The translations under genes and the position numbers were made by a program. Under the pieces are notes generated by a model. That model did no database searches. It was given only the letters and a program-made list of their open reading frames with translations, and was not told where the DNA came from. Positions 1-53,532 of a DNA stretch of 53,532 bases are shown here, piece by piece; positions within the stretch are counted from its first letter, which is position 1; every line of letters begins with the position of its first letter. This DNA comes from Candidatus Roizmanbacteria bacterium CG02_land_8_20_14_3_00_36_15 (lineage in GTDB: Bacteria; Patescibacteriota; Microgenomatia; UBA1406; GWC2-37-13). The stretch spans positions 1-53,532 of the forward strand of contig PEUF01000038.1 in NCBI GenBank assembly GCA_002780795.1. Direction: 5' to 3'.

Positions 1-338
1 CCTATACTAATACCTATGATTGCGAATAGTAAGATCGCGAAATAGGCATTATGAACAAATGAAAGTAGTAAAAAAGCTATAGACACTATAAGAATACACA
101 TAGTAAGCACGATAATTTTGTGTTTATTGTTAAGTCTCTTGTGAAGATAAGGACTTATTAAATCCGTAAACCCCCTAAACAAGAAATAAGTCCCAAAAGA
201 CACGCCTGCAGTTAACGTAGAACCATTATCCATATTTTTAGAAATATGAATACTTGCAATAGAAAGAAATAAATAGTTTGAGAACCAAAAAATAGCGTCG
301 TTTAGCACCAATGATTTTATAAAAACATTGAGTTTCAT
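1..338 (-). CDS. Partial membrane transporter, MFS-like (N-terminal part)
   Basis: An open frame begins at the ATG at 338-336 and runs off the left edge after 112 codons, so only the N-terminus is visible. It starts MKLNVFIKSLVLNDAIFWFS and carries at least three hydrophobic segments. Between the second and third is a polar loop with RGFTDL and HKRLNNKHK, reminiscent of the cytoplasmic loop between helices 2 and 3 of major facilitator proteins. The substrate cannot be told. Its ATG overlaps the stop codon of a 17-codon leader frame (ATGA), which has the better ribosome binding site. Confidence is good that this is a membrane protein, lower that it belongs to MFS. Confidence 0.65.
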   Translation of the reverse strand, partial: MKLNVFIKSLVLNDAIFWFSNYLFLSIASIHISKNMDNGSTLTAGVSFGTYFLFRGFTDLISPYLHKRLNNKHKIIVLTMCILIVSIAFLLLSFVHNAYFAILLFAIIGISI

Positions 339-388
339 ACCTTTTCTAATATCCCAGCCATATTTAGGATATTGTATAATTTTTTCAT
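335..388 (-). CDS. Short leader ORF (17 codons) overlapping the transporter start
   Basis: This tiny frame (MKKLYNILNMAGILEKV, stop TGA) begins ten bases after a near-perfect Shine-Dalgarno sequence, AAAGGAGGAG on the minus strand (397-406). Its stop overlaps the ATG of the transporter as ATGA, the usual arrangement for translational coupling. The transporter itself has only AAAAGG directly before its ATG. It may be a coupling leader rather than a functional peptide. A start-site shift of the transporter is ruled out because the frames differ. Confidence 0.35.
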   Translation of the reverse strand: MKKLYNILNMAGILEKV

Positions 389-513
389 GAGAAAAACTCC
401 TCCTTTTGTTAAAAACAGTAGTGACAATATGCACTGTGTCAATGCCGTTTTTCGGATGGTTTACCAATCACGGGAGCCAGCGCTGGGATAGTTGTTTTTT
501 CGCAGTAAGCAGC

Positions 514-522
514 TGATATAAT
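514..522 (+). promoter_or_regulatory. Extended -10 promoter of the APH-like kinase gene
   Basis: TG-A-TATAAT, with TATAAT at 517-522, ends nine bases before the ATG at 532. The transcription start should fall about at 529, which leaves an almost leaderless mRNA. No Shine-Dalgarno sequence is present. The same nonamer precedes the 5S rRNA gene. Confidence 0.6.
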
Positions 523-531
523 TTCTTCCAT

Positions 532-1617
532 ATGAAAATAGATTTTTCAGACAGAACGAATATGTTTTATTGGCAGACAAATAGACCTCTGACCGCCGAA
601 GAAACCAAAAGAATTTTCCTGGAACGCCATGAAAGATTGGATAAGGAAACTTTAAAACAAATAGTCTATCACGGTATGACCACAGCAAAATATAAAGACA
701 AAGATACTCAAATTAAAGAAGCACAACCAATTATAAAACAAGGTTCTGTTAATTCAGTTATTCCCGTTGTCTTACAAAGTGGACGGAAGATTATTTTACG
801 AATCCATCCCAAAGGAGTGAAAAACGGATATTTCTGGGTGGAAAAGGTCGCCACCTCCTTAGCTAAAAAACAAGGTGTTCCAACTTATAAAACTATTTGT
901 GTTGATGATTCTCAAAAAATAGTTCCTTTCGATTTTATGATTTTATCACCCGTTGAAGGGAAGCCAATACAGAATATTAACCTTTTAAATTCGCCATTAG
1001 AACAAAAACTGGTAACAGAAACGGGGAAATATGCGGCGTTAATTCACAAAATTATTCCTCAAGGATTCGGTTTTTTTCTTAACAAGCAAGCAAAAGAGAC
1101 TAACATCCTCATCGGACAATATCCTTCGTTTGAAGAACACATCTTTGCCGCTTTATTAATTGATCTAAAATTCTTAGCCGACAACCAAGTTCTTACAATC
1201 GATCAAAGCGATAAAATAGAAAGGTTGTTCGAAAATAGTAATACTTTGATAGTATGTCAACGAGGTTCTTTAATTCACAATGATATTGCCGACTGGAATG
1301 AGTTGTCCGACGGGAAAAAAATTACCGGAATCATGGATTGGGACGAATGTTTTTCAGGAGATCCAATGATGGAGGTGGCGGCTTACAATCTCTTTTTCGG
1401 CGAACCAAGAATAACCTGGTTTAGAGACGGGTATAGCCAAATTAGTCAATTAGAAAATAATGAAGATAAATTCCAGCTTTTCAAACTTCGCTACTTAATA
1501 TCAAAAATGCATCTGAGAAAAAAAAGATTGCAGGTAGATTTTTCTCCCACCATGAAACAGAATCTTGTCCGAGGCATGCAGGCAATGAAGGAAGTGTTTA
1601 AGTACTTTAAATTCTGA
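532..1617 (+). CDS. Aminoglycoside phosphotransferase (APH)-fold kinase
   Basis: A 361-aa soluble protein with the two diagnostic motifs of the APH/choline-kinase fold. The catalytic loop is HNDIADWN (residues 249-256), equivalent to HGDLHxxN. The metal-binding segment is GIMDWDECFSGDP (266-278), equivalent to DWExxxxGDP. The family transfers ATP gamma-phosphate to small hydroxylated molecules such as antibiotics, sugars or amino alcohols. The substrate here cannot be inferred, and resistance should not be assumed. The start has no Shine-Dalgarno sequence, but a promoter lies immediately upstream, consistent with a leaderless mRNA. The gene stands alone, diverging from the transporter. After the stop comes a GC-rich mini-palindrome without a T-run. 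Confidence 0.8.
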   Translation: MKIDFSDRTNMFYWQTNRPLTAEETKRIFLERHERLDKETLKQIVYHGMTTAKYKDKDTQIKEAQPIIKQGSVNSVIPVVLQSGRKIILRIHPKGVKNGYFWVEKVATSLAKKQGVPTYKTICVDDSQKIVPFDFMILSPVEGKPIQNINLLNSPLEQKLVTETGKYAALIHKIIPQGFGFFLNKQAKETNILIGQYPSFEEHIFAALLIDLKFLADNQVLTIDQSDKIERLFENSNTLIVCQRGSLIHNDIADWNELSDGKKITGIMDWDECFSGDPMMEVAAYNLFFGEPRITWFRDGYSQISQLENNEDKFQLFKLRYLISKMHLRKKRLQVDFSPTMKQNLVRGMQAMKEVFKYFKF

Positions 1618-1629
1618 AATGCTATCGTC

Positions 1630-1643
1630 CACCCTTTAGGGTG
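1630..1643. repeat. Short perfect palindrome after the kinase gene
   Basis: CACCCT-TT-AGGGTG. It is an isolated 6-bp inverted repeat with a two-base loop and no following T-run, so it is not a convincing intrinsic terminator. It is one of many small palindromes at gene ends in this window. Confidence 0.4.
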
Positions 1644-1701
1644 TAACTATACTTGTGAAATTATTATATAGTATTTGGAAATAACAAATTTATTTGTTTT
1701 A

Positions 1702-1710
1702 TGGTATACT
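1702..1710 (+). promoter_or_regulatory. Extended -10 promoter of the RRM protein gene
   Basis: TG-G-TATACT (hexamer 1705-1710) lies in the AT-rich region. Transcription from about 1717 would give a 5' UTR of roughly 120 bases, unusual here where most leaders are very short. The promoter overlaps a small inverted repeat (ATGGTA/TACCAT, 1701-1719). Confidence 0.5.
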
Positions 1711-1836
1711 ATTTACCATAGTTTGATTTTGCTTGAATGAACGGTTAAATCCCGTGGGAATTTCTTCCTAATCATCAACAACTTCATACTAAATAATTAA
1801 TTTTTAATAAAACTACAGCAAGGAGGTGAATAACAA

Positions 1837-2151
1837 ATGGACAAAAAGAAATTATATGTAGGCAATCTTCCTTGGTCAGTTACTGATCAGTCTTTAAGAG
1901 ACATGTTCTCTGCGATTGGTGAAGTGACAGAGGCGGTGGTGATAACCGACAAGTACACCGGACGTTCAAAAGGATTTGGGTTTGTGACGTTTGCCAATGA
2001 AGCCGATGCGGAAAAAGCAGTGGCGGAACTGGCTGATAAAGAGGTTGACGGCAGGAAGATTGTTGTTAACGTCGCCAGACCAAGAGAAGAGAGGCCAGAT
2101 CGAGGTGGTAGCGGTGGTTTCCGAAAAGATTTTAATCGAAGAAGATTTTAA
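1837..2151 (+). CDS. RNA-binding protein with a single RRM domain
   Basis: This 104-aa protein is almost entirely one RNA recognition motif. RNP2 is LYVGNL (6-11) and RNP1 is KGFGFVTF (45-52). A short Arg/Gly-rich tail (RGGSGGFRKDFNRRRF) follows. Such small bacterial RRM proteins bind single-stranded RNA and are often cold-inducible; that role is family knowledge and is not shown here. The start is fixed by the best Shine-Dalgarno sequence of the window, AAGGAGGTGA, nine bases upstream. The long 5' UTR would allow post-transcriptional control. The last codons (GATTTTAATCGAA) are repeated directly around the stop. A strong terminator follows four bases after the stop. Confidence 0.93.
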   Translation: MDKKKLYVGNLPWSVTDQSLRDMFSAIGEVTEAVVITDKYTGRSKGFGFVTFANEADAEKAVAELADKEVDGRKIVVNVARPREERPDRGGSGGFRKDFNRRRF

Positions 2152-2154
2152 TCG

Positions 2155-2229
2155 AAAAACACTATCTGATCGACTGCGATAATGAAGGTAAGTTGTTCAT
2201 TTACTCAGGATAGAGGATAGTGTTTTTTT
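2155..2229 (+). terminator. Intrinsic terminator of the RRM gene
   Basis: A 12-bp perfect stem, AAAAACACTATC (2155-2166) with GATAGTGTTTTT, ends in a T7 run (2223-2229). The loop is unusually long (about 49 bases) and may fold further. Confidence 0.75.
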
Positions 2230-2256
2230 GTTAATTATTTGTGATAATAAAAGGAT

Positions 2257-2826
2257 ATGAAAAAAGATAATTCTCACACTCAACAGAGTTTACTCAAGGC
2301 CTTTGCCGGAGAATCGATGGCTCGTAATAAATATACTCAATTTGCTAAAGTAGCCCGCAAAGAAGGATACGAATGGATCGCCCAGGTTTTTGAAGAAACC
2401 GCCAATAATGAGAAAACCCATGCCGAAGAGCTCTATGAGCAAATAGAAGGTTTAGTGACAGTCCCAAGTATTTTAGAAGTAAAGGCCTATGGAAATACTT
2501 CTGATAATCTTAAGTTGGCGGCCGAGGGTGAACGATATGAGTGGACAACTATGTATCCGGATTTTGAAAAGATAGCCGTCGAAGAAAAGCAAAAAGAGGC
2601 GGCGAGACTTTTTAGCCAGGTGAAAAAAGTCGAAGAAAAACATGAAGAAAGATATATTATTATCGCAAGAAAGTTGGATAAAAAAACTCTTTACGATTCC
2701 AACACTGAGCTTGAGTGGAAATGTCTCAACTGCGGTTATATCTATAAAGGCAAGCGGCCACCTGAAAAATGTCCGGTCTGCCAAAAGCCTTTTACCTGGT
2801 ATATGCCTCTGGCAGTGGTTAGATGA
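2257..2826 (+). CDS. rbr: Rubrerythrin
   Basis: A 189-aa non-haem iron protein that reduces hydrogen peroxide in the cytoplasm of anaerobes. The N-terminal ferritin-like four-helix domain has the di-iron ligands E19, E52xxH55 and E126xxH129 plus E91/E94. The C-terminal rubredoxin-like domain has C156xxC159 and C172xxC175, which bind one iron for electron entry. Domain order and length match classical rubrerythrin. A GATAAT box (2243-2248) lies eight bases before the ATG, so the mRNA may be leaderless. No rubredoxin or reductase gene is adjacent. It supports an anaerobic or microaerophilic lifestyle. Confidence 0.95.
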   Translation: MKKDNSHTQQSLLKAFAGESMARNKYTQFAKVARKEGYEWIAQVFEETANNEKTHAEELYEQIEGLVTVPSILEVKAYGNTSDNLKLAAEGERYEWTTMYPDFEKIAVEEKQKEAARLFSQVKKVEEKHEERYIIIARKLDKKTLYDSNTELEWKCLNCGYIYKGKRPPEKCPVCQKPFTWYMPLAVVR

Positions 2827-2957
2827 TTTATAATAGGACTTTATGGTTAAAACTAACGGTTCTTTTTACCTCATCATTTAATGAGATTGAAGTAATCTGG
2901 AATCGTCAGTTTGGCTTTTTCTAAGGTTCAGATCTAACACTATTAATCTAGTTGTTT

Positions 2958-3767
2958 TCAGCCCAAGAGACTGCCGCCGTCAACGACGATCTGGCTACCT
3001 GTCATATAAGAAGACATGTCAGAAGCCAAAAACAAAGCTACTTTGCCAATTTCATCTGGTTCACCCAGTCGACTCATAGGAATTTTTGCCAGAAATGACT
3101 CCAATATTTTTTTTGTATCAACACCCTGAGGAGTTGGCATGGTCGACTGTATCTTTTTTACCCCTTCCGTTAATATTCCACCAGGAGCGATGGCATTAAC
3201 CCAAATCTTATAAGGAGCAAGTTCCAAGGCGACATTTTTAGTAAACCCCCAGACGCCATGTTTTGATGCGTCATAGTGTGCTAAACCAATAGACGAAGGG
3301 TGGAGGGCGTCAATCGAGGTAATATTGATAATTTTACCGCCTTTTCCCTGTTCAATCATTTTTTCCGAAACATATTTAGTGCAGAGAAAAACGCCTTTAA
3401 GGTTAATGCTTAGAACCTTTTCAAAATCGGCCAGACTCATTTGATGAACGGGAATAGAAGGGAAAATACCCGCATTATTAACCAATATATCAATAGAACC
3501 AAAGGTATTAATAGTTTCGCCAACCATATTTTTTACATCGGCCTCGAGAGAGACATCGGTCCGCACCGCCCTTAGATGCCATCCTTTGGCCGAAAGTTCC
3601 GCTACCACTTTGTCAGCCTCTTCCTTGGTCCGGTTGGCGATAACAACATTGGCGCCGGCCTCGGCCAAACGATAGGTGATACCCCGGCCAATGCCTAAAG
3701 CACCACCGGTGACAATAGCGGTTTTACCGGTTAAATCAAGTAGTTTATTGTTGCTAACTATTTCCAT
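2958..3767 (-). CDS. Short-chain dehydrogenase/reductase (classical SDR)
   Basis: A 269-aa NAD(P)H-dependent oxidoreductase. Visible motifs are the dinucleotide-binding TGGALGIG (20-27), DV at 71-72, NNAG (97-100), catalytic S151 and Y165xxxK169, and the C-terminal PDEIG...DGG region. Overall it resembles the FabG/glucose-1-dehydrogenase type. R46 after the second strand hints at NADPH, but this is weak. The substrate is unknown, and no fatty-acid synthesis genes are nearby. It is a single gene, convergent with the rubrerythrin gene. Its GC content looks somewhat higher than that of its neighbours. Confidence 0.9.
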   Translation of the reverse strand: MEIVSNNKLLDLTGKTAIVTGGALGIGRGITYRLAEAGANVVIANRTKEEADKVVAELSAKGWHLRAVRTDVSLEADVKNMVGETINTFGSIDILVNNAGIFPSIPVHQMSLADFEKVLSINLKGVFLCTKYVSEKMIEQGKGGKIINITSIDALHPSSIGLAHYDASKHGVWGFTKNVALELAPYKIWVNAIAPGGILTEGVKKIQSTMPTPQGVDTKKILESFLAKIPMSRLGEPDEIGKVALFLASDMSSYMTGSQIVVDGGSLLG

Positions 3768-3858
3768 AGTTTTTTACGTAATAAAAAATTATTCCAAATT
3801 ACTGCTAACAAATCAAGTGATATTTAAGTAGAATTTTGATATTCATAGATAATTATTT

Positions 3859-4887
3859 ATGGTAAACAGACGGAGTTATAAGATTGATCTCCTGCGCGGT
3901 TTAGCGACAATCTTTATTATCGTTATTCACGTCTTACAATATAATTTAGTTGATCCGATCAGTCGTTTTTTTTGGAACTATTCACATTTTGTCGTCGTCG
4001 CCTTTGTTTTTTGTTCCGGTTACGTCTTGGAGAAAAAATATAGCGATAGATTAAGAGAAATCAAAGAAATTCTTTCCTGGTGGTGGAAAAGATTAGTGAG
4101 ACTATTATTACCTTTTTATCTATACCTTTTTTTCCATTATTTATTGTGGGTTTTATTTCCTTATTTTTTTAGTGGTGGAGGACTGGTGAAGTCGTTAACT
4201 TTTATTAGAGACTCCCTCTTACTAATCGGTGGTATAGATGCCAATTGGTTGCCCTTACTTTTTATTGAGCTGGCTTTTATTTTCCCTTTATTAAAAATAA
4301 TCAGCAAAAAACGAAAGCCATTAATTATTTATAGTTTCCTAGCTTTATTAACTACTGGTTTTTATACATATAACACTATCATTCACCATTCCTTATATCA
4401 TTATTATCGTTTACTGATGATTGCGCCTTATTCTTTAATAATACTTCTGGCTATTAAATTTAGCAACAAAGATAAAAACAAATATTATCTGATAACTATC
4501 TGTCTAGGAATAATTATTTTTCTAATTCTATCGTTGAGTCAACCGCTACTCTTTCACACTAACTTAATTAATCAAAAATATCCTCCAAATTTTTATTATC
4601 TTTCTTACGGGTTAACCATCTCTTTTTTGATTATTATAGCTTCGCGAATCAAGATATTGCACGAAAGAAAAATAAAAAATTTTTTTACTTTTACCAGCCA
4701 AGAAGCTTACATTCTTTACTTTGTTAGTTACGTTGTTATTGACTTTGTTGAAAAACAAAGAAAAAGCCTTTGGCTATTCAATAGAGTAATCAATCAATTA
4801 TTCTTGGCAATTTTTCTAACTTATTCAGTTACTTATGGACTACAATTATTGAAGAAAAAGCTAGTTTTAAAACAACGTCAAGATTAA
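3859..4887 (+). CDS. Acyltransferase family 3 membrane protein (OafA-like)
   Basis: A 342-aa polytopic membrane protein with about ten hydrophobic segments. The N-terminal signature RSYKIDLLRGLATIFIIVIH is that of acyltransferase_3 proteins: an arginine before the first helix and a histidine (H23) at its end. Family members transfer acetyl or other acyl groups to sugars of surface polysaccharides, usually from cytoplasmic acyl-CoA. The acceptor cannot be told. It is followed by a GNAT acetyltransferase gene on the same strand after 79 bases, possibly from its own promoter. Confidence 0.8.
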   Translation: MVNRRSYKIDLLRGLATIFIIVIHVLQYNLVDPISRFFWNYSHFVVVAFVFCSGYVLEKKYSDRLREIKEILSWWWKRLVRLLLPFYLYLFFHYLLWVLFPYFFSGGGLVKSLTFIRDSLLLIGGIDANWLPLLFIELAFIFPLLKIISKKRKPLIIYSFLALLTTGFYTYNTIIHHSLYHYYRLLMIAPYSLIILLAIKFSNKDKNKYYLITICLGIIIFLILSLSQPLLFHTNLINQKYPPNFYYLSYGLTISFLIIIASRIKILHERKIKNFFTFTSQEAYILYFVSYVVIDFVEKQRKSLWLFNRVINQLFLAIFLTYSVTYGLQLLKKKLVLKQRQD

Positions 4888-4966
4888 TGAAAAAAAATTT
4901 TTCTTTTTCCACCCAATTTTGAGTCTATTTAGATAAAATATATATGAAAAACATATAAAAGAAGGA

Positions 4967-5509
4967 ATGGTTATTTTTCAGGGTAAAACCGAAAAAGGAC
5001 TGGAGGTTATTATTAGATATCCTAAAAGGGAAGATGCGCAAATTTTGCGTCACTATATTAACACTTTATCTAAAGAAAGAACTTATATTTTATTTCAAGG
5101 AGAGCAGCTTAGTCTGAGGGAAGAGAAAAAATATCTTAATTCAGTAATTAAGCAAATTAATAAAAATGAAGCAATTATCTTATTGGTTTTTCACAAAGAC
5201 CAATTGATTGCCGAAACCGATATTAAAATGCAGTTGAGAAGCGAAAACCACGTTGGAGCTTTTGGTATTAGCGTCGCCAAAGATTATCGTTCCCAAGGGG
5301 TAGGAAAACTATTAATGGACTTAGTTATTAAAGAGGCAAAAATAAACCTAAAAAAGTTAAAAATTATTAGATTAGGCGTGTTTGCTAATAACTTCATCGC
5401 CCAAAAAATGTATCAACAGTTTGGCTTCATAAAATATGGCAACCTTCCGAAAGGATTTCTTCGTCGTGGTCAGTATGTGGACCATGTATATATGTATAAA
5501 AACATATAG
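4967..5509 (+). CDS. GNAT-family N-acetyltransferase
   Basis: A 180-aa soluble protein with the GNAT fold. The acetyl-CoA binding motif A is SVAKDYRSQGVGKLLM (about 102-117; Q/RxxGxG/A type). Motif B is LGVFANNFIAQKMYQQFGF, with the usual Asn and Tyr near the C-terminus. Substrates in this family range from ribosomal proteins to amines; none can be assigned here. The start follows a purine-rich AAGAAGGA sequence. It is unrelated in sequence to the second GNAT protein at 8078. Confidence 0.85.
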   Translation: MVIFQGKTEKGLEVIIRYPKREDAQILRHYINTLSKERTYILFQGEQLSLREEKKYLNSVIKQINKNEAIILLVFHKDQLIAETDIKMQLRSENHVGAFGISVAKDYRSQGVGKLLMDLVIKEAKINLKKLKIIRLGVFANNFIAQKMYQQFGFIKYGNLPKGFLRRGQYVDHVYMYKNI

Positions 5510-5566
5510 CTATTTTTATCGCTTGATTTTCAGGAGAAAACTCATTATCTTATTACCGTCATCGTT

Positions 5567-6103
5567 ATGAAGAAAGAAAAAATGCTAAACAAACCGAATC
5601 TGATTTTTTTTATGATCATTGTTTTGGCCGCCGTTGCCAGAATCATTCCTCATCCGCCGAATTTCACCCCGATTGGTGGACTGGCACTTTTTTCCGGCGC
5701 ACATTTTAAAAATAATAAGGCTTATTTAATTCCTTTGGGAGCAATGCTGTTATCTGATTTATTTCTTGGTTTTCACTCGACAATGATATATGTTTACTTT
5801 AGTTTCTTCATGATTATTTTATTGGGAAAATTGTTGAGGGATAGGTTAAATATTATCAGGTTGGGAGTGATTAGCCTTACCGCGTCAGTAATTTTTTTTA
5901 TGATTACAAACTTTGGTGTTTGGTTCACTTTTGATTTTTATTCAAAAGATGTCCGAGGACTAACCAATTGTTTTTTGATGGCCGTTCCTTTTTTTAGAAA
6001 CACCATCCTTGGAGACTTGTTTTATAGTTTTTCTTTTTTCTACGGATATCAATTTTTAGATTTAATAATCAAAAAATTATCATTTTCTTTTAAAAAAAAT
6101 TAG
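5567..6103 (+). CDS. DUF6580-like membrane protein, possible transporter S component
   Basis: A 178-aa integral membrane protein with five or six hydrophobic segments. The segment RIIPHPPNFTPIGGLALFSG near residues 23-42 and the LLSDLFLGFH motif are typical of the DUF6580 family as I recall it, whose fold resembles substrate-binding (S) components of ECF vitamin transporters. The assignment is from motif memory and needs a profile search. It ends 40-180 bases before a cobalamin riboswitch, which faces the next gene. A link to cobalamin uptake is therefore possible but not shown. A GC-rich palindrome follows the gene. Confidence 0.65.
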   Translation: MKKEKMLNKPNLIFFMIIVLAAVARIIPHPPNFTPIGGLALFSGAHFKNNKAYLIPLGAMLLSDLFLGFHSTMIYVYFSFFMIILLGKLLRDRLNIIRLGVISLTASVIFFMITNFGVWFTFDFYSKDVRGLTNCFLMAVPFFRNTILGDLFYSFSFFYGYQFLDLIIKKLSFSFKKN

Positions 6104-6118
6104 TTTGGTTTAACCACT

Positions 6119-6139
6119 GCCCCGACGTTAGGTCGGGGC
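6119..6139. repeat. GC-rich palindrome, dispersed type
   Basis: GCCCCGAC-GTTAG-GTCGGGGC forms an 8-bp perfect stem. The core CCCGACGTTA-N-GTCG-N-GGC occurs again at 53394-53412 with 17 of 19 bases identical. There is no T-run, so termination is uncertain. It separates the DUF6580 gene from the riboswitch. Confidence 0.65.
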
Positions 6140-6142
6140 GGG

Positions 6143-6280
6143 AAGGTTAATTAAATACTAGGGAATCAGGTGTGAATCCTGAGGTGTGCCGCAGCTGTAA
6201 ACTCTTCGAATCGGAGAGCAACCCAGAAGACCGACCAAACAGAAACCAGGTACCGTCTGGTACCTGACCCCGAGCAGGGA
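6143..6280 (+). promoter_or_regulatory. Cobalamin riboswitch with ribosome-site hairpin
   Basis: The aptamer core is clear. CAGG-TGTGAAT-CCTG (6168-6182) is followed by the B12-box-like GCCGCAGCTGTAA (6188-6200), a 7-bp hairpin CTCTTCG/CGGAGAG (6202-6218), and the closing AGAAGACCGACC (6225-6236). It is compact, lacking large peripheral arms. Downstream lies the perfect hairpin CAGGTACC-GTCT-GGTACCTG (6247-6266). The segment CCCCGAGCAGGG (6268-6279) can then pair CCC with the GGG that would serve as Shine-Dalgarno sequence for the ATG at 6286. This suggests translational control: cobalamin binding would hide the start. The exact expression platform is inferred. Confidence 0.8.
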
Positions 6281-6285
6281 AAATT

Positions 6286-7425
6286 ATGGAATCTTGTCTT
6301 ACAAAATTTGGTTTTTCTCCCGAAGCAGAAGCGAGACGACTTAACTTAATGCCTCAATCGGAGCGCGAAGCTTATTTAAAACAAGAATTAGCAACTCACG
6401 AACTTCATGTTATCCGCAATCACGCAGTTTCACTTCCTTATAATTATTGGTTGTCAGATGAAGGAAAAATTTTCACTAATAAAGAACATACAGTTGAATT
6501 AGAACTTGCCGAAGAAGAACGCGGAGGATATTATAGAATAGGTATTCCAAAGACATTAAGATTAGCTAAAGAAAACCCTCAACAGTTAGTTTTTTTTTAT
6601 AGTCCGATTGGGCCGGCTAGTTTTGATGATCCACCTCACCCAGACTATCAAAAACCATATGCGGATGGACAGTTAAATGTCATATATTCTGACGGCGACA
6701 GTATCAAAAATATTAATATTCCCCTTAGTCAACAAGGAGAACAACTGTGGTTGAAAGAAGTTTTTGGCGAAGAATATTTGTCTTATATTAATAAAGGAGG
6801 TAATGAAAGGGAAAAAATTATTAGATTTATTACGACGCCAAAACTTTCGGCATTGACTATTGATGATTTTTTAAACAAAAATTGGCATGATCCAGAAATG
6901 GTTGTTTTTCATTCAAATATTTTTGATAAAGAAAAGTTTTTTTCTATCAATGATATTATGGGCGAATTACGAAATTCCTTGCTTGGTAAATTAAAAACGA
7001 AAATTAATGTCGAATTGATTGCACAACAGGCAATCAAAAATGGAGGAAGTTACGTCAGGCCAGAAGATATTACGGAAGCATATTTTACCTTAATGGGATC
7101 GGTGATGCACCAAGAGGGAGTAGATAGGCTTATTTTACATGGAGGCTGTGGAGGGAGCGTAGTTAAATCATCGGATTTATTTAATTATTCTAATTCGGTT
7201 GAAAAATTAATGGAAGTACCAAATTTCTCAACGACCTACCGACGCCAGATCCAAGGAAGTTCAGTTGAAGATTACAAAAACGACCCAAATCTTTGTCATT
7301 GTGGACAACCTCATGAGCCCCACTTTCATTGTCCTGGTAAAAATAGAACCTGTCATTATCCGATTATCGTTGGTGAGGGGACAAAAAAATGTCCGGCTTG
7401 CGGATTAGAAGCAGTCTGTAGGTAA
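6286..7425 (+). CDS. Unrecognised riboswitch-controlled protein with C-terminal zinc ribbons
   Basis: I do not recognise this 379-aa protein. It has no signal peptide or membrane segment. The last 50 residues hold a dense Cys/His region, CHCGQPHEPHFHC...CHYP...CPACGLEAVC, which should bind one or two zinc ions. A glycine/cysteine motif HGGCGGS lies near residue 285. The body is acidic and probably alpha/beta. The gene follows a cobalamin riboswitch, so expression should depend on cobalamin. No cobalamin-dependent enzyme motif (DxHxxG) is seen. It could be a B12-independent substitute, a cobalamin handling or salvage protein, or a metal-binding protein. The start is set by the riboswitch-proximal GGG eight bases upstream. 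Confidence 0.75.
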   Translation: MESCLTKFGFSPEAEARRLNLMPQSEREAYLKQELATHELHVIRNHAVSLPYNYWLSDEGKIFTNKEHTVELELAEEERGGYYRIGIPKTLRLAKENPQQLVFFYSPIGPASFDDPPHPDYQKPYADGQLNVIYSDGDSIKNINIPLSQQGEQLWLKEVFGEEYLSYINKGGNEREKIIRFITTPKLSALTIDDFLNKNWHDPEMVVFHSNIFDKEKFFSINDIMGELRNSLLGKLKTKINVELIAQQAIKNGGSYVRPEDITEAYFTLMGSVMHQEGVDRLILHGGCGGSVVKSSDLFNYSNSVEKLMEVPNFSTTYRRQIQGSSVEDYKNDPNLCHCGQPHEPHFHCPGKNRTCHYPIIVGEGTKKCPACGLEAVCR

Positions 7426-7441
7426 TAATTGGTTAATTTAT

Positions 7442-7447
7442 TATAAT
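7442..7447 (+). promoter_or_regulatory. -10 box, leaderless promoter of the PEBP gene
   Basis: TATAAT ends six bases before the GTG start at 7454, which places the transcription start at the start codon itself. Confidence 0.6.
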
Positions 7448-7453
7448 TAAACT

Positions 7454-8020
7454 GTGAAAAAGATTTTTTGGTTGGTTTTTATTGTTGTTTTAGTATTGGT
7501 GTTTTATAATTACTTAGGTCGGACAAGGCAAAAACAAAAGTTACCAGTTATTAGCAATAAAATGATTCAGGTCTCCAGCCCCGCTTTTACAGACAATCAG
7601 ATGATTCCTAAAAACTACACCTGTGACGATCTTAACATCAACCCACCGCTTAGTTTTAAAAACGTTCCTGTGGCAGCAAAAAGCTTGGCTTTAATTGTCG
7701 ATGATCCGGATGCGCCAATGGGAACCTGGACTCATTGGTTGGTTTGGAATATCGACCCAAAAACAGCCGAAATAAAAGAAAACTCGGTTCCTGTCGGGGC
7801 GGTCTTGGGGAAAAATGATTCCGGTGAAAATAAATATGATGGTCCTTGTCCACCTGGTGGCACCCACCGTTATTTCTTCCGAGTTTATGCCTTAGATACA
7901 ATTTTAAGTCTCGCTCAAGGGTCGTCAAGAAAAAATCTCGAATCAGCCATGTCCGACCACGTGATTGATCAAGGAGAGTTGATGAGTCGATATAGTAGAC
8001 AATCACCGACGCCTTATTGA
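7454..8020 (+). CDS. YbhB/YbcL-type PEBP (Raf kinase inhibitor-like) protein, membrane-anchored
   Basis: A 188-aa protein. One N-terminal hydrophobic helix (residues 4-21) acts as signal anchor, followed by a phosphatidylethanolamine-binding-protein domain. Hallmarks are SPAFTDNQMIPKNYTCDD, the ligand-pocket DDPDAPMGTWTHWLVWNI (about 92-109) and the second signature GPCPPGGTHRYFFRVYAL. The anchor predicts an extracytoplasmic location. Function in bacteria is poorly known; lipid or small anion binding is likely. The start is GTG, chosen because the promoter -10 box lies directly before it and the reading frame includes the anchor. The gene follows the riboswitch-controlled gene by 28 bases but has its own promoter. 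Confidence 0.88.
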   Translation: MKKIFWLVFIVVLVLVFYNYLGRTRQKQKLPVISNKMIQVSSPAFTDNQMIPKNYTCDDLNINPPLSFKNVPVAAKSLALIVDDPDAPMGTWTHWLVWNIDPKTAEIKENSVPVGAVLGKNDSGENKYDGPCPPGGTHRYFFRVYALDTILSLAQGSSRKNLESAMSDHVIDQGELMSRYSRQSPTPY

Positions 8021-8061
8021 TTTAAACAAATAAAACTCGAGCGATTAGCTAATTAATTTGC

Positions 8062-8067
8062 TATAAT
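8062..8067 (+). promoter_or_regulatory. -10 box upstream of the second GNAT gene
   Basis: TATAAT lies ten bases before the ATG at 8078, predicting a leader of about four bases. Confidence 0.55.
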
Positions 8068-8077
8068 TTAAGAAGAT

Positions 8078-8584
8078 ATGGATTTTTCAATCAAAAAAAT
8101 TACTAAAAAAGATATTCCCAAAATAGTTGAAATTGTTTCTCGAGTATTAACCGATGATTTTGACATCTATCCTTTAAAAGTAAGAGAGGCTTATAAGAAA
8201 GTGTTTAACGAAAAATATTTTAAAGACCTACTGAAAAACAAAAAAAATGTTTTTTTTGGTGCTTATAAAAATAATGAATTAATTGGTTTTTTTAGTCTGA
8301 AAAGCGACTACGGCGGCATAATTTATGGCGACTGGTTGGCGGTAAAAAAAGAATATCGAAGTCATGGCATGGCGAGCAGTTTGCTGAAAAAAGCAGAAGA
8401 ATGGATGATAAAAAATAAATATCATGCTTACTACCTTTTTACAGAGACGGAGAAAAACACTTCTTTTTATAAGAAAAGAGGATTTAAACACATAGGGACA
8501 TTTAAAAAATCTTGGTTTGGTCAAGATGAAAAAATAATGCAGAAAATTTTAAGAGCAGAACCATTTAAGGAAATATTTAATTAA
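8078..8584 (+). CDS. GNAT-family N-acetyltransferase
   Basis: A 168-aa protein with GNAT features. The acetyl-CoA loop is VKKEYRSHGMASSLLKKAEEWM (about 89-110). The late strand-helix FTETEKNTSFYKKRGFKHIG has the typical Asn/Tyr pair. The central strand YGDWLAV fits beta-4. The acceptor is unknown. The protein is very lysine-rich, matching the low GC of this section. The gene has an upstream -10 box and almost no leader. The next gene follows after 59 bases with its own Shine-Dalgarno sequence. Confidence 0.82.
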   Translation: MDFSIKKITKKDIPKIVEIVSRVLTDDFDIYPLKVREAYKKVFNEKYFKDLLKNKKNVFFGAYKNNELIGFFSLKSDYGGIIYGDWLAVKKEYRSHGMASSLLKKAEEWMIKNKYHAYYLFTETEKNTSFYKKRGFKHIGTFKKSWFGQDEKIMQKILRAEPFKEIFN

Positions 8585-8643
8585 AATATATTTATGACAG
8601 TTCCGGCGAAAAATTATCAAAGTTAAAGTAAAAAAAAGGAAAT

Positions 8644-9894
8644 ATGATAAAAAACAAAATTCTTTATAACAGTTTTACTGATTGGAAATTAAACATTGTA
8701 AAATCAAAAGGTGATTATATTTGGGATGATAATGGCAATAAATATATTGATTTTACATCCGCTTGGAATGTAACCAATCTTGGTCATAACCACCCTGAAA
8801 TTACAGAAGCGATTATAAAACAAGCGAAGAAAAGTTGTTATGTTGCTGGTTGGAATGCTGATCCAATCCAAAACAAATACGCCGATCTTTTGACTCAAGC
8901 ATTGCCAAAAGAGCTAAACGTTTGTGTAAGAGCGACCGGTGGAACTGAAGCTAACGAAGAGGCAATAAAAACAGCGAGAGCATTTACAGGCAGGCAGAAA
9001 ATAATTGGTTTTAAAAATACTTATCATGGTCAATCTTACGCAACAATTTCTTTAGGCAAGTCTCCAGAAAGTGAAGTGGGAAAAGCAATTGGGCCCTTAT
9101 TAGATAAATTTGTTTTAATAGATTTCCCTAGCGTCAAAGCAAGTGAAACAATAAATCAGTCTTCTATCTTAAAGAACTTTAAGAAAAAACTAGAGATTGT
9201 TTTAAAAAATAATGACGTAGCGGCAATAGTTTGCGAAGTTGGTATCATCACGGGTTGGGGTTCGACATTAATAGCTCCAGAAGGTTTTTTAACGCTTGTT
9301 AGAAATTTAACCAAAAAATATCAGACTTTATTAATTCTTGATGAAGTGGGAACTGGTTTTTCCCGATGTGGAAAATTATTTGGAATGGAATTAGAAAAAA
9401 TTGTTCCTGATATTGTTACTTTTGCCAAGGGTATCTCAAACGGAGCAGCCGCAATTGGAGCTATGGTGACAACAGAGGAAATTGGTGAAAAGACATATGC
9501 GACCTCAAATATCTATTCAACATTTGGATGGAATCCAGTTGCATGCGCAGCCTCTATAAAAACTCTTGAAATACATAAAAGGAATAGGGTTTGGGAAAAA
9601 GCAAAAAAAGACGGAGAGTATATATTAAGCGCTTTAAAAAAAGATTTAAAAAATAATCCGATCATAGACGATATTAACGGGATAGGGATGGAGATCGGTG
9701 TCCGTTTGAAAAATGATGCAAAGTTAAAAATGAATGAGCTTATTGAAAAAGCGAGGAGAAAAGGTTTACACCTTTGTTACGCAGACAATTTTAATTTTCA
9801 ACTTATGCCGTCTCTTACTATAAAAAGAGACATTTTAAATAAAGGTCTAGAAATTTTTATTGAGATAGTTAATTCAATAGCAAAAAAGATTTAA
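8644..9894 (+). CDS. Class III PLP-dependent aminotransferase
   Basis: A 416-aa aminotransferase of the acetylornithine/ornithine/4-aminobutyrate group. Seen are the phosphate-binding ATGGTEANEEAIKTAR (97-112), the cofactor-ring ILDEVGTGFSR (231-241, D233) and the PLP lysine in TFAKGISNG (K262). These enzymes move an amino group between an omega-amine or similar donor and 2-oxoglutarate or pyruvate. No amino-acid biosynthesis genes are adjacent, so the substrate is open. It starts behind a clear AAAGGA Shine-Dalgarno sequence, unlike many neighbours. The gene is distinctly AT- and lysine-rich. Confidence 0.9.
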   Translation: MIKNKILYNSFTDWKLNIVKSKGDYIWDDNGNKYIDFTSAWNVTNLGHNHPEITEAIIKQAKKSCYVAGWNADPIQNKYADLLTQALPKELNVCVRATGGTEANEEAIKTARAFTGRQKIIGFKNTYHGQSYATISLGKSPESEVGKAIGPLLDKFVLIDFPSVKASETINQSSILKNFKKKLEIVLKNNDVAAIVCEVGIITGWGSTLIAPEGFLTLVRNLTKKYQTLLILDEVGTGFSRCGKLFGMELEKIVPDIVTFAKGISNGAAAIGAMVTTEEIGEKTYATSNIYSTFGWNPVACAASIKTLEIHKRNRVWEKAKKDGEYILSALKKDLKNNPIIDDINGIGMEIGVRLKNDAKLKMNELIEKARRKGLHLCYADNFNFQLMPSLTIKRDILNKGLEIFIEIVNSIAKKI

Positions 9895-9997
9895 ATAAAT
9901 AAAGAGATAGGTTTTCAGGAACTGTGCCAGATAAAAATTATAGCAAAATAATTCGGCAAGATAGGTTCTCACGTAGTGCAATTCTTATAATTTTTAG

Positions 9998-10003
9998 TAT
10001 ACT
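9998..10003 (+). promoter_or_regulatory. -10 box of the HicB-HicA operon
   Basis: TATACT ends eight bases before the ATG at 10012. A second TATAAT lies at 9986-9991. The mRNA should be leaderless or nearly so. Confidence 0.5.
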
Positions 10004-10011
10004 TACTATAT

Positions 10012-10269
10012 ATGAAAGCAACAGTATTGAGATATAACACTATTATTAAAAAAGAAAATAAATATTACGTGGCTTATGTCCCTACGCTTGGTATTTCTGA
10101 TTTTGGAAAAACAATCGATGAAGCTAAAAAAAATGTTGAGAAAGCAATTAGTGTCCATGTTACCGGTTTGATTAAAACCAAAACCGAAGTTCCAGCTCCT
10201 GACAACGAAGAATTTTATATTAGTCAAAGTAGAATAATCATACCAGAAAAGATAAATTTTGCTTTCTGA
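10012..10269 (+). CDS. hicB: HicB-family antitoxin
   Basis: An 85-aa protein with the partial RNase-H-like HicB fold: MKATVLRYNTIIKKENKYYVAYVPTL-like strands, then GISDFGKTIDEAKKNVEKAI, the common HicB helix that packs on its partner toxin. It lacks a C-terminal DNA-binding domain, so autoregulation, if any, would need another protein. The gene directly precedes hicA with a two-base gap, the reverse of the commonest hicA-hicB order. It would neutralise the HicA mRNA interferase. Confidence 0.85.
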   Translation: MKATVLRYNTIIKKENKYYVAYVPTLGISDFGKTIDEAKKNVEKAISVHVTGLIKTKTEVPAPDNEEFYISQSRIIIPEKINFAF

Positions 10270-10271
10270 AA

Positions 10272-10490
10272 ATGGTCAAACTAGCTCCACTAAAACCAAG
10301 AGAAGTCGAGAAAATCCTTCTACGGCATGGATTTATGATTAATATTAGTAAAAGCAGTCATAGACAATACTTTAATCCAAAGACGAAATCTCATGTAACC
10401 GTTCCCTTTCATTCGAAAGATATTGTGACGGGAACCTTGCGGAGTATTATCAGGCAATCACAACTGTCACTAAGTATTTTTAAACGATAA
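10272..10490 (+). CDS. hicA: HicA-family mRNA interferase toxin
   Basis: A 72-aa double-stranded-RNA-binding-fold protein with the HicA hallmarks: LKPREVEKILLRHGFM, then SSHRQYF with the catalytic histidine H30, and VTVPFHSKDIVTGTLRSIIRQ. HicA toxins cleave mRNA and tmRNA when not bound by HicB. The catalytic histidine is intact, so the toxin looks active. It is translated together with hicB. Confidence 0.88.
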   Translation: MVKLAPLKPREVEKILLRHGFMINISKSSHRQYFNPKTKSHVTVPFHSKDIVTGTLRSIIRQSQLSLSIFKR

Positions 10491-10603
10491 AATAATTTAT
10501 TAACAATAATATTTTTTTACGACCCACTGGTTTCTCAATTTTCTTTCAAAGGATTCGGTAACATTTAGCAAAATTAGATAAACAATTTATGAATAATTTT
10601 CTG

Positions 10604-10609
10604 TAAAAT
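10604..10609 (+). promoter_or_regulatory. -10 box of the DUF2130 gene
   Basis: TAAAAT ends six bases before the ATG at 10616, so the transcription start coincides with the start codon. The box is less canonical than the others. Confidence 0.4.
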
Positions 10610-10615
10610 ATTTTC

Positions 10616-11773
10616 ATGAACGACACGATTATTTGTCCTCACTGTAAAAAACCGATTCCACTAACTGAAGCTTTGTCTCATCAGATTCAGGAAAAATACC
10701 AGCGTTTTTATAAACAACGTTTGGCCGAAGAGACAGGGAAAATTGAGATCAAACTAAAGGATCAGCTAATAAAAAAAGTCAAGCAAGAGATGGAGCTGGA
10801 GTTAAAAGACAAGGCCAATGAACTAGAAGAGCTGCATAAACAAAACAAATCGCTTCAAGAACAGTTATTAGAACTAAGTAAATTAATTAGGCAACTACGC
10901 GCTGAAAGTCAACAAAAACAAATTGAGCTTGAAAAAAAGTTAGCTGTTGAACAGGAAAGAATTCACAGCGAGGAAAAAAAGCGAGCTGACGAAGAGTACC
11001 GACTGAAAATTTTGGAAAAAGATAAAAAATTAAGTGACGCTTTGAAATTAGCCGAAGAATACAAAAAAAAGCTTGAACAAGGATCACAGCAACTCCAGGG
11101 CGAAGTTCTAGAATTGGAGTTAGAAAAAATTTTAAAAGAAGAATTTCCTACGGATGATATTAAAGAGGTACCGAAAGGAATAAGAGGCGCCGATGTGATT
11201 CAAATTATAAGAAATGGTTTTGGCAAAGCCTGCGGAACCATTATTTGGGAGTTAAAAAGAACCAAGAGCTGGAGCAACGATTGGATTGTCAAACTCAAAG
11301 ACGATCAGCGCCGTGTAAAAGCAGAACAAGCAGTGATCATCTCCGAAGTCTTACCGGAAAATATCCAGAATTTTGGTTTTCAAGAAGGCGTCTGGATAGG
11401 TAATTTCCCGTCAATTATTGGTTTGAGTTTAGTTATTAGAAGACTTTTAGTTGAGATATCAGGAGTAAAATCAGCCTCGGTGGGCAAAAGGGGAAAGATG
11501 GACATTTTATGGGAGTATCTGACTGGAACTGAGTTTAAACAAAGGGTGGAGGCAATTGCTGAAGCTTTTTCCACCATTCAAGAAGACATCGAAAAAGAAA
11601 AACGTTGGTTTGTTAATAAATGGTCTAAACAAGAAAAGAGTCTACGCAAGGTAATCGATAATACCCTAGGGATGCATGGCGACCTTCAAGGAATTGTCGG
11701 TAAGTCGCTGCCGGAAATAAAGGGATTAGACATGTTGCCGGATGGAGAAAATAAAAAAGATAAATTATTTTAA
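10616..11773 (+). CDS. DUF2130 protein: zinc-binding N-terminus, coiled coil, nuclease-like C-terminus
   Basis: A 385-aa soluble protein in three parts. Residues 1-20 contain CPHC (C7, C10), half of a zinc ribbon. Residues 25-170 form a long charged coiled coil. The C-terminal domain includes GADVIQIIRNGFGKACGTIIWELKRTKSWS, with a D...ExK pattern (WELK) like PD-(D/E)XK nucleases. This architecture matches DUF2130. The nuclease assignment is inference from the motif. Function is unknown; the fold suggests DNA processing. The next gene starts nine bases after the stop and is probably co-transcribed. Confidence 0.8.
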   Translation: MNDTIICPHCKKPIPLTEALSHQIQEKYQRFYKQRLAEETGKIEIKLKDQLIKKVKQEMELELKDKANELEELHKQNKSLQEQLLELSKLIRQLRAESQQKQIELEKKLAVEQERIHSEEKKRADEEYRLKILEKDKKLSDALKLAEEYKKKLEQGSQQLQGEVLELELEKILKEEFPTDDIKEVPKGIRGADVIQIIRNGFGKACGTIIWELKRTKSWSNDWIVKLKDDQRRVKAEQAVIISEVLPENIQNFGFQEGVWIGNFPSIIGLSLVIRRLLVEISGVKSASVGKRGKMDILWEYLTGTEFKQRVEAIAEAFSTIQEDIEKEKRWFVNKWSKQEKSLRKVIDNTLGMHGDLQGIVGKSLPEIKGLDMLPDGENKKDKLF

Positions 11774-11781
11774 CCTTACCT

Positions 11782-12372
11782 ATGGAAAAAGACAGCCTTT
11801 TTAACCTATTCTCTTTTTTTTCAAAGCTAATAATATTTGTTCCAATTATTGTCGTCGTCGTCGCCTTGATCTTGAAGTTTAATAATAAATCTCCAACACA
11901 GCTTAGTTTTAAACCTTCGCCTACACTAACAACTGTCTTAAAACCAACCCAAGCAAAAATCCAGTTTAATATTGACTTAAAAGGTCCCTGGGTTTGTTCA
12001 GGGAAGATTAATAATGCTTCAGCGTCAGCCTTTATTAAAGAAAAAAAAATTAAAATAGTTATTGGTGGTGAAAAGCCAAAAAAGAACGTTCTATTTTCCG
12101 GCGACTGTCTTTACAGCTGGACCGAAGATGAATTTTCCGGAACAAGAGCCTGCGGTTTGTCCCCACTGCTTTCATTAGGCGAATCAATGCTTAAATTTGG
12201 TGGAATAAGCGACTTATTATTGGGCCAACTGGCTCGTTTGGGTGTTGGTGATAAACTCGCAAGTAATCCGGCGGAAATCAATAAGCTAATCAATAGTTGT
12301 AAAAAGGAAAAAAGTATTGATGAGGAGACGTTTACTATTCCAAAAAATATTCTATTTAAGAACGGGAAGTAA
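11782..12372 (+). CDS. Membrane-anchored protein of unknown function
   Basis: A 196-aa protein. One N-terminal transmembrane helix (about residues 13-35) is followed by a Ser/Thr/Pro linker and a globular domain, probably outside the membrane. Four cysteines (in WVCSGK, GDCLYS, RACGLS and NSCKK) could form disulfides. I do not recognise the domain. It follows the DUF2130 gene within nine bases and precedes the 5S rRNA gene, whose promoter begins just after this stop codon. Confidence 0.65.
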   Translation: MEKDSLFNLFSFFSKLIIFVPIIVVVVALILKFNNKSPTQLSFKPSPTLTTVLKPTQAKIQFNIDLKGPWVCSGKINNASASAFIKEKKIKIVIGGEKPKKNVLFSGDCLYSWTEDEFSGTRACGLSPLLSLGESMLKFGGISDLLLGQLARLGVGDKLASNPAEINKLINSCKKEKSIDEETFTIPKNILFKNGK

Positions 12373-12381
12373 CTTATTTGT

Positions 12382-12389
12382 GATATAAT
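12382..12389 (+). promoter_or_regulatory. Extended -10 promoter of 5S rRNA
   Basis: TGATATAAT (12381-12389) has a perfect TATAAT at 12384-12389 and an extended TG. It ends seven bases before the first base of the 5S gene. No good -35 box is seen at the expected place. Confidence 0.7.
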
Positions 12390-12396
12390 AACTTTT

Positions 12397-12516
12397 GCCC
12401 TGGTTATTGGAGCGACTTGGAACCACCCTTCTCCATTCCGAACAAGGAAGTGAAACGAGTCAGCGCCGATGATACTCTTGCCTTCGGGTAAAGGGAAAGT
12501 AGGTCATAGCCAGGGC
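12397..12516 (+). rRNA. rrf: 5S ribosomal RNA
   Basis: A 120-base RNA gene with the 5S architecture. The terminal helix I is GCCCTGG/CCAGGGC. The loop C region is CCATTCCGAACAAGGAAGTGAAACG, close to the universal CCGAACxxxGAAGTGAAA. It also has AGCGCCGATGATA and a closing GGGAAAGTAGGTCATAGC. A T-run follows immediately (12518-12524) and probably ends transcription. No 16S or 23S gene is next to it, so the 5S gene is unlinked and driven by its own promoter. Confidence 0.93.
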
Positions 12517-12544
12517 ATTTTTTTAACAAAAAGTCCATCTGTAG

Positions 12545-12550
12545 TATAAT
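12545..12550 (+). promoter_or_regulatory. -10 box of the PH-domain protein gene
   Basis: TATAAT ends seven bases before the ATG at 12558, a leaderless arrangement. It begins just 20 bases after the T-run of the 5S gene. Confidence 0.6.
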
Positions 12551-12557
12551 AATTTTA

Positions 12558-13103
12558 ATGGACAAGATCGGTAAGATAAAAGAATCTCACAAGATCTATC
12601 ATTCCTTTTGCCTGAGACCTAAGATTAATTTTGATGGCCAAAATGACCATGAGGATATTGTTTTAGTTTTAAGAGCGCATCCCGTTACCCAGGTTTTCTG
12701 GTTGATTAACGGATTTATTTTATTAATAACCATTATTTTATTAAACTTCATTTTTCCAAAATTTTTAGATTATTACCAAATTCTGTTTTTTGATTTATTT
12801 GGTCTAGTTATTACCTTAAGTTATTTATGGTTTAATTTCTTAGGTTGGTTTTTTAATGTCGGTATCGTCACCAATCAACGAGTAATTGATATTGATTTCA
12901 ACGGTGTTTTGTATAAAGAGGTGACGATCGCCATGCTCAGGAAAATAGAAGACGTAACCTCAAAATCTGGCGGTTTTTTTTCCTCCGTTTTTGATTTCGG
13001 CAATGTTTTTATCCAGACCGCCGGCACCGAAGCCAATATCGAGTTTATGGACATTCCCAAACCATCACAAGTGGCTAAAATTATCAATCAGTTACTCAGT
13101 TAA
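12558..13103 (+). CDS. PH-domain-containing membrane protein
   Basis: A 181-aa protein. Residues 1-50 are soluble, with the pattern DIVLVLRAHPVTQ common before the helices of bacterial PH membrane proteins. Two hydrophobic helices follow (about 52-72 and 78-102). The C-terminus carries a bacterial PH-like (bPH2) domain with VTNQRVIDIDFNGVLYKEVTIAMLRKIEDVTSKSGG. These proteins sit in the cytoplasmic membrane with the PH domain in the cytoplasm; the biochemical role is unknown. It heads a three-gene run with the next two genes. Confidence 0.8.
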   Translation: MDKIGKIKESHKIYHSFCLRPKINFDGQNDHEDIVLVLRAHPVTQVFWLINGFILLITIILLNFIFPKFLDYYQILFFDLFGLVITLSYLWFNFLGWFFNVGIVTNQRVIDIDFNGVLYKEVTIAMLRKIEDVTSKSGGFFSSVFDFGNVFIQTAGTEANIEFMDIPKPSQVAKIINQLLS

Positions 13104-13111
13104 TTTTAAAA

Positions 13112-13342
13112 ATGGATCTAGGCCAACTAATCAACAATCAAGGTTTATTAGGTTTTTTTTTCAAGTCTTTTACTCTAGTTTTTTCAGTCATTTATCTTCT
13201 TTATGCGGTGGTTATTTATAAACAGACTCAGGTGATGGATAAAACTTTGACCACCGGCGGGGGAAAACTAATAGTGTTTATTTCCTTTTTGCAAATTATA
13301 CTGTCTTTCTTTATTATTTTATTAGCGATTGGTTTTATCTAA
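13112..13342 (+). CDS. Small two-helix membrane protein, DUF5657-like
   Basis: A 76-aa protein with two transmembrane helices (about 15-37 and 50-75) joined by a short loop with KQTQVMDKTL. It resembles small proteins I associate with DUF5657 in CPR bacteria, but this is memory and not a search. It lies eight bases after the PH-domain gene and three bases before the next, so it is part of one operon. Confidence 0.6.
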   Translation: MDLGQLINNQGLLGFFFKSFTLVFSVIYLLYAVVIYKQTQVMDKTLTTGGGKLIVFISFLQIILSFFIILLAIGFI

Positions 13343-13345
13343 GGT

Positions 13346-15139
13346 ATGAGACAATTTGAGTTTGCTGTCTATTTAGGTCAGGAAACGGAAGAGGGGTTTT
13401 TTGGTTTTATCACCACACCTGCCGAATCAAAAAATAAGAATAATTTTTTTTTAGTTTTAGAAGTTGCATCCGGTTTAACCAAAGAAGAAGGTAGAGAAAT
13501 TGTTGCTCAAATAAAAGAAGAATTTTTAAAACAAACAATTGATAATCTAGTGGGTTTTGAGGATTTTGTTAATCAACAACTTCAAAAACATAATTTACCA
13601 ACAGGTAGTTCTTTAGCTAGCGGTTTAATCAGAAACGATGTTTGTTATTTGAAAACTATTAACGAAGGTAAAATATTTATTCGCCGAAAAAATAATTTTG
13701 AGAAAATAATTGACGGCGATCGGACCGCGTCTGGATTTATTAAAAGCGATGATTTTTTTATTTTCACCACCAATCATTTTATTAAATTATTTAGTCAAGA
13801 ATCGGAATTAAAAACAGTCTTTAATCATAAGACTCCTCATCAAATTATTGAAGACCTGGCTTCACAAATTAAACAGGCTGACGATCGGGGAACGGTGGCT
13901 CTTTTTGTCCAACTTTTAAAAGAAGAACTAGCTTGTCAAGAGGAAGATAAAGATGAAATGATTGTCAGTCAACCAATTTTTTTGGAAAAAGGACGTAGTT
14001 TATTTAAAAATCTTTATGAGAAATTTAATCAATATAGACAAAGAACTAGTAAAAAAAAGACGTTGACTTTGCTGACGGCAATTTTTTTGATATTACTGCT
14101 TTTTTGGAGTGTCGGCTTAGGATATAACCGGAGAAAGGAAGCGCAAATAAACCAAAAAATTTCTCGGTCTAAAGAATTAATTACTCAAAAACTAGATCAA
14201 GCAGAAGAAGTGGTTTTCCTGAATCTTCCCCGTTCGCAGGCGCTTATTGGCGAAGCACGAATCGAGCTTAGTAATCTAAAAAAAGAGTTAGGCGGAAAGG
14301 AAAATAAAGAAATTAATGAAATCGAAAATTTGATCAAAGAAAAAGAAAATAAAATTGTCAATAAAGAAGAGAAGAAAGCAGAGGAATTTTTTGATTTAAC
14401 CGTTGATAATAAACAGGCTCAGGGAACAAAACTTTACCTCAACGGTAATGAGTTGATTATTTTTGATAAAAAACAAGGAATTATTTTTAACCTTTCTTTA
14501 AAGGAAAAATCATTGGAAAAATTGACAGCGACAGAAATAAAATCAGCATCATTAATCAGCGACTATCAAGAAAATATTTTCTTCTTTGTCAAAGAAAAAG
14601 GCATCTATAAAACCAATCAAGACAATAAACCAAAGTTAGTTATTAACAGTGATTCTGATTGGGGAACGATTACTGACTTTTGGATTTATAACGGCAACAT
14701 TTACCTTTTGGATACGAAGAAAGACAGTGTTTATAAATATTTAGTTACCAGTGAAGATAAATACGGAGATAAAACTGATTATTTTAAATCGGGCGAAGCG
14801 GTTAAGTTAGCGGAGGCAAACTCTTTAGCGATCGACTCTTCTTTATACATAGGTTTTCAAGATTATTTAGCGAAATACACCGCCGGCGTCCGTGATCAAT
14901 TTAAAACTTCTTTTCCAGAAGAAAACGTCAACATTAGTAAGATTTACACCAGTAAGGATTTAGAAAAAGTCTACGGATGGGATAAGGCTAAAGGGGTAGT
15001 TTATGTTTTAGGTAAGAATGGTGATTATGAAAGACAGATTGATTCCGAAGTTTTATCTAAAGGTGACGACCTGGTTGTTTTTGAAAATTCTGCCTATATT
15101 CTTTTGAAAGAAAAGATCTACAAACTTAGTTTAGACTAA
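13346..15139 (+). CDS. Transmembrane protein with PP2C-like N-terminus and propeller-like C-terminus
   Basis: A 597-aa protein in four parts. Residues 1-200 resemble a degenerate PP2C/PPM phosphatase: a LVLEVASG strand, GSSLASGLI, and KSDDFFIFTTNHFIKLF, comparable to DDxxxLxSDG. The canonical metal-binding DG and GD aspartates are missing, so it is probably inactive. A transmembrane helix lies at about 240-258. A charged coiled coil follows (270-345). The C-terminus (350-597) shows repeated strand units (FDKKQGIIFNL, VKEKGIYKTN, DTKKDSVYKYL), suggesting a beta-propeller outside the cell. It could sense an envelope state. It ends the operon, converging on the DUF4340 gene. Confidence 0.6.
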   Translation: MRQFEFAVYLGQETEEGFFGFITTPAESKNKNNFFLVLEVASGLTKEEGREIVAQIKEEFLKQTIDNLVGFEDFVNQQLQKHNLPTGSSLASGLIRNDVCYLKTINEGKIFIRRKNNFEKIIDGDRTASGFIKSDDFFIFTTNHFIKLFSQESELKTVFNHKTPHQIIEDLASQIKQADDRGTVALFVQLLKEELACQEEDKDEMIVSQPIFLEKGRSLFKNLYEKFNQYRQRTSKKKTLTLLTAIFLILLLFWSVGLGYNRRKEAQINQKISRSKELITQKLDQAEEVVFLNLPRSQALIGEARIELSNLKKELGGKENKEINEIENLIKEKENKIVNKEEKKAEEFFDLTVDNKQAQGTKLYLNGNELIIFDKKQGIIFNLSLKEKSLEKLTATEIKSASLISDYQENIFFFVKEKGIYKTNQDNKPKLVINSDSDWGTITDFWIYNGNIYLLDTKKDSVYKYLVTSEDKYGDKTDYFKSGEAVKLAEANSLAIDSSLYIGFQDYLAKYTAGVRDQFKTSFPEENVNISKIYTSKDLEKVYGWDKAKGVVYVLGKNGDYERQIDSEVLSKGDDLVVFENSAYILLKEKIYKLSLD

Positions 15140-15143
15140 AATT

Positions 15144-16034
15144 CTAATCGGTAAAATCTTTTGCCTCTTTTTTAAACGAGGCGACCGAGACGGCCGGAAT
15201 CTGAAAAATGAACGAGGAAGATGAGGTTTTTATATAATAATTTTCTTCATCTTTAGGAAAAAAATCAGCGGTCTTTTCCGTGCTGCCTTCTTTAACTCTT
15301 ATGAAGACAGTCTTTATTAAAGACGGTCTTTGAATTTGTGGCTCTGACAAGACATCATTCCCTTTCAAAGTTTTAAGATCATTGATAAAAAAGTCAACCC
15401 GGTCTTTTTTAGCTTCTAGGTTATTTGATAGATACCAATGATTACCTTTTTTTGTCAAGTTAGTTTTGTTATTGCCAAAATTAATTTCAATTTGATTGAG
15501 ATTATTTTCATTATTAATTAGATTAACATTGAGATCTCGGAAGTCTTGTTGGTTAAAGATGTCGACAAAACCTTCACCGAGAAAAACTTCATTTTGACCA
15601 TCGACTCTTAAATAAATTAAATTTTCACCGGCCGTCTCACCAACAAAAAGAACATAGTTTTTACTTTCAGCGGTTAAACTAATCTTTTTTCCGCCGATGC
15701 CAAAATCTTTATAACGATTTTTATTATTGGAAACAATCTCTCCTTTTCGAAAACTAGCCAGACCGTTGATGATTTGATTAATCATTTCCTCATCGGCCTT
15801 AAATTCATCCGCTTCTTTTTTTAAGAACCAATCACCGTTTTTTTTATAAAGATTAATTATTTTTCCATCGTCAGTAATTACCATTCTCAAAACAGCTTCT
15901 TTTTTAAGTTGCGGAAAAACGGCCGGCGGTTGTTTTGGTAACAAACGCGGCAGGTTATTTTTTATCATTAAACCGAAGAATAAGATAACAAGAAGTATGG
16001 TAAGCGCTATTAATCTTGATCGATTTTTTCTCAT
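15144..16034 (-). CDS. DUF4340-type membrane-anchored protein
   Basis: A 296-aa protein. One N-terminal transmembrane helix (8-27) is followed by tandem alpha/beta units of the DUF4340 kind (INLYKKNGDWFLKKEADEFKADEEMINQIINGL and a later FINDLKTLKGNDVL). DUF4340 proteins are often near gliding or envelope transport genes. Here it stands alone. It should face the outside of the cytoplasmic membrane. Its stop lies five bases from the convergent upstream gene, so no separate terminator fits between them. Confidence 0.75.
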   Translation of the reverse strand: MRKNRSRLIALTILLVILFFGLMIKNNLPRLLPKQPPAVFPQLKKEAVLRMVITDDGKIINLYKKNGDWFLKKEADEFKADEEMINQIINGLASFRKGEIVSNNKNRYKDFGIGGKKISLTAESKNYVLFVGETAGENLIYLRVDGQNEVFLGEGFVDIFNQQDFRDLNVNLINNENNLNQIEINFGNNKTNLTKKGNHWYLSNNLEAKKDRVDFFINDLKTLKGNDVLSEPQIQRPSLIKTVFIRVKEGSTEKTADFFPKDEENYYIKTSSSSFIFQIPAVSVASFKKEAKDFTD

Positions 16035-16069
16035 GGTCTGATTTGACTGAAATTAAGGTAAAATATCAT

Positions 16070-16624
16070 ATGATGAACAGACAAAAGGAAAAAGAGATAG
16101 TAAATAATATTATAAAAAAAGACGTCAAAACGCTACTCGATTTTTATCGTCAATATCAAAGGCCGGTTTTTAATTTTATTTTTCGGCAAACCAAAGACCA
16201 GTTTCTTTCAGAAGAATTAACTCAAGACGTTTTCCTTGAATTTATCGAGGCACTACGTGATTTCCGTTATCAGGCGTCATTAAAAACATTCCTGTTTTCT
16301 ATCGCGAAAAACAAAACAATAGACTGGATAAGAAAGAAAAAAATCAAGAAAATTCTTTTCTCGGCACTGCCTTCATATGTGGTCGAGGGACTAAAATTCG
16401 TTTTGATGGACGAGGAAATTGAAAAAAAATTTTTGACTAAGAAAATAGCCAAAGTTTTTAAGACCCTACCGAATGATTATCGGTTTATTCTGAGACAAAA
16501 GTATTTGGACGGGGAAAGGGTGACTGAAATCGCAGAAAAATTGCAATTAGGATTTAAGGCGACTGAGAGCTTACTTTTTCGCGCCAGACAGGCATTCATT
16601 AAAGCATTTAAGACATTACCATGA
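16070..16624 (+). CDS. ECF-like sigma-70 family RNA polymerase sigma factor
   Basis: The protein is 184 aa from the ATG at 16070. Region 2 is YRQYQRPVFNFIFRQTKDQFLSEELTQDVFLEFIEALRDFRYQASLKTFLFSIAKNKTIDWIRKKK, with the -10 recognition helix at its end. Region 4 is LPNDYRFILRQKYLDGERVTEIAEKLQLGFKATESLLFRARQAF, a helix-turn-helix. The frame could extend upstream to 16016, but the extension overlaps the divergent DUF4340 start, and an ATGATG pair at 16070 fits better. It probably directs envelope-related genes. The next gene overlaps its stop by four bases, a common position for an anti-sigma factor. Confidence 0.87.
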   Translation: MMNRQKEKEIVNNIIKKDVKTLLDFYRQYQRPVFNFIFRQTKDQFLSEELTQDVFLEFIEALRDFRYQASLKTFLFSIAKNKTIDWIRKKKIKKILFSALPSYVVEGLKFVLMDEEIEKKFLTKKIAKVFKTLPNDYRFILRQKYLDGERVTEIAEKLQLGFKATESLLFRARQAFIKAFKTLP

Positions 16625-16854
16625 AAATTATTAACTTACGCTTAAGAAAAAAACTGAATGAGGTTTACGTGATTGGTCCAAATGACCTGGGCTCGGCGGT
16701 CTTAAACAACCTCTTTAAAAAAACAACCGGTTATTTTAAAACGGCCCCTTTTATTATTGTTATTCCTCTTTCTCTACTAATAACGATATTAATTTATTTA
16801 TTTTTTGGTTTTTTGTTAGTGAGATTGGTTAGTTTACTCCAGTATGGTTTTTAA
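16621..16854 (+). CDS. Small single-span membrane protein, possible anti-sigma partner
   Basis: A 77-aa protein with one strong transmembrane helix (about 45-70) and a positively charged cytoplasmic N-terminus of 40 residues. It overlaps the sigma factor stop by four bases (ATGA), so translation is coupled. Coupling to an ECF sigma gene and membrane anchoring suggest a regulator that holds the sigma factor at the membrane. There is no HxxxCxxC zinc motif, so it is not a classical anti-sigma domain. The role is inference from position. Confidence 0.6.
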   Translation: MKIINLRLRKKLNEVYVIGPNDLGSAVLNNLFKKTTGYFKTAPFIIVIPLSLLITILIYLFFGFLLVRLVSLLQYGF

Positions 16855-17506
16855 TAGAACTAGATCTACACGGATTATTTTACGGATTAACGCGGATAAG
16901 TTATTGAGATTAATAATTAACCTATTAATTGGTCTGATTTTAGTCATCAAGAATTTTTTTTTACTGATTTTTTTACCCTATAAAACAATACGGAAGGTTT
17001 GTTTGAAAAAAGATTATTATCAAATCGGATTTATCTTTCTCTTGGTTTTTGTCTATTTTAAATTTATTTATTATTTGAGGGACAAACCCTATCCGGCCAG
17101 TTTAATTTTCATTATTTTTTTAATTAATTTTTTCCTCACCAGCGGTTTTTTTTATTGGCTAAGTTGGTTATTCAATAAAAAAATAAAATATTCCAGTTTT
17201 TTGTCGACGCTGAGCTATTCGCTTATTCCAACTTTAATCTGGTTTCTTGCTACCTCTGTTTTTTATATATTGCTGCCGCCGCCACGCACTTTATCTTTTT
17301 TGGGCAAAGGCTTTAGTATTTTTTTTATTACCTTCTCTCTAAGCCTGCTGGTTTGGAAATTAATTCTTTTTTATCTCTCATTGCGTTTTTCCTCGAAGCT
17401 AGGCTTTTATCGAATTATGTATATGATTTTTCTTTATTTAGTTTGGTTTCTTCCTTATTCAATCCTACTCTATTACCTAAGACTCTTTCGCGTGCCGTTT
17501 ATTTAA
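16844..17506 (+). CDS. YIP1-like polytopic membrane protein
   Basis: A 220-aa protein with five hydrophobic helices. The pattern (paired helices with a short LSYSLIPTLIW segment) is like the YIP1 family. It overlaps the previous gene by 11 bases. The first 20 codons (NRTRSTRIILRINADK) are encoded by a 12-bp-period repeat, so the N-terminus may be repeat-derived and the native start may lie further downstream. Function is unknown. It ends 35 bases before ispH, which may share the transcript. Confidence 0.6.
   Translation: MVFNRTRSTRIILRINADKLLRLIINLLIGLILVIKNFFLLIFLPYKTIRKVCLKKDYYQIGFIFLLVFVYFKFIYYLRDKPYPASLIFIIFLINFFLTSGFFYWLSWLFNKKIKYSSFLSTLSYSLIPTLIWFLATSVFYILLPPPRTLSFLGKGFSIFFITFSLSLLVWKLILFYLSLRFSSKLGFYRIMYMIFLYLVWFLPYSILLYYLRLFRVPFI
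16866..16898 (+). repeat. Short tandem repeat inside the YIP1-like gene start
   Basis: CTACACGGATTA, TTTTACGGATTA and ACGCGGAT form a 12-bp-period array. It is translated as part of the N-terminus (RSTRIILRINAD). It belongs to the same class of coding short-period repeats as the arrays in valS and ligase, with a different period. Confidence 0.5.
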
Positions 17507-17541
17507 TAAATGATTTAACTACAAAAATCGACTAAAAAAGT

Positions 17542-18474
17542 ATGGCAACTAAAGTAAAAAAAGTATATCTTGCCTCACCACGAGGATTTTGTGCTGGTGT
17601 CGAACGGGCTATAAAAATGGTTAATCTGGTTTTAAAAAAACACAAAACACCGATTTATGTAAGACATCAAATAGTCCACAATCGTCATATAATTTCTGAT
17701 TTTGAAAAAAAAGGAGTAATTTTTGTTGAAGATGTGAACGATATTCCTGATGGATCAGTAGCAGTTTTTAGTGCACATGGTAGTCCGCCCAATATTCATG
17801 ATCAAGCGAAGAAAAAAAAGCTAAAAATATATGACGCTGTTTGTCCTTTAGTTACCAAAGTTCATATGGAGGCCAAAAGATATGTAAAAGAAGGCTACTA
17901 CATTTTTTACATTGGTCATAAAAATCATGCAGAAGCCGTTGGCGTTATGGGAGAAGTTCCTTCAAAATCAATTGTTTTAATCGACAGTATTCAAACAGCT
18001 GAAAAGATTAAACCTCCTCAAACCGATAAGTTAATTATTCTTAACCAAACGACCTTAAGTCTTGACGATGTAAAAGAAATCGTTAATCACTTAAAAAAAA
18101 GATTTCCTAAACTTATTCTACCCCCATCTTCAGACATTTGTTTTTCAACACAAAATCGCCAGAACGCAGTAAAAGAGCTAGCAAAAAAAAGTAAAACAAT
18201 TTTAATTATTGGCTCAAAGACAAGTTCTAATTCTAACAGATTAAAAGAAGTAGCAAAAAAATATGGAGCAAAGTCATATCTGATTGATGACAAATTAGAG
18301 ATAAAAAACTCTTGGTTTAAAAAAGTGCAGTCGGTTGGGATTACTGCGGGCGCGTCTGCGCCAGATTATTTGATTAATGACCTGGTAGATTTTTTTAAAA
18401 AAAAGGGAGCAATAATTAAAGAGTTAACGATTATTAAAGAACATATTCATTTTCCTCTACCAAATAATTTATGA
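17542..18474 (+). CDS. ispH: 4-hydroxy-3-methylbut-2-enyl diphosphate reductase
   Basis: A 310-aa [4Fe-4S] enzyme for the last MEP step, reducing HMBPP to IPP and DMAPP. All three cluster cysteines are present: C17 (PRGFCAGV), C101 (YDAVCPLVTK) and C200 (SSDICFSTQNRQNAV). The substrate-binding histidines and the late SNSNRL and AGASAPDYLI motifs are also visible. It is first in an eight-gene isoprenoid operon; yjbQ overlaps its end by four bases. It makes both IPP and DMAPP, so an isomerase is not needed. The gene is AT-rich. Confidence 0.96.
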   Translation: MATKVKKVYLASPRGFCAGVERAIKMVNLVLKKHKTPIYVRHQIVHNRHIISDFEKKGVIFVEDVNDIPDGSVAVFSAHGSPPNIHDQAKKKKLKIYDAVCPLVTKVHMEAKRYVKEGYYIFYIGHKNHAEAVGVMGEVPSKSIVLIDSIQTAEKIKPPQTDKLIILNQTTLSLDDVKEIVNHLKKRFPKLILPPSSDICFSTQNRQNAVKELAKKSKTILIIGSKTSSNSNRLKEVAKKYGAKSYLIDDKLEIKNSWFKKVQSVGITAGASAPDYLINDLVDFFKKKGAIIKELTIIKEHIHFPLPNNL

Positions 18475-18926
18475 AGATCAACAATTATACTCTTAGATTT
18501 AAAACAAAAAAATTTATGGATTTTATCGATATTACTGATAAAGTTAATAACTTGATTAAAAAAGATAAAATAAAAAACGGTTTTGTTATTGTCTTCTCAA
18601 AACATACAACAGCGGCGGTTAGAATTAATGAGAAAGAACACGGTATATACAAAGATTTTGAAGCCTTCACCAAAAAAATTTTGCCTCATAAACAATACTA
18701 TCATCACAACGACTTAACAATCCGTACAGAAAATTTAGTCTGTGATATGGGAGCATCCGATTGTTTAAATGGACACTCACATTGTTTACATCTGCTTATG
18801 GGCGCAACCAGTGAGCTCGTTCCTATCGTTGCAGGCAAACTGGCTCTTGGTGCTTATCAAAAATTATTTCTAATCGAGTTAGATCGTAGTCGCAGTAGAG
18901 AAATATTAGTACAAATAACCTACTAG
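18471..18926 (+). CDS. yjbQ: YjbQ/UPF0047 family protein
   Basis: A 151-aa protein of the YjbQ (secondary thiamine-phosphate synthase) family. Motifs are HTTAAVRINE (near 44-53), MGASDCLNGHSHCLHLLMG with its conserved H/D residues, and LGAYQKLFLIELDRSRSREI. Family members form trimers with a metal site; weak thiamine-phosphate synthase activity has been reported for some. It interrupts an otherwise pure isoprenoid operon with overlapping junctions. A role linked to MEP metabolism is possible, since DXP is shared by thiamine and isoprenoid pathways, but this is inference. Confidence 0.9.
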   Translation: MKINNYTLRFKTKKFMDFIDITDKVNNLIKKDKIKNGFVIVFSKHTTAAVRINEKEHGIYKDFEAFTKKILPHKQYYHHNDLTIRTENLVCDMGASDCLNGHSHCLHLLMGATSELVPIVAGKLALGAYQKLFLIELDRSRSREILVQITY

Positions 18927-18934
18927 ATTTATTC

Positions 18935-20029
18935 ATGAAAAAAATTGCCATCTTGGGATCAACCGGTTATATTGGCAGACAAGCGCTTGAAGTAGTGAGA
19001 GCTTATCCGAATGATTTTAAAATTATTGGTCTTTCTGCAAATAAAAATAAAAAGTTATTAGAAGAACAAATTAAAGAGTTTAAGCCGCTTACGACTTCTA
19101 TTGGAGGAAAAAATTTAGAAAAAATTGCTACCCATCCTGATGTCGATCTAGTTTTAGTAGCCGTAGTTGGTTTAGCGGGCTTGAAACCAACACTAGCGGC
19201 AATTAAAGCAAGAAAAAACATTGCCTTAACGACAAAAGAAGTTTTAGTTTTAGCAGGAGAATTGGTGATGAATGAGGTTAAAAAAAATAAGATTAATATC
19301 ATTCCGGTAGATTCAGAGCATTCGGCTATTTTTCAATGTTTAAAAACTGGAAGAAAAAAAGAAATAAAGAAAATTATTTTGACAATGGGTAAAGGGCAAT
19401 TTGCAAACATGAGCCAAAAAGAGTTGGCAAAAATAACCTTAAGAGATATTTATAAACATCCAACGTGGATAATGGGGAATAAAATTACAATAGACAGCGC
19501 TACTTGTTTAAATAAAAGTTTTGAAGTAATTGAAGCAAAATGGTTATTTGATCTTTCAAGCGAAGCAATTGAGATAATGGTTCATCCAGAATATCTTTGT
19601 CATTCATTAGTTGAGTTTATCGACGGCAGTAACGTTGCTGAATTTGGTACTCAAGACATGAGAAGATATATTCAGTATGCCCTTTTTTACCCTAATAGGA
19701 AACAGGCCGTAATCACAAACTCACTTAACCTATTCAATAAAACAATTACTTTTGAACCTCCACCTTTTGAAAAATTTCCAGGACTTGAACTAGGCTTTGA
19801 TGCTATCAGAGCAGGCGGAACTATGCCAGCGGTTATGCATGGAGCCGATGATACTGCCGTAGAAGAATTTATCAAAGAAAAAATTAAATTTACCGACATC
19901 GCTAGAGTAATCAAAATAACAATGTCGGATCATCAAGTAATAAAAAAACCCGATTTAGAAGAAATATTGAAAGCCAATGAGTGGGGTAAGATTCGAGCCA
20001 AAAAATTAATCGAAAAAAAGTTTATATGA
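18935..20029 (+). CDS. dxr: 1-deoxy-D-xylulose 5-phosphate reductoisomerase
   Basis: This 364-aa enzyme converts DXP to MEP with NADPH. Seen are the N-terminal Rossmann motif GSTGYIGRQALEVV (8-21), TTKEVLVLAGE, the metal and substrate motif PVDSEHSAIFQ (about 124-134), and ITIDSATCLNKSFEVIEAKWLF (about 184-205). The flexible-loop MVHPE is intact. Length is slightly short of the usual 390 aa. It is the committed MEP step, yet dxs, which makes DXP, is not in the window. It overlaps ispDF by four bases. Confidence 0.96.
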   Translation: MKKIAILGSTGYIGRQALEVVRAYPNDFKIIGLSANKNKKLLEEQIKEFKPLTTSIGGKNLEKIATHPDVDLVLVAVVGLAGLKPTLAAIKARKNIALTTKEVLVLAGELVMNEVKKNKINIIPVDSEHSAIFQCLKTGRKKEIKKIILTMGKGQFANMSQKELAKITLRDIYKHPTWIMGNKITIDSATCLNKSFEVIEAKWLFDLSSEAIEIMVHPEYLCHSLVEFIDGSNVAEFGTQDMRRYIQYALFYPNRKQAVITNSLNLFNKTITFEPPPFEKFPGLELGFDAIRAGGTMPAVMHGADDTAVEEFIKEKIKFTDIARVIKITMSDHQVIKKPDLEEILKANEWGKIRAKKLIEKKFI

Positions 20030-21189
20030 AAAATACGTTTTCAGCCATTATTACAGCAGGAGGTAAGGGAACAAGATTTAATGGAGATAAAATGCTGGCG
20101 CTTTTAAATGGAAAACCATTAATTCTTCACACGCTGGAAAAGTTTCATCAGTCCAACTATATTAACGAAATAATTCTTTTAGTTAAAAAAGAAGACATTC
20201 AAAAATACCAAAAAATTATCAATAAAAAATACTATAAAGTAAAGATAATTCCTGCTTATTCTGAACGCATAGTTTCTGTTTACTATGGTGCAAAAATAGC
20301 CAAAGGGAAATATGTAATTACTCATGATGGTAATCGTCCGTTAACACCGATTTATTTAATTAACAAAGTAATCGAAGAAACCATTAAACACGGCGCGGTA
20401 ATGACAGCAGTTCCTCCAACGGCGACCGTGAAATATTGTCACAAAGATTTTGTCAAAAAATCTTTAGTTAGAAATAAGACTTGGATAGCACAAACTCCTC
20501 AGGGGTTTGAACGAAAATTGATTTTAACTGCTTTTAAAAAAGCAATTGATGATAAAAATTTTATCCCTACAGATGATAGTGAATTCATCACTAAATTAGG
20601 AAAAAAAGTTAAAATTATTTGTGGAGACGAAATTAATATTAAAGTTACCTTTCCTCAGGATTTAATTATTGCCGAACAGTTATTAACTTTTAAAAAAATT
20701 AATATGGTAAAAATCGGATTAGGACAAGATTCTCATTCCTTTGAGAATGAAACAACTAAACCATTAGTTTTGGGCGGAGTTAAACTAGCGGACAATGGTG
20801 GTTTGCGAGCCAACTCTGACGGTGATGTTATCCTTCACAGCCTTTGTAATGCTTTAAGCTCAGCTATAGGAGAAGACTCTCTTGGTACCTGGGCTGACAA
20901 AATGTATTTGGAAAAAGGGATAAAAGACAGTAAAAAATACGTTGGGTATATATTTCAAAAAGTAAAAAAACTAGATTTTATTGTTGAAAACATTTCTGTT
21001 AGCGTTGAGGCAAAAAAACCGCGTCTGTCTTTAGATGATATTTATAAAATAAAAAAACGGATAACTCAACTTCTTGAGGTTAAAATTACTCAAATAGGAA
21101 TTACTTTTACGTCAGGCGAAGGATTAACGGCTTTTGGAAAAGGAGAAGGAATTCAGGTCTTATCAATAGTTAGTTTAGTAAAAAAATAA
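20026..21189 (+). CDS. ispDF: Bifunctional IspD-IspF enzyme
   Basis: A 387-aa fusion. Residues 1-225 form MEP cytidylyltransferase (IspD), with ITAGGKGTRFNGDKMLALLNGKPLI, the HDGNRP motif and AQTPQGF. From about 226 on is ME-cPP synthase (IspF), with GLGQDSHSF (metal DxH), GGVKLADNGGLRANSDGDVILHSLCNAL and the late TSGEGLTAFGKGEGI. It carries out two non-consecutive MEP steps, with IspE between them and encoded next door. Such fusions are known in alpha- and epsilonproteobacteria. In IspD the usual first-loop arginine/lysine pattern is slightly altered (KGTRFNGDK). It overlaps ispE by one base (TAATG). Confidence 0.94.
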   Translation: MKNTFSAIITAGGKGTRFNGDKMLALLNGKPLILHTLEKFHQSNYINEIILLVKKEDIQKYQKIINKKYYKVKIIPAYSERIVSVYYGAKIAKGKYVITHDGNRPLTPIYLINKVIEETIKHGAVMTAVPPTATVKYCHKDFVKKSLVRNKTWIAQTPQGFERKLILTAFKKAIDDKNFIPTDDSEFITKLGKKVKIICGDEINIKVTFPQDLIIAEQLLTFKKINMVKIGLGQDSHSFENETTKPLVLGGVKLADNGGLRANSDGDVILHSLCNALSSAIGEDSLGTWADKMYLEKGIKDSKKYVGYIFQKVKKLDFIVENISVSVEAKKPRLSLDDIYKIKKRITQLLEVKITQIGITFTSGEGLTAFGKGEGIQVLSIVSLVKK

Positions 21190-22049
21190 TGATTAATGTC
21201 AAAGCCTGGGCGAAGTTAAATTTAAATCTTCATCTGATGCCAAAAGGGTTAAAAAATGGATATTATCCTGTCAAATTCATCAACTGTGAGATTGATTTAC
21301 ATGATAAACTTTTTATAAAAAAAATAAAAAACAAAATAAAAATTGTCTCTAGTGACTCGGAATTACCAACGGAAAAACATAACTTGATTTATAAAGCCGC
21401 TTATTTAATAAAAAAATTCACTAATAAAAAAGAATTTGGTGCAGAGATCGTTCTGAAAAAGAATATTCCTGTTAAAAGTGGTTTAGGAGGAGGGAGTAGT
21501 GATGGGGCAGCAACTCTTAAAGGATTGTTAAAGCTTTGGCAAGTAAAAATTACCAATAATCAATTATTTATAATCATTAGGCAATTAGGCAAAGATGCTT
21601 TTTATTGTTTTGAAGGAGGATTGTGTCATGTCAAAGGTGATGGATCTAAAATCACCCCATTAAATTATAAACTGCCAAGGTTGTGGTTAATAATTATTGC
21701 TCCAGAAATCAGTAAACCATCAACCGCTTGGATGTATCAATCTCTAGATTGTACTACAATAGGTAGAAATCTAGATAAAATAAAAAAGCTTAAAAAGGCA
21801 ATATTGAATAAAGACAAAGGGGCGATATATACAAATTTACACAATGATTTTGAGAACCTGGCAGCTTTAAAATTTCCGATCATCGATCAGATAAAAAAAG
21901 AATTAACCGCTGCTGGAGCAAAAGCAACTTTGATGGCGGGCTCGGGTTTGTCGGTAGTCGGTTTCTTTGAGTCAAAAAAAGAGGCAATAATTAGTTATAG
22001 AAAGTTAAAAATTAAATATAAAAAAATATTTTATGCCAGCACAAAATAA
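21189..22049 (+). CDS. ispE: 4-diphosphocytidyl-2-C-methyl-D-erythritol kinase
   Basis: A 286-aa GHMP-superfamily kinase that phosphorylates CDP-ME using ATP. The ATP-binding glycine loop is VKSGLGGGSSDGAATLKGL (near 95-113), with the catalytic Asp in SSDGAA. The N-terminal motif AWAKLNLNLHLMPKGLKNGYYPV corresponds to the usual AKxNLxLxVxxxRxDGYHxL, with YYPV replacing the common YHEL. The late MAGSGLSVVGFF matches the GHMP C-terminal motif. It shares 17 bases with ispG, so their translation is probably coupled. Confidence 0.94.
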   Translation: MINVKAWAKLNLNLHLMPKGLKNGYYPVKFINCEIDLHDKLFIKKIKNKIKIVSSDSELPTEKHNLIYKAAYLIKKFTNKKEFGAEIVLKKNIPVKSGLGGGSSDGAATLKGLLKLWQVKITNNQLFIIIRQLGKDAFYCFEGGLCHVKGDGSKITPLNYKLPRLWLIIIAPEISKPSTAWMYQSLDCTTIGRNLDKIKKLKKAILNKDKGAIYTNLHNDFENLAALKFPIIDQIKKELTAAGAKATLMAGSGLSVVGFFESKKEAIISYRKLKIKYKKIFYASTK

Positions 22050-23145
22050 ATTTTATAAACGGACAGAAACAAAACAAGTTAGAGTTGGAAATTTAATATT
22101 AGGCGGGGGCAATCCAGTCAGAATTCAGTCAATGACTCAGACAAAAACTACAGATATAAAATCTACAGTCAACCAAATTCATGAACTTGAAAAAGCAGGA
22201 TGCGAGATTATTAGAGTAACGGCTTCGGATATAAAAGCGGCGAAAGCTTTAGGTGAAATTAAAAAACAAATAAATATTCCCTTGGTTGTCGACGTTCATT
22301 TTCAATATTTGATTGCATTAGAGGCAGTAAAACAGGGAATTGATAAGGTGAGAATTAATCCTGGCAATATTGGCAATAAAGAAAAAGTCGAAGCGGTTGT
22401 CAAAGCCTGTAAAGAAAAAAATATACCAATTAGAATTGGGATCAATATGGGCTCATTGGAAAAAGATTTATTTGCACAGTTTGGTAAATTTGGCGTATCG
22501 CGGGTAATGCTTGAGTCGGCGGCAAGACATATAAAAATTTTGGAAGATTTAAAATTTTATGATATATTAGTTTCCTTGAAAGGATCGGATCCAATTACTA
22601 CTCGGGAAGCCTATCTAATGTTTGCCCAAAGATATAATTATCCCTTGCATGTGGGTGTGACAGAAGCGGGTCCGTCTTTAGCAGGGATTGTCAAAAGCGC
22701 AGTTGGTATTGGTTCAATTCTTTCTGATGGTATTGGTGACACGATCAGAGTCTCAACTAGTAGCAGTCCAGTTGATCAAGTAAAAATCGCCTGGGAAATA
22801 TTAAAAGCGCTGAAATTACGTCAGAAGGGAGTTGAAATAATATCCTGTCCGACTTGTGGAAGGACAGAGATAGATTTAATTGGATTGGCTAAAAAAGTTG
22901 AAATGATATTGTCAAAAGTGACTGCGCCGATAAAGGTAGCAGTAATGGGCTGTGTTGTTAATGGACCAGGTGAAGCAAATTTTGCTGATATCGGATTGTG
23001 TGGCGGAAAAAGACAGGCGGCGATTATCAAGCAAGGAAAGATAATTAAAACCGTAAGAGAAGATCAGGTCCTAAAAGTTTTTGTACAAGAAATTAAAAAG
23101 GTGTTAATTGAAAAAAAGTATGTTGAAGATATAAAAAATATATGA
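22033..23145 (+). CDS. ispG: 4-hydroxy-3-methylbut-2-en-1-yl diphosphate synthase
   Basis: This 370-aa [4Fe-4S] enzyme converts ME-cPP to HMBPP. The N-terminal TIM barrel has NPVRIQSMTQTKTTDIKSTV and VVDVHFQYLIAL. The C-terminal cluster domain has ISCPTCGRTEIDL and AVMGCVVNGPGE, giving the three cluster cysteines. It is the compact bacterial form without a plant-type insertion. An electron donor (flavodoxin or ferredoxin) is not encoded nearby. It overlaps mvk by four bases, where the operon passes from MEP to mevalonate genes. Confidence 0.96.
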   Translation: MPAQNKFYKRTETKQVRVGNLILGGGNPVRIQSMTQTKTTDIKSTVNQIHELEKAGCEIIRVTASDIKAAKALGEIKKQINIPLVVDVHFQYLIALEAVKQGIDKVRINPGNIGNKEKVEAVVKACKEKNIPIRIGINMGSLEKDLFAQFGKFGVSRVMLESAARHIKILEDLKFYDILVSLKGSDPITTREAYLMFAQRYNYPLHVGVTEAGPSLAGIVKSAVGIGSILSDGIGDTIRVSTSSSPVDQVKIAWEILKALKLRQKGVEIISCPTCGRTEIDLIGLAKKVEMILSKVTAPIKVAVMGCVVNGPGEANFADIGLCGGKRQAAIIKQGKIIKTVREDQVLKVFVQEIKKVLIEKKYVEDIKNI

Positions 23146-24083
23146 GGATCAAGACTTCGGCGCCGGGAAAATTAATGCTTTTTGGCGAGCATGCGGTGGT
23201 TTATAATCGACCATGCATCGTCACGGCCGTTTCATCGAGAATCCAAGTTGCAATAGAACAAACTCCGGGAAGGTTTAAAATCGATGCTCCCCAGGTCAAA
23301 GATGTCCGTTTCGTTGAGGAAACGATCAGGGTTTTTAAAAATAAATTCAAAACAGGCAACGGTTTATCGATTAAAACACAAAGCGATTTTTCTTATCAAT
23401 ATGGTTTTGGTTCGTCATCAGCGGTGACTGTGGCGACGATTTTAGCAATGAGTAAACTATATCACCTCAATTTATCGTTGAAAAACATTTTTTCTTTAGG
23501 ATATCAGGTGGCTTTAAATATCCAAGGAGTAGGATCTGGTTTTGACATCGCTGCCGCCACCTATGGCGGAACAATTTATTTTTTGACCGGAGGCAAAAAG
23601 ATTGAACCGGTTCCTGTTAAAAATATTAATTTGGTAATTGGATATTCGGGAGTAAAAGCAGATACTCCTAAAATAGTTAAAAGTTTAAAGTTAAAAGTTT
23701 CGCCCAAAGGGCGATCGTCCTATGGACGAAAAAATCAAAAATCAAAATACGTTAAAATTTTTAATCAAATAACAGAGATTGTTGAGGATGCAAAAAAAAA
23801 ATTAGTCAACAAAAACTGGCAAAGAGTGGGAAAATTGATGAATTATAATCATCAACTACTTCAAAAACTTGAGGTGAGTACGGAAAAGTTGGATAAAATG
23901 TGTCAGGCCGCAGTTGGTGCGGGCGCCTATGGCGCCAAGCTCTCCGGCGCAGGTGGTGGTGACTGTATGATTTCTCTTGTCTCTAAAGACAAAAGAAATT
24001 TACTCGAGCAGGCAATTGAAAAAGCGGGCGGACAGATAATTAATGTTGATAATAATGCGGAAGGAGTTAAAACTGAGAATTAA
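23142..24083 (+). CDS. mvk: Mevalonate kinase
   Basis: A 313-aa GHMP kinase that makes 5-phosphomevalonate from mevalonate and ATP. Motifs are APGKLMLFGEHAVVYNRP (6-23), the ATP loop YGFGSSSAVTVATILAM (about 87-103), GSGFDIAAATYGG with the catalytic Asp, and KLSGAGGGDCMI near the C-terminus. Residues about 178-203 (LKLKVSPKGRSSYGRKNQKS) are encoded by a repeat insertion (23675-23747) in a surface region, so the protein probably tolerates it. It overlaps ispG by four bases and precedes mvaD by one. Confidence 0.93.
   Translation: MRIKTSAPGKLMLFGEHAVVYNRPCIVTAVSSRIQVAIEQTPGRFKIDAPQVKDVRFVEETIRVFKNKFKTGNGLSIKTQSDFSYQYGFGSSSAVTVATILAMSKLYHLNLSLKNIFSLGYQVALNIQGVGSGFDIAAATYGGTIYFLTGGKKIEPVPVKNINLVIGYSGVKADTPKIVKSLKLKVSPKGRSSYGRKNQKSKYVKIFNQITEIVEDAKKKLVNKNWQRVGKLMNYNHQLLQKLEVSTEKLDKMCQAAVGAGAYGAKLSGAGGGDCMISLVSKDKRNLLEQAIEKAGGQIINVDNNAEGVKTEN
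23675..23747 (+). repeat. Composite repeat insertion inside mvk: 7-bp arrays around two palindromes
   Basis: In order: AGTTAAA, AGTTTAA, AGTTAAA (23675-23695); palindrome CGCCC-AAA-GGGCG (23701-23713); palindrome CGTCC-TAT-GGACG (23716-23728); then ATCAAAA twice (23734-23747). It is read through in frame. The 40 bases 23701-23740 recur in clpC at 49131-49170 with about four differences, in another reading frame. Confidence 0.85.
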
Positions 24084-24084
24084 T

Positions 24085-25062
24085 ATGAAAGCTACCGCGG
24101 CGGCTCCATCAAATATTGCTTTTATAAAATATTGGGGAAAAAAGGACGAAAAATTGCGACTGCCAGCCAACAGTAGTATTTCTGTTAATTTAAGTGGTTT
24201 AAAAACAACAACAACAGTTAAGTTTTCTAAAGAATATAAACAGGATAAGGTTCAGATTAACGGTCAAGTGAATAAAAAGGAATCGATTAGGGTAGTGGAA
24301 CATTTAGATAGAATAAGAAAGTTGGCAAAAATAGAGCTTAAAGCAAAAGTAGTCTCGGTTAATAATTTTCCAAAATCTTCCGGATTAGCTTCATCTGCTT
24401 CTGGTTTTGCCGCCTTAACCGTAGCCGCGACCTCAGCCGCTGGTTTAAAACTTTCCGAAAAACAACTGACAATCTTAGCCCGCCTTGGCTCCGGCTCGGC
24501 CTGCCGGTCGATTCCTGACGGATTTGTTGAATGGATAGCCGGTAAAACACATCAATCCTCTTTTGCTCGGTCGATTTACCCTGCCAAATATTGGGATATC
24601 TCTATTCTCGTCGCTTTAGTTGAGGGAGAAAAAAAGAAAGTTAGCACAACCAGTGGACACAAGTTAGCCAGGACCAGTCCTTTTTTTGGAACACGTCTTA
24701 AAAATATTAACCGTAAAATTTCTTTAATTAAACATTTAATTAAAGAAAAAAAATTTCGAGAATTTGGGCAGTTGGTGGAAAATGAATCTTTAGAAATGCA
24801 TGCTATTATGTTGACCTCGACACCATCCTTGATTTATTGGCAACCAGCCACGGTGGCAGTGATGAGACATGTACGGGATTTACGCCATCAAGGACTTCCG
24901 GTTTATTTTACCATTGATGCCGGTCCACACTTATTTCTTATCTGTCAAAACTCGGATTTAACTTCAATAACCGAAAGATTAAAGACAGGCCGTTTTATCA
25001 AAAAAATAATTCTCAATCGACCAGCTCGAGGTATAATTCTCACATCAAATCACCTTTTTTAG
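24085..25062 (+). CDS. mvaD: Diphosphomevalonate or phosphomevalonate decarboxylase
   Basis: A 325-aa GHMP-family decarboxylase, starting at MKATAAAPSNIAFIKYWGKK; an upstream in-frame ATG at 24043 lies inside mvk and is less likely. Seen are KYWGKKDEKLRLPANSSIS, the ATP loop SGLASSASGFAAL, GSGSACRSIPDGFVEW and TIDAGPHLF with the catalytic Asp. Classical enzymes convert diphosphomevalonate to IPP. The RLPANSSIS and ACRSIPDGFVEW segments look like the Chloroflexi type, some of which act on phosphomevalonate to give isopentenyl phosphate. No phosphomevalonate kinase or isopentenyl phosphate kinase is in the window, so the true substrate is open. The gene is richer in GC than the MEP block. Confidence 0.92.
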   Translation: MKATAAAPSNIAFIKYWGKKDEKLRLPANSSISVNLSGLKTTTTVKFSKEYKQDKVQINGQVNKKESIRVVEHLDRIRKLAKIELKAKVVSVNNFPKSSGLASSASGFAALTVAATSAAGLKLSEKQLTILARLGSGSACRSIPDGFVEWIAGKTHQSSFARSIYPAKYWDISILVALVEGEKKKVSTTSGHKLARTSPFFGTRLKNINRKISLIKHLIKEKKFREFGQLVENESLEMHAIMLTSTPSLIYWQPATVAVMRHVRDLRHQGLPVYFTIDAGPHLFLICQNSDLTSITERLKTGRFIKKIILNRPARGIILTSNHLF

Positions 25063-25064
25063 AT

Positions 25065-25406
25065 TTATGGGTTAAGAACGGGGACGGTGAAGTTAAAACA
25101 GGAATCACCCAGATGAAGGACGTCGACGGTGATAAGACAAAAAACGCTTAAGACAACTACTAAAACTATGATTCCAACAATGGCATTGGTAATCTTCATT
25201 TGGGCTTTGCTGATTTTTTCTTTCTCGCCACCGGAGGTAATCCAGTCAAACGCTCCCAAAAGAAGATAGATTAAAAGAGCTATAGCGGCCACAAAAATAA
25301 ATATCTGGATACCGGCAGCAATGATCGAACTTAAAGCGGCCACCGGTTCATCGGGTATAGAAGTAATTGGCGGTTTAATCGTCCCAAAAATAACTTTTGG
25401 ATTCAT
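25065..25406 (-). CDS. VirB2/TrbC-like pilin-like protein (Mbov_0395 type)
   Basis: A 113-aa protein with two transmembrane helices separated by the cytoplasmic loop DWITSGGEKEKISKAQMKITNAIVG. The SGG-(D/E)xEKIxKAxxxIxxA loop is typical of pilin-like subunits of conjugation-type (type IV secretion) systems in CPR bacteria. It overlaps the paralogous gene upstream by four bases. It runs convergent to the isoprenoid operon with only two bases between stops. Assembly into a pilus is inference; the paralogues are probably membrane subunits of one machine. Confidence 0.78.
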   Translation of the reverse strand: MNPKVIFGTIKPPITSIPDEPVAALSSIIAAGIQIFIFVAAIALLIYLLLGAFDWITSGGEKEKISKAQMKITNAIVGIIVLVVVLSVFCLITVDVLHLGDSCFNFTVPVLNP

Positions 25407-25699
25407 TGAGGTAAAATCTGAATTTTTAAAATGTAACCGATTAATTTTACCAAAACAAAACTAAAGACAACAATAATTAATCCAATTATTGACGAAGTAA
25501 AGATTTTTTGCGCCTTAGCTAAATTTTCCCGACTACCACCGGAGCTTATCCAGGTAAAAGCACCATATAAAGCCATTATCAAAAAGATAACTGCTCCCCC
25601 GAGACTTAAAAGAGGAAGAATTAAATTAACCAGAGTAGCAATGGTAGTAAATTTAGCTGGTGTAAAATTATCCGGACCGATATCTAAGGCATAAACCAT
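25403..25699 (-). CDS. VirB2/TrbC-like pilin-like protein (Mbov_0395 type), paralogue
   Basis: A 98-aa protein, first gene of the two-gene minus-strand unit. Two transmembrane helices surround WISSGGSRENLAKAQKIFTSSIIGLIIV, the same loop as in its neighbour. It has a short N-terminal extension that may be cleaved. The overlap with the next gene (four bases) shows coupled translation. Two further paralogues lie at 43496 and 52998. Confidence 0.78.
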   Translation of the reverse strand: MVYALDIGPDNFTPAKFTTIATLVNLILPLLSLGGAVIFLIMALYGAFTWISSGGSRENLAKAQKIFTSSIIGLIIVVFSFVLVKLIGYILKIQILPQ

Positions 25700-25774
25700 A
25701 ATCTGAGTGTAATAAAAATGAAAAATTAAGTCAAGACAAGATAGAATATAGTAAAATATAATAATTATCTAACC

Positions 25775-26473
25775 ATGAACAACTTTTGTCTACCAAATCA
25801 TGTTGCCATCATCCCAGACGGCAACCGGCGTTGGGCAAAAGAAAGAGGTTTGCCAACGTTAGTCGGTCATCAAAAAGGATTTCAAAAAGCGATTGATATC
25901 GGTAAAAAAGCCAGACAGATGGGTATTAAAATATTAACTTTATGGGCTTTCTCGACTGAAAACTGGCAAAGAAGCAAAGAGGAAGTTGGTTACTTGATGG
26001 GAATTTATAAAAGATTAATTGATAAATACTTAAAAGAAGCCTTAAAAGAACAAATGAGGATCGTTCATCTTGGAAGAAAAGATAGAATTGACGATGTCCT
26101 TAGAAAAAAAATTGACGCCGCCGAAGAAAAAACAAAAAATTTCAATAAATATTATTTAGCTATCGCTTTGGATTATGGGGGAAGGGACGAAGTGTTGCGC
26201 TGCGCGCAACAAATTCAAAGTTCAAAGTTCAAAGGTCAAAATTTGACAAAAAAAGTATTTGAAAATTTTTTAGATACGAAAGATTTACCTTATCCTAATC
26301 CGGATTTAATTATTCGACCCGGAGGGGAAAATAGATTGTCAGGATTTATGCTTTGGCAGTCAGAGTACGCCGAGCTGATGTTTATCAAGAAATATTTCCC
26401 GGATTTTACTCCCGCTGATTTCGAGGAATGCGTTAAGAAATATATGGGTAGGCAAAGAAGATTTGGGAAATAG
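25775..26473 (+). CDS. uppS: Isoprenyl (undecaprenyl) diphosphate synthase
   Basis: A 232-aa cis-prenyltransferase that builds the lipid carrier for peptidoglycan from farnesyl diphosphate and IPP. Motifs are HVAIIPDGNRRWAKERG with catalytic D15, TLWAFSTENWQRS, and the C-terminal PDLIIRPGGENRLSGFMLWQSEYAEL. The final motif has RPGGE where RTSGE is usual. Residues about 147-156 (QIQSSKFKGQN) come from a 7-bp repeat array. It uses the IPP made by the operon upstream, from which two opposite-strand genes separate it. Confidence 0.93.
   Translation: MNNFCLPNHVAIIPDGNRRWAKERGLPTLVGHQKGFQKAIDIGKKARQMGIKILTLWAFSTENWQRSKEEVGYLMGIYKRLIDKYLKEALKEQMRIVHLGRKDRIDDVLRKKIDAAEEKTKNFNKYYLAIALDYGGRDEVLRCAQQIQSSKFKGQNLTKKVFENFLDTKDLPYPNPDLIIRPGGENRLSGFMLWQSEYAELMFIKKYFPDFTPADFEECVKKYMGRQRRFGK
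26194..26241 (+). repeat. Hairpin plus 7-bp array inside uppS
   Basis: A perfect palindrome GTTGCGC-TGC-GCGCAAC (26194-26210) is followed three bases later by TTCAAAG three times and GTCAAAA (26214-26241). It is read in frame as RCAQQIQSSKFKGQN, at a point where other UppS proteins have a shorter helix. Confidence 0.8.
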
Positions 26474-26494
26474 TTAAAAATAGTTAAATTTAGC

Positions 26495-26500
26495 TATAAT
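26495..26500 (+). promoter_or_regulatory. -10 box of the Fic protein gene
   Basis: TATAAT ends eight bases before the ATG at 26509; the mRNA should be leaderless. Confidence 0.6.
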
Positions 26501-26508
26501 GGCTTATT

Positions 26509-27552
26509 ATGTTTGCACCTCAATATACAATTACTAACAAAATTCTTACCAGCATTGCTAAAATTGAGGCGGCGGAAGAAGTAATTAAGAACTCACCCCT
26601 GTTACCTTTATGGGAAAAACAGTTCAAAGAAGATGCGATTGTCCGAGCCGCCCATCACGGTACCCACATCGAAGGCAATAAACTAAAAAAGGATGAGGCA
26701 AAAGATATTCTTTTAGGAAAAGAAATAATTGGTCGGCCTCGGGATATTCAAGAAATAATTAATTATCGTAAAGTGATTGAGCTGATTGACGAAGAGGCTA
26801 AGAGAAAAATTGAGAAAATAACTGAGCCATTAATAAAAAAACTTCATCGGACGATTGTTGATAAAATTTTACAAGACGATTCAGCTGGTCAATATAGAAC
26901 GAAACAGGTTGTAGTAAAAAATTCTCAAACAGGAGAGGTGACTTTCAGACCGCCACCCCCCATTGAAATTCCATATTTAATGCGTGATTTTGTTTATTGG
27001 CTTAATCGATCCGATCATAATCAGATCCATCCGGTCTTAAAAGCCGGCATCACTCATCATGAGCTAGTTAGGATTCATCCTTTTATTGATGGTAATGGCC
27101 GCGTTGCCCGAGTTTTAGCCACTCTGATCTTATTTCTTGGTGGCTATGATATTAGAAGGTTTTTTTCTCTTGAGGAATATTATGATAGAGACGCAGTTAT
27201 TTATTATGAAAATCTGCAAAAAGCCTCGGCTGGTGATTTAATTTCTTGGCTTGAGTATTTTTGTTTTGGTGCAGCCGTTGAATTCGATAAGATTAAAGAA
27301 AAAATTTTAAAACTATCCAAAGACGTTAAGCTAAAACAAAAATTTGGCGGGCAGCAGATTTTTTTAAATGACCGTCAGGTTAAGATAATTGAATATCTTC
27401 AGGAAATTGGCTATCTGCAAAATCGCGCTTTCCCAAATCTCTTTTCCAACATTTCAGAAGATACGGTTCTGCGAGATCTTCAAGATTTGATTAAAAAAGG
27501 ATTGATTAAAAAGGTTGGTTCAACTAAAGCGGCAAGATACGTGATGGTTTAA
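26509..27552 (+). CDS. Fic-domain protein (probable AMPylase/DeAMPylase)
   Basis: A 347-aa protein. The complete Fic motif HPFIDGNGRVAR (190-201) contains the catalytic H190. An N-terminal inhibitory-type segment GTHIEGN (51-57) is like that of class II Fic proteins, where a glutamate blocks ATP until released. The C-terminus (about 275-347) is a winged-helix domain (DRQVKIIEYLQEIGYL...DTVLRDLQDLIKKGLIKKVG), which may bind DNA. Fic proteins transfer AMP or similar groups to target proteins. The target is unknown and could be autoregulatory. The gene stands alone with a leaderless promoter. Confidence 0.9.
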   Translation: MFAPQYTITNKILTSIAKIEAAEEVIKNSPLLPLWEKQFKEDAIVRAAHHGTHIEGNKLKKDEAKDILLGKEIIGRPRDIQEIINYRKVIELIDEEAKRKIEKITEPLIKKLHRTIVDKILQDDSAGQYRTKQVVVKNSQTGEVTFRPPPPIEIPYLMRDFVYWLNRSDHNQIHPVLKAGITHHELVRIHPFIDGNGRVARVLATLILFLGGYDIRRFFSLEEYYDRDAVIYYENLQKASAGDLISWLEYFCFGAAVEFDKIKEKILKLSKDVKLKQKFGGQQIFLNDRQVKIIEYLQEIGYLQNRAFPNLFSNISEDTVLRDLQDLIKKGLIKKVGSTKAARYVMV

Positions 27553-27573
27553 TTTAAAATTTATCGATGGGTT

Positions 27574-29409
27574 ATGTATTTCTCACAACTAGCGGTTTAT
27601 ATTGAGAAAATCGAGACAACGAGCTCAAGACTAGAAATTACTCGTCTTTTAGCAGAAATCTTCAGACGGCTTAATATTAAAGAAATTGGGAAAACCGTTT
27701 ATCTTCTTCAGGGAAGAGTAGTCCCTCTTTTCGAGAAAACAGAGTTCGGTATGGCAGAAAAGATGGTTGTCAAAGCGACATTGTTAGCCTTAAACCTCGA
27801 AAGAAAATCATTTGAGACAAGAAATAAACAAATTGGTGATTTAGGAAAGACGGTTGAAGAGTTTAAAAGTCAATTTCCTTCTCTTGAGAAGAAAGATTTT
27901 TCTATTCTTGAAGTTTACAACGCCCTATTGAGATTAGCTACCGCTTCAGGTGAAGGATCTCAAGATCTGAAAATAAATATTTTGGCTGATCTGATCCGCC
28001 GCATCGATTCACTATCTTCCCGCTATTTAATCAGAATTCCTCTTGGAGTAATGAGGTTGGGATTTTCGGACATGACAGTTTTAGATAGTTTATCATGGAT
28101 GCTTAAACAAGACAAAAGCCTAAGACCCATTATCGAAAAAGCATATCATGTTAGACCGGATTTAGGTTTTATCGCCCAAATTACCAAACAAAAAGGAGTT
28201 AAAGGATTAAAGACAATTGTTCCTGAAATTTATACACCAATCCTAATGATGAGGGCGGAAAGACTGTCTTCAGGTAAAGAAATTATTGAAAAAATCGGTC
28301 GGTGCGCTGTCCAAAGTAAATACGACGGGTTTAGATTACAAATTCACTATAGAAAGTCAAAAATCTCGACCAGAGGAAAATTAACCTCTGGGCGAAAAAA
28401 TCAAAATGAAGAAAACGTGAAATTATTTTCACGGAGTTTAGAGGACGTGACCTATATGTATCCGGATATTGTTGAGGCAGTTAAGAAAGAGGTTAAAGCC
28501 ACAGAAGCTATTTTTGAAGGTGAGGCGATTGGCTTTAATCCTCAAACCGGCGAATTTTTACCATTCCAGGAAACAGTTCAACGCAAAAGAAAATATAATA
28601 TTGCCGAAAAAACCAAAGAGATTCCTTTGAAACTTTTCGCTTTTGAACTGTTGTATCTTAATGGAATAAATTATCTACAAACGATCTACGCAAAGCGGCG
28701 AGAAATGTTGAGAAAGGTAATCAAAATAAGCGGAGATTCTGCCAAAAACACTATTTTGGTGGCAGAAGAGGAGGTGGTACCTAACGAGAAAAAAATCGAG
28801 CTTTTATTTAATGATGCTATCAGTAAAGGTCTTGAAGGAATTATCGCTAAAAAACTTGATGGCATTTACCAACCAGGAGCACGGGGCTGGAACTGGATCA
28901 AGTTTAAACGAAGTTATGCCTCCAAAATAAACGACACAATTGATTGTTTGGTTTTGGGATACGATTTAGGTAGAGGTAAGAGGACAAGCTTCGGTATGGG
29001 AGCTTTTTTAGTGGGAGTTTATGATGAAAAAGAAGACAAGTTTGTTACCGTGGCCAAGATCGGGACTGGTCTGACAGATGAAGAGTGGAAAAAATTAAAA
29101 GTTCAAAGTTCAAAGTTCAAAGTTCAAAAACAACCAAGTCAATATTCGGTTGATAAAGGAATGGAGTGTGACGTTTGGTTGATGCCAAAGATTGTGGTGG
29201 AGATTAAAGCCGATGAAATTACCCGTTCGCCGGTTCACACGGCCGGTAGAAGACTGCGACCTACTAAAACTAGATCTGCCTTAGAGGTAGATATACCCGG
29301 TTTTGCCCTCCGTTTCCCCAGATTGCAAAAATTTAGAGATGATAAAAGATCAGATGATGTTACTACATTGATCGAAGTGGAGAAGATGTATGCAAAGCAA
29401 GGGTCTTAA
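27574..29409 (+). CDS. lig: ATP-dependent DNA ligase (archaeal/LigB-like)
   Basis: A 611-aa ligase that seals nicks using ATP. Residues 1-200 form the all-helical DNA-binding domain (RIPLGVMRLGFSD). The adenylation site is SKYDGFRLQIH with K249. Later nucleotidyltransferase motifs are FEGEAIGFN, EGIIAKKLDG and WIKFKRSY. The OB-fold follows. It is of the archaeal type rather than the bacterial NAD-dependent LigA, as often seen in CPR genomes. Two stretches (about 260-281 and 506-520) are encoded by repeat insertions and would form surface loops. The 3' end overlaps the convergent glycosyltransferase gene by 47 bases. Confidence 0.93.
   Translation: MYFSQLAVYIEKIETTSSRLEITRLLAEIFRRLNIKEIGKTVYLLQGRVVPLFEKTEFGMAEKMVVKATLLALNLERKSFETRNKQIGDLGKTVEEFKSQFPSLEKKDFSILEVYNALLRLATASGEGSQDLKINILADLIRRIDSLSSRYLIRIPLGVMRLGFSDMTVLDSLSWMLKQDKSLRPIIEKAYHVRPDLGFIAQITKQKGVKGLKTIVPEIYTPILMMRAERLSSGKEIIEKIGRCAVQSKYDGFRLQIHYRKSKISTRGKLTSGRKNQNEENVKLFSRSLEDVTYMYPDIVEAVKKEVKATEAIFEGEAIGFNPQTGEFLPFQETVQRKRKYNIAEKTKEIPLKLFAFELLYLNGINYLQTIYAKRREMLRKVIKISGDSAKNTILVAEEEVVPNEKKIELLFNDAISKGLEGIIAKKLDGIYQPGARGWNWIKFKRSYASKINDTIDCLVLGYDLGRGKRTSFGMGAFLVGVYDEKEDKFVTVAKIGTGLTDEEWKKLKVQSSKFKVQKQPSQYSVDKGMECDVWLMPKIVVEIKADEITRSPVHTAGRRLRPTKTRSALEVDIPGFALRFPRLQKFRDDKRSDDVTTLIEVEKMYAKQGS
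28355..28407 (+). repeat. Palindromic insertion inside the ligase gene
   Basis: AGTCAAAAATCTCG is followed by palindrome CCAGAGG-AAAATTAA-CCTCTGG (28370-28391) and GCGAAAAAATCAAAATG. Flanks match those of the mvk and clpC elements (a CTCG or TTCG on the left, GAAAA-ATCAAAA on the right), but the palindrome differs. It encodes ISTRGKLTSGRKNQNE, directly between strands that are contiguous in related ligases. Confidence 0.75.
29096..29130 (+). repeat. 7-bp array inside the ligase gene
   Basis: AAAGTTC is repeated four times after TTAAAAGTTC. Translation is LKVQSSKFKVQK in the OB-fold region. The same heptamer forms the arrays in valS and uppS and flanks the four-helix-bundle gene. Confidence 0.85.
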
Positions 29410-30055
29410 TTGTCCTTATTGGATATTCGATAAAAAATGACCAAGGATTATTCTTAATTCGTCTTGATGATATCTTGACGACTAAAGATTTATCAATCAT
29501 GATTTTTCCTCCAGCTTGAATAATATGAATTGCTAGGTCAATATCTTCATGAACTTTGGTGTTGTCTAAACAGACACTATTTTTGACCTTTTGCCAAATT
29601 TTCTTGGTCAGGGCGAAGTTGAATCCGCTTAAAGTATCCTTGCCTTTTTGGACGAGTTTCATAAAGTCAAGGTAGGTGTCGGCAAGTAAGGTTGTCTGTA
29701 ATGGAAAATCGTAAAAAATACAGGTACCTCCCAAAGCATCAATTTTGTTTTTTTGGAAATTGGCTTTAATTTTTTTTATCCAGTCTGAAGGTATAATTGT
29801 GTCAGCATCGCTTCGGGCAATAATATCACCGCGAGCAGTATTAAAACCCCGATTACGGGCGAAGGTAATCCCTTGGATTGGTTCTCTAATAATGGTGACG
29901 GGATATTTTTTAGCAAGATCATAAGTTTTATCGGTTGAGTTATTGTTGACAATAATGATTTCATCAGCTTTTTCTTGTTGATTTTGTAGACTTTCTAGAC
30001 AGCGCTCAATATATTTTTCTTCATTATAAACTGGTATAACAACGGAAACTTTCAT
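29363..30055 (-). CDS. Glycosyltransferase family 2
   Basis: A 230-aa GT-A-fold enzyme. The N-terminus is VSVVIPVYNEEKYIERCLESL (nucleotide-sugar binding), with NNNSTD, ARNRGF and a metal-binding DADT near residue 78. The late EDIDLAIH corresponds to the ED catalytic motif. There is no membrane helix, so it is probably cytoplasmic or peripheral. It likely builds surface glycans or glycolipids. Its stop lies within the end of the ligase gene (47-bp convergent overlap). A TAGAAT box lies six bases before its ATG, divergent from the next glycosyltransferase. Confidence 0.9.
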   Translation of the reverse strand: MKVSVVIPVYNEEKYIERCLESLQNQQEKADEIIIVNNNSTDKTYDLAKKYPVTIIREPIQGITFARNRGFNTARGDIIARSDADTIIPSDWIKKIKANFQKNKIDALGGTCIFYDFPLQTTLLADTYLDFMKLVQKGKDTLSGFNFALTKKIWQKVKNSVCLDNTKVHEDIDLAIHIIQAGGKIMIDKSLVVKISSRRIKNNPWSFFIEYPIRTIKTLALHTSSPLRSM

Positions 30056-30061
30056 TCAATA

Positions 30062-30081
30062 ATTCTAACAGATGTTATAAT
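30062..30081. promoter_or_regulatory. Divergent leaderless promoters between two glycosyltransferase genes
   Basis: On the minus strand TAGAAT (30067-30062) ends six bases before the ATG at 30055. On the plus strand TATAAT (30076-30081) ends 12 bases before the ATG at 30094. Only 38 bases separate the start codons, so no room exists for normal leaders. Confidence 0.55.
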
Positions 30082-30093
30082 TGGTTATTCAAC

Positions 30094-30903
30094 ATGAAGC
30101 CATTTTTTTCGGTTGTTATCCCTACTTTAAACGAAGAACAGTTTTTACCGGTATTATTAACCAGTCTTGTCAAACAAAAAGATAAAGACTTCGAAATAGT
30201 TGTTATTGATGGTAAGTCTGACGATAAAACTAAAAGGGTAGTTCTCTCATTCAGTGGAAGGCTTTTAATCAAATTTTTTATCAGTCAAAGACGCCAGGTG
30301 GCTTTTCAAAGAAATATTGGCGCTAAAAAATCATCTGGTAAATATTTGATTTTTCTTGATGCCGATTCTGGTGTTCACCCTACCTTTATAAAAAGATTAA
30401 AGGCAACTATTTTTAAAAGAAAGGGATTGGTTTTTATTCCCTACATTCAACCAGATACTCACAATTCACAAGTTAAGATTAGTTTTATATTGGTCAATTT
30501 CCTAATTGAGTTTTCACAAAACATTACCAAACCATTTTCTGGAGGCGGGGCGATTATCTTTGAAAAGCATTTTTTTCATCAAGTTGGTGGATTTAATGAA
30601 CGGCTATTCATCGCCGAAGACCACAATTTAATTCAAAGAGCAAGTAGCTGGGGAGTAAAGGCAAAATTTCTAAGAAACGTCAAGGTTAAGTATTCTTTAA
30701 GAAGATGGCGAAGAGATGGTCAGATAGCGGTTTTTTATAAATTTCTTATCGCCACCGCCCACCTGCTTTTTAGAGGCGATATTAAAAAAGAAATATTTGA
30801 TTATAAAATGGGCGGTGGAGATTACCGAAAAATAAAAAAAAACCACTTGATCAACGAACTAAATGATCGTCTCAAACAAATAAAGAGTTACTTTACCCCG
30901 TAA
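30094..30903 (+). CDS. Glycosyltransferase family 2
   Basis: A 269-aa enzyme with SVVIPTLNEEQFLPVLLTSL, VVIDGKSDDKT, FQRNIGAKKSSGKYLIFLDADS (DxD at about 91-93) and a later GGFNERLFIAEDHNLIQRA (acceptor and catalytic ED region). It resembles cytoplasmic polyprenol- or glycan-directed GT2 enzymes. It diverges from another GT2 gene of different sequence. The last codons (ACC CCG TAA) lie inside the left arm of a large foldback element, so the element borders or supplies the C-terminus. Confidence 0.88.
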   Translation: MKPFFSVVIPTLNEEQFLPVLLTSLVKQKDKDFEIVVIDGKSDDKTKRVVLSFSGRLLIKFFISQRRQVAFQRNIGAKKSSGKYLIFLDADSGVHPTFIKRLKATIFKRKGLVFIPYIQPDTHNSQVKISFILVNFLIEFSQNITKPFSGGGAIIFEKHFFHQVGGFNERLFIAEDHNLIQRASSWGVKAKFLRNVKVKYSLRRWRRDGQIAVFYKFLIATAHLLFRGDIKKEIFDYKMGGGDYRKIKKNHLINELNDRLKQIKSYFTP

Positions 30904-30997
30904 CCAGAATGCTCCGGGTGTAAACCCAGAGATGAATAAGCGTTCATCACGGAGCGACCGTGAAAATGCCCCGAGCGTAAACTCGAGGTTACGGGGT
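30895..30997. repeat. Multi-branched foldback element between convergent genes
   Basis: The outer stem is ACCCCGTAACC/GGTTACGGGGT (11 bp, perfect). Inside are GCTCC...GGAGC enclosing GGGT-GTAA-ACCC and GATGAA...TTCATC, then CGAG-CGTAAA-CTCG. The predicted fold is a branched structure with two GTAA loops. There is no T-run. It could be a bidirectional terminator, a non-coding RNA, or a miniature mobile element. The 53.3-kb element has similar parts. Confidence 0.65.
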
Positions 30998-31020
30998 TTA
31001 CCAACTGGTAGAAAAAGAAG

Positions 31021-31809
31021 TTATAGTTCAAACTTTGACAATATCGGAAAATGATCTGAGTCGTTATAATCTAATCTTTGGGTAGAGATATTTTTCAGTC
31101 CTCGATAAAAAATATAGTCCAATTTGACTTCGTTGACCCAAATTTTCCTGACCACTTTAGAAAATAAAAAATATAGTAACCGATAAATGAATCCAAACTG
31201 ATTGAAAGCAGTGACAGGAAACCTCATTGTATAGAAAAGGTTGTGAGTTGCTTCTTTTAACCGGTATTTATTCATAATATCTTCTAATTTTTTCCTTTCG
31301 ATGGGAAAATTAAAATCACCGGTAAGGATAACTGATCCATCTTTATCTAACTCATCAAGATCGATCTTCTTTAACTGTTTAATTCTAAGAGAGTTTAGGC
31401 TAATAGCAGAAAGATGAAGATTATAAACAGTTACGGTTTTTTTTGTCAGTTTAATATCCAAGTTTGTCTTAAGAATGGTCCTTCTCAGTCCTTTATTTTT
31501 AAACATACGAATGATCATTCTTAATAGTTCATAGAATCCGTTACTTAAAAGAATTGGCTTTGAATTCAGAAAATTAAACTTATCTGGCTTAAAATAAGTA
31601 GCTACGCCCCAAATTTTACCAAACTCGATAAAGCAGTTAGCATAATCAGCCAATCGATAACCATATTTCTCTAATTTATTAAGATTTTCTTCACTAGTGT
31701 CAACTTCCTGAAGGCAGACAATGTCAGGTTGATATTGCTCTAAAATACTGGGTAGGCGTGGAAAAGCTTTATTAAAAAGAACATTATATGTCAATAAAGT
31801 AAATTTCAT
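31021..31809 (-). CDS. Endonuclease/exonuclease/phosphatase (EEP) family hydrolase
   Basis: The protein is 262 aa from the ATG at 31809. Motifs of the DNase-I-like fold are LLTYNVLFN, PDIVCLQEVD (metal-binding Glu), LTGDFNFP (catalytic Asp/Asn) and the terminal DYNDSDHFPI with the SDH dyad. Substrates in this superfamily range from DNA to phospholipids and inositol phosphates; none is obvious here. The frame extends 17 codons upstream, but a TATAAT box lies six bases before the chosen ATG, and the protein then begins directly with the first strand, so the shorter start is preferred. There is no signal peptide. Confidence 0.85.
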   Translation of the reverse strand: MKFTLLTYNVLFNKAFPRLPSILEQYQPDIVCLQEVDTSEENLNKLEKYGYRLADYANCFIEFGKIWGVATYFKPDKFNFLNSKPILLSNGFYELLRMIIRMFKNKGLRRTILKTNLDIKLTKKTVTVYNLHLSAISLNSLRIKQLKKIDLDELDKDGSVILTGDFNFPIERKKLEDIMNKYRLKEATHNLFYTMRFPVTAFNQFGFIYRLLYFLFSKVVRKIWVNEVKLDYIFYRGLKNISTQRLDYNDSDHFPILSKFEL

Positions 31810-31815
31810 AAATAA

Positions 31816-31821
31816 ATTATA
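31816..31821 (-). promoter_or_regulatory. -10 box of the EEP gene, leaderless
   Basis: TATAAT on the minus strand ends six bases before the ATG at 31809. It decides the start codon in favour of MKFTLLTYN. Confidence 0.6.
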
Positions 31822-31914
31822 TAAAAAAACCTGGAAATTACCAATTCGCAAACTATCCACATTTTTTACTAAAAAATCAAAGAGCAGAATGACGGGCTAA
31901 AATGGTTTAATTTC

Positions 31915-31932
31915 CTATAAGATATCTTATAG
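31915..31932. promoter_or_regulatory. Perfect 18-bp palindrome, possible operator
   Basis: CTATAAGATATCTTATAG is a perfect palindrome 25 bases ahead of a TTGACA -35 box. Its 12-base centre ATAAGATATCTT also occurs upstream of the XRE regulator gene (38983-38994). A dimeric repressor site is a reasonable reading. Confidence 0.4.
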
Positions 31933-31956
31933 TTTTATATTTATTTTCTATAGGAC

Positions 31957-31985
31957 TTGACAAAATGGTTCTTATCTTTTATATT
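31957..31985 (+). promoter_or_regulatory. Canonical sigma-70 promoter
   Basis: TTGACA (31957-31962), a 17-bp spacer and TATATT (31980-31985). The transcription start falls at about 31992, directly at the ATG at 31993. This is the only textbook -35/-10 pair I found. Confidence 0.65.
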
Positions 31986-31992
31986 TGATTAT

Positions 31993-32145
31993 ATGGTAGC
32001 CGATATGTTTTTAGGAAAGCCTAAACAAAAAAAGATAGTTAAAGATTCTAACTTGAAGAAAGATTTAGTTAGTTTTGTTTCAAAACAGTTTAGCGAATTA
32101 TTAAAAAAAAATTTGCGAGTACCAATCAAACTTTATCAACTTTAA
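31993..32145 (+). CDS. Small basic protein of unknown function
   Basis: A 50-aa protein beginning MVADMFLGKPKQKKIVK, lysine-rich, with a predicted amphipathic helix DLVSFVSKQFSELLKK. I do not recognise it. The frame is also open upstream to a TTG at 31957, but that TTG is the promoter's -35 box, so the ATG is chosen. It would be translated from a leaderless mRNA. The palindrome upstream suggests regulation. The real-gene evidence is the promoter, not homology. Confidence 0.45.
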   Translation: MVADMFLGKPKQKKIVKDSNLKKDLVSFVSKQFSELLKKNLRVPIKLYQL

Positions 32146-32153
32146 TTTACTTG

Positions 32154-32208
32154 ACAAAAAAAGAGCATCACTACCGCTCGTATAAGGGGACGACGAGTAG
32201 TAATGCTC
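32154..32208 (-). terminator. Intrinsic terminator of the YYY membrane protein gene
   Basis: Read on the minus strand: stem GAGCATTACTAC (32208-32197) with GTAGTGATGCTC and one mismatch, followed by a T-run (plus strand A-run at 32154-32162). It lies 40 bases after the stop of the minus-strand gene. Confidence 0.75.
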
Positions 32209-32247
32209 AATGTTCACATTAACAAAAAAAAATTCCTTTGTCAAGAA

Positions 32248-34497
32248 TCAATATACATCTATTTGGTATATCAATCCATTTTTATCTTGCGTTTGAAAAA
32301 TAACTCTTCCCAGTTGATTAAATTTTTCTAACCGAAGATTAGAATACTTTTCTTTTTCCAGTCTAGAAACAATTATATATTTAATTTGATACTTCTTAAC
32401 CAGAGTTTTAGTTAATTGAATATCCTCTGATTCAAAAATATTAACAACGTCGGGAATTCTTTTACCAATAACATCGGGAGAGCCTCGCCAGAGCCATTCA
32501 TGGACCCACCAACCAGCCACCGTTGGTAAACCGGTATAAGCAGAAATTCTTTCATAGTCGGTATATGAATCGCCTTGAGCCTCAAGGATAACTGGTTGAC
32601 CAGAGACATGATTGTTTAAAAAATCAATAATCTCTTTATCTCCAGGAGAAAAATTAGTTAGCCAGAGAGAACCGTCCAGTTGCGGTATCTTTTTTAAGGT
32701 CCCGTAATAAGAAGGAATAGCAAAAGCGGGATAAATTGTTATAAAAAAGAGAAAAGTTAGAAAGATAAGATTGAAGAAAAACCTTTTTAATCTAGGTAAA
32801 AATTTTATCTGGAAGAAAACAAAACCTGAAGCAATTCCCATCATAATAAAAGCTTGGTATCCCAACTTAAACATTGTATTAGCTCGGAAGTGAACAGGAT
32901 AGATATCTTTGATGTAGAAAAATTCGGGAACAGTTATCAGAAAGACTCCAAAGGAAAAAAGAACGAAGATAAAGTTGTTAATCTTACTTTTTGATGATTG
33001 ATCTATTAACAAAAAGATAATAAAACCGATCCAAAAAAAACCCCAAAGAACAAAAAGCATCCAAAATGGCGATATTTGACAGTTGCCCTTTTCAAAAAGA
33101 AATGGCCCGATGTGACCAATTTTCGTCAGAAAGTCCAAACTGCAGTTGACACCAATTCCGGAAATAAACGGGGTAAAGTGGGCAGAAAAAGGTAAAGAAA
33201 AAATTACAAACGACAAAAAAAGGATTACAACACTAATTACTAATTGATAACTAATTCCGTAACTAATTAAGAAGAAAATAATAGTTAACAACAAATATAT
33301 CGGCCCGTCGATGGCATTAGTCATATAGTGAACAGCGGTAAGAAAGCCGAGAAAGATGGTTAGAATTAGTTGGAATTGATTTATCCTGAGCCAAGTCGAA
33401 GGATTAAAATTAGTTAAAAATAGTTTTTTGAAATTTGAAAATTTATTTTGATATTTGATACTTGATATTTGATCCTTTCCACGATTAAGATTTTTTTTGT
33501 CCTTAAATGAAATGAAGAATTTAAATAAAATAGCCAGGGTTAATAACACAAATGGTATATCAAACACATGTCCATGCAGATCGGCGACCACATAAGAATA
33601 TAGAGGAAATTCATGAATAGTAAAAGGAATAAATCGGGTGGCGTTAGGATACCAGTAGGTAGAAGGGTGATAACCGGTCAAAATCTGCCAAAAAGGGATT
33701 GGTTTTTCGGTGGGATAACCGCTACTAAAAACATAGATCGTATGCAAATTTCCTCCGAGGTTAACAATATAACTTGCCACTAAGCCAAAAAAAATTAATT
33801 TGAGGAATAAAAACGGATTGAGCTTAAACCGACTATTTTTTAGCAGATAAAGATAACACATATTAAAAACCAATGAAAAAACTTGCGTAACGCCTAAGGC
33901 AAAAATTGTTGCCAAAATGAGGTTATAACCAATCGCTGGTTTTACTCCAGTAAGTTTAATTAAGGAAGAACCTACTAAATGGCCAAAATAATAATAATTA
34001 ATCGGAAAACCTTGAAGATTGCTCGTGTTAGCCGAAAGCCACATATCTAAGGGTGGGAAGTATTTTGATCTCAAGATTGAGTTGATGAAGCCGAAGTCCA
34101 TAAACTTTTCCAGTCCTCGAACCGATGGTTCCTGACCGCGGACATAAACCCAGAATATGAAAGCGGTTAGAAATAATATTTCTTCAAAAATTATCAAAGT
34201 TACGTGGTAGGAGTTAGGCGTTATGTGGGTTGATTTTAGTTTTTTTGATATAAAAAAGTTAATAACGATAAACAAAACAATAATAACAAGTAGACTTAAT
34301 TGATTAAAAGAGAGAATCTTGGCTGTTCCTAAAACAAAAATAGAATAACTGAGGAAAAGGATGGCTAAAACCTTCGAAAACGGGTAACCGTAATCAAAAA
34401 AGACTTTTCCAAACAGTTTTTTAGTTAAAGGGAAGAAAATGATTCCCAGAAAAAGGAGGATCGCATACCAATATAGCGAAGTTATCAGCCAACCCAT
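32248..34497 (-). CDS. YYY-domain (DUF2298) polytopic membrane protein
   Basis: A 749-aa protein with about 14 hydrophobic segments. It has the hallmark GFPINYYYFGHLVGSSLIKLTGV (about 161-183) of the Chlor_Arch_YYY/DUF2298 family, known from Chloroflexi, archaea and CPR. The architecture resembles membrane glycosyltransferases with polyprenyl-linked donors, and the C-terminal soluble part (DKEIIDFLNNHVSGQPVILEAQGDSYTDYERISAYTGLPTV) is probably outside. The exact reaction is unknown. Residues about 340-357 (KDQISSIKYQNKFSNFKK) are encoded by a 7-bp array in a cytoplasmic loop. A leaderless -10 box and a clear terminator define it as a single-gene unit. Confidence 0.85.
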   Translation of the reverse strand: MGWLITSLYWYAILLFLGIIFFPLTKKLFGKVFFDYGYPFSKVLAILFLSYSIFVLGTAKILSFNQLSLLVIIVLFIVINFFISKKLKSTHITPNSYHVTLIIFEEILFLTAFIFWVYVRGQEPSVRGLEKFMDFGFINSILRSKYFPPLDMWLSANTSNLQGFPINYYYFGHLVGSSLIKLTGVKPAIGYNLILATIFALGVTQVFSLVFNMCYLYLLKNSRFKLNPFLFLKLIFFGLVASYIVNLGGNLHTIYVFSSGYPTEKPIPFWQILTGYHPSTYWYPNATRFIPFTIHEFPLYSYVVADLHGHVFDIPFVLLTLAILFKFFISFKDKKNLNRGKDQISSIKYQNKFSNFKKLFLTNFNPSTWLRINQFQLILTIFLGFLTAVHYMTNAIDGPIYLLLTIIFFLISYGISYQLVISVVILFLSFVIFSLPFSAHFTPFISGIGVNCSLDFLTKIGHIGPFLFEKGNCQISPFWMLFVLWGFFWIGFIIFLLIDQSSKSKINNFIFVLFSFGVFLITVPEFFYIKDIYPVHFRANTMFKLGYQAFIMMGIASGFVFFQIKFLPRLKRFFFNLIFLTFLFFITIYPAFAIPSYYGTLKKIPQLDGSLWLTNFSPGDKEIIDFLNNHVSGQPVILEAQGDSYTDYERISAYTGLPTVAGWWVHEWLWRGSPDVIGKRIPDVVNIFESEDIQLTKTLVKKYQIKYIIVSRLEKEKYSNLRLEKFNQLGRVIFQTQDKNGLIYQIDVY
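33424..33474 (-). repeat. 7-bp array inside the YYY gene
   Basis: On the minus strand: GATCAAA, TATCAAG, TATCAAA, TATCAAA, ATAAATT, TTCAAAT, TTCAAAA. Period 7 is kept while the unit differs from the TTCAAAG arrays elsewhere. It is read in frame between two membrane helices. Confidence 0.75.
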
Positions 34498-34505
34498 ATC
34501 AGATT

Positions 34506-34511
34506 ATTATA
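34506..34511 (-). promoter_or_regulatory. -10 box of the YYY gene
   Basis: TATAAT on the minus strand ends eight bases before the ATG at 34497, a leaderless arrangement. Confidence 0.55.
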
Positions 34512-34528
34512 TAATAAACAACATATTA

Positions 34529-34585
34529 CACCTATCTTACTCCAGTTTGTAGCCCGACAGGGCGAAAAAGTGGATTAGATAGGTG
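34529..34585. repeat. Foldback sequence between divergent genes
   Basis: CACCTATCT (34529-34537) pairs with AGATAGGTG (34577-34585); an inner hairpin GCCC-GACA-GGGC lies at 34552-34563. There is no T-run. Together with the next element it fills most of the 300-bp gap between the YYY gene and valS; nothing else is seen in that gap. Confidence 0.55.
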
Positions 34586-34658
34586 GATACTGAAAAAACA
34601 AATAACAAACCTGGGTTTTTTTAGTATAAATATCAAAAATTAAACATTTTTTTATTAA

Positions 34659-34769
34659 AAAGTGTTCGTATGCGTCTTTTTCATAACTCCCAATGCAAAA
34701 AAAGTTGGGTAAAGAACGCGAGCGCCTCGGCGCAAGTGGGCGATGAAAAATCCGCATATCTCACACTTT
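34659..34769. repeat. Structured foldback element, copy 1
   Basis: Outer arms AAAGTG (34659-34664) and CACTTT (34764-34769). Next arms TATGCG-TC-TTTTTCAT (34669-34684) and ATGAAAAA-TC-CGCATA (34743-34758), paired except for a symmetrical TC/TC internal loop. Inside are a CCCAA/TTGGG hairpin and GCGCC-TC-GGCGC. A second copy lies at 47637-47774, where the CAT/ATG pair has become AAT/ATT. It precedes valS but has no T-box sequence. Confidence 0.75.
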
Positions 34770-34797
34770 CCTGAATTAAAAGTTTAAATTTTTTATC

Positions 34798-37005
34798 GTG
34801 GATTCTAAATATCAACCGCTATTAATTGAAGAAAAAATATACCAGTATTGGGAAAAAAACGGATATTTTACTGCTAAAGTTAATAAAGACAAAAAACCCT
34901 TCTCTATTATTCTACCCCCTCCCAATGCCAACGCTGATCTACACATGGGTCACGCGATGTATGTTTATGAAGATATCATGATTCGTTTTCATAAACTAAT
35001 TGGAGATGAGGTATTGTGGTTGCCCGGCGCTGATCACGCTGGAATCGAAACACAGTTCGTTTACGAAAAACACCTGAAAAAACAGGGTAAAAGTCGTTTT
35101 GATTTTGATCGGGAAACACTCTTTAAAGACATATGGAATTTTGTCGAAGACAACCGAGGAAAGATGGAAAAACAATTAAAAAGACTAGGGTTTGCCTTGG
35201 ATTGGTCAAGGCAAAAATACACCATGGATCCTGAAATCATTAAAATAGTTTATGAAACTTTTGAAAAACTTTTTAAGGCAGATTTAGTTTACCGGGCAAA
35301 AAAACTGGTTAACTATTGTACTTATTGTGGTACTTCATTTTCAGATTTGGAAGTCGTTTATAAAGAGAGGGTCGACCCGCTTTATTATATGAAATACGGT
35401 CCGTTTATATTAGCGACGGTGAGACCGGAGACAAAATTCGGCGATACGGCCGTTGCTGTTCATCCCGATGATAAAAGATATCAACAATCGATCGGTAAAG
35501 AGATTGAAGTCGAAGGACTAATCGGTAAATTCAAAGTTAAAGTCGTCGCCGATACAGCAGTTGACCCAAAGTTCGGAACGGGAGTGGTTAAGGTGACACC
35601 GGCGCACGACTTTGATGATTATGAAATTTCTTTACGTCACAATCTTCCAATGAAGCAAGTAATTGATTTTGACGGTCGTTTGAATGAGTTGACAGGAAAA
35701 TATCAGGGGATGCGGGTAAAAGCGGCGCGGGAACAAGTGGCCAACGACCTTAAAAATAAAGGTTGGATAATTAAAGTTCAGGAAGATTATACGCACAGAG
35801 TCGGAACTTGCTATCGTTGTGGTAGAGTTCTTGAACCCTTGCCGAAAGAACAGTGGTTTATTAAGGTCGCGTCTTTAAAAAAGAAAGCCATAACATTGAT
35901 AGAGTCCGGAAAAATTAATATCTATCCGAGTCGGTTTAAAAAAATCCTGACTCAAATTCTTGATAATTTTTATGATTGGAATATCTCCAGACAGATCGTT
36001 TGGGGAATCAGAATACCGGCATACAAATGCAAGTTAAAAGTTCAAAGTGAAAAGTTAAAAGTTGAAGAAAAGTGGTTTGTTTCAATAAAAAAACCTGACA
36101 AATGCCAGATATGTGGAGAGTGTGATTTTAAACAGGATGAAGACACTTTTGACACCTGGTTTTCTTCGGCGCAGTGGCCGTTCGCAACTCTGGCGAGTTG
36201 CTCAAACTCAAAGTTCAAAGTTCAAAGTTCAAAATTAAATAACAATGTAACAATAAAACAATTTAACAATGACTTTTTTAACTACTTTTATCCTACTTCA
36301 GTCATGGAAACAGGTTATGATATTTTCCGAGCCTGGGTTTCTAGAATGATTATGATCGGTTATTTTACTACAAATCAGGTGCCGTTTAAAAATGTGTTTG
36401 GGCACGGAATGGTACGTGATCGGAAGGGGCAGAAGATGAGTAAAAGTAAGGGAAATGTGACTAATCCGATGATGATGGCTGATAGATATGGAGCGGACGC
36501 TTTAAGAATAGCCTTAATTTTTGAGACAAAAGAAGGGGGAGATCTTTCATTTGCCGAAGAAAAAGTCATTGGGATGAGAAATTTTATTAATAAGGTGTGG
36601 AATATTGGCAGGTTCATTTTTATGAACCTGCAAGTTAAAAGTGAAAAGTTAAAAATTAAAAGTTTAAGTGAGAAGTCAAAAGTTTTTCAAAATCTAGAAA
36701 AAGAGTTTAAAGAAGAAAAGAAAGAATATTTTAAATACATGAAAAGTTATCAGTTTTCCAAAGCGCTTGGATTAATTTATGAATTTTTATGGCACCGTTT
36801 TGCCGATTATTATATTGAACAGTTGAAGGATAAAGTAATAAATGGTAACATAGAAGCTTTGGAATTATTAAGAAAAATATATTTTGGAAATTTAAAAATG
36901 TTGCACCCGTTTGCGCCGTTTGTCACCGAAGCAGTATGGCAAGTTTTTAATGGAAAACAAAATAGCATATTAAAAGATTCGGCAACGCAATTTTTTAATT
37001 TTTAA
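34798..37005 (+). CDS. valS: Valyl-tRNA synthetase
   Basis: A 735-aa class Ia synthetase that charges tRNA-Val. Seen are the HIGH-type motif NANADLHMGHAMYV (about 39-52), an editing domain with TVRPETKFGDTAVAVHPDD, zinc-type CTYC and CYRC pairs, the DEDTFDTWFSSAQWPF region and KMSKSKGN. It is about 200 residues shorter than the E. coli enzyme and lacks the C-terminal coiled coil, which is common in CPR. It begins with GTG at 34798; no Shine-Dalgarno sequence is visible. Three separate 7-bp repeat insertions are read in frame, all at surface regions. The 3' end (SATQFFNF) also looks repeat-derived. Confidence 0.93.
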   Translation: MDSKYQPLLIEEKIYQYWEKNGYFTAKVNKDKKPFSIILPPPNANADLHMGHAMYVYEDIMIRFHKLIGDEVLWLPGADHAGIETQFVYEKHLKKQGKSRFDFDRETLFKDIWNFVEDNRGKMEKQLKRLGFALDWSRQKYTMDPEIIKIVYETFEKLFKADLVYRAKKLVNYCTYCGTSFSDLEVVYKERVDPLYYMKYGPFILATVRPETKFGDTAVAVHPDDKRYQQSIGKEIEVEGLIGKFKVKVVADTAVDPKFGTGVVKVTPAHDFDDYEISLRHNLPMKQVIDFDGRLNELTGKYQGMRVKAAREQVANDLKNKGWIIKVQEDYTHRVGTCYRCGRVLEPLPKEQWFIKVASLKKKAITLIESGKINIYPSRFKKILTQILDNFYDWNISRQIVWGIRIPAYKCKLKVQSEKLKVEEKWFVSIKKPDKCQICGECDFKQDEDTFDTWFSSAQWPFATLASCSNSKFKVQSSKLNNNVTIKQFNNDFFNYFYPTSVMETGYDIFRAWVSRMIMIGYFTTNQVPFKNVFGHGMVRDRKGQKMSKSKGNVTNPMMMADRYGADALRIALIFETKEGGDLSFAEEKVIGMRNFINKVWNIGRFIFMNLQVKSEKLKIKSLSEKSKVFQNLEKEFKEEKKEYFKYMKSYQFSKALGLIYEFLWHRFADYYIEQLKDKVINGNIEALELLRKIYFGNLKMLHPFAPFVTEAVWQVFNGKQNSILKDSATQFFNF
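36021..36067 (+). repeat. 7-bp array in valS, first insertion
   Basis: A small GCAT-ACAA-ATGC hairpin is followed by AGTTAAA, AGTTCAA, AGTGAAA, AGTTAAA and AGTTGAA, encoding KLKVQSEKLKVEE. Related enzymes have a short turn at this place between RIPA and the zinc motif. Confidence 0.75.
36184..36270 (+). repeat. Hairpin, 7-bp array and 8-bp array in valS, second insertion
   Basis: Palindrome GCAACTC-TGGC-GAGTTGC (36184-36201), then three AAAGTTC units (about 36210-36231), then TAACAATG, TAACAATA, AAACAATT, TAACAATG (36240-36271), an octamer array. The product is CSNSKFKVQSSKLNNNVTIKQFNND, about 20 residues longer than the family at this place. Confidence 0.8.
36609..36690 (+). repeat. Hairpin plus 7-bp array in valS, third insertion
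   Basis: Palindrome CAGGTTCAT-TTTT-ATGAACCTG (36609-36630) is followed directly by AGTTAAA, AGTGAAA, AGTTAAA, AATTAAA, AGTTTAA and weaker units. It is read as LQVKSEKLKIKSLSEKSK in the anticodon-binding region. Confidence 0.75.
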
Positions 37006-37026
37006 TATTTAATTTTTAATATTAAT

Positions 37027-37161
37027 ATGAAGCGTACCTGGCAACCAAAGAAAAAAAAGAGAATGCGCACCCATGGTTTTCTAAAAAGAATGAGTACTCA
37101 TGACGGAAGAAGAGTGCTGAAAAGAAGGAGAATGAAAGGGAGGAAAAAGTTAACCGTATAG
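37027..37161 (+). CDS. rpmH: Large ribosomal subunit protein bL34
   Basis: A 44-aa basic protein, [18 protein letters not shown]...[11 protein letters not shown], a full bL34 that matches the family length. It starts with ATG 21 bases after valS. In most bacteria rpmH is followed by rnpA and then yidC; here an inverted-repeat element takes the rnpA position and begins two bases after the rpmH stop. Confidence 0.95.
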
Positions 37162-37163
37162 TT

Positions 37164-37273
37164 ATAATACGAATGATGCGAATCTGAATGCAAATTATGC
37201 AAATGATACGAATATTAGAAACAGAATTAGCATAATTCGCAGTATTTGCATATTATTCGTAGATTCGTATTAT
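37164..37273. repeat. Gene-less copy of the 9-bp inverted-array element (rpmH-yidC gap)
   Basis: A 110-bp foldback. The left arm is ATAATACGAAT, GATGCGAAT, CTGAATGCAAAT, TATGCAAAT, GATACGAAT; the right arm is its near-complement, ending ATTCGTATTAT. The first 23 bases equal those of the left arm of the GxxExxY element (46674-46696), and the right arm matches that element's right arm at roughly 85 percent. It looks like the same element without its gene. It ends four bases before the yidC ATG. Confidence 0.85.
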
Positions 37274-37277
37274 ATTT

Positions 37278-38147
37278 ATGTTATCACCTAATTTTTTCAA
37301 CACCATTTTTGTTTTTCCGATCCTTAATATATTAGTGGCGTTATATAAGCTGTTATCACTGGTAAAAATTCCTGGATCATTTGGCTTCTCAATCATCGGG
37401 CTGACGGTTTTAATTCGTCTTTTACTTCACCCTTTTTTTAAGCAACAAATGGAAACAGCCAAGAAAATGCAGGAACTAAAACCTCACATTGACAAACTTT
37501 CTAAAAAACACTCCAAAGATCCAAAAAAACTTCAACAAGAGCAACTGAAGCTTTATCAACAGGCAGGGATTAACCCCGCCTCCGGTTGTGTCTTTATGAT
37601 TATCCAAATTCCGGTTTTTTTCGCTTTATATAAAACTTTATCCCTTTTTTTACTTAACAGCAACCTTGTCAAAACGATCACGGAAATTAATCATACTTTA
37701 TATCTTTCTTTATTAAAAATTGAGACAATCAATCCTTGGTTTTTTGGATTTAATCTGGCCTTGGCGCCAAATAAAGCTGCTCAATGGCATTATTATTTAA
37801 TTCCAGTAGTTACCGGAGTCCTGCAATATTGGCAGGCACAGGTATCCATGCCGGCAGCTCCTAAAACCGACTCGGTTGAGGAGCGAAGTCCCGCTGAGCG
37901 GGACGGACGCGGGAAAGCCGAGTCGGTTAAGGATAAAAAAAGCGACGGTGGTGATTTTCAACAAGCAATGAGTATGCAGATGAAGTATATTATGCCGTTG
38001 ATGATCGGTTGGTTTTCTTACACCTTACCATTAGGCCTGTCGCTTTATTGGAACATTTTTTCGATATTTAGTATTATTCAGTATCAGAAGATAAGTCCTA
38101 AATCCAAAGCTCTAAATCCTAAACAATTACAAAATCCAAAATCTTAA
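37278..38147 (+). CDS. yidC: Membrane protein insertase YidC/Oxa1 family
   Basis: This 289-aa protein inserts and folds membrane proteins. It has the five-helix core: PGSFGFSIIGLTVLIRLLLHPFFKQQ with the conserved Arg in the first helix, a charged cytoplasmic hairpin (AKKMQELKPHIDKLSKKHSKDPKKLQQEQLKLY), and ASGCVFMIIQIPVFFALYKTL. There is no large periplasmic domain, as in Gram-positive types. A cytoplasmic loop (about 196-220) is encoded by a nested palindrome, and the C-terminal 17 residues (SPKSKALNPKQLQNPKS) by a 7-bp array. It precedes jag as in many bacteria. Confidence 0.92.
   Translation: MLSPNFFNTIFVFPILNILVALYKLLSLVKIPGSFGFSIIGLTVLIRLLLHPFFKQQMETAKKMQELKPHIDKLSKKHSKDPKKLQQEQLKLYQQAGINPASGCVFMIIQIPVFFALYKTLSLFLLNSNLVKTITEINHTLYLSLLKIETINPWFFGFNLALAPNKAAQWHYYLIPVVTGVLQYWQAQVSMPAAPKTDSVEERSPAERDGRGKAESVKDKKSDGGDFQQAMSMQMKYIMPLMIGWFSYTLPLGLSLYWNIFSIFSIIQYQKISPKSKALNPKQLQNPKS
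37866..37927. repeat. Nested palindromes inside yidC
   Basis: The outer pair is ACCGACTCGG (37866-37875) with CCGAGTCGGT (37918-37927). The inner pair is GTCCCGC-TGA-GCGGGAC (37888-37904). Both are perfect. It is translated as the hydrophilic loop TDSVEERSPAERDGRGKAESV and is much richer in GC than the rest of the gene. Confidence 0.85.
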
Positions 38148-38219
38148 AAATAAATAGTTTGTTAAATTAAAACTCATAAAATTGAAATTTGTTTAGAATT
38201 CAGATATTAGAATTTAGTA
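38096..38219. repeat. Inverted 7-bp arrays spanning the yidC end and the jag leader
   Basis: Left arm 38096-38126 (CCTAAAT, CCAAAGC, TCTAAAT, CCTAAAC) and right arm 38189-38219 pair at about 24 of 31 positions. The yidC stop lies inside the element, so the element supplies the protein's tail. It fills the gap before jag. Confidence 0.65.
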
Positions 38220-38229
38220 TTTTTAAAAT

Positions 38230-38712
38230 ATGGATAAAATTAAAATAATAAAAACTGAGGTGGAAGAACTGTTAAAAAAACTGATCGACAAGTTTGAGGT
38301 TGAAGTCTCTCAAGAAGGTGAAAGTTATCAGGTAATTATCAAGGCGGAGGAGGAGGCGCCAACGGTGATTGGCCGTCACGGAGAAACCATTCGGGCAATC
38401 CAGAAAATTTTAGAGGTAGTGTTATATAAGAAGTTTGGCGAACCTTTGAGACTTTTAGTTAACGTTAATGACTATCGAGAAAAACAAAAAGAAAAGTTGG
38501 AATTAATGGTTTCTCAGTTAGCCGATAAGGTAAGAACAACAAAACAATCAACTCAAGTACAAGACCTTTCTTCTTATGAAAGGAAAGTAATTCATGAGTT
38601 TATAACGGCCAACTATCCCGAGCTAACCTCTTATTCAGTCGGTGAGGGAAGAGAGAGGAATCTTGTGATAGACTTAAAAGAGAATGAGCCAACCAAGTCG
38701 TCGACAGAATAA
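38230..38712 (+). CDS. jag: KH/R3H RNA-binding protein Jag (KhpB)
   Basis: A 160-aa RNA-binding protein. The KH domain has TVIGRHGETIRAIQKILEVVLY (GxxG loop as GRHG, about 47-50). The R3H domain has LSSYERKVIHEFITANYPELTSYSVGEGRERNLVI. It lacks the long N-terminal Jag_N domain. It follows yidC as in most bacteria and is thought to act in post-transcriptional control of envelope growth. The leader before its ATG is repeat-derived, with no Shine-Dalgarno sequence. The next small frame overlaps its 3' end. Confidence 0.93.
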   Translation: MDKIKIIKTEVEELLKKLIDKFEVEVSQEGESYQVIIKAEEEAPTVIGRHGETIRAIQKILEVVLYKKFGEPLRLLVNVNDYREKQKEKLELMVSQLADKVRTTKQSTQVQDLSSYERKVIHEFITANYPELTSYSVGEGRERNLVIDLKENEPTKSSTE

Positions 38713-38896
38713 AATAAATTTTTTATTATTATTCCTTCTTCCTGTCATCGTGATTTTTGACCTGCTTTATTATCTGATTAACCGGTCATCTTGTTTAAAC
38801 TGTGGTAATTTGTCCCAGTTTTTTTCCACCTCATCTCTTTCTGCTTTTTTAATCGGCGGATTTTTAGCTAAATTCAGAAAAAATAAGAGAACATAG
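38684..38896 (+). CDS. Small membrane protein overlapping jag
   Basis: A 70-aa frame with one strong hydrophobic helix (about 12-34), a central SSCLNCG and a second weaker hydrophobic stretch (50-63) before a basic tail. It overlaps the jag end by 29 bases in another frame. Support is only the membrane-protein-like composition and the operon position; I do not recognise it. Confidence 0.4.
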   Translation: MSQPSRRQNKINFLLLFLLPVIVIFDLLYYLINRSSCLNCGNLSQFFSTSSLSAFLIGGFLAKFRKNKRT

Positions 38897-39011
38897 TCTA
38901 CATATATATTAAAAAAATTATTCCTTCACAGCGACCTAAATATCGACTTTTGTAGCGTATAGTCCATCGACAACAATCTTTGAATAAGATATCTTTTTTT
39001 AACTTGACGCT

Positions 39012-39230
39012 ATGAAGGGTAACTTTTTTTATCAAAGATTAGGGGAAAGATTAATCTCTGAAAGGGAGAAGAAGAGTCTTTCTCAAGAACAGCTGGGTTT
39101 AATTGCCGAAATCGATCGAACTTATATCGCTCGGATCGAGAATGGAAGAGCCAACCCAACCATAAAAATCTTATGCAAAATCGCTAAATCATTAAAAATT
39201 AAGCTAAGTAAGTTGTTGAGAGGGGTCTAA
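39012..39230 (+). CDS. XRE-family helix-turn-helix regulator
   Basis: A 72-aa protein that is one Cro/C1-type HTH: GERLISEREKKSLSQEQLGLIAEIDRTYIARIENGRANPTIKILCKIAKSLKI. It binds DNA as a dimer; no ligand or effector domain is present. The half-palindrome ATAAGATATCTT lies 18 bases upstream of its start and recurs in the palindrome at 31915-31932. This suggests it controls itself and the small gene at 31993 (inference). It is followed by the repeat-flanked four-helix-bundle gene. Confidence 0.88.
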   Translation: MKGNFFYQRLGERLISEREKKSLSQEQLGLIAEIDRTYIARIENGRANPTIKILCKIAKSLKIKLSKLLRGV

Positions 39231-39242
39231 ATACAAGTTAAA

Positions 39243-39716
39243 AATTTAAAGTTCAAAGTTAAAAGTTACAATTCAAAGTTTAGAGTTATGCAAACAAACG
39301 AAGATTTTAAACAGCAACTTATAAACAGAACTCTTGATTTAGCAAGAAAGACAATCTCTTTAGTAGATAAGTTTCCTAGTAAAAGATCTGCTTGGGTTAT
39401 AAGTGACCAATTAATAAGAGCTTCGACGAGCATTGGTGCCAATATTATTGAAGCTCAAGCAGCTAGCTCAAGACGTGATTTTATTAATTTCCTTAATCAT
39501 GCTTTAAAAAGTGGAAATGAGACTAAATTTTGGTTTGTGCTTTCAAAAGATCTTAATCAAAAATTAATTAAAGAAGTTGATGTCTTATTGAATGAAACTA
39601 AAGAATTAACAAAAATACTAGGTTCATCTATTATGACTTTAAAAAATAAAAATAAGTATGAGAAAACTTTTAATTTTAAATTGAAATTTTGAATTTTTCA
39701 CTTTGATCTTTGAATT
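39243..39716. mobile_element. Candidate element: four-helix-bundle gene between inverted 7-bp arrays
   Basis: The left array (39234-39287) is made of AGTTNAA-type heptamers; the right array (39668-39720) is the reverse. The best arm pair, 39243-39267 against 39692-39716, matches at 21 of 25 positions. The gene's stop codon and last residues (NFKLKF) lie inside the right array. Gene-less heptamer arrays occur in valS, uppS, ligase and mvk. Intervening sequences of 23S rRNA that encode the same protein family have a comparable ORF-in-hairpin layout (family knowledge). Mobility is inferred. Confidence 0.55.
39288..39692 (+). CDS. Four-helix-bundle protein (S23/Avd-like)
   Basis: A 134-aa protein of the 23S-rRNA intervening-sequence/Avd superfamily. 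Motifs are NRTLDLARKTISLVDKFPSKRSAWVISDQLIRASTSIGANIIEAQAASSRRDFINFLNHALKSGNETKFWF, with the typical RASTSIGANIxEA and the basic helix faces. Relatives are encoded in 23S rRNA intervening sequences and next to diversity-generating retroelements, where they bind nucleic acid. Neither rRNA nor reverse transcriptase is present here. It is framed by inverted 7-bp arrays, which also encode its last residues. Confidence 0.9.
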   Translation: MQTNEDFKQQLINRTLDLARKTISLVDKFPSKRSAWVISDQLIRASTSIGANIIEAQAASSRRDFINFLNHALKSGNETKFWFVLSKDLNQKLIKEVDVLLNETKELTKILGSSIMTLKNKNKYEKTFNFKLKF

Positions 39717-39785
39717 AAAAAGAGCTTCTTGTTTCACTTCTAAAAATCTGGTAGAGTGGATTAATAGAATTATAATTTTGTCAAT

Positions 39786-39819
39786 CCCGCTCAGCGGGGT
39801 CAACCCCGACTAAATCGGG
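39786..39819. repeat. Two GC-rich palindromes before the 1210-aa gene
   Basis: CCCGC-TCA-GCGGG (39786-39798) and CCCGA...TCGGG (39805-39819). The first core recurs in yidC (37890-37902) and before clpC (48914-48926). They end six bases before the ATG at 39825. Confidence 0.6.
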
Positions 39820-39824
39820 ACAGG

Positions 39825-42800
39825 ATGGGTAAGATAGAAAAAACTATGGCGGCTGCACCAGAAGCACAACCAGTCGGAGGAATCGAAATGATTTCTCAGA
39901 TTATCAGGCAAGTCAAAGCAGAGATTCAAGCAGCTGATACTCAAGCAAAAAAAGATCAACTTGGAGGAGAAGTAAGCCAAGATTTAAAAAGAGCAGAAAC
40001 ACCGGCTAAAGAAGTTGCAATGGAGGAGGCACTAATCAAAGGCAGCCGTCAAGCTTTTCCGACAAAACAGCTGGAAGCGGCTCAAGTACTGAAGACAGTA
40101 ATCCGGGCGGCTGAAGCGGCCAAGGCCGGTATCCGTGTCTCCAGCTCTGACCAGGGTCAAGCTTTGCTAGTAAAGTTAGCCGATCAAAGTCTTAGTGCTA
40201 GTACGGCTAGTTCGATCGCCGCCAATATTCTTGATTTTTTGCTGGGTGATAAAAATATTACTTTAGCCGGTCAATTAAATCCCGAGTTTGAACAGGCCTT
40301 TAAAAGACTTAGTGATTCAAATAGTTTGGCGGCCGAGATTATATATAAAGCGGTGAAACAAACGGCAGGAAATTTGGGTATTCCGGAAGCGGACGTTGAT
40401 AACAAATTAAAGGTTGAAGCGGCTGCAGATTTAGAACACGCCGAAAGAGAAACAAATAGTTTTAGTATTGCGGAAGATGAGCAGTTTGATTTATTAAATA
40501 AAAAATTCGACACAGCCTTAAAGAAAAATTTTGAACTTTTACCAAGCGATCCAAGCGCTTTAACATCTAATGAGAGATATAGACTAAGAAATTGCTATCT
40601 TGGAGGAAAAGAAGACCTATCTCAACTACAAGATGGGTTAAGAAAAATCGGTCTCTCCGAATCTGAAGTCAAGGAATTCTGGAACCTACAGAGAAGAAAA
40701 TTTCGACCGGCCGACCCTAGATCTATTAAAGGTTTCTTAACTAATGATAGATTAATTGGTTTACTTGATAACGCTTGTGAAATCTTTAAGATGGATCAAT
40801 TTCGGAAGGAAGGTGGTAAATATCAGATTATTCATATTAAAGCCGATGGGAGCATTTATTTCGATAAAAGAAAGTTTAAAAAGTTAATTACAGAGTATCA
40901 TTTTAAAGCTCTTGAAAAAATTTTTAGTAACAATACGCAACTATATCAACAGGCAATGTCAACCTTACAAATGCAATATCAGTATTATTTTATGGGAGTT
41001 CAGGGGTTGGTTGAAGATGTTTGTGACAAAATGACAACAAACATTTTTATGAGCAACAGCGATGATGATAAAGAAATGAGGGAATTTTTATCGGATGTCT
41101 CAGGTAGATATCAAGCCTCTCTACTTAACTTTGCCGAGGTTTTTCATGATCTTCCTCTGCATGCCCGCGACGCGGCCAATTTTGAAAAATGGTCGCAGTT
41201 TCTGGGTTATATCTTCCCGTCCGAGTTTGCCGAGTCGTTTGATCCGGATGATCCGATCGTTTCGACGGCTCGGCGCACCATCTCCATGTATCTCAGACAA
41301 AGAGTAGCGACTAATAATAATAGGATACCTTCGGACCTTTTTTCCGGCGAATATATAGAAGAAGGGGTTCGTTACAGCATTAAAGATAAAGCGACGATGA
41401 CAAATATATTAAAGAAACGAATGGAAAAGGTTCGTCGTCAGGAAGGAAGGATAGAAGAGGTTAAAGACTGGGAGGTGGAACGGGCGATGGTCTACGGTCT
41501 TGGTATCGGAATTTGTAGCCTGATGGATCCAGAGGTGATAATCAGTGCCGATCCAAACTGGGAAAGTGACTTTAGGGGTATCTATCCTCTAGCTCCGGTT
41601 CTATCAGCCAAACACAACTGGGGATTGGGCCGAGGTTATCCGGTTGCCACCTACGTTCCCGAATTAATGAAGATGGACGTGACCCTTTTTCCGGAACAGC
41701 GAGGATTTTTCCGACGGGCATTTTTTAAAAAGGAGTGGGTGCCGAAAAAACTTCACGACTGGGTGGCTGGTAAATCAAAAGACTTAAGAGAAAAGATTCT
41801 CACCGAGTTTCTTGACCGACGAGGCCAGTATCAAGAACTTCTTAATATGGTCAATATTGGCGCCAGCTTAAATAGTCGTCATGGTTGGCGGACAACTTTG
41901 ATCAAAGAAATTTTAAAAGAAGTAATTCAAACTGAAGACTGGATGGGTGACCGTCGGATCGAGTTTGAGGACTTTAACAAAGAAGCAATCTTTAAATGGG
42001 GAAATAAGGAATGGGACGCTTTCTTTGATCTTGGGCAACGGTTATATGGGACAGCGGCCATCTGGTGGTTAGCGCCTGATCGGGTAAAAGGAGAATTAAA
42101 GCGGTATTTGGCCGGTCAGCTCAGAAAAAAAACGCTTAAGGACGCCGAGTTTAGCGAATATGAGACCGGGGAAAAAGCCCATGAGAAAAGATTTGAGTTT
42201 CTAGTTAAAGACAAAAACGGTCAGTTTAAAAAACAGAAGCTAACCTTTGCCGAACTAAGAGAGATGAGGAAAGATCAGCTCAGAGGAGAAGGATTTTATA
42301 AATATTTTAGACGCAATCCTGGAGAGTTCGTTTTGTTGTTGTCACAGTTGGCGCCAGAGATATTTGATTTAAAAAATGAAATTGATGGAAATAAATTAAG
42401 ACAACGATGGGGAACGGTGGGGGTTGAGAATCTGACCAAAGTCAGGGCCTGGTTAAAAGACGTTTTATTACCAAAATTTGTTAATGTTGATACGCAAGTC
42501 GGTCCCGGTAAGACACATAAAGATATGAAAGCGGCGGTTAAATACGCCATTGAGCGTTTGGTCGAAGAGTCAGGGACAGCTTATGAATTACTAACAATAG
42601 ATACAGACGACAAAAAACGCATAAAAAGATTAGAGGTAGAAGCAGGAGATATCAAAGATGAAAAGATAAGAGCGGCGCTTTTTGGCCAGGGTGGGTTAAT
42701 GAATATCTTAGCGGCCGATGATTTTGGCGGGTTTGACGACGCCGGTAAATTTAGCCTGGGCGATCAAGGTTTTTTCTACCGAATCGGTCAGGCTTGGACG

Positions 42801-43457
42801 TTAAAACAAAACGAAATCAATCCTTTTGCCACCGACATGAATCACTATGCCTTTTATAAGATTATTGGCAGTGTCGGTGAAGACGTGATGAAAAGATGGT
42901 TGACTGACGCTAATATCGTCAAAGAAATAATCGGCGGCGTGGGTCACCTCGACGAACTACTATTAGAAGCGGCCAGAACCAGAGATTTGTCAAAAATTAT
43001 GGAGTTACATAAAAAAATGTATGATCCATTGAAAGCAATTATGGGTAAGGAATATGCCCAACGGGCCAACTATATTATGGCCAGTATCGTCGCCCAGTTT
43101 TTTTATGAACATAGTTTTACGAGAAAATCTTTCCTTCAGTTTCCCTTTACTAATCTTATGAAATTGGTCTTGAGAAAAAACGTGGCTCTCTCTAAGATTA
43201 TCACTGAAAATATTAATGCAATGAGTATGGATGAGAACGCCCTCCGCGACTATTTTATGAAATTAAGTTATGGGATGAATATTCTACCTGAAAAAGGACT
43301 TTGGTCGTTGGAACAGTTGGAGAATGCTTTTGATGCCAAGACGGATACCTTTATTTTCGGCAATGTTGCGCCGAATATTTTTGTCGTCGCTGCCCTTTTT
43401 ATATTATTTACTAATTTAAAGAAGGCCTTAGAAGAAGCGGAAGGAAAGAAGAAATAG
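39825..43457 (+). CDS. Very large protein of unknown function (1210 aa) with C-terminal anchor
   Basis: I do not recognise this protein. Residues 1-130 are Ala/Gln-rich and probably helical or disordered. The long middle (200-1150) is charged and mostly helical, with no nucleotide-binding or catalytic motif I can name. The C-terminus (NVAPNIFVVAALFILFTNLKKALEE) is a single hydrophobic segment with a positive tail, so it may be tail-anchored in the membrane facing the cytoplasm. It is the largest gene here and has higher GC than average. It lies 38 bases before a pilin-like gene, suggesting a role with the secretion or pilus proteins nearby. Confidence 0.7.
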   Translation: MGKIEKTMAAAPEAQPVGGIEMISQIIRQVKAEIQAADTQAKKDQLGGEVSQDLKRAETPAKEVAMEEALIKGSRQAFPTKQLEAAQVLKTVIRAAEAAKAGIRVSSSDQGQALLVKLADQSLSASTASSIAANILDFLLGDKNITLAGQLNPEFEQAFKRLSDSNSLAAEIIYKAVKQTAGNLGIPEADVDNKLKVEAAADLEHAERETNSFSIAEDEQFDLLNKKFDTALKKNFELLPSDPSALTSNERYRLRNCYLGGKEDLSQLQDGLRKIGLSESEVKEFWNLQRRKFRPADPRSIKGFLTNDRLIGLLDNACEIFKMDQFRKEGGKYQIIHIKADGSIYFDKRKFKKLITEYHFKALEKIFSNNTQLYQQAMSTLQMQYQYYFMGVQGLVEDVCDKMTTNIFMSNSDDDKEMREFLSDVSGRYQASLLNFAEVFHDLPLHARDAANFEKWSQFLGYIFPSEFAESFDPDDPIVSTARRTISMYLRQRVATNNNRIPSDLFSGEYIEEGVRYSIKDKATMTNILKKRMEKVRRQEGRIEEVKDWEVERAMVYGLGIGICSLMDPEVIISADPNWESDFRGIYPLAPVLSAKHNWGLGRGYPVATYVPELMKMDVTLFPEQRGFFRRAFFKKEWVPKKLHDWVAGKSKDLREKILTEFLDRRGQYQELLNMVNIGASLNSRHGWRTTLIKEILKEVIQTEDWMGDRRIEFEDFNKEAIFKWGNKEWDAFFDLGQRLYGTAAIWWLAPDRVKGELKRYLAGQLRKKTLKDAEFSEYETGEKAHEKRFEFLVKDKNGQFKKQKLTFAELREMRKDQLRGEGFYKYFRRNPGEFVLLLSQLAPEIFDLKNEIDGNKLRQRWGTVGVENLTKVRAWLKDVLLPKFVNVDTQVGPGKTHKDMKAAVKYAIERLVEESGTAYELLTIDTDDKKRIKRLEVEAGDIKDEKIRAALFGQGGLMNILAADDFGGFDDAGKFSLGDQGFFYRIGQAWTLKQNEINPFATDMNHYAFYKIIGSVGEDVMKRWLTDANIVKEIIGGVGHLDELLLEAARTRDLSKIMELHKKMYDPLKAIMGKEYAQRANYIMASIVAQFFYEHSFTRKSFLQFPFTNLMKLVLRKNVALSKIITENINAMSMDENALRDYFMKLSYGMNILPEKGLWSLEQLENAFDAKTDTFIFGNVAPNIFVVAALFILFTNLKKALEEAEGKKK

Positions 43458-43495
43458 TTAATTGAATTTTTTTTATATTTAGCGATAATTAAATT

Positions 43496-44281
43496 ATGAA
43501 TAAGTTTTCTAAAAATGTTCTACTTTTTTTAATTTTAAGTTTTCTTTTTGTTTTTGTCTCAGGATCTATATTCGCCAACCAGACTCATTATTTAGCAGCT
43601 AAAGACGATCCATCAAAACAGCTGGACCAGTTGTTTCAGGGAGCAAACTGTGGCAAAATTAATCAAAAATGTTGTACCGGCGATTTTCAAATTCCTTCAT
43701 TTAATTTTTCATTACCGGCTCCATTTGATGTTCTTTCTACTGCTGCAAACGGTATTACAAATTTTTTTACCAAAAAATTAATTGAGCCAGGGATGTTAAA
43801 GGTCCGAGACTTTATTTTTAGTAACTTCGAAGTTAATCCAAATGGTTATTGTCAAGATGGTAATATACCTTCGGATAAAATCAACCCGGCAAACTGTATT
43901 TGTCTCAGCGAAGCGCTTGAAAACGTTTCCCGGCTTTGTCTCTTTATTGATGGTAATGAAAAGAATGATTGTCTATCTTGTGTCACTAATGATAAGGGTA
44001 TCTGGACAGCCATAGGTTGTGTCAAGTCGGATTTAGGCGCTTTTATCAGTGAAAAGATTTTAGGTTGGGGAGTGGGTTTAGCCGGGATTATCGCATTATT
44101 ATGTATTATCTTTTCCGCTTTCCAGTTGCAGATTTCCCAAGGCAACCCGGAAAAGATCAAAAAAGCCCAGGAATTACTTACTTCATGTATTATGGGATTA
44201 ATGTTGATTATCTTTTCTGTCTTCATTCTTCGCCTTATTGGCGTCGATATCTTAAAGATACCGGGTTTTAAGAGAAATTAA
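43496..44281 (+). CDS. Pilin-like protein with Cys-rich ectodomain (Mbov_0395-like C-terminus)
   Basis: A 261-aa protein with a signal peptide or anchor (residues 8-27). A cysteine-rich region follows (ANCGKINQKCCTGDF, NGYCQDG, ANCICLSEAL, RLCLF, DCLSCVT). The C-terminus has two helices around ISQGNPEKIKKAQELLTSCIMG, the same loop as the small pilin-like proteins at 25 and 53 kb. The ectodomain is probably stabilised by disulfides outside the cell. It may be the exposed subunit of a conjugation- or competence-like pilus. It lies between the 1210-aa gene and a methyltransferase gene. Confidence 0.75.
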   Translation: MNKFSKNVLLFLILSFLFVFVSGSIFANQTHYLAAKDDPSKQLDQLFQGANCGKINQKCCTGDFQIPSFNFSLPAPFDVLSTAANGITNFFTKKLIEPGMLKVRDFIFSNFEVNPNGYCQDGNIPSDKINPANCICLSEALENVSRLCLFIDGNEKNDCLSCVTNDKGIWTAIGCVKSDLGAFISEKILGWGVGLAGIIALLCIIFSAFQLQISQGNPEKIKKAQELLTSCIMGLMLIIFSVFILRLIGVDILKIPGFKRN

Positions 44282-44294
44282 TATATCTTGAATC

Positions 44295-44912
44295 ATGGAT
44301 ATTAAACAAGCAAAAGATATATTTCATTGGTTATATGCAAATACGGACGGTTACCGCATCTCGATCGAAGCCAGAAAAAAACTTTCATATTATTATATTG
44401 CCGACACCTATGGGGAGGTAGAGTTTGACAGTTTTTATCAGATTCTTTCTTTAGCTCAGCCAAAACCTAATAAAGTTTTTTATGATCTGGGATCAGGAAT
44501 AGGTAAACCGAGCTTGGTTGCCTACCTGTGTTTTGATTTCTCAAAGATCATCGGAATAGAAAAGTTAGAAGGTTTATGGCAAACTTCAAAGAATATTTTA
44601 GAGAGACTTCAGAAACATTATCTCGAATTATGTAAAACAAAGTCTAATTCGCAGATTGATTTTATTCAGGGAAATTTTTTAGATCTTGATTTTTCCGATG
44701 GGGATGTAATTTTTATCAACTCATACACTTTTTTTTATTACCAGATCTACGACCGATTATTTATTAACAGACTTAAGAAACTAAAAAAGGGAACAAAGAT
44801 TATTACAACCGTGATGCCAATTACCTTACCAATTTTTAATATTAAGAAATTGGGTAGATTTAAATTCTCTTGGGGTGAGGAGGATGTTCTTATTCACTCC
44901 GTGTTTTATTAA
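44295..44912 (+). CDS. DOT1-like class I SAM-dependent methyltransferase
   Basis: A 205-aa methyltransferase. Motif I is VFYDLGSGIGKPSLVAYL (about 62-79) with GIEKLEG (acidic post-I) and then FIQGNFLDLDFSDGDVIFINSYTFF. The DLGSGxGK and preceding TYGEVEFDSFYQIL resemble the DOT1 fold, whose eukaryotic member methylates histone lysine. Bacterial relatives act on unknown proteins or small molecules. A pilus or secretion protein could be the target, judged only by position between pilin- and VirB6-like genes. Confidence 0.78.
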   Translation: MDIKQAKDIFHWLYANTDGYRISIEARKKLSYYYIADTYGEVEFDSFYQILSLAQPKPNKVFYDLGSGIGKPSLVAYLCFDFSKIIGIEKLEGLWQTSKNILERLQKHYLELCKTKSNSQIDFIQGNFLDLDFSDGDVIFINSYTFFYYQIYDRLFINRLKKLKKGTKIITTVMPITLPIFNIKKLGRFKFSWGEEDVLIHSVFY

Positions 44913-44921
44913 CTTTGTCAT

Positions 44922-46628
44922 TCAAGGTTGACCTCCCTGGTTTTTTTTAGTTAGTTTAATTAGGTCTGTAAGGTGGCGATCTGTCACTGACTCTGGGAAG
45001 AGGTTACCAAAGATACCATGCTTTTGTTTGTCGGCTGCATTTAATATTGCTGGGCCAACAAAGGGTATCTGCGTTAATGAACTGATTCCCATTGTGGCAG
45101 ACTTAACTCCACCAAGAGCCGTAGCCGCTCCGCCGAAGAATGTCCCCAAACCAAGACTAAATGGTAATCCTTTGGCGCCGAGCGCCTCTTTAAGCGCTTT
45201 CACCAAATCGGGCAAAATAAGATAAAGACCTAAACCAACCAAAATTATGATCGAATCTTGATTCAAAGGGTATAAAAAGGGAGGCGCCCAAAATTGATTA
45301 GTTCCAACCTGCAGGTTGATTTTATAAATAATATCGCTGACAATTATTATCAAAATAACGAAGGGAAAAGTTATCAAGTTGGCCAACATATTTTTAAACC
45401 ACCAAGAAAAGGTATTTTTTCCGGGAATCGCTTCAAAAAGCATAATCAACGGAGCAAAAAATATTAATAACAATATCTGAAGATAATTTGTTAAAAGAAG
45501 AAAAAAGATTCTAAAAAAAAGAAAGAGCACGGTTAATCCGACCAGTAATCCAACAAGTAAAGGAAGAGCAAACGGTGTTAACAGAAAAGTTAATATCCAG
45601 AATATAATCGCTGCGACTATTTTTGGTAAATCTCCTATTCCAAAACCAAAAGTAGCCGCTTGAATAGAAAGATCCTTAAAACCACCAGTAAAAGCATCTT
45701 CAATTCTCATCTTTTTCCAGAAAAGAGAAGCCATTCCTAAAGAAGAAAGAAATCCACCAATAAATTTAAACCAGGTACCCAGGCCGAGTGGTAAGATTGA
45801 CAAAAGATAATTACCAGTGTTAATTAGATTAAATTTGACCGAAAGTAATTTGCTACTACTTCCCGAAACATAATCATTCATTAAACTAAAAGCATTAGCA
45901 GGCTTATAAGGATCAATGTTAATTGTACTCAAGGTTGAGATGATGATTAAAATCAAGACATACATCAGGTCGATCATAAAACCGGCAATTGCATAGGAAA
46001 ACGTTATTAGAAGAAGAGCAATTACTATTCTAGGAAGAGAGTTTTCTACTGAGATGACGGTCTGGGGATTAATTTTCGCCCGAAACATAATCATAAATCC
46101 TATGCTAATCATAACGATAACTAAAATAATATAGGCAAAGTTGCGGAAAGCGCTCCAGATTTTGATGAATGGCTTGATTGCGGCAAAACCGATACCCTCG
46201 GCGGCGTAAGATTTTGGGACGAAACCTGCGTTTTCTAGTTTAGAGTAAACCCAATAAACCCCAGAGGCGGGCGGGTTAGTATAGGGAAGAGCAATTAAAT
46301 TTCCAACAAAACCCAAAATACTATGATTATAATTTTTGTCACCGTCATTAGGGTTTTTTGTACAGGCTTCACCAACAAACCCACAGGTCATCATGCGATA
46401 AAGTGCTACCGTTATCCTACCTTCTTTACTCGAATTGAGTTTTTTGTCGTTGATGACTTTATAAATCTCATCGCGGTTTTTTTGGATTGGATCGTAGCTG
46501 ATTTTTGGCCGGTCTTTGTTGAGAAAATACATAAAGAGTGAAACGACAACGAAGTAGACGGCAATGACTAAAAAAACCTTTTTGATAATTCCGACCGCTT
46601 TTTTTATAACAGGTAAAATAGGAAGCAT
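44922..46628 (-). CDS. VirB6/TrbL-like polytopic membrane protein
   Basis: A 568-aa protein. One N-terminal helix is followed by a soluble stretch and then about nine further helices (for example FAYIILVIVMISIGFMIMFRAKINPQTVISVENSLPRIVIALLLITFSYAIAG). The RAKINPQTVxSxxNSLPRIxxALxxITFSYAIAG segment is typical of the TrbL/VirB6-like channel components that CPR genomes carry beside pilin-like genes. It probably forms the inner-membrane channel of a type IV secretion-like system. The C-terminus is Gly/Ala-rich. A TACAAT box lies six bases before its ATG. Confidence 0.75.
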   Translation of the reverse strand: MLPILPVIKKAVGIIKKVFLVIAVYFVVVSLFMYFLNKDRPKISYDPIQKNRDEIYKVINDKKLNSSKEGRITVALYRMMTCGFVGEACTKNPNDGDKNYNHSILGFVGNLIALPYTNPPASGVYWVYSKLENAGFVPKSYAAEGIGFAAIKPFIKIWSAFRNFAYIILVIVMISIGFMIMFRAKINPQTVISVENSLPRIVIALLLITFSYAIAGFMIDLMYVLILIIISTLSTINIDPYKPANAFSLMNDYVSGSSSKLLSVKFNLINTGNYLLSILPLGLGTWFKFIGGFLSSLGMASLFWKKMRIEDAFTGGFKDLSIQAATFGFGIGDLPKIVAAIIFWILTFLLTPFALPLLVGLLVGLTVLFLFFRIFFLLLTNYLQILLLIFFAPLIMLFEAIPGKNTFSWWFKNMLANLITFPFVILIIIVSDIIYKINLQVGTNQFWAPPFLYPLNQDSIIILVGLGLYLILPDLVKALKEALGAKGLPFSLGLGTFFGGAATALGGVKSATMGISSLTQIPFVGPAILNAADKQKHGIFGNLFPESVTDRHLTDLIKLTKKNQGGQP

Positions 46629-46634
46629 AAGTTA

Positions 46635-46640
46635 ATTGTA
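46635..46640 (-). promoter_or_regulatory. -10 box of the VirB6-like gene
   Basis: TACAAT on the minus strand ends six bases before the ATG at 46628, again a leaderless layout. Confidence 0.45.
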
Positions 46641-46673
46641 AACAAAATCGGGTGGTAAAGTCAACGAACAATA

Positions 46674-47167
46674 ATAATACGAATGATGCGAATCTGGATG
46701 CGAATGATACGAATTATGCTAATATTTTTTTATGGGAAGAATAATTTATCCCAACCTTTGTTTTAAGATAAACGGAATTCTTTTTAAGACTCATAATCAA
46801 TTAGGAAAATTTTGTAGTGAAAAACAATATTGCGACCTAATAGAAAAATTCCTTAAAGAATCTTCTTTATTATTTGAACGTGAAAAAACTCTGCCACGGA
46901 TATTTAAAGAAGAAAAAGAAGGGAGAAATAAAGTTGATTTCTTCGTAGAGAATAAAGTAATTTTAGAGGCAAAGTCGAAAAAAATAATTACTAAAGATGA
47001 TTACTATCAAGTTAGGAGATACCTGTCGGTGTTAAATAAAAAATTAGGGATCTTGGTAAACTTCCGTTGTACCTATCTTCACCCTAAACGGATTTTAAAT
47101 TCAGAAGCCAATGAGTAATTATTCGCATAATTCGCAGCATTTGCATTCATTCGCGAATTCGTATTAT
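46674..47167. mobile_element. Candidate element: GxxExxY gene between inverted 9-bp arrays
   Basis: The left array (46674-46725) is ATAATACGAAT, GATGCGAAT, CTG, GATGCGAAT, GATACGAAT, TATGCTAAT. The right array (47116-47167) is the reverse, ending GAATTCGTATTAT. The element is 494 bp, and the gene fills nearly all the space between the arms. The right arm contains the TAA stop of the minus-strand gene ending at 47164. A 110-bp version without gene lies at 37164-37273. No target-site duplication could be recognised in the AT-rich flanks. Confidence 0.6.
46732..47118 (+). CDS. GxxExxY protein (PD-(D/E)XK nuclease fold)
   Basis: A 128-aa protein of the GxxExxY family. It has QLGKFCSEKQYCDLIEKFL, in which the family's GxxExxY motif appears as GKFCSEKQY, then RNKVDFFVENKVILEAKSKK (D...ExK, nuclease-like metal site D-Ex-K) and TKDDYYQVRRYLSVLNKKLGILVNFR. 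The predicted fold is PD-(D/E)XK, but activity is unproven. The catalytic residues appear intact. The whole gene sits between inverted 9-bp arrays. There is no Shine-Dalgarno sequence; the ATG follows the left array after a T-run. Confidence 0.9.
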   Translation: MGRIIYPNLCFKINGILFKTHNQLGKFCSEKQYCDLIEKFLKESSLLFEREKTLPRIFKEEKEGRNKVDFFVENKVILEAKSKKIITKDDYYQVRRYLSVLNKKLGILVNFRCTYLHPKRILNSEANE

Positions 47168-47610
47168 TTTATTAAAAATCTATCTATCGGTATCGCAGGA
47201 TAGTTGGCCTTTAGCCAGTCTTCAAAGACTTTTTTGTTGGTTTCTTTTGGTTCTTTGAGGCTGACGATGAACTTATCCTCGCCATAGTCAAAGACAAGGG
47301 CGAAGTTATTATTATTTATTGGCAGCTTAGTTTTTAATGCCTGCTTTTGAGTTGATAGGTCTTGTTGCTCTTTTGGTAACTGTTCCTCAAAGACACCGGT
47401 TGAGGTGGGTAGTATCGGCGTCGGCGTAAGCGTCGGCGGCGTTGTTATCCTTACCTCGACTGTCGTCGGCGAGGGTAAGTTAATGTTTGTCGGCTGGTTT
47501 GATGGAGAAGGGTTGGTCTTTTTTCTTTGCATGACCAAGACGCTCAAAAATAATATTGATAGTAAGACGATGAGGGCGATGACAATTAGAGTTAGATTTT
47601 GTTTAGACAT
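47164..47610 (-). CDS. Membrane-anchored protein of unknown function with Pro/Thr-rich linker
   Basis: A 148-aa protein. One N-terminal transmembrane helix (7-27) is followed by a Pro/Thr/Ser-rich linker (32-76) and a small domain with KTKLPINNNNFALVFDYGEDKFIVSLKEPKETNKKVFEDWLKANYP. A similar module occurs in the peptidase at 47779 (KQKLPYETNDFRVEY...DKNKVIITKK...VDQWLEENKP), so the two form a family of anchored envelope proteins. The stop codon is provided by the neighbouring repeat element. Confidence 0.65.
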   Translation of the reverse strand: MSKQNLTLIVIALIVLLSILFLSVLVMQRKKTNPSPSNQPTNINLPSPTTVEVRITTPPTLTPTPILPTSTGVFEEQLPKEQQDLSTQKQALKTKLPINNNNFALVFDYGEDKFIVSLKEPKETNKKVFEDWLKANYPAIPIDRFLIK

Positions 47611-47636
47611 GTATTATTATAATTATAACTTTTTTA

Positions 47637-47774
47637 AAAGTGTTCGTATGCATCTTTTTAATACCCCAGTAGCATTCGCTACGGGGCAAGCCTACCAATG
47701 CGAAATAGTTGGTTGTTGAAACACGGACTCCTCGACGCAAGTGGGCGATTAAAAATCCGCACACTTCGCACTTT
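47637..47774. repeat. Structured foldback element, copy 2
   Basis: Outer arms AAAGTG (47637-47642) and CACTTT (47769-47774). Next arms TATGCA-TC-TTTTTAAT (47647-47662) and ATTAAAAA-TC-CGCACA (47748-47763). Compared with copy 1 it carries an additional hairpin, CCCC-A-GTAGC-ATTC-GCTAC-GGGG. The CCAA/TTGG hairpin and the block CGCAAGTGGGCGAT are kept. It lies between two minus-strand genes and ends five bases before the stop of the peptidase gene. Confidence 0.75.
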
Positions 47775-47778
47775 TCAA

Positions 47779-48903
47779 TTATTTTTTCACCCCAAACGCA
47801 ACCCTATATTTGGGAAACGGATAACGGGATTTTTCGTTATAAGGCGGACTTTGAAAACGGCCGTAATAAGGGTCATAGGCCCAGGTGTCGTTGTTAGCAG
47901 AGACATCGGTAATCCAGAAAAAATGACCACAGCCGGCATCACAGTAGTTAGCTAATACAAAAATAGTCCAGCCGTTATTAATATAGTTTTTAAAATCAGC
48001 CGCTACCTGGTCGATGGTTTCCAAGCTGTAAAGCAGATAATCAGTGGTGGTTATACCGTATGATTCAAGAGCGTTCTTGGCGTCACTATATCGGGAACCG
48101 GCGCATCCTAAAAAGTAACCTTTTTGTTTATAAAGATCGACGATGGTTTGAGGAGTGATACTGTTATCGATGTATGATGCGGTAATCATCGCTACTGTCG
48201 TTGGTCCGCAGCCGGCCCGACAGAGAGTACAACCGGAAGGTAAAGAATAACTGTCGAAACTGCCGCCACATTGAGAATAATAGATTAAGTCGCCGTTTGG
48301 TGGATTGGGTGGATTACCGCTTGTAGGATTAATAGGAAAGATACTGAGAAACGGAGTCGGTGTCAGTTGGTTAGTGGGAATCGTCTGCGTGTTTTTACCC
48401 AAATCTAAGAGAATACTTAGAAGGTCGGTAATAAGTTTGACATTCGAGTTGTTTGTCGGAGTAGCGGACAGGGTAGCCGACGGTTCAGCTCCCGGTGATA
48501 AATACGGGTTTATCTCCGGATTACCGGCCATATCTGAATCTTGACCGTTCTGAGTTTCATCCCTAACAATATAATCACCCGGCTTATTTTCCTCTAACCA
48601 CTGATCAACTTTTTGATCGGCTTGAAAAGTTTTTTTAGTAATAATTACTTTATTTTTATCAGTCGAGTACTCGACGCGGAAATCATTAGTTTCGTAAGGT
48701 AATTTTTGTTTGATTGACTGATTAGTTAAATATTTTTTAGCAGAAGTTTCTGAGGTTGAGGATTGGCCCGTAGTTGTTTTTGTCTGGTTTTTTGTCTGGT
48801 TAAGGTCGGATTGTTTTGGTCGTAAAAAAATCGGAAGAATAACTGTTATAGCAATTAGAACAATCAAAATGGCAGTTAACGGAATAATTATTTTCTTATT
48901 CAT
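47779..48903 (-). CDS. Membrane-anchored C39-like cysteine peptidase
   Basis: A 374-aa protein. It has one N-terminal transmembrane helix (6-27), a Thr/Ser-rich linker, the small module KQKLPYETNDFRVEY shared with the neighbour, another low-complexity linker, and a C-terminal papain-like domain of C39 type. The catalytic Cys is in CRAGCGPTTVAMI, the His in AGCGHFFWITDV and the Asp in WAYDPYYG. Extra cysteines (QCGG, GCTLC, LGCAGS, YCDAGC) suggest disulfides. It should act outside the cell, on peptides, peptidoglycan stems or a pilin-like substrate. The bacteriocin-export context of true C39 peptidases is absent. Confidence 0.82.
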   Translation of the reverse strand: MNKKIIIPLTAILIVLIAITVILPIFLRPKQSDLNQTKNQTKTTTGQSSTSETSAKKYLTNQSIKQKLPYETNDFRVEYSTDKNKVIITKKTFQADQKVDQWLEENKPGDYIVRDETQNGQDSDMAGNPEINPYLSPGAEPSATLSATPTNNSNVKLITDLLSILLDLGKNTQTIPTNQLTPTPFLSIFPINPTSGNPPNPPNGDLIYYSQCGGSFDSYSLPSGCTLCRAGCGPTTVAMITASYIDNSITPQTIVDLYKQKGYFLGCAGSRYSDAKNALESYGITTTDYLLYSLETIDQVAADFKNYINNGWTIFVLANYCDAGCGHFFWITDVSANNDTWAYDPYYGRFQSPPYNEKSRYPFPKYRVAFGVKK

Positions 48904-48912
48904 TAAGTTTTA

Positions 48913-48927
48913 CCCCGCTGAGCGGGG
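48913..48927. repeat. GC-rich palindrome between divergent genes
   Basis: CCCCGC-TGA-GCGGGG lies in the 59-bp gap between the divergent peptidase and clp genes. The core equals that inside yidC and that at 39786-39798. Confidence 0.6.
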
Positions 48928-48962
48928 TTGACAAACATTAAAAATTTTTTAATAATAAATCT

Positions 48963-51900
48963 ATGGCTTTATTTGATTTTATAAAAAAAACTCAAGATAA
49001 TTCAATAGTAAATCAACCGGCTGTTCCTCAATCGCCAGTAATTCAATCACCAGTTCAGCAAACATCATCAACACAATCAGTTGTTTCACAACCAATTGGA
49101 AAACCACCAGTAAATAAATCCCAAATCTCTCGCCCAGAGGGCGATCGTCCTTTGGACGAAAATATCAAAACTCCACCCTCGAGCCCTCAATCTCCAGCTT
49201 CCAGTGTCCAGCCTCCAGCATCGACCATTAAAACCCCACCCTCCATTCCCCATTCTCAACCGTCTGCCCAAAAAGATCTTGACCTAATGACTCATCTTAC
49301 CCAACGGTCTAACCGAGCGTTTGTCGCCGCTCAAACAAAGACTAAAGAACTAAAAAATCAGTTTATTGATAGTGAGCATATTCTTCACGCCCTTTTATCT
49401 GATAACGAGATTTACAATCTTTTGGTCGAGCTAAAGATTCAACCACAAATGATAGAAGAAGAGTTAATAAAGATCTATAAACACGAAAATTATCAGGGGG
49501 TGCCTCAACTGTCGCCAAGGGTCAAAAGAATTCTTGACAACTCATTAATCATCGCCAGAAAATTGGGATTTGAGTTTATTTCGCCTGAGCACCTTCTTTT
49601 AGCATTATACGAAGAAGGAGAGGGGGCCGGTGCCAGGGCGCTAGCCAAATTTAACTTACAAGAAGACGTTTTAAATAAAAAAATTGTCGGGAGAAAAGAA
49701 GGTTTGACCGAAGATCAAAAAGAAGCCGAGAAAAAGAAAAGCGCTTTAGAAGAGTTTACCATCGATCTGACGGCCAAAGCCAGTCAAGGCTTATTAGATC
49801 CGGTGGTTGAACGCTCAGAAGTGATTGAGAGGGTGATTCATATTTTATCGAGAAGAACTAAAAATAATCCGACCTTAGTAGGTGAAGCAGGTGTCGGTAA
49901 AACCGCAATTATCGAAGGATTGGCACAAAAAATTGTTTCTAAACAAGTACCAGAACCGCTATTAAACAAAAGAATTTTACAGCTGGATCTGATGAGTATT
50001 TTAGCCGGTGCTTCGCATCGCGGTGAGTTTGAGGAAAGAATGAAAGATTTAATCGAAGAAGTTAAAGCTAATCAAGGTAAAGTAATCCTTTTTATTGACG
50101 AGATCCATAATATTGTCGGCGCCGGTTCATCGGGCGAAGGTTCGCTAGACGCGTCAAACTTTCTTAAACCGGCCTTAGCTCGAGGGGAACTCCAGATGAT
50201 TGGTGCGACCACTTTGACAGAATATCGTAAATATATTGAGAAAGATCCGGCCTTAGAGCGAAGGTTTCAACCTGTCCTTGTGCCTGAGCCGTCCGTTGAA
50301 CAAGCAATTAAAATGTTAAAGGCAATTAAAGACAAATATGAGGCTTTTCATCGAGTCAAAATTCCCGACGACGTAGTTGAAGCAGCGGTTATTTTTTCAA
50401 AAAGATATGTTGGTGATCGGTTCTTACCTGATAAGGCGGTTGATCTGATCGATGAAGCTGCCTCAGCCGTCCGCTTACCGTTAATCTCTCTTCCTGAAGA
50501 AATTAGATCTTTAGAAGAAAGAGTTAGTCAGTTAACTCAAGAGCTGAAAGAAGCGGAGAAAGGTAAAGACAAGGTAAAAGCACGGATTCTTCGTTCAAAG
50601 ATTGATGAAATCCAATCACAGCTTAAAGAGAAAAAAGACCAATATATTCTCAAAAAAGGTCAAACAACCTCAGTGGTAAGCGTTGACATTATTAAAGATA
50701 TCGTCGCCCGTTGGACCGGTATTCCAATAACCAAGATTACTTCAACCGAAGTTGAACAACTGGCTAATTTAGAAAAAATTATGCACAAACGCTTGATTAA
50801 TCAAGAGGCAGCTGTTACTGCGGTAGCCCAGGCGGTGCGTCGTGGGCGAGCCGGACTAAAATCTCAGCAGCGGCCGATCGGCAGCTTTGTTTTTTTAGGC
50901 CCAACCGGAGTTGGCAAAACAGAGTTGGCTAAAACTTTAGCCGACATTCTTTTTGGCCAAGAGGAAGCAATGATCCGTTTTGACATGACTGAGTATATGG
51001 AAAAACATGAAGTGGCTAAACTACTGGGGGCGCCACCGGGTTATGTCGGCTATGAAGAAGGAGGAAAATTGACCGAAGCGGTAAGACGACGACCTTATTC
51101 AGTCGTTCTTTTTGACGAAGTCGAAAAAGCTCACCCTGACATTTTTAATATTTTGTTGCAGATTTTAGATGATGGACGGTTAACCGATAATAAAGGTCAT
51201 ACAATTTCCTTTAAGAATGCGGTTGTTATCTGTACCTCAAATATCGGCACCAAGATTATTCAAGATGAACTTTTGAAAAACTGGGAAAAAGAAATAAAAG
51301 AAAAAGAGGCTGTCTCGGAAAAAAAGGATAAAGAAAATTATGGAAAAATTAAAGATCAAGTGATGTTGGAACTGAGAAAATTTTTCCGGCCAGAACTACT
51401 CAACCGCTTTGATGACATAATTATTTTTGAACCATTAAAGTATGCTCATATGAAAGAAATTGTTAAACTTCAGTTAAAAGGAATAGAAAAACTATTAGAA
51501 GATCAAGATATTGGTTTTACCTTCACTGAGGCGGCGGTTAAAGAAATCGTTCGTTCCGGTTTTGATCCTATCTATGGCGCCAGGCCTTTAAGGCGAGCTA
51601 TTCAAAAGTCGATCGAAAATCCCATCTCGACATTAATTATTGAACAAAAACTTAAAGCTGGCGATCAGGTTCAGGCGGATTTTGATGGTGAAGGCTTTAT
51701 TTTTAATGTTGAGAAAACCGAACTGGTATCTTCAGTAGAAGAGAATAAACCGGTGCTTAAGAAATTTTTATGCAACAGTTGTTCTAATCAGTTTGAGACA
51801 GAGGTTGTTGATCGATCGACGGCTATCTGTCCTCGATGCGCTAGTGTCGAAATCAGAGAAGTGACCGAAAAGATAAAAGAAAATGAAAATAAACCCGAAG

Positions 51901-52016
51901 CTCAAAACCCGAAACTCGAAATGGTTCGACAAGCTCACCATCCTGAGCAAAATCAAGGGACAAATTTAAATTTTCAAACTTCAGACAACAATGGACAACA
52001 ATTACACGCCAATTGA
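48963..52016 (+). CDS. Clp-family AAA+ unfoldase (ClpC-like) with N-terminal extension and zinc ribbon
   Basis: A 1017-aa Hsp100 protein. Residues 1-105 are a Pro/Gln/Ser-rich extension. A double Clp-N domain spans about 107-245. AAA-1 has GEAGVGKT (about 308-315) and a DEIHN Walker B; a short coiled middle domain spans about 515-570. AAA-2 has GPTGVGKT (about 645-652) and ends in a D2-small domain with SGFDPIYGARPLRRAIQ. Residues 936-960 form a zinc ribbon, CNSCxxxF...CPRC. The ClpP-docking (I/L/V)GF loop expected between TSNIGTKII and FRPELLNR is not visible, so it probably works without ClpP. The head and tail hold repeat-derived segments. Confidence 0.9.
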   Translation: MALFDFIKKTQDNSIVNQPAVPQSPVIQSPVQQTSSTQSVVSQPIGKPPVNKSQISRPEGDRPLDENIKTPPSSPQSPASSVQPPASTIKTPPSIPHSQPSAQKDLDLMTHLTQRSNRAFVAAQTKTKELKNQFIDSEHILHALLSDNEIYNLLVELKIQPQMIEEELIKIYKHENYQGVPQLSPRVKRILDNSLIIARKLGFEFISPEHLLLALYEEGEGAGARALAKFNLQEDVLNKKIVGRKEGLTEDQKEAEKKKSALEEFTIDLTAKASQGLLDPVVERSEVIERVIHILSRRTKNNPTLVGEAGVGKTAIIEGLAQKIVSKQVPEPLLNKRILQLDLMSILAGASHRGEFEERMKDLIEEVKANQGKVILFIDEIHNIVGAGSSGEGSLDASNFLKPALARGELQMIGATTLTEYRKYIEKDPALERRFQPVLVPEPSVEQAIKMLKAIKDKYEAFHRVKIPDDVVEAAVIFSKRYVGDRFLPDKAVDLIDEAASAVRLPLISLPEEIRSLEERVSQLTQELKEAEKGKDKVKARILRSKIDEIQSQLKEKKDQYILKKGQTTSVVSVDIIKDIVARWTGIPITKITSTEVEQLANLEKIMHKRLINQEAAVTAVAQAVRRGRAGLKSQQRPIGSFVFLGPTGVGKTELAKTLADILFGQEEAMIRFDMTEYMEKHEVAKLLGAPPGYVGYEEGGKLTEAVRRRPYSVVLFDEVEKAHPDIFNILLQILDDGRLTDNKGHTISFKNAVVICTSNIGTKIIQDELLKNWEKEIKEKEAVSEKKDKENYGKIKDQVMLELRKFFRPELLNRFDDIIIFEPLKYAHMKEIVKLQLKGIEKLLEDQDIGFTFTEAAVKEIVRSGFDPIYGARPLRRAIQKSIENPISTLIIEQKLKAGDQVQADFDGEGFIFNVEKTELVSSVEENKPVLKKFLCNSCSNQFETEVVDRSTAICPRCASVEIREVTEKIKENENKPEAQNPKLEMVRQAHHPEQNQGTNLNFQTSDNNGQQLHAN
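49121..49219 (+). repeat. Palindromic unit and 7-bp array in the clp N-terminal extension
   Basis: CCAAATCTCT then CGCCC-AGA-GGGCG (49131-49143) and CGTCC-TTT-GGACG (49146-49158), followed by AAAATATCAAAA. The same 40-bp unit is in mvk. Then CTCCAGC, TTCCAGT, GTCCAGC, CTCCAGC (49192-49219) form a heptamer array. All is read as low-complexity residues 55-100. Confidence 0.85.
51892..51948 (+). repeat. 7-bp array and TTCGACAAGCTCA-type repeat in the clp tail
   Basis: AACCCGA, AGCTCAA, AACCCGA, AACTCGA (51892-51919) precede TTCGACAAGCTCACCATCC-TGAGC (51925-51948), a foldback with GCTCA/TGAGC. The product is EAQNPKLEMVRQAHHPEQ after the zinc ribbon. Sequences like TTCGACAAGCTCA recur in many environmental genomes as short dispersed repeats (my recollection). 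Confidence 0.7.
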
Positions 52017-52320
52017 TGTAAATAAATTGGAAAAAAAAGACGGCGGTTTAAACACTATTTTATTGGTAATCGTTACCTTAACCGCTTTAGTTTTAGCCAT
52101 CCTGCTTTTTGTCTTGATTCAGAAAAAGATGAAACAAACCAATCAACCGTTACCAAACAATACGGTTTTACCGACGATGATAGTTCCAACCGTTGTTCCC
52201 ACCGAGATTGTTCCAACAGAAGATTTGATTTCACCTGCCGTTTCCAGCGCAACACCGACCATTATCGAGTTGTCAGCGACGCCGACAGCCAGCCCAAGCG
52301 GTATTATTAATCAAGAGTAA
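51991..52320 (+). CDS. Small membrane-anchored protein with Pro/Thr-rich tail
   Basis: A 109-aa protein with one transmembrane helix (about 20-42) and a tail rich in Pro, Thr, Val and Ser (VLPTMIVPTVVPTEIVPTEDLISPAVSSATPT) outside the membrane. It overlaps the clp gene by 26 bases in another frame, so its first residues lie over the repeat-derived clp tail. The next gene starts directly after the stop. Function is unknown; the composition suggests a spacer or exposed surface protein. Confidence 0.6.
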   Translation: MDNNYTPIDVNKLEKKDGGLNTILLVIVTLTALVLAILLFVLIQKKMKQTNQPLPNNTVLPTMIVPTVVPTEIVPTEDLISPAVSSATPTIIELSATPTASPSGIINQE

Positions 52321-53001
52321 ATGTCAGCCCCAATTTTCCTATCAACCGCGGTTATTGTTGAAATTATTTTATTATTCTGGGTTTCTCATCTAACACTAAA
52401 CGAGCTTTTTTATTTCTTAAGGATTTTTTTAAAAAATGACCAGGTGATTTATGCGATCGTTAGTGTTTTTTTTCTTCCGGGGACGATTGTCCATGAAATG
52501 GGTCATTTTGTTGCCGCTACCGTGATGATGCTTCGTGTTTATAGCGTCAATATTTTTCCTCAATGGGAAAAAAACCAGATAAAATTGGGTAGTGTCATTT
52601 ATGAAAAAAAAGATATCGTTAGAAGTATTTTAGTAGGGATCGCCCCGATCTTTTTTGCCTTTTTCTTTTTTTGGTTTTTGGCTAGGTTTAAGATGTTCCC
52701 CGGTCAAAATTTCTGGTTAAATATCTTGTTTGGCTACATAGTTTTTACAGTTTCGTCGACGATGTTTTCTTCAAAAAAAGACTTAGTAGATTTGGCTTTT
52801 ATAATTCCTTTGATTATAGTTATAATTGGATTAATCTATATTTTTGATATTAGAGTTGACTTAATTTTTAAAAATAAGCTGTTTATTGAAAGATTAGTCA
52901 ATTTTTTTAAAGATATTAATTTTTATTTACTTTTTTCCTTAGCGATAAACATATTACTAATTTTTATTTTTAAAAGTTTTCGCTTTTTATTAAAAAAATG
53001 A
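52321..53001 (+). CDS. M50-like membrane metalloprotease
   Basis: A 226-aa protein with five or six transmembrane helices. The zinc motif HEMGH lies near residues 58-62 in a hydrophobic segment (FFLPGTIVHEMGHFVAATVMM), as in site-2 proteases (M50). The helix after it, RSILVGIAPIFFAFFFFW, has the GxxP pattern seen in this group. The usual distal LDG motif is not found, so activity is uncertain. It begins on the base after the stop of the previous gene and overlaps the next by four bases, so the three are co-translated. Confidence 0.75.
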   Translation: MSAPIFLSTAVIVEIILLFWVSHLTLNELFYFLRIFLKNDQVIYAIVSVFFLPGTIVHEMGHFVAATVMMLRVYSVNIFPQWEKNQIKLGSVIYEKKDIVRSILVGIAPIFFAFFFFWFLARFKMFPGQNFWLNILFGYIVFTVSSTMFSSKKDLVDLAFIIPLIIVIIGLIYIFDIRVDLIFKNKLFIERLVNFFKDINFYLLFSLAINILLIFIFKSFRFLLKK

Positions 53002-53312
53002 AAAATTATTTAGCCCAACAAATAAATATCGGTGGTCAATCGATAACCGGCCCGCTTTCAGGCATAGCAACCGTCGGCGATCTCATCAATAAATTAATTG
53101 AGTTAGTGATTCCGGCTGCCGGAATAATTCTCCTTTTAGTTTTAATCATGGGAGGTTATGATTTTTTAATATCGCGCGGTCAACCGGAAAAGATTAAAAG
53201 CGCCCAAGCGAAAATCACCACCGGCATAATTGGTTTTATCCTGTTGATCGCCTCATACATTATCGTTAGATTAATTGCTAAAATTTTTGGTTATGGAGAA
53301 GGAGTTCTCTAA
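52998..53312 (+). CDS. VirB2/TrbC-like pilin-like protein (Mbov_0395 type)
   Basis: A 104-aa protein. A short N-terminus is followed by two transmembrane helices around the loop LISRGQPEKIKSAQAKITTGIIG, the same loop as in the paralogues at 25065, 25403 and 43496. It overlaps the M50-like gene by four bases; a processing role of that protease for the pilin-like protein is an attractive but untested idea. The C-terminus ends IFGYGEGVL. Confidence 0.78.
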   Translation: MKNYLAQQINIGGQSITGPLSGIATVGDLINKLIELVIPAAGIILLLVLIMGGYDFLISRGQPEKIKSAQAKITTGIIGFILLIASYIIVRLIAKIFGYGEGVL

Positions 53313-53324
53313 TTACTAAGTGAA

Positions 53325-53431
53325 GCTCCACGGACTTACGCCCATGGCATCTTTGAGTTCAGCGTTTCGCTGTGGAGCGAAACCCTGTACCGTCCCGACG
53401 TTACGTCGAGGCTGGTACATGGGTAAACTCC
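53325..53431. repeat. Complex foldback element with interleaved pairings
   Basis: GCTCCAC (53325-53331) pairs with GTGGAGC (53372-53378), while the adjoining GGACTTACGCCCATG (53332-53346) pairs with CATGGGTAAACTCC (53418-53431). These cross, as in a pseudoknot. Inside are AGCG-TTT-CGCT and GTACC...GGTAC enclosing CGACG-TTA-CGTCG. The last core matches the palindrome at 6119-6139. No gene is visible from 53313 to the window end. Confidence 0.6.
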
Positions 53432-53532
53432 AATGAAAAACCTTCTTCTTAAAGTATTAACCAATTGAATAATCGGACTGAACTGAGGCTAAATTAGTTT
53501 TGAGGCTAATCCTTACTGTGATTTCAGTAAAC

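Follow-up and report, generated by a model that had tools for sequence, protein, structure and literature searches.

The window (the whole 53,532-nucleotide stretch of DNA analyzed here) contains a gene-bearing element at positions 46674-47167, a shorter gene-less foldback, and a third element built around a four-helix-bundle gene (39288-39692). Their coordinates are listed in Table 1.

Table 1. Positions of the element features found in the window.
Feature	Position	Strand	Remarks
Short gene-less foldback, CGAAT-type family	37164..37273	+	fills the rpmH-yidC gap; covariance-model match 37162-37278, E 3.6e-19
Four-helix-bundle (23S_rRNA_IVP) gene with inverted arrays of a 7-bp unit (AAAGTTC)	39241..39721	+	PF05635 9e-22; arms z 6.0
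Left arm of the gene-bearing element	46674..46723	+	CGAAT-type unit array, read inward
GxxExxY gene, PD-(D/E)XK nuclease fold, 128 aa	46732..47118	+	TIGR04256 3e-21, PF13366 1e-21
Right arm of the gene-bearing element, inverted array	47121..47167	-	holds the stop codon of the 47164-47610 gene

The GxxExxY ORF is the sole content between the two arms, as the preliminary description had stated. The arms were described there as arrays of a nonamer. They are inverted CGAAT-type arrays, but the spacers are irregular and the nonamers are not strictly tandem. The claim that the right arm supplies a stop codon to the adjoining gene was correct. The arms pair better than shuffled sequences do (z about 13), and the element folds as single-stranded DNA with a z of −4.4. 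Both this element and the short copy are located between protein-coding genes, outside the rRNA genes. The gene-bearing element lies antisense to its neighbors, a rare arrangement among gene-bearing copies.

A second GxxExxY copy is present in the same genome (locus L002), and its reading frame runs through the right arm into the next gene. Read-through of this kind also occurs at loci L117, L074, and L048, and in three of the cases the next gene is prepilin-like (FTLMELL motif).

The short copy was likewise located as first described, between rpmH and yidC, beginning two bases past the rpmH stop codon. It has a folding z of −4.4 and also folds well as RNA. The first 23 bases of its left arm (ATAATACGAATGATGCGAATCTG) are identical to those of the long copy. 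The left arms of the two copies match at 45 of 53 positions and the right arms at 46 of 54, while the long copy's own arms match each other at 47 of 59. Because same-side arms are more alike across copies than the two arms of the long copy are to each other, the long and short copies descend from one ancestor with a defined orientation. No CGAAT-type copies beyond these two were found in the genome of the window (1.06 Mb, 91% complete); the genome-wide counts combine a pattern search and a model search.

The predicted GxxExxY protein exceeds the curated cut-offs of TIGR04256 (75.8 bits, cut-off 35) and PF13366 PDDEXK_3 (77.9 bits, cut-off 22). With the catalytic residues D69, E79, and K81 in place, these matches bear out the PD-(D/E)XK fold assigned to it earlier. 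In the alignment columns, the same three residues are conserved along with Q93 and Y97 and make up a PD-(D/E)XK core and a Q-x3-Y motif like that of RecB/Cas4-type nucleases. The predicted structure has a pLDDT of 94. Its best Foldseek matches are Cas4 SSO0001, LHK-Exo, AddAB, and lambda exonuclease, with E values of about 0.01-0.02. Profile searches gave weak matches alone, including T7 endonuclease I and a junction resolvase (E 0.02). The dN/dS ratio is about 0.14 across 18 pairs with unsaturated synonymous changes. A role as a defense gene was considered and rejected, as PADLOC gave only weak Cas4 or type IIG-like matches. Carriage by phages was also rejected, since GxxExxY had no match in phages. 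The family is present in 45 of 287 sampled Patescibacteria genomes, with up to nine copies in each.

GxxExxY loci were gathered from these genomes and from near relatives, and the upstream flank of each gene was aligned to the reverse complement of its downstream flank. Arms were counted as present at z > 4. Inverted short-unit arrays flank 83 of the 97 GxxExxY genes in Patescibacteria, compared with six of 57 neighboring control ORFs (p = 5e-21). Several of those six adjoin another array or are four-helix-bundle genes. Regular flanking of GxxExxY genes by inverted arrays of a matching unit, a point the preliminary description had raised, is thus seen across the phylum. The six closest relatives that turned up among the GTDB contigs belong to two Roizmanbacteria, a Magasanikbacterium, a Kuenenbacterium, a Doudnabacterium, and an unplaced Patescibacterium. 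All six have inverted arrays, and their units differ.

The arm units include CGAAT, CTAAT, CAGAT, CTGAT, CGGAT, and ACGAA and have a common directional core, CNRAT. This core occurs 5.8 times per 100 nt on the inward-reading strand and 0.7 times on the other. The best match of a left arm is its own right arm in 52 of the 83 elements, and the right arm ranks among the top three in 75. The pairing of the arms stays in register beyond the repeat units. Repeats born of chance or slippage next to an ordinary resident gene arise easily in AT-rich DNA, and four GxxExxY loci (L101, L129, L130, and L140) have no clear arms. Such an origin nevertheless conflicts with the excess over control ORFs, the in-register pairing, and the empty sites described below. 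It was rejected on the basis of the shuffles, the control ORFs, and the empty sites, and we find it barely credible. The four armless loci encode low-scoring, divergent proteins, and two of them (L130 and L140) look like one subfamily that is perhaps resident and not mobile.

Outside the phylum, six plasmid loci were compared. Clear inverted arrays are present in Bacteroides and Bernardetia and weak ones in Treponema; by this test, the other three have none. By eye, the units flanking the plasmid genes of a Fusobacterium and of Persicobacter (L224 and L223) seem to be direct, not inverted. A further pairing of a nuclease with a foldback was seen at three GIY-YIG nuclease genes (L057, L058, and L068), each flanked on its two sides by a different dispersed palindrome (GTCATTCTG...) in inverted copies.

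The similarity of arms, measured by k-mers, follows the similarity of the GxxExxY proteins (Mantel r 0.44, p = 5e-4). The mean cosine is about 0.12 at low protein similarity and 0.64 at high protein similarity. Arms within one genome are no more alike (0.145) than arms of different genomes (0.154), which rules out a host-genome signature. The arms of GxxExxY and four-helix-bundle genes in the same genome differ (similarity 0.046). These comparisons show that an element's arms move together with its gene. As proof that the protein recognizes its arms, this matching alone falls short, and common descent could explain it.

Several sites are empty or differently occupied in relatives. Between rpmH and yidC lie 116 bp in the window, compared with 1-5 bp in genomes G048, G050, and G041. 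In G035 this gap holds a foldback of the window's family in the opposite orientation, and in G023 a four-helix-type foldback. The yidC-jag junction is 0-8 bp in seven relatives, contains CGAAT foldbacks in G043 and G051, and contains other foldback types elsewhere. The genes on either side of the gene-bearing copy stand 535 bp apart in the window and 20-73 bp apart in eight relatives that retain this gene order. At this site a GxxExxY gene is also present in G041 and G051, and an apparent decayed remnant in G029. The proteins closest to the GxxExxY protein of the window (69-70% identity) are encoded after jag, and those encoded at the same site are 62-63% identical.

Insertions within genes were found in other genomes. 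Three genera of a different family (G162, G216, and G248; loci L051, L052, and L053) carry a GxxExxY element with translated arms in frame inside lepA. The insertion point falls between 'ITIKLQPVRM' and 'LNLIDTP'; in G216 it is exactly behind the tryptophan of 'RMEW', and two residues are replaced. The gene is uninterrupted in ten sister genomes. An element with translated arms is also inserted in frame in recG of a single genome (G297; L056). No protein-splicing (Hint) domain was found in the LepA and RecG fusions, where PF13366 is the sole insert domain. Neither a target duplication nor exact element ends could be defined, as the empty sites come from different species. The preliminary description had counted identical occupation of the loci in all relatives, together with a lack of regular arms at GxxExxY genes, against a mobile unit. 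Occupation differs among relatives, and the rpmH-yidC gap, the gap of the gene-bearing copy, and the intact lepA genes all provide empty sites. Mobility and the existence of two forms are well supported.

A homing-type selfish nuclease would cut the unoccupied allele and be copied in by recombination, with the arms serving only as a boundary or as protection. The sharing of the lepA site by three genera, and of the jag and 568-aa-gene sites by several, would suit such a nuclease, but many different sites are used per genome and gene-less copies spread as well. Orthologous sites also hold unrelated or flipped copies, and homing does not require arms to match the protein. This explanation is very improbable. 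The elements resemble inteins and homing endonuclease genes in placing a nuclease domain in frame in conserved genes, as in lepA and recG of the other genomes, and differ in the lack of a splicing domain, the many different sites, and the gene-less copies.

A covariance model was built on 26 short copies, and its search placed short copies in 14 of 96 relatives. The richest genomes, which belong to one sister genus, have an estimated 10-20 short copies each; the model matches in five genomes of that genus number 9-32, many being both strands of one palindrome. None of 40 short copies examined lies inside an ORF, and for 56 of 76 ends the nearest ORF end is no more than 10 nt away. The flanking genes are codirectional in 27 cases, divergent in 10, and convergent in one. 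At three short foldbacks (L298, L299, and L321) the loop contains another repeat, which in two is a GTCATTCC-type palindrome; these are nested insertions. Retention of the stem by compensatory changes is not claimed, since double changes occur in four of 18 pairs and one pair accounts for most of them.

Seven junctions carry short copies in two sibling species each. Ranked against random pairs, the similarities of the seven same-junction pairs fall at percentiles 4, 81, 0, 45, 87, 0, and 17, where some of the low values involve truncated or nested copies. In five of the seven pairs the copies are flipped, as read from the orientation of the flanks. Because same-junction pairs are no more alike than others and are often flipped, repeated insertion at preferred junctions fits better than simple inheritance.

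A nuclease of the window clade, defined by at least 45% identity, is present in nine of the 14 genomes with short foldbacks and in two of the 82 others (p = 8e-8). Counted by genus, it is present in six of seven foldback genera and in two of 61 others (p = 2e-6). The short copies are dispersed and tied to this clade, in keeping with the original proposal of a non-autonomous derivative resembling a MITE. Like a MITE, the short copy is short, has inverted termini, carries no gene, and is dispersed. It differs in that no known transposase family stands behind it and in its gene-bearing partner, which encodes the GxxExxY nuclease; no target duplication was found at the empty sites compared, which come from different species.

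Five genomes with short copies have no detected cognate nuclease (G006, G010, G035, G046, and G054). These may reflect incomplete assemblies, losses, or other helpers. Another enzyme acting in trans, such as a Y1 transposase of the RAYT kind, or host replication or repair could move the foldbacks, and GxxExxY would then be a passenger or protective. The genomes lacking a detected nuclease would agree with this, as would the Y1 transposases in 67 of 145 genomes of the phylum and the five Y1 matches in the genome of the window itself. However, the flanks of Y1 genes carry REP-like palindromes (eight of 26) and not these arrays, the arms are particular to the lineage of the GxxExxY protein and unlike four-helix-bundle arms of the same genome, and the presence of foldbacks tracks the nuclease clade. 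Ownership of the arms by Y1/RAYT is thereby unsupported, and a separate mover is decidedly unlikely.

Among gene-bearing GxxExxY copies between codirectional neighbors, 69 are sense and four are antisense. The baseline of ORF triples is 64:18, the short copies stand at 14:13, and the four-helix-bundle elements at 35:1. Insertion itself would appear to be neutral in orientation, with the gene persisting mostly where a host operon transcribes it. For the window itself this reading of orientation is weaker, because its own copy is antisense.

The preliminary description correctly noted the arms around the GxxExxY gene, but the architecture is broader than it had claimed. Inverted arrays with a unit period of 7 also flank 42 of 50 four-helix-bundle genes across the phylum. 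We know of no nuclease activity of the four-helix-bundle protein. Proteins of this family are also the products of 23S rRNA intervening sequences (IVSs). In Coxiella, the ends of the IVS form a 28-bp stem, GACAGAT heptamers stand in tandem next to the S23 gene, and RNase III excises the insert (PMC4990558). Insertions in CPR rRNA genes are reported to code mostly for LAGLIDADG proteins and to a minor extent for the IVS protein, and GxxExxY is unmentioned there (PMC11270868). The AAAGTTC unit also forms three in-frame tracts in the valyl-tRNA synthetase gene of the window (36028-36065, 36206-36240, and 36628-36690). They read KLKVQSEKLKV and similar, and are possibly solo arms of four-helix-bundle elements in coding sequence.

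That the IVS-encoded family shares the architecture is the chief ground for caution about the mechanism, and it makes a common RNA-level or host-factor route a live rival. The arms would pair in the transcript, and RNase III or the encoded protein would cut the stem and free the insert, as in an IVS. Insertion into an operon would thereby be harmless and the protein would be an RNA-processing or accessory factor. The Coxiella parallel, the strong sense bias of both gene-bearing types, and the good RNA fold of the window's short copy are consistent with it. Against it, short copies have no sense bias and also occur in divergent gaps, the frame of lepA and recG is kept across both arms so that excision is unnecessary there, covariation is weak, and the nuclease resembles the DNA-type folds of Cas4 and lambda exonuclease. 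An RNA-level route is, on balance, unlikely.

The reading preferred here is a foldback element of two forms, in which the nuclease works on the arms of its own element and mobilizes both forms. We give this a probability of roughly 0.6. The full form consists of two inverted arrays of short directional units around one GxxExxY (PD-(D/E)XK) gene and little else; in the short form, of about 110-125 bp, the arms enclose just a small loop. Insertion of either form is at stop/start junctions, and the full form, in other genomes, also inserts in frame inside genes. The data presented here show this architecture, the dispersal, the empty sites, the matching of arm and protein lineages, and the co-occurrence. 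Beyond these, the nuclease would recognize the units of its own arms and help both forms to be copied or moved in trans. Short copies would thus need the nuclease in the way that REPINs need RAYTs, and the full form would be retained mostly where host transcription reads its gene in sense. The chemistry and the nature of the substrate, which may be an extruded DNA hairpin or RNA, are the least certain parts of the proposal; motifs and fold favor DNA.

Rickettsia palindromic elements are likewise short, dispersed palindromic copies, some of them in frame inside genes. The likeness to REPIN/RAYT systems lies in a small gene of nuclease type with inverted repeats of its own next to it and in dispersed extragenic hairpins that accompany this gene (PMC3116915). 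Hairpin copies of the gene-flanking repeats were found scattered outside genes here as well. The enzyme is different, being a PD-(D/E)XK protein (matching only PD-(D/E)XK models in Pfam and NCBIfam) and not a Y1 HUH transposase. The arms are arrays of 8-11 bp directional units where RAYT genes have single REP palindromes, and the copies adjoin start or stop codons, with the full form able to lie in frame inside genes. Likeness to 23S rRNA IVSs is seen in the length of about 450-500 bp, in terminal inverted repeats that form a stem around one small ORF, and in the short tandem units by the ORF in Coxiella (PMC4990558). The GxxExxY elements differ from IVSs in lying outside rRNA, in encoding the PF13366 nuclease fold and not PF05635, and in their many copies that lack a gene; IVSs are more closely related to the four-helix-bundle elements. 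The element is grouped with two-form foldbacks of the REP type and is neither a RAYT, an IVS, nor an intein. No description of such an element was found in the open literature, the scope of the search.

If the nuclease is the mover, the element is a new class. It is possible, and proposed here tentatively, that this new class of mobile element consists of a stand-alone PD-(D/E)XK nuclease that recognizes its own directional arrays and inserts new copies, both of itself and of gene-less foldbacks, at gene junctions and within coding sequences. On the same tentative reading, a parallel class would be formed by the four-helix-bundle elements, the rRNA IVSs among them. The GxxExxY family is widespread and has had no assigned function; the link to cognate arms suggests a role for it that can be tested. 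If the proposal is true, TIGR04256 gains a function and the long-unexplained IVSs gain a context, and the system would be a REP-like one running on an unrelated enzyme. It would account for a class of foldbacks in compact CPR operons and for the nuclease domains inserted in LepA and RecG. The shared architecture of the four-helix-bundle elements offers a starting point for asking how 23S rRNA intervening sequences arose.
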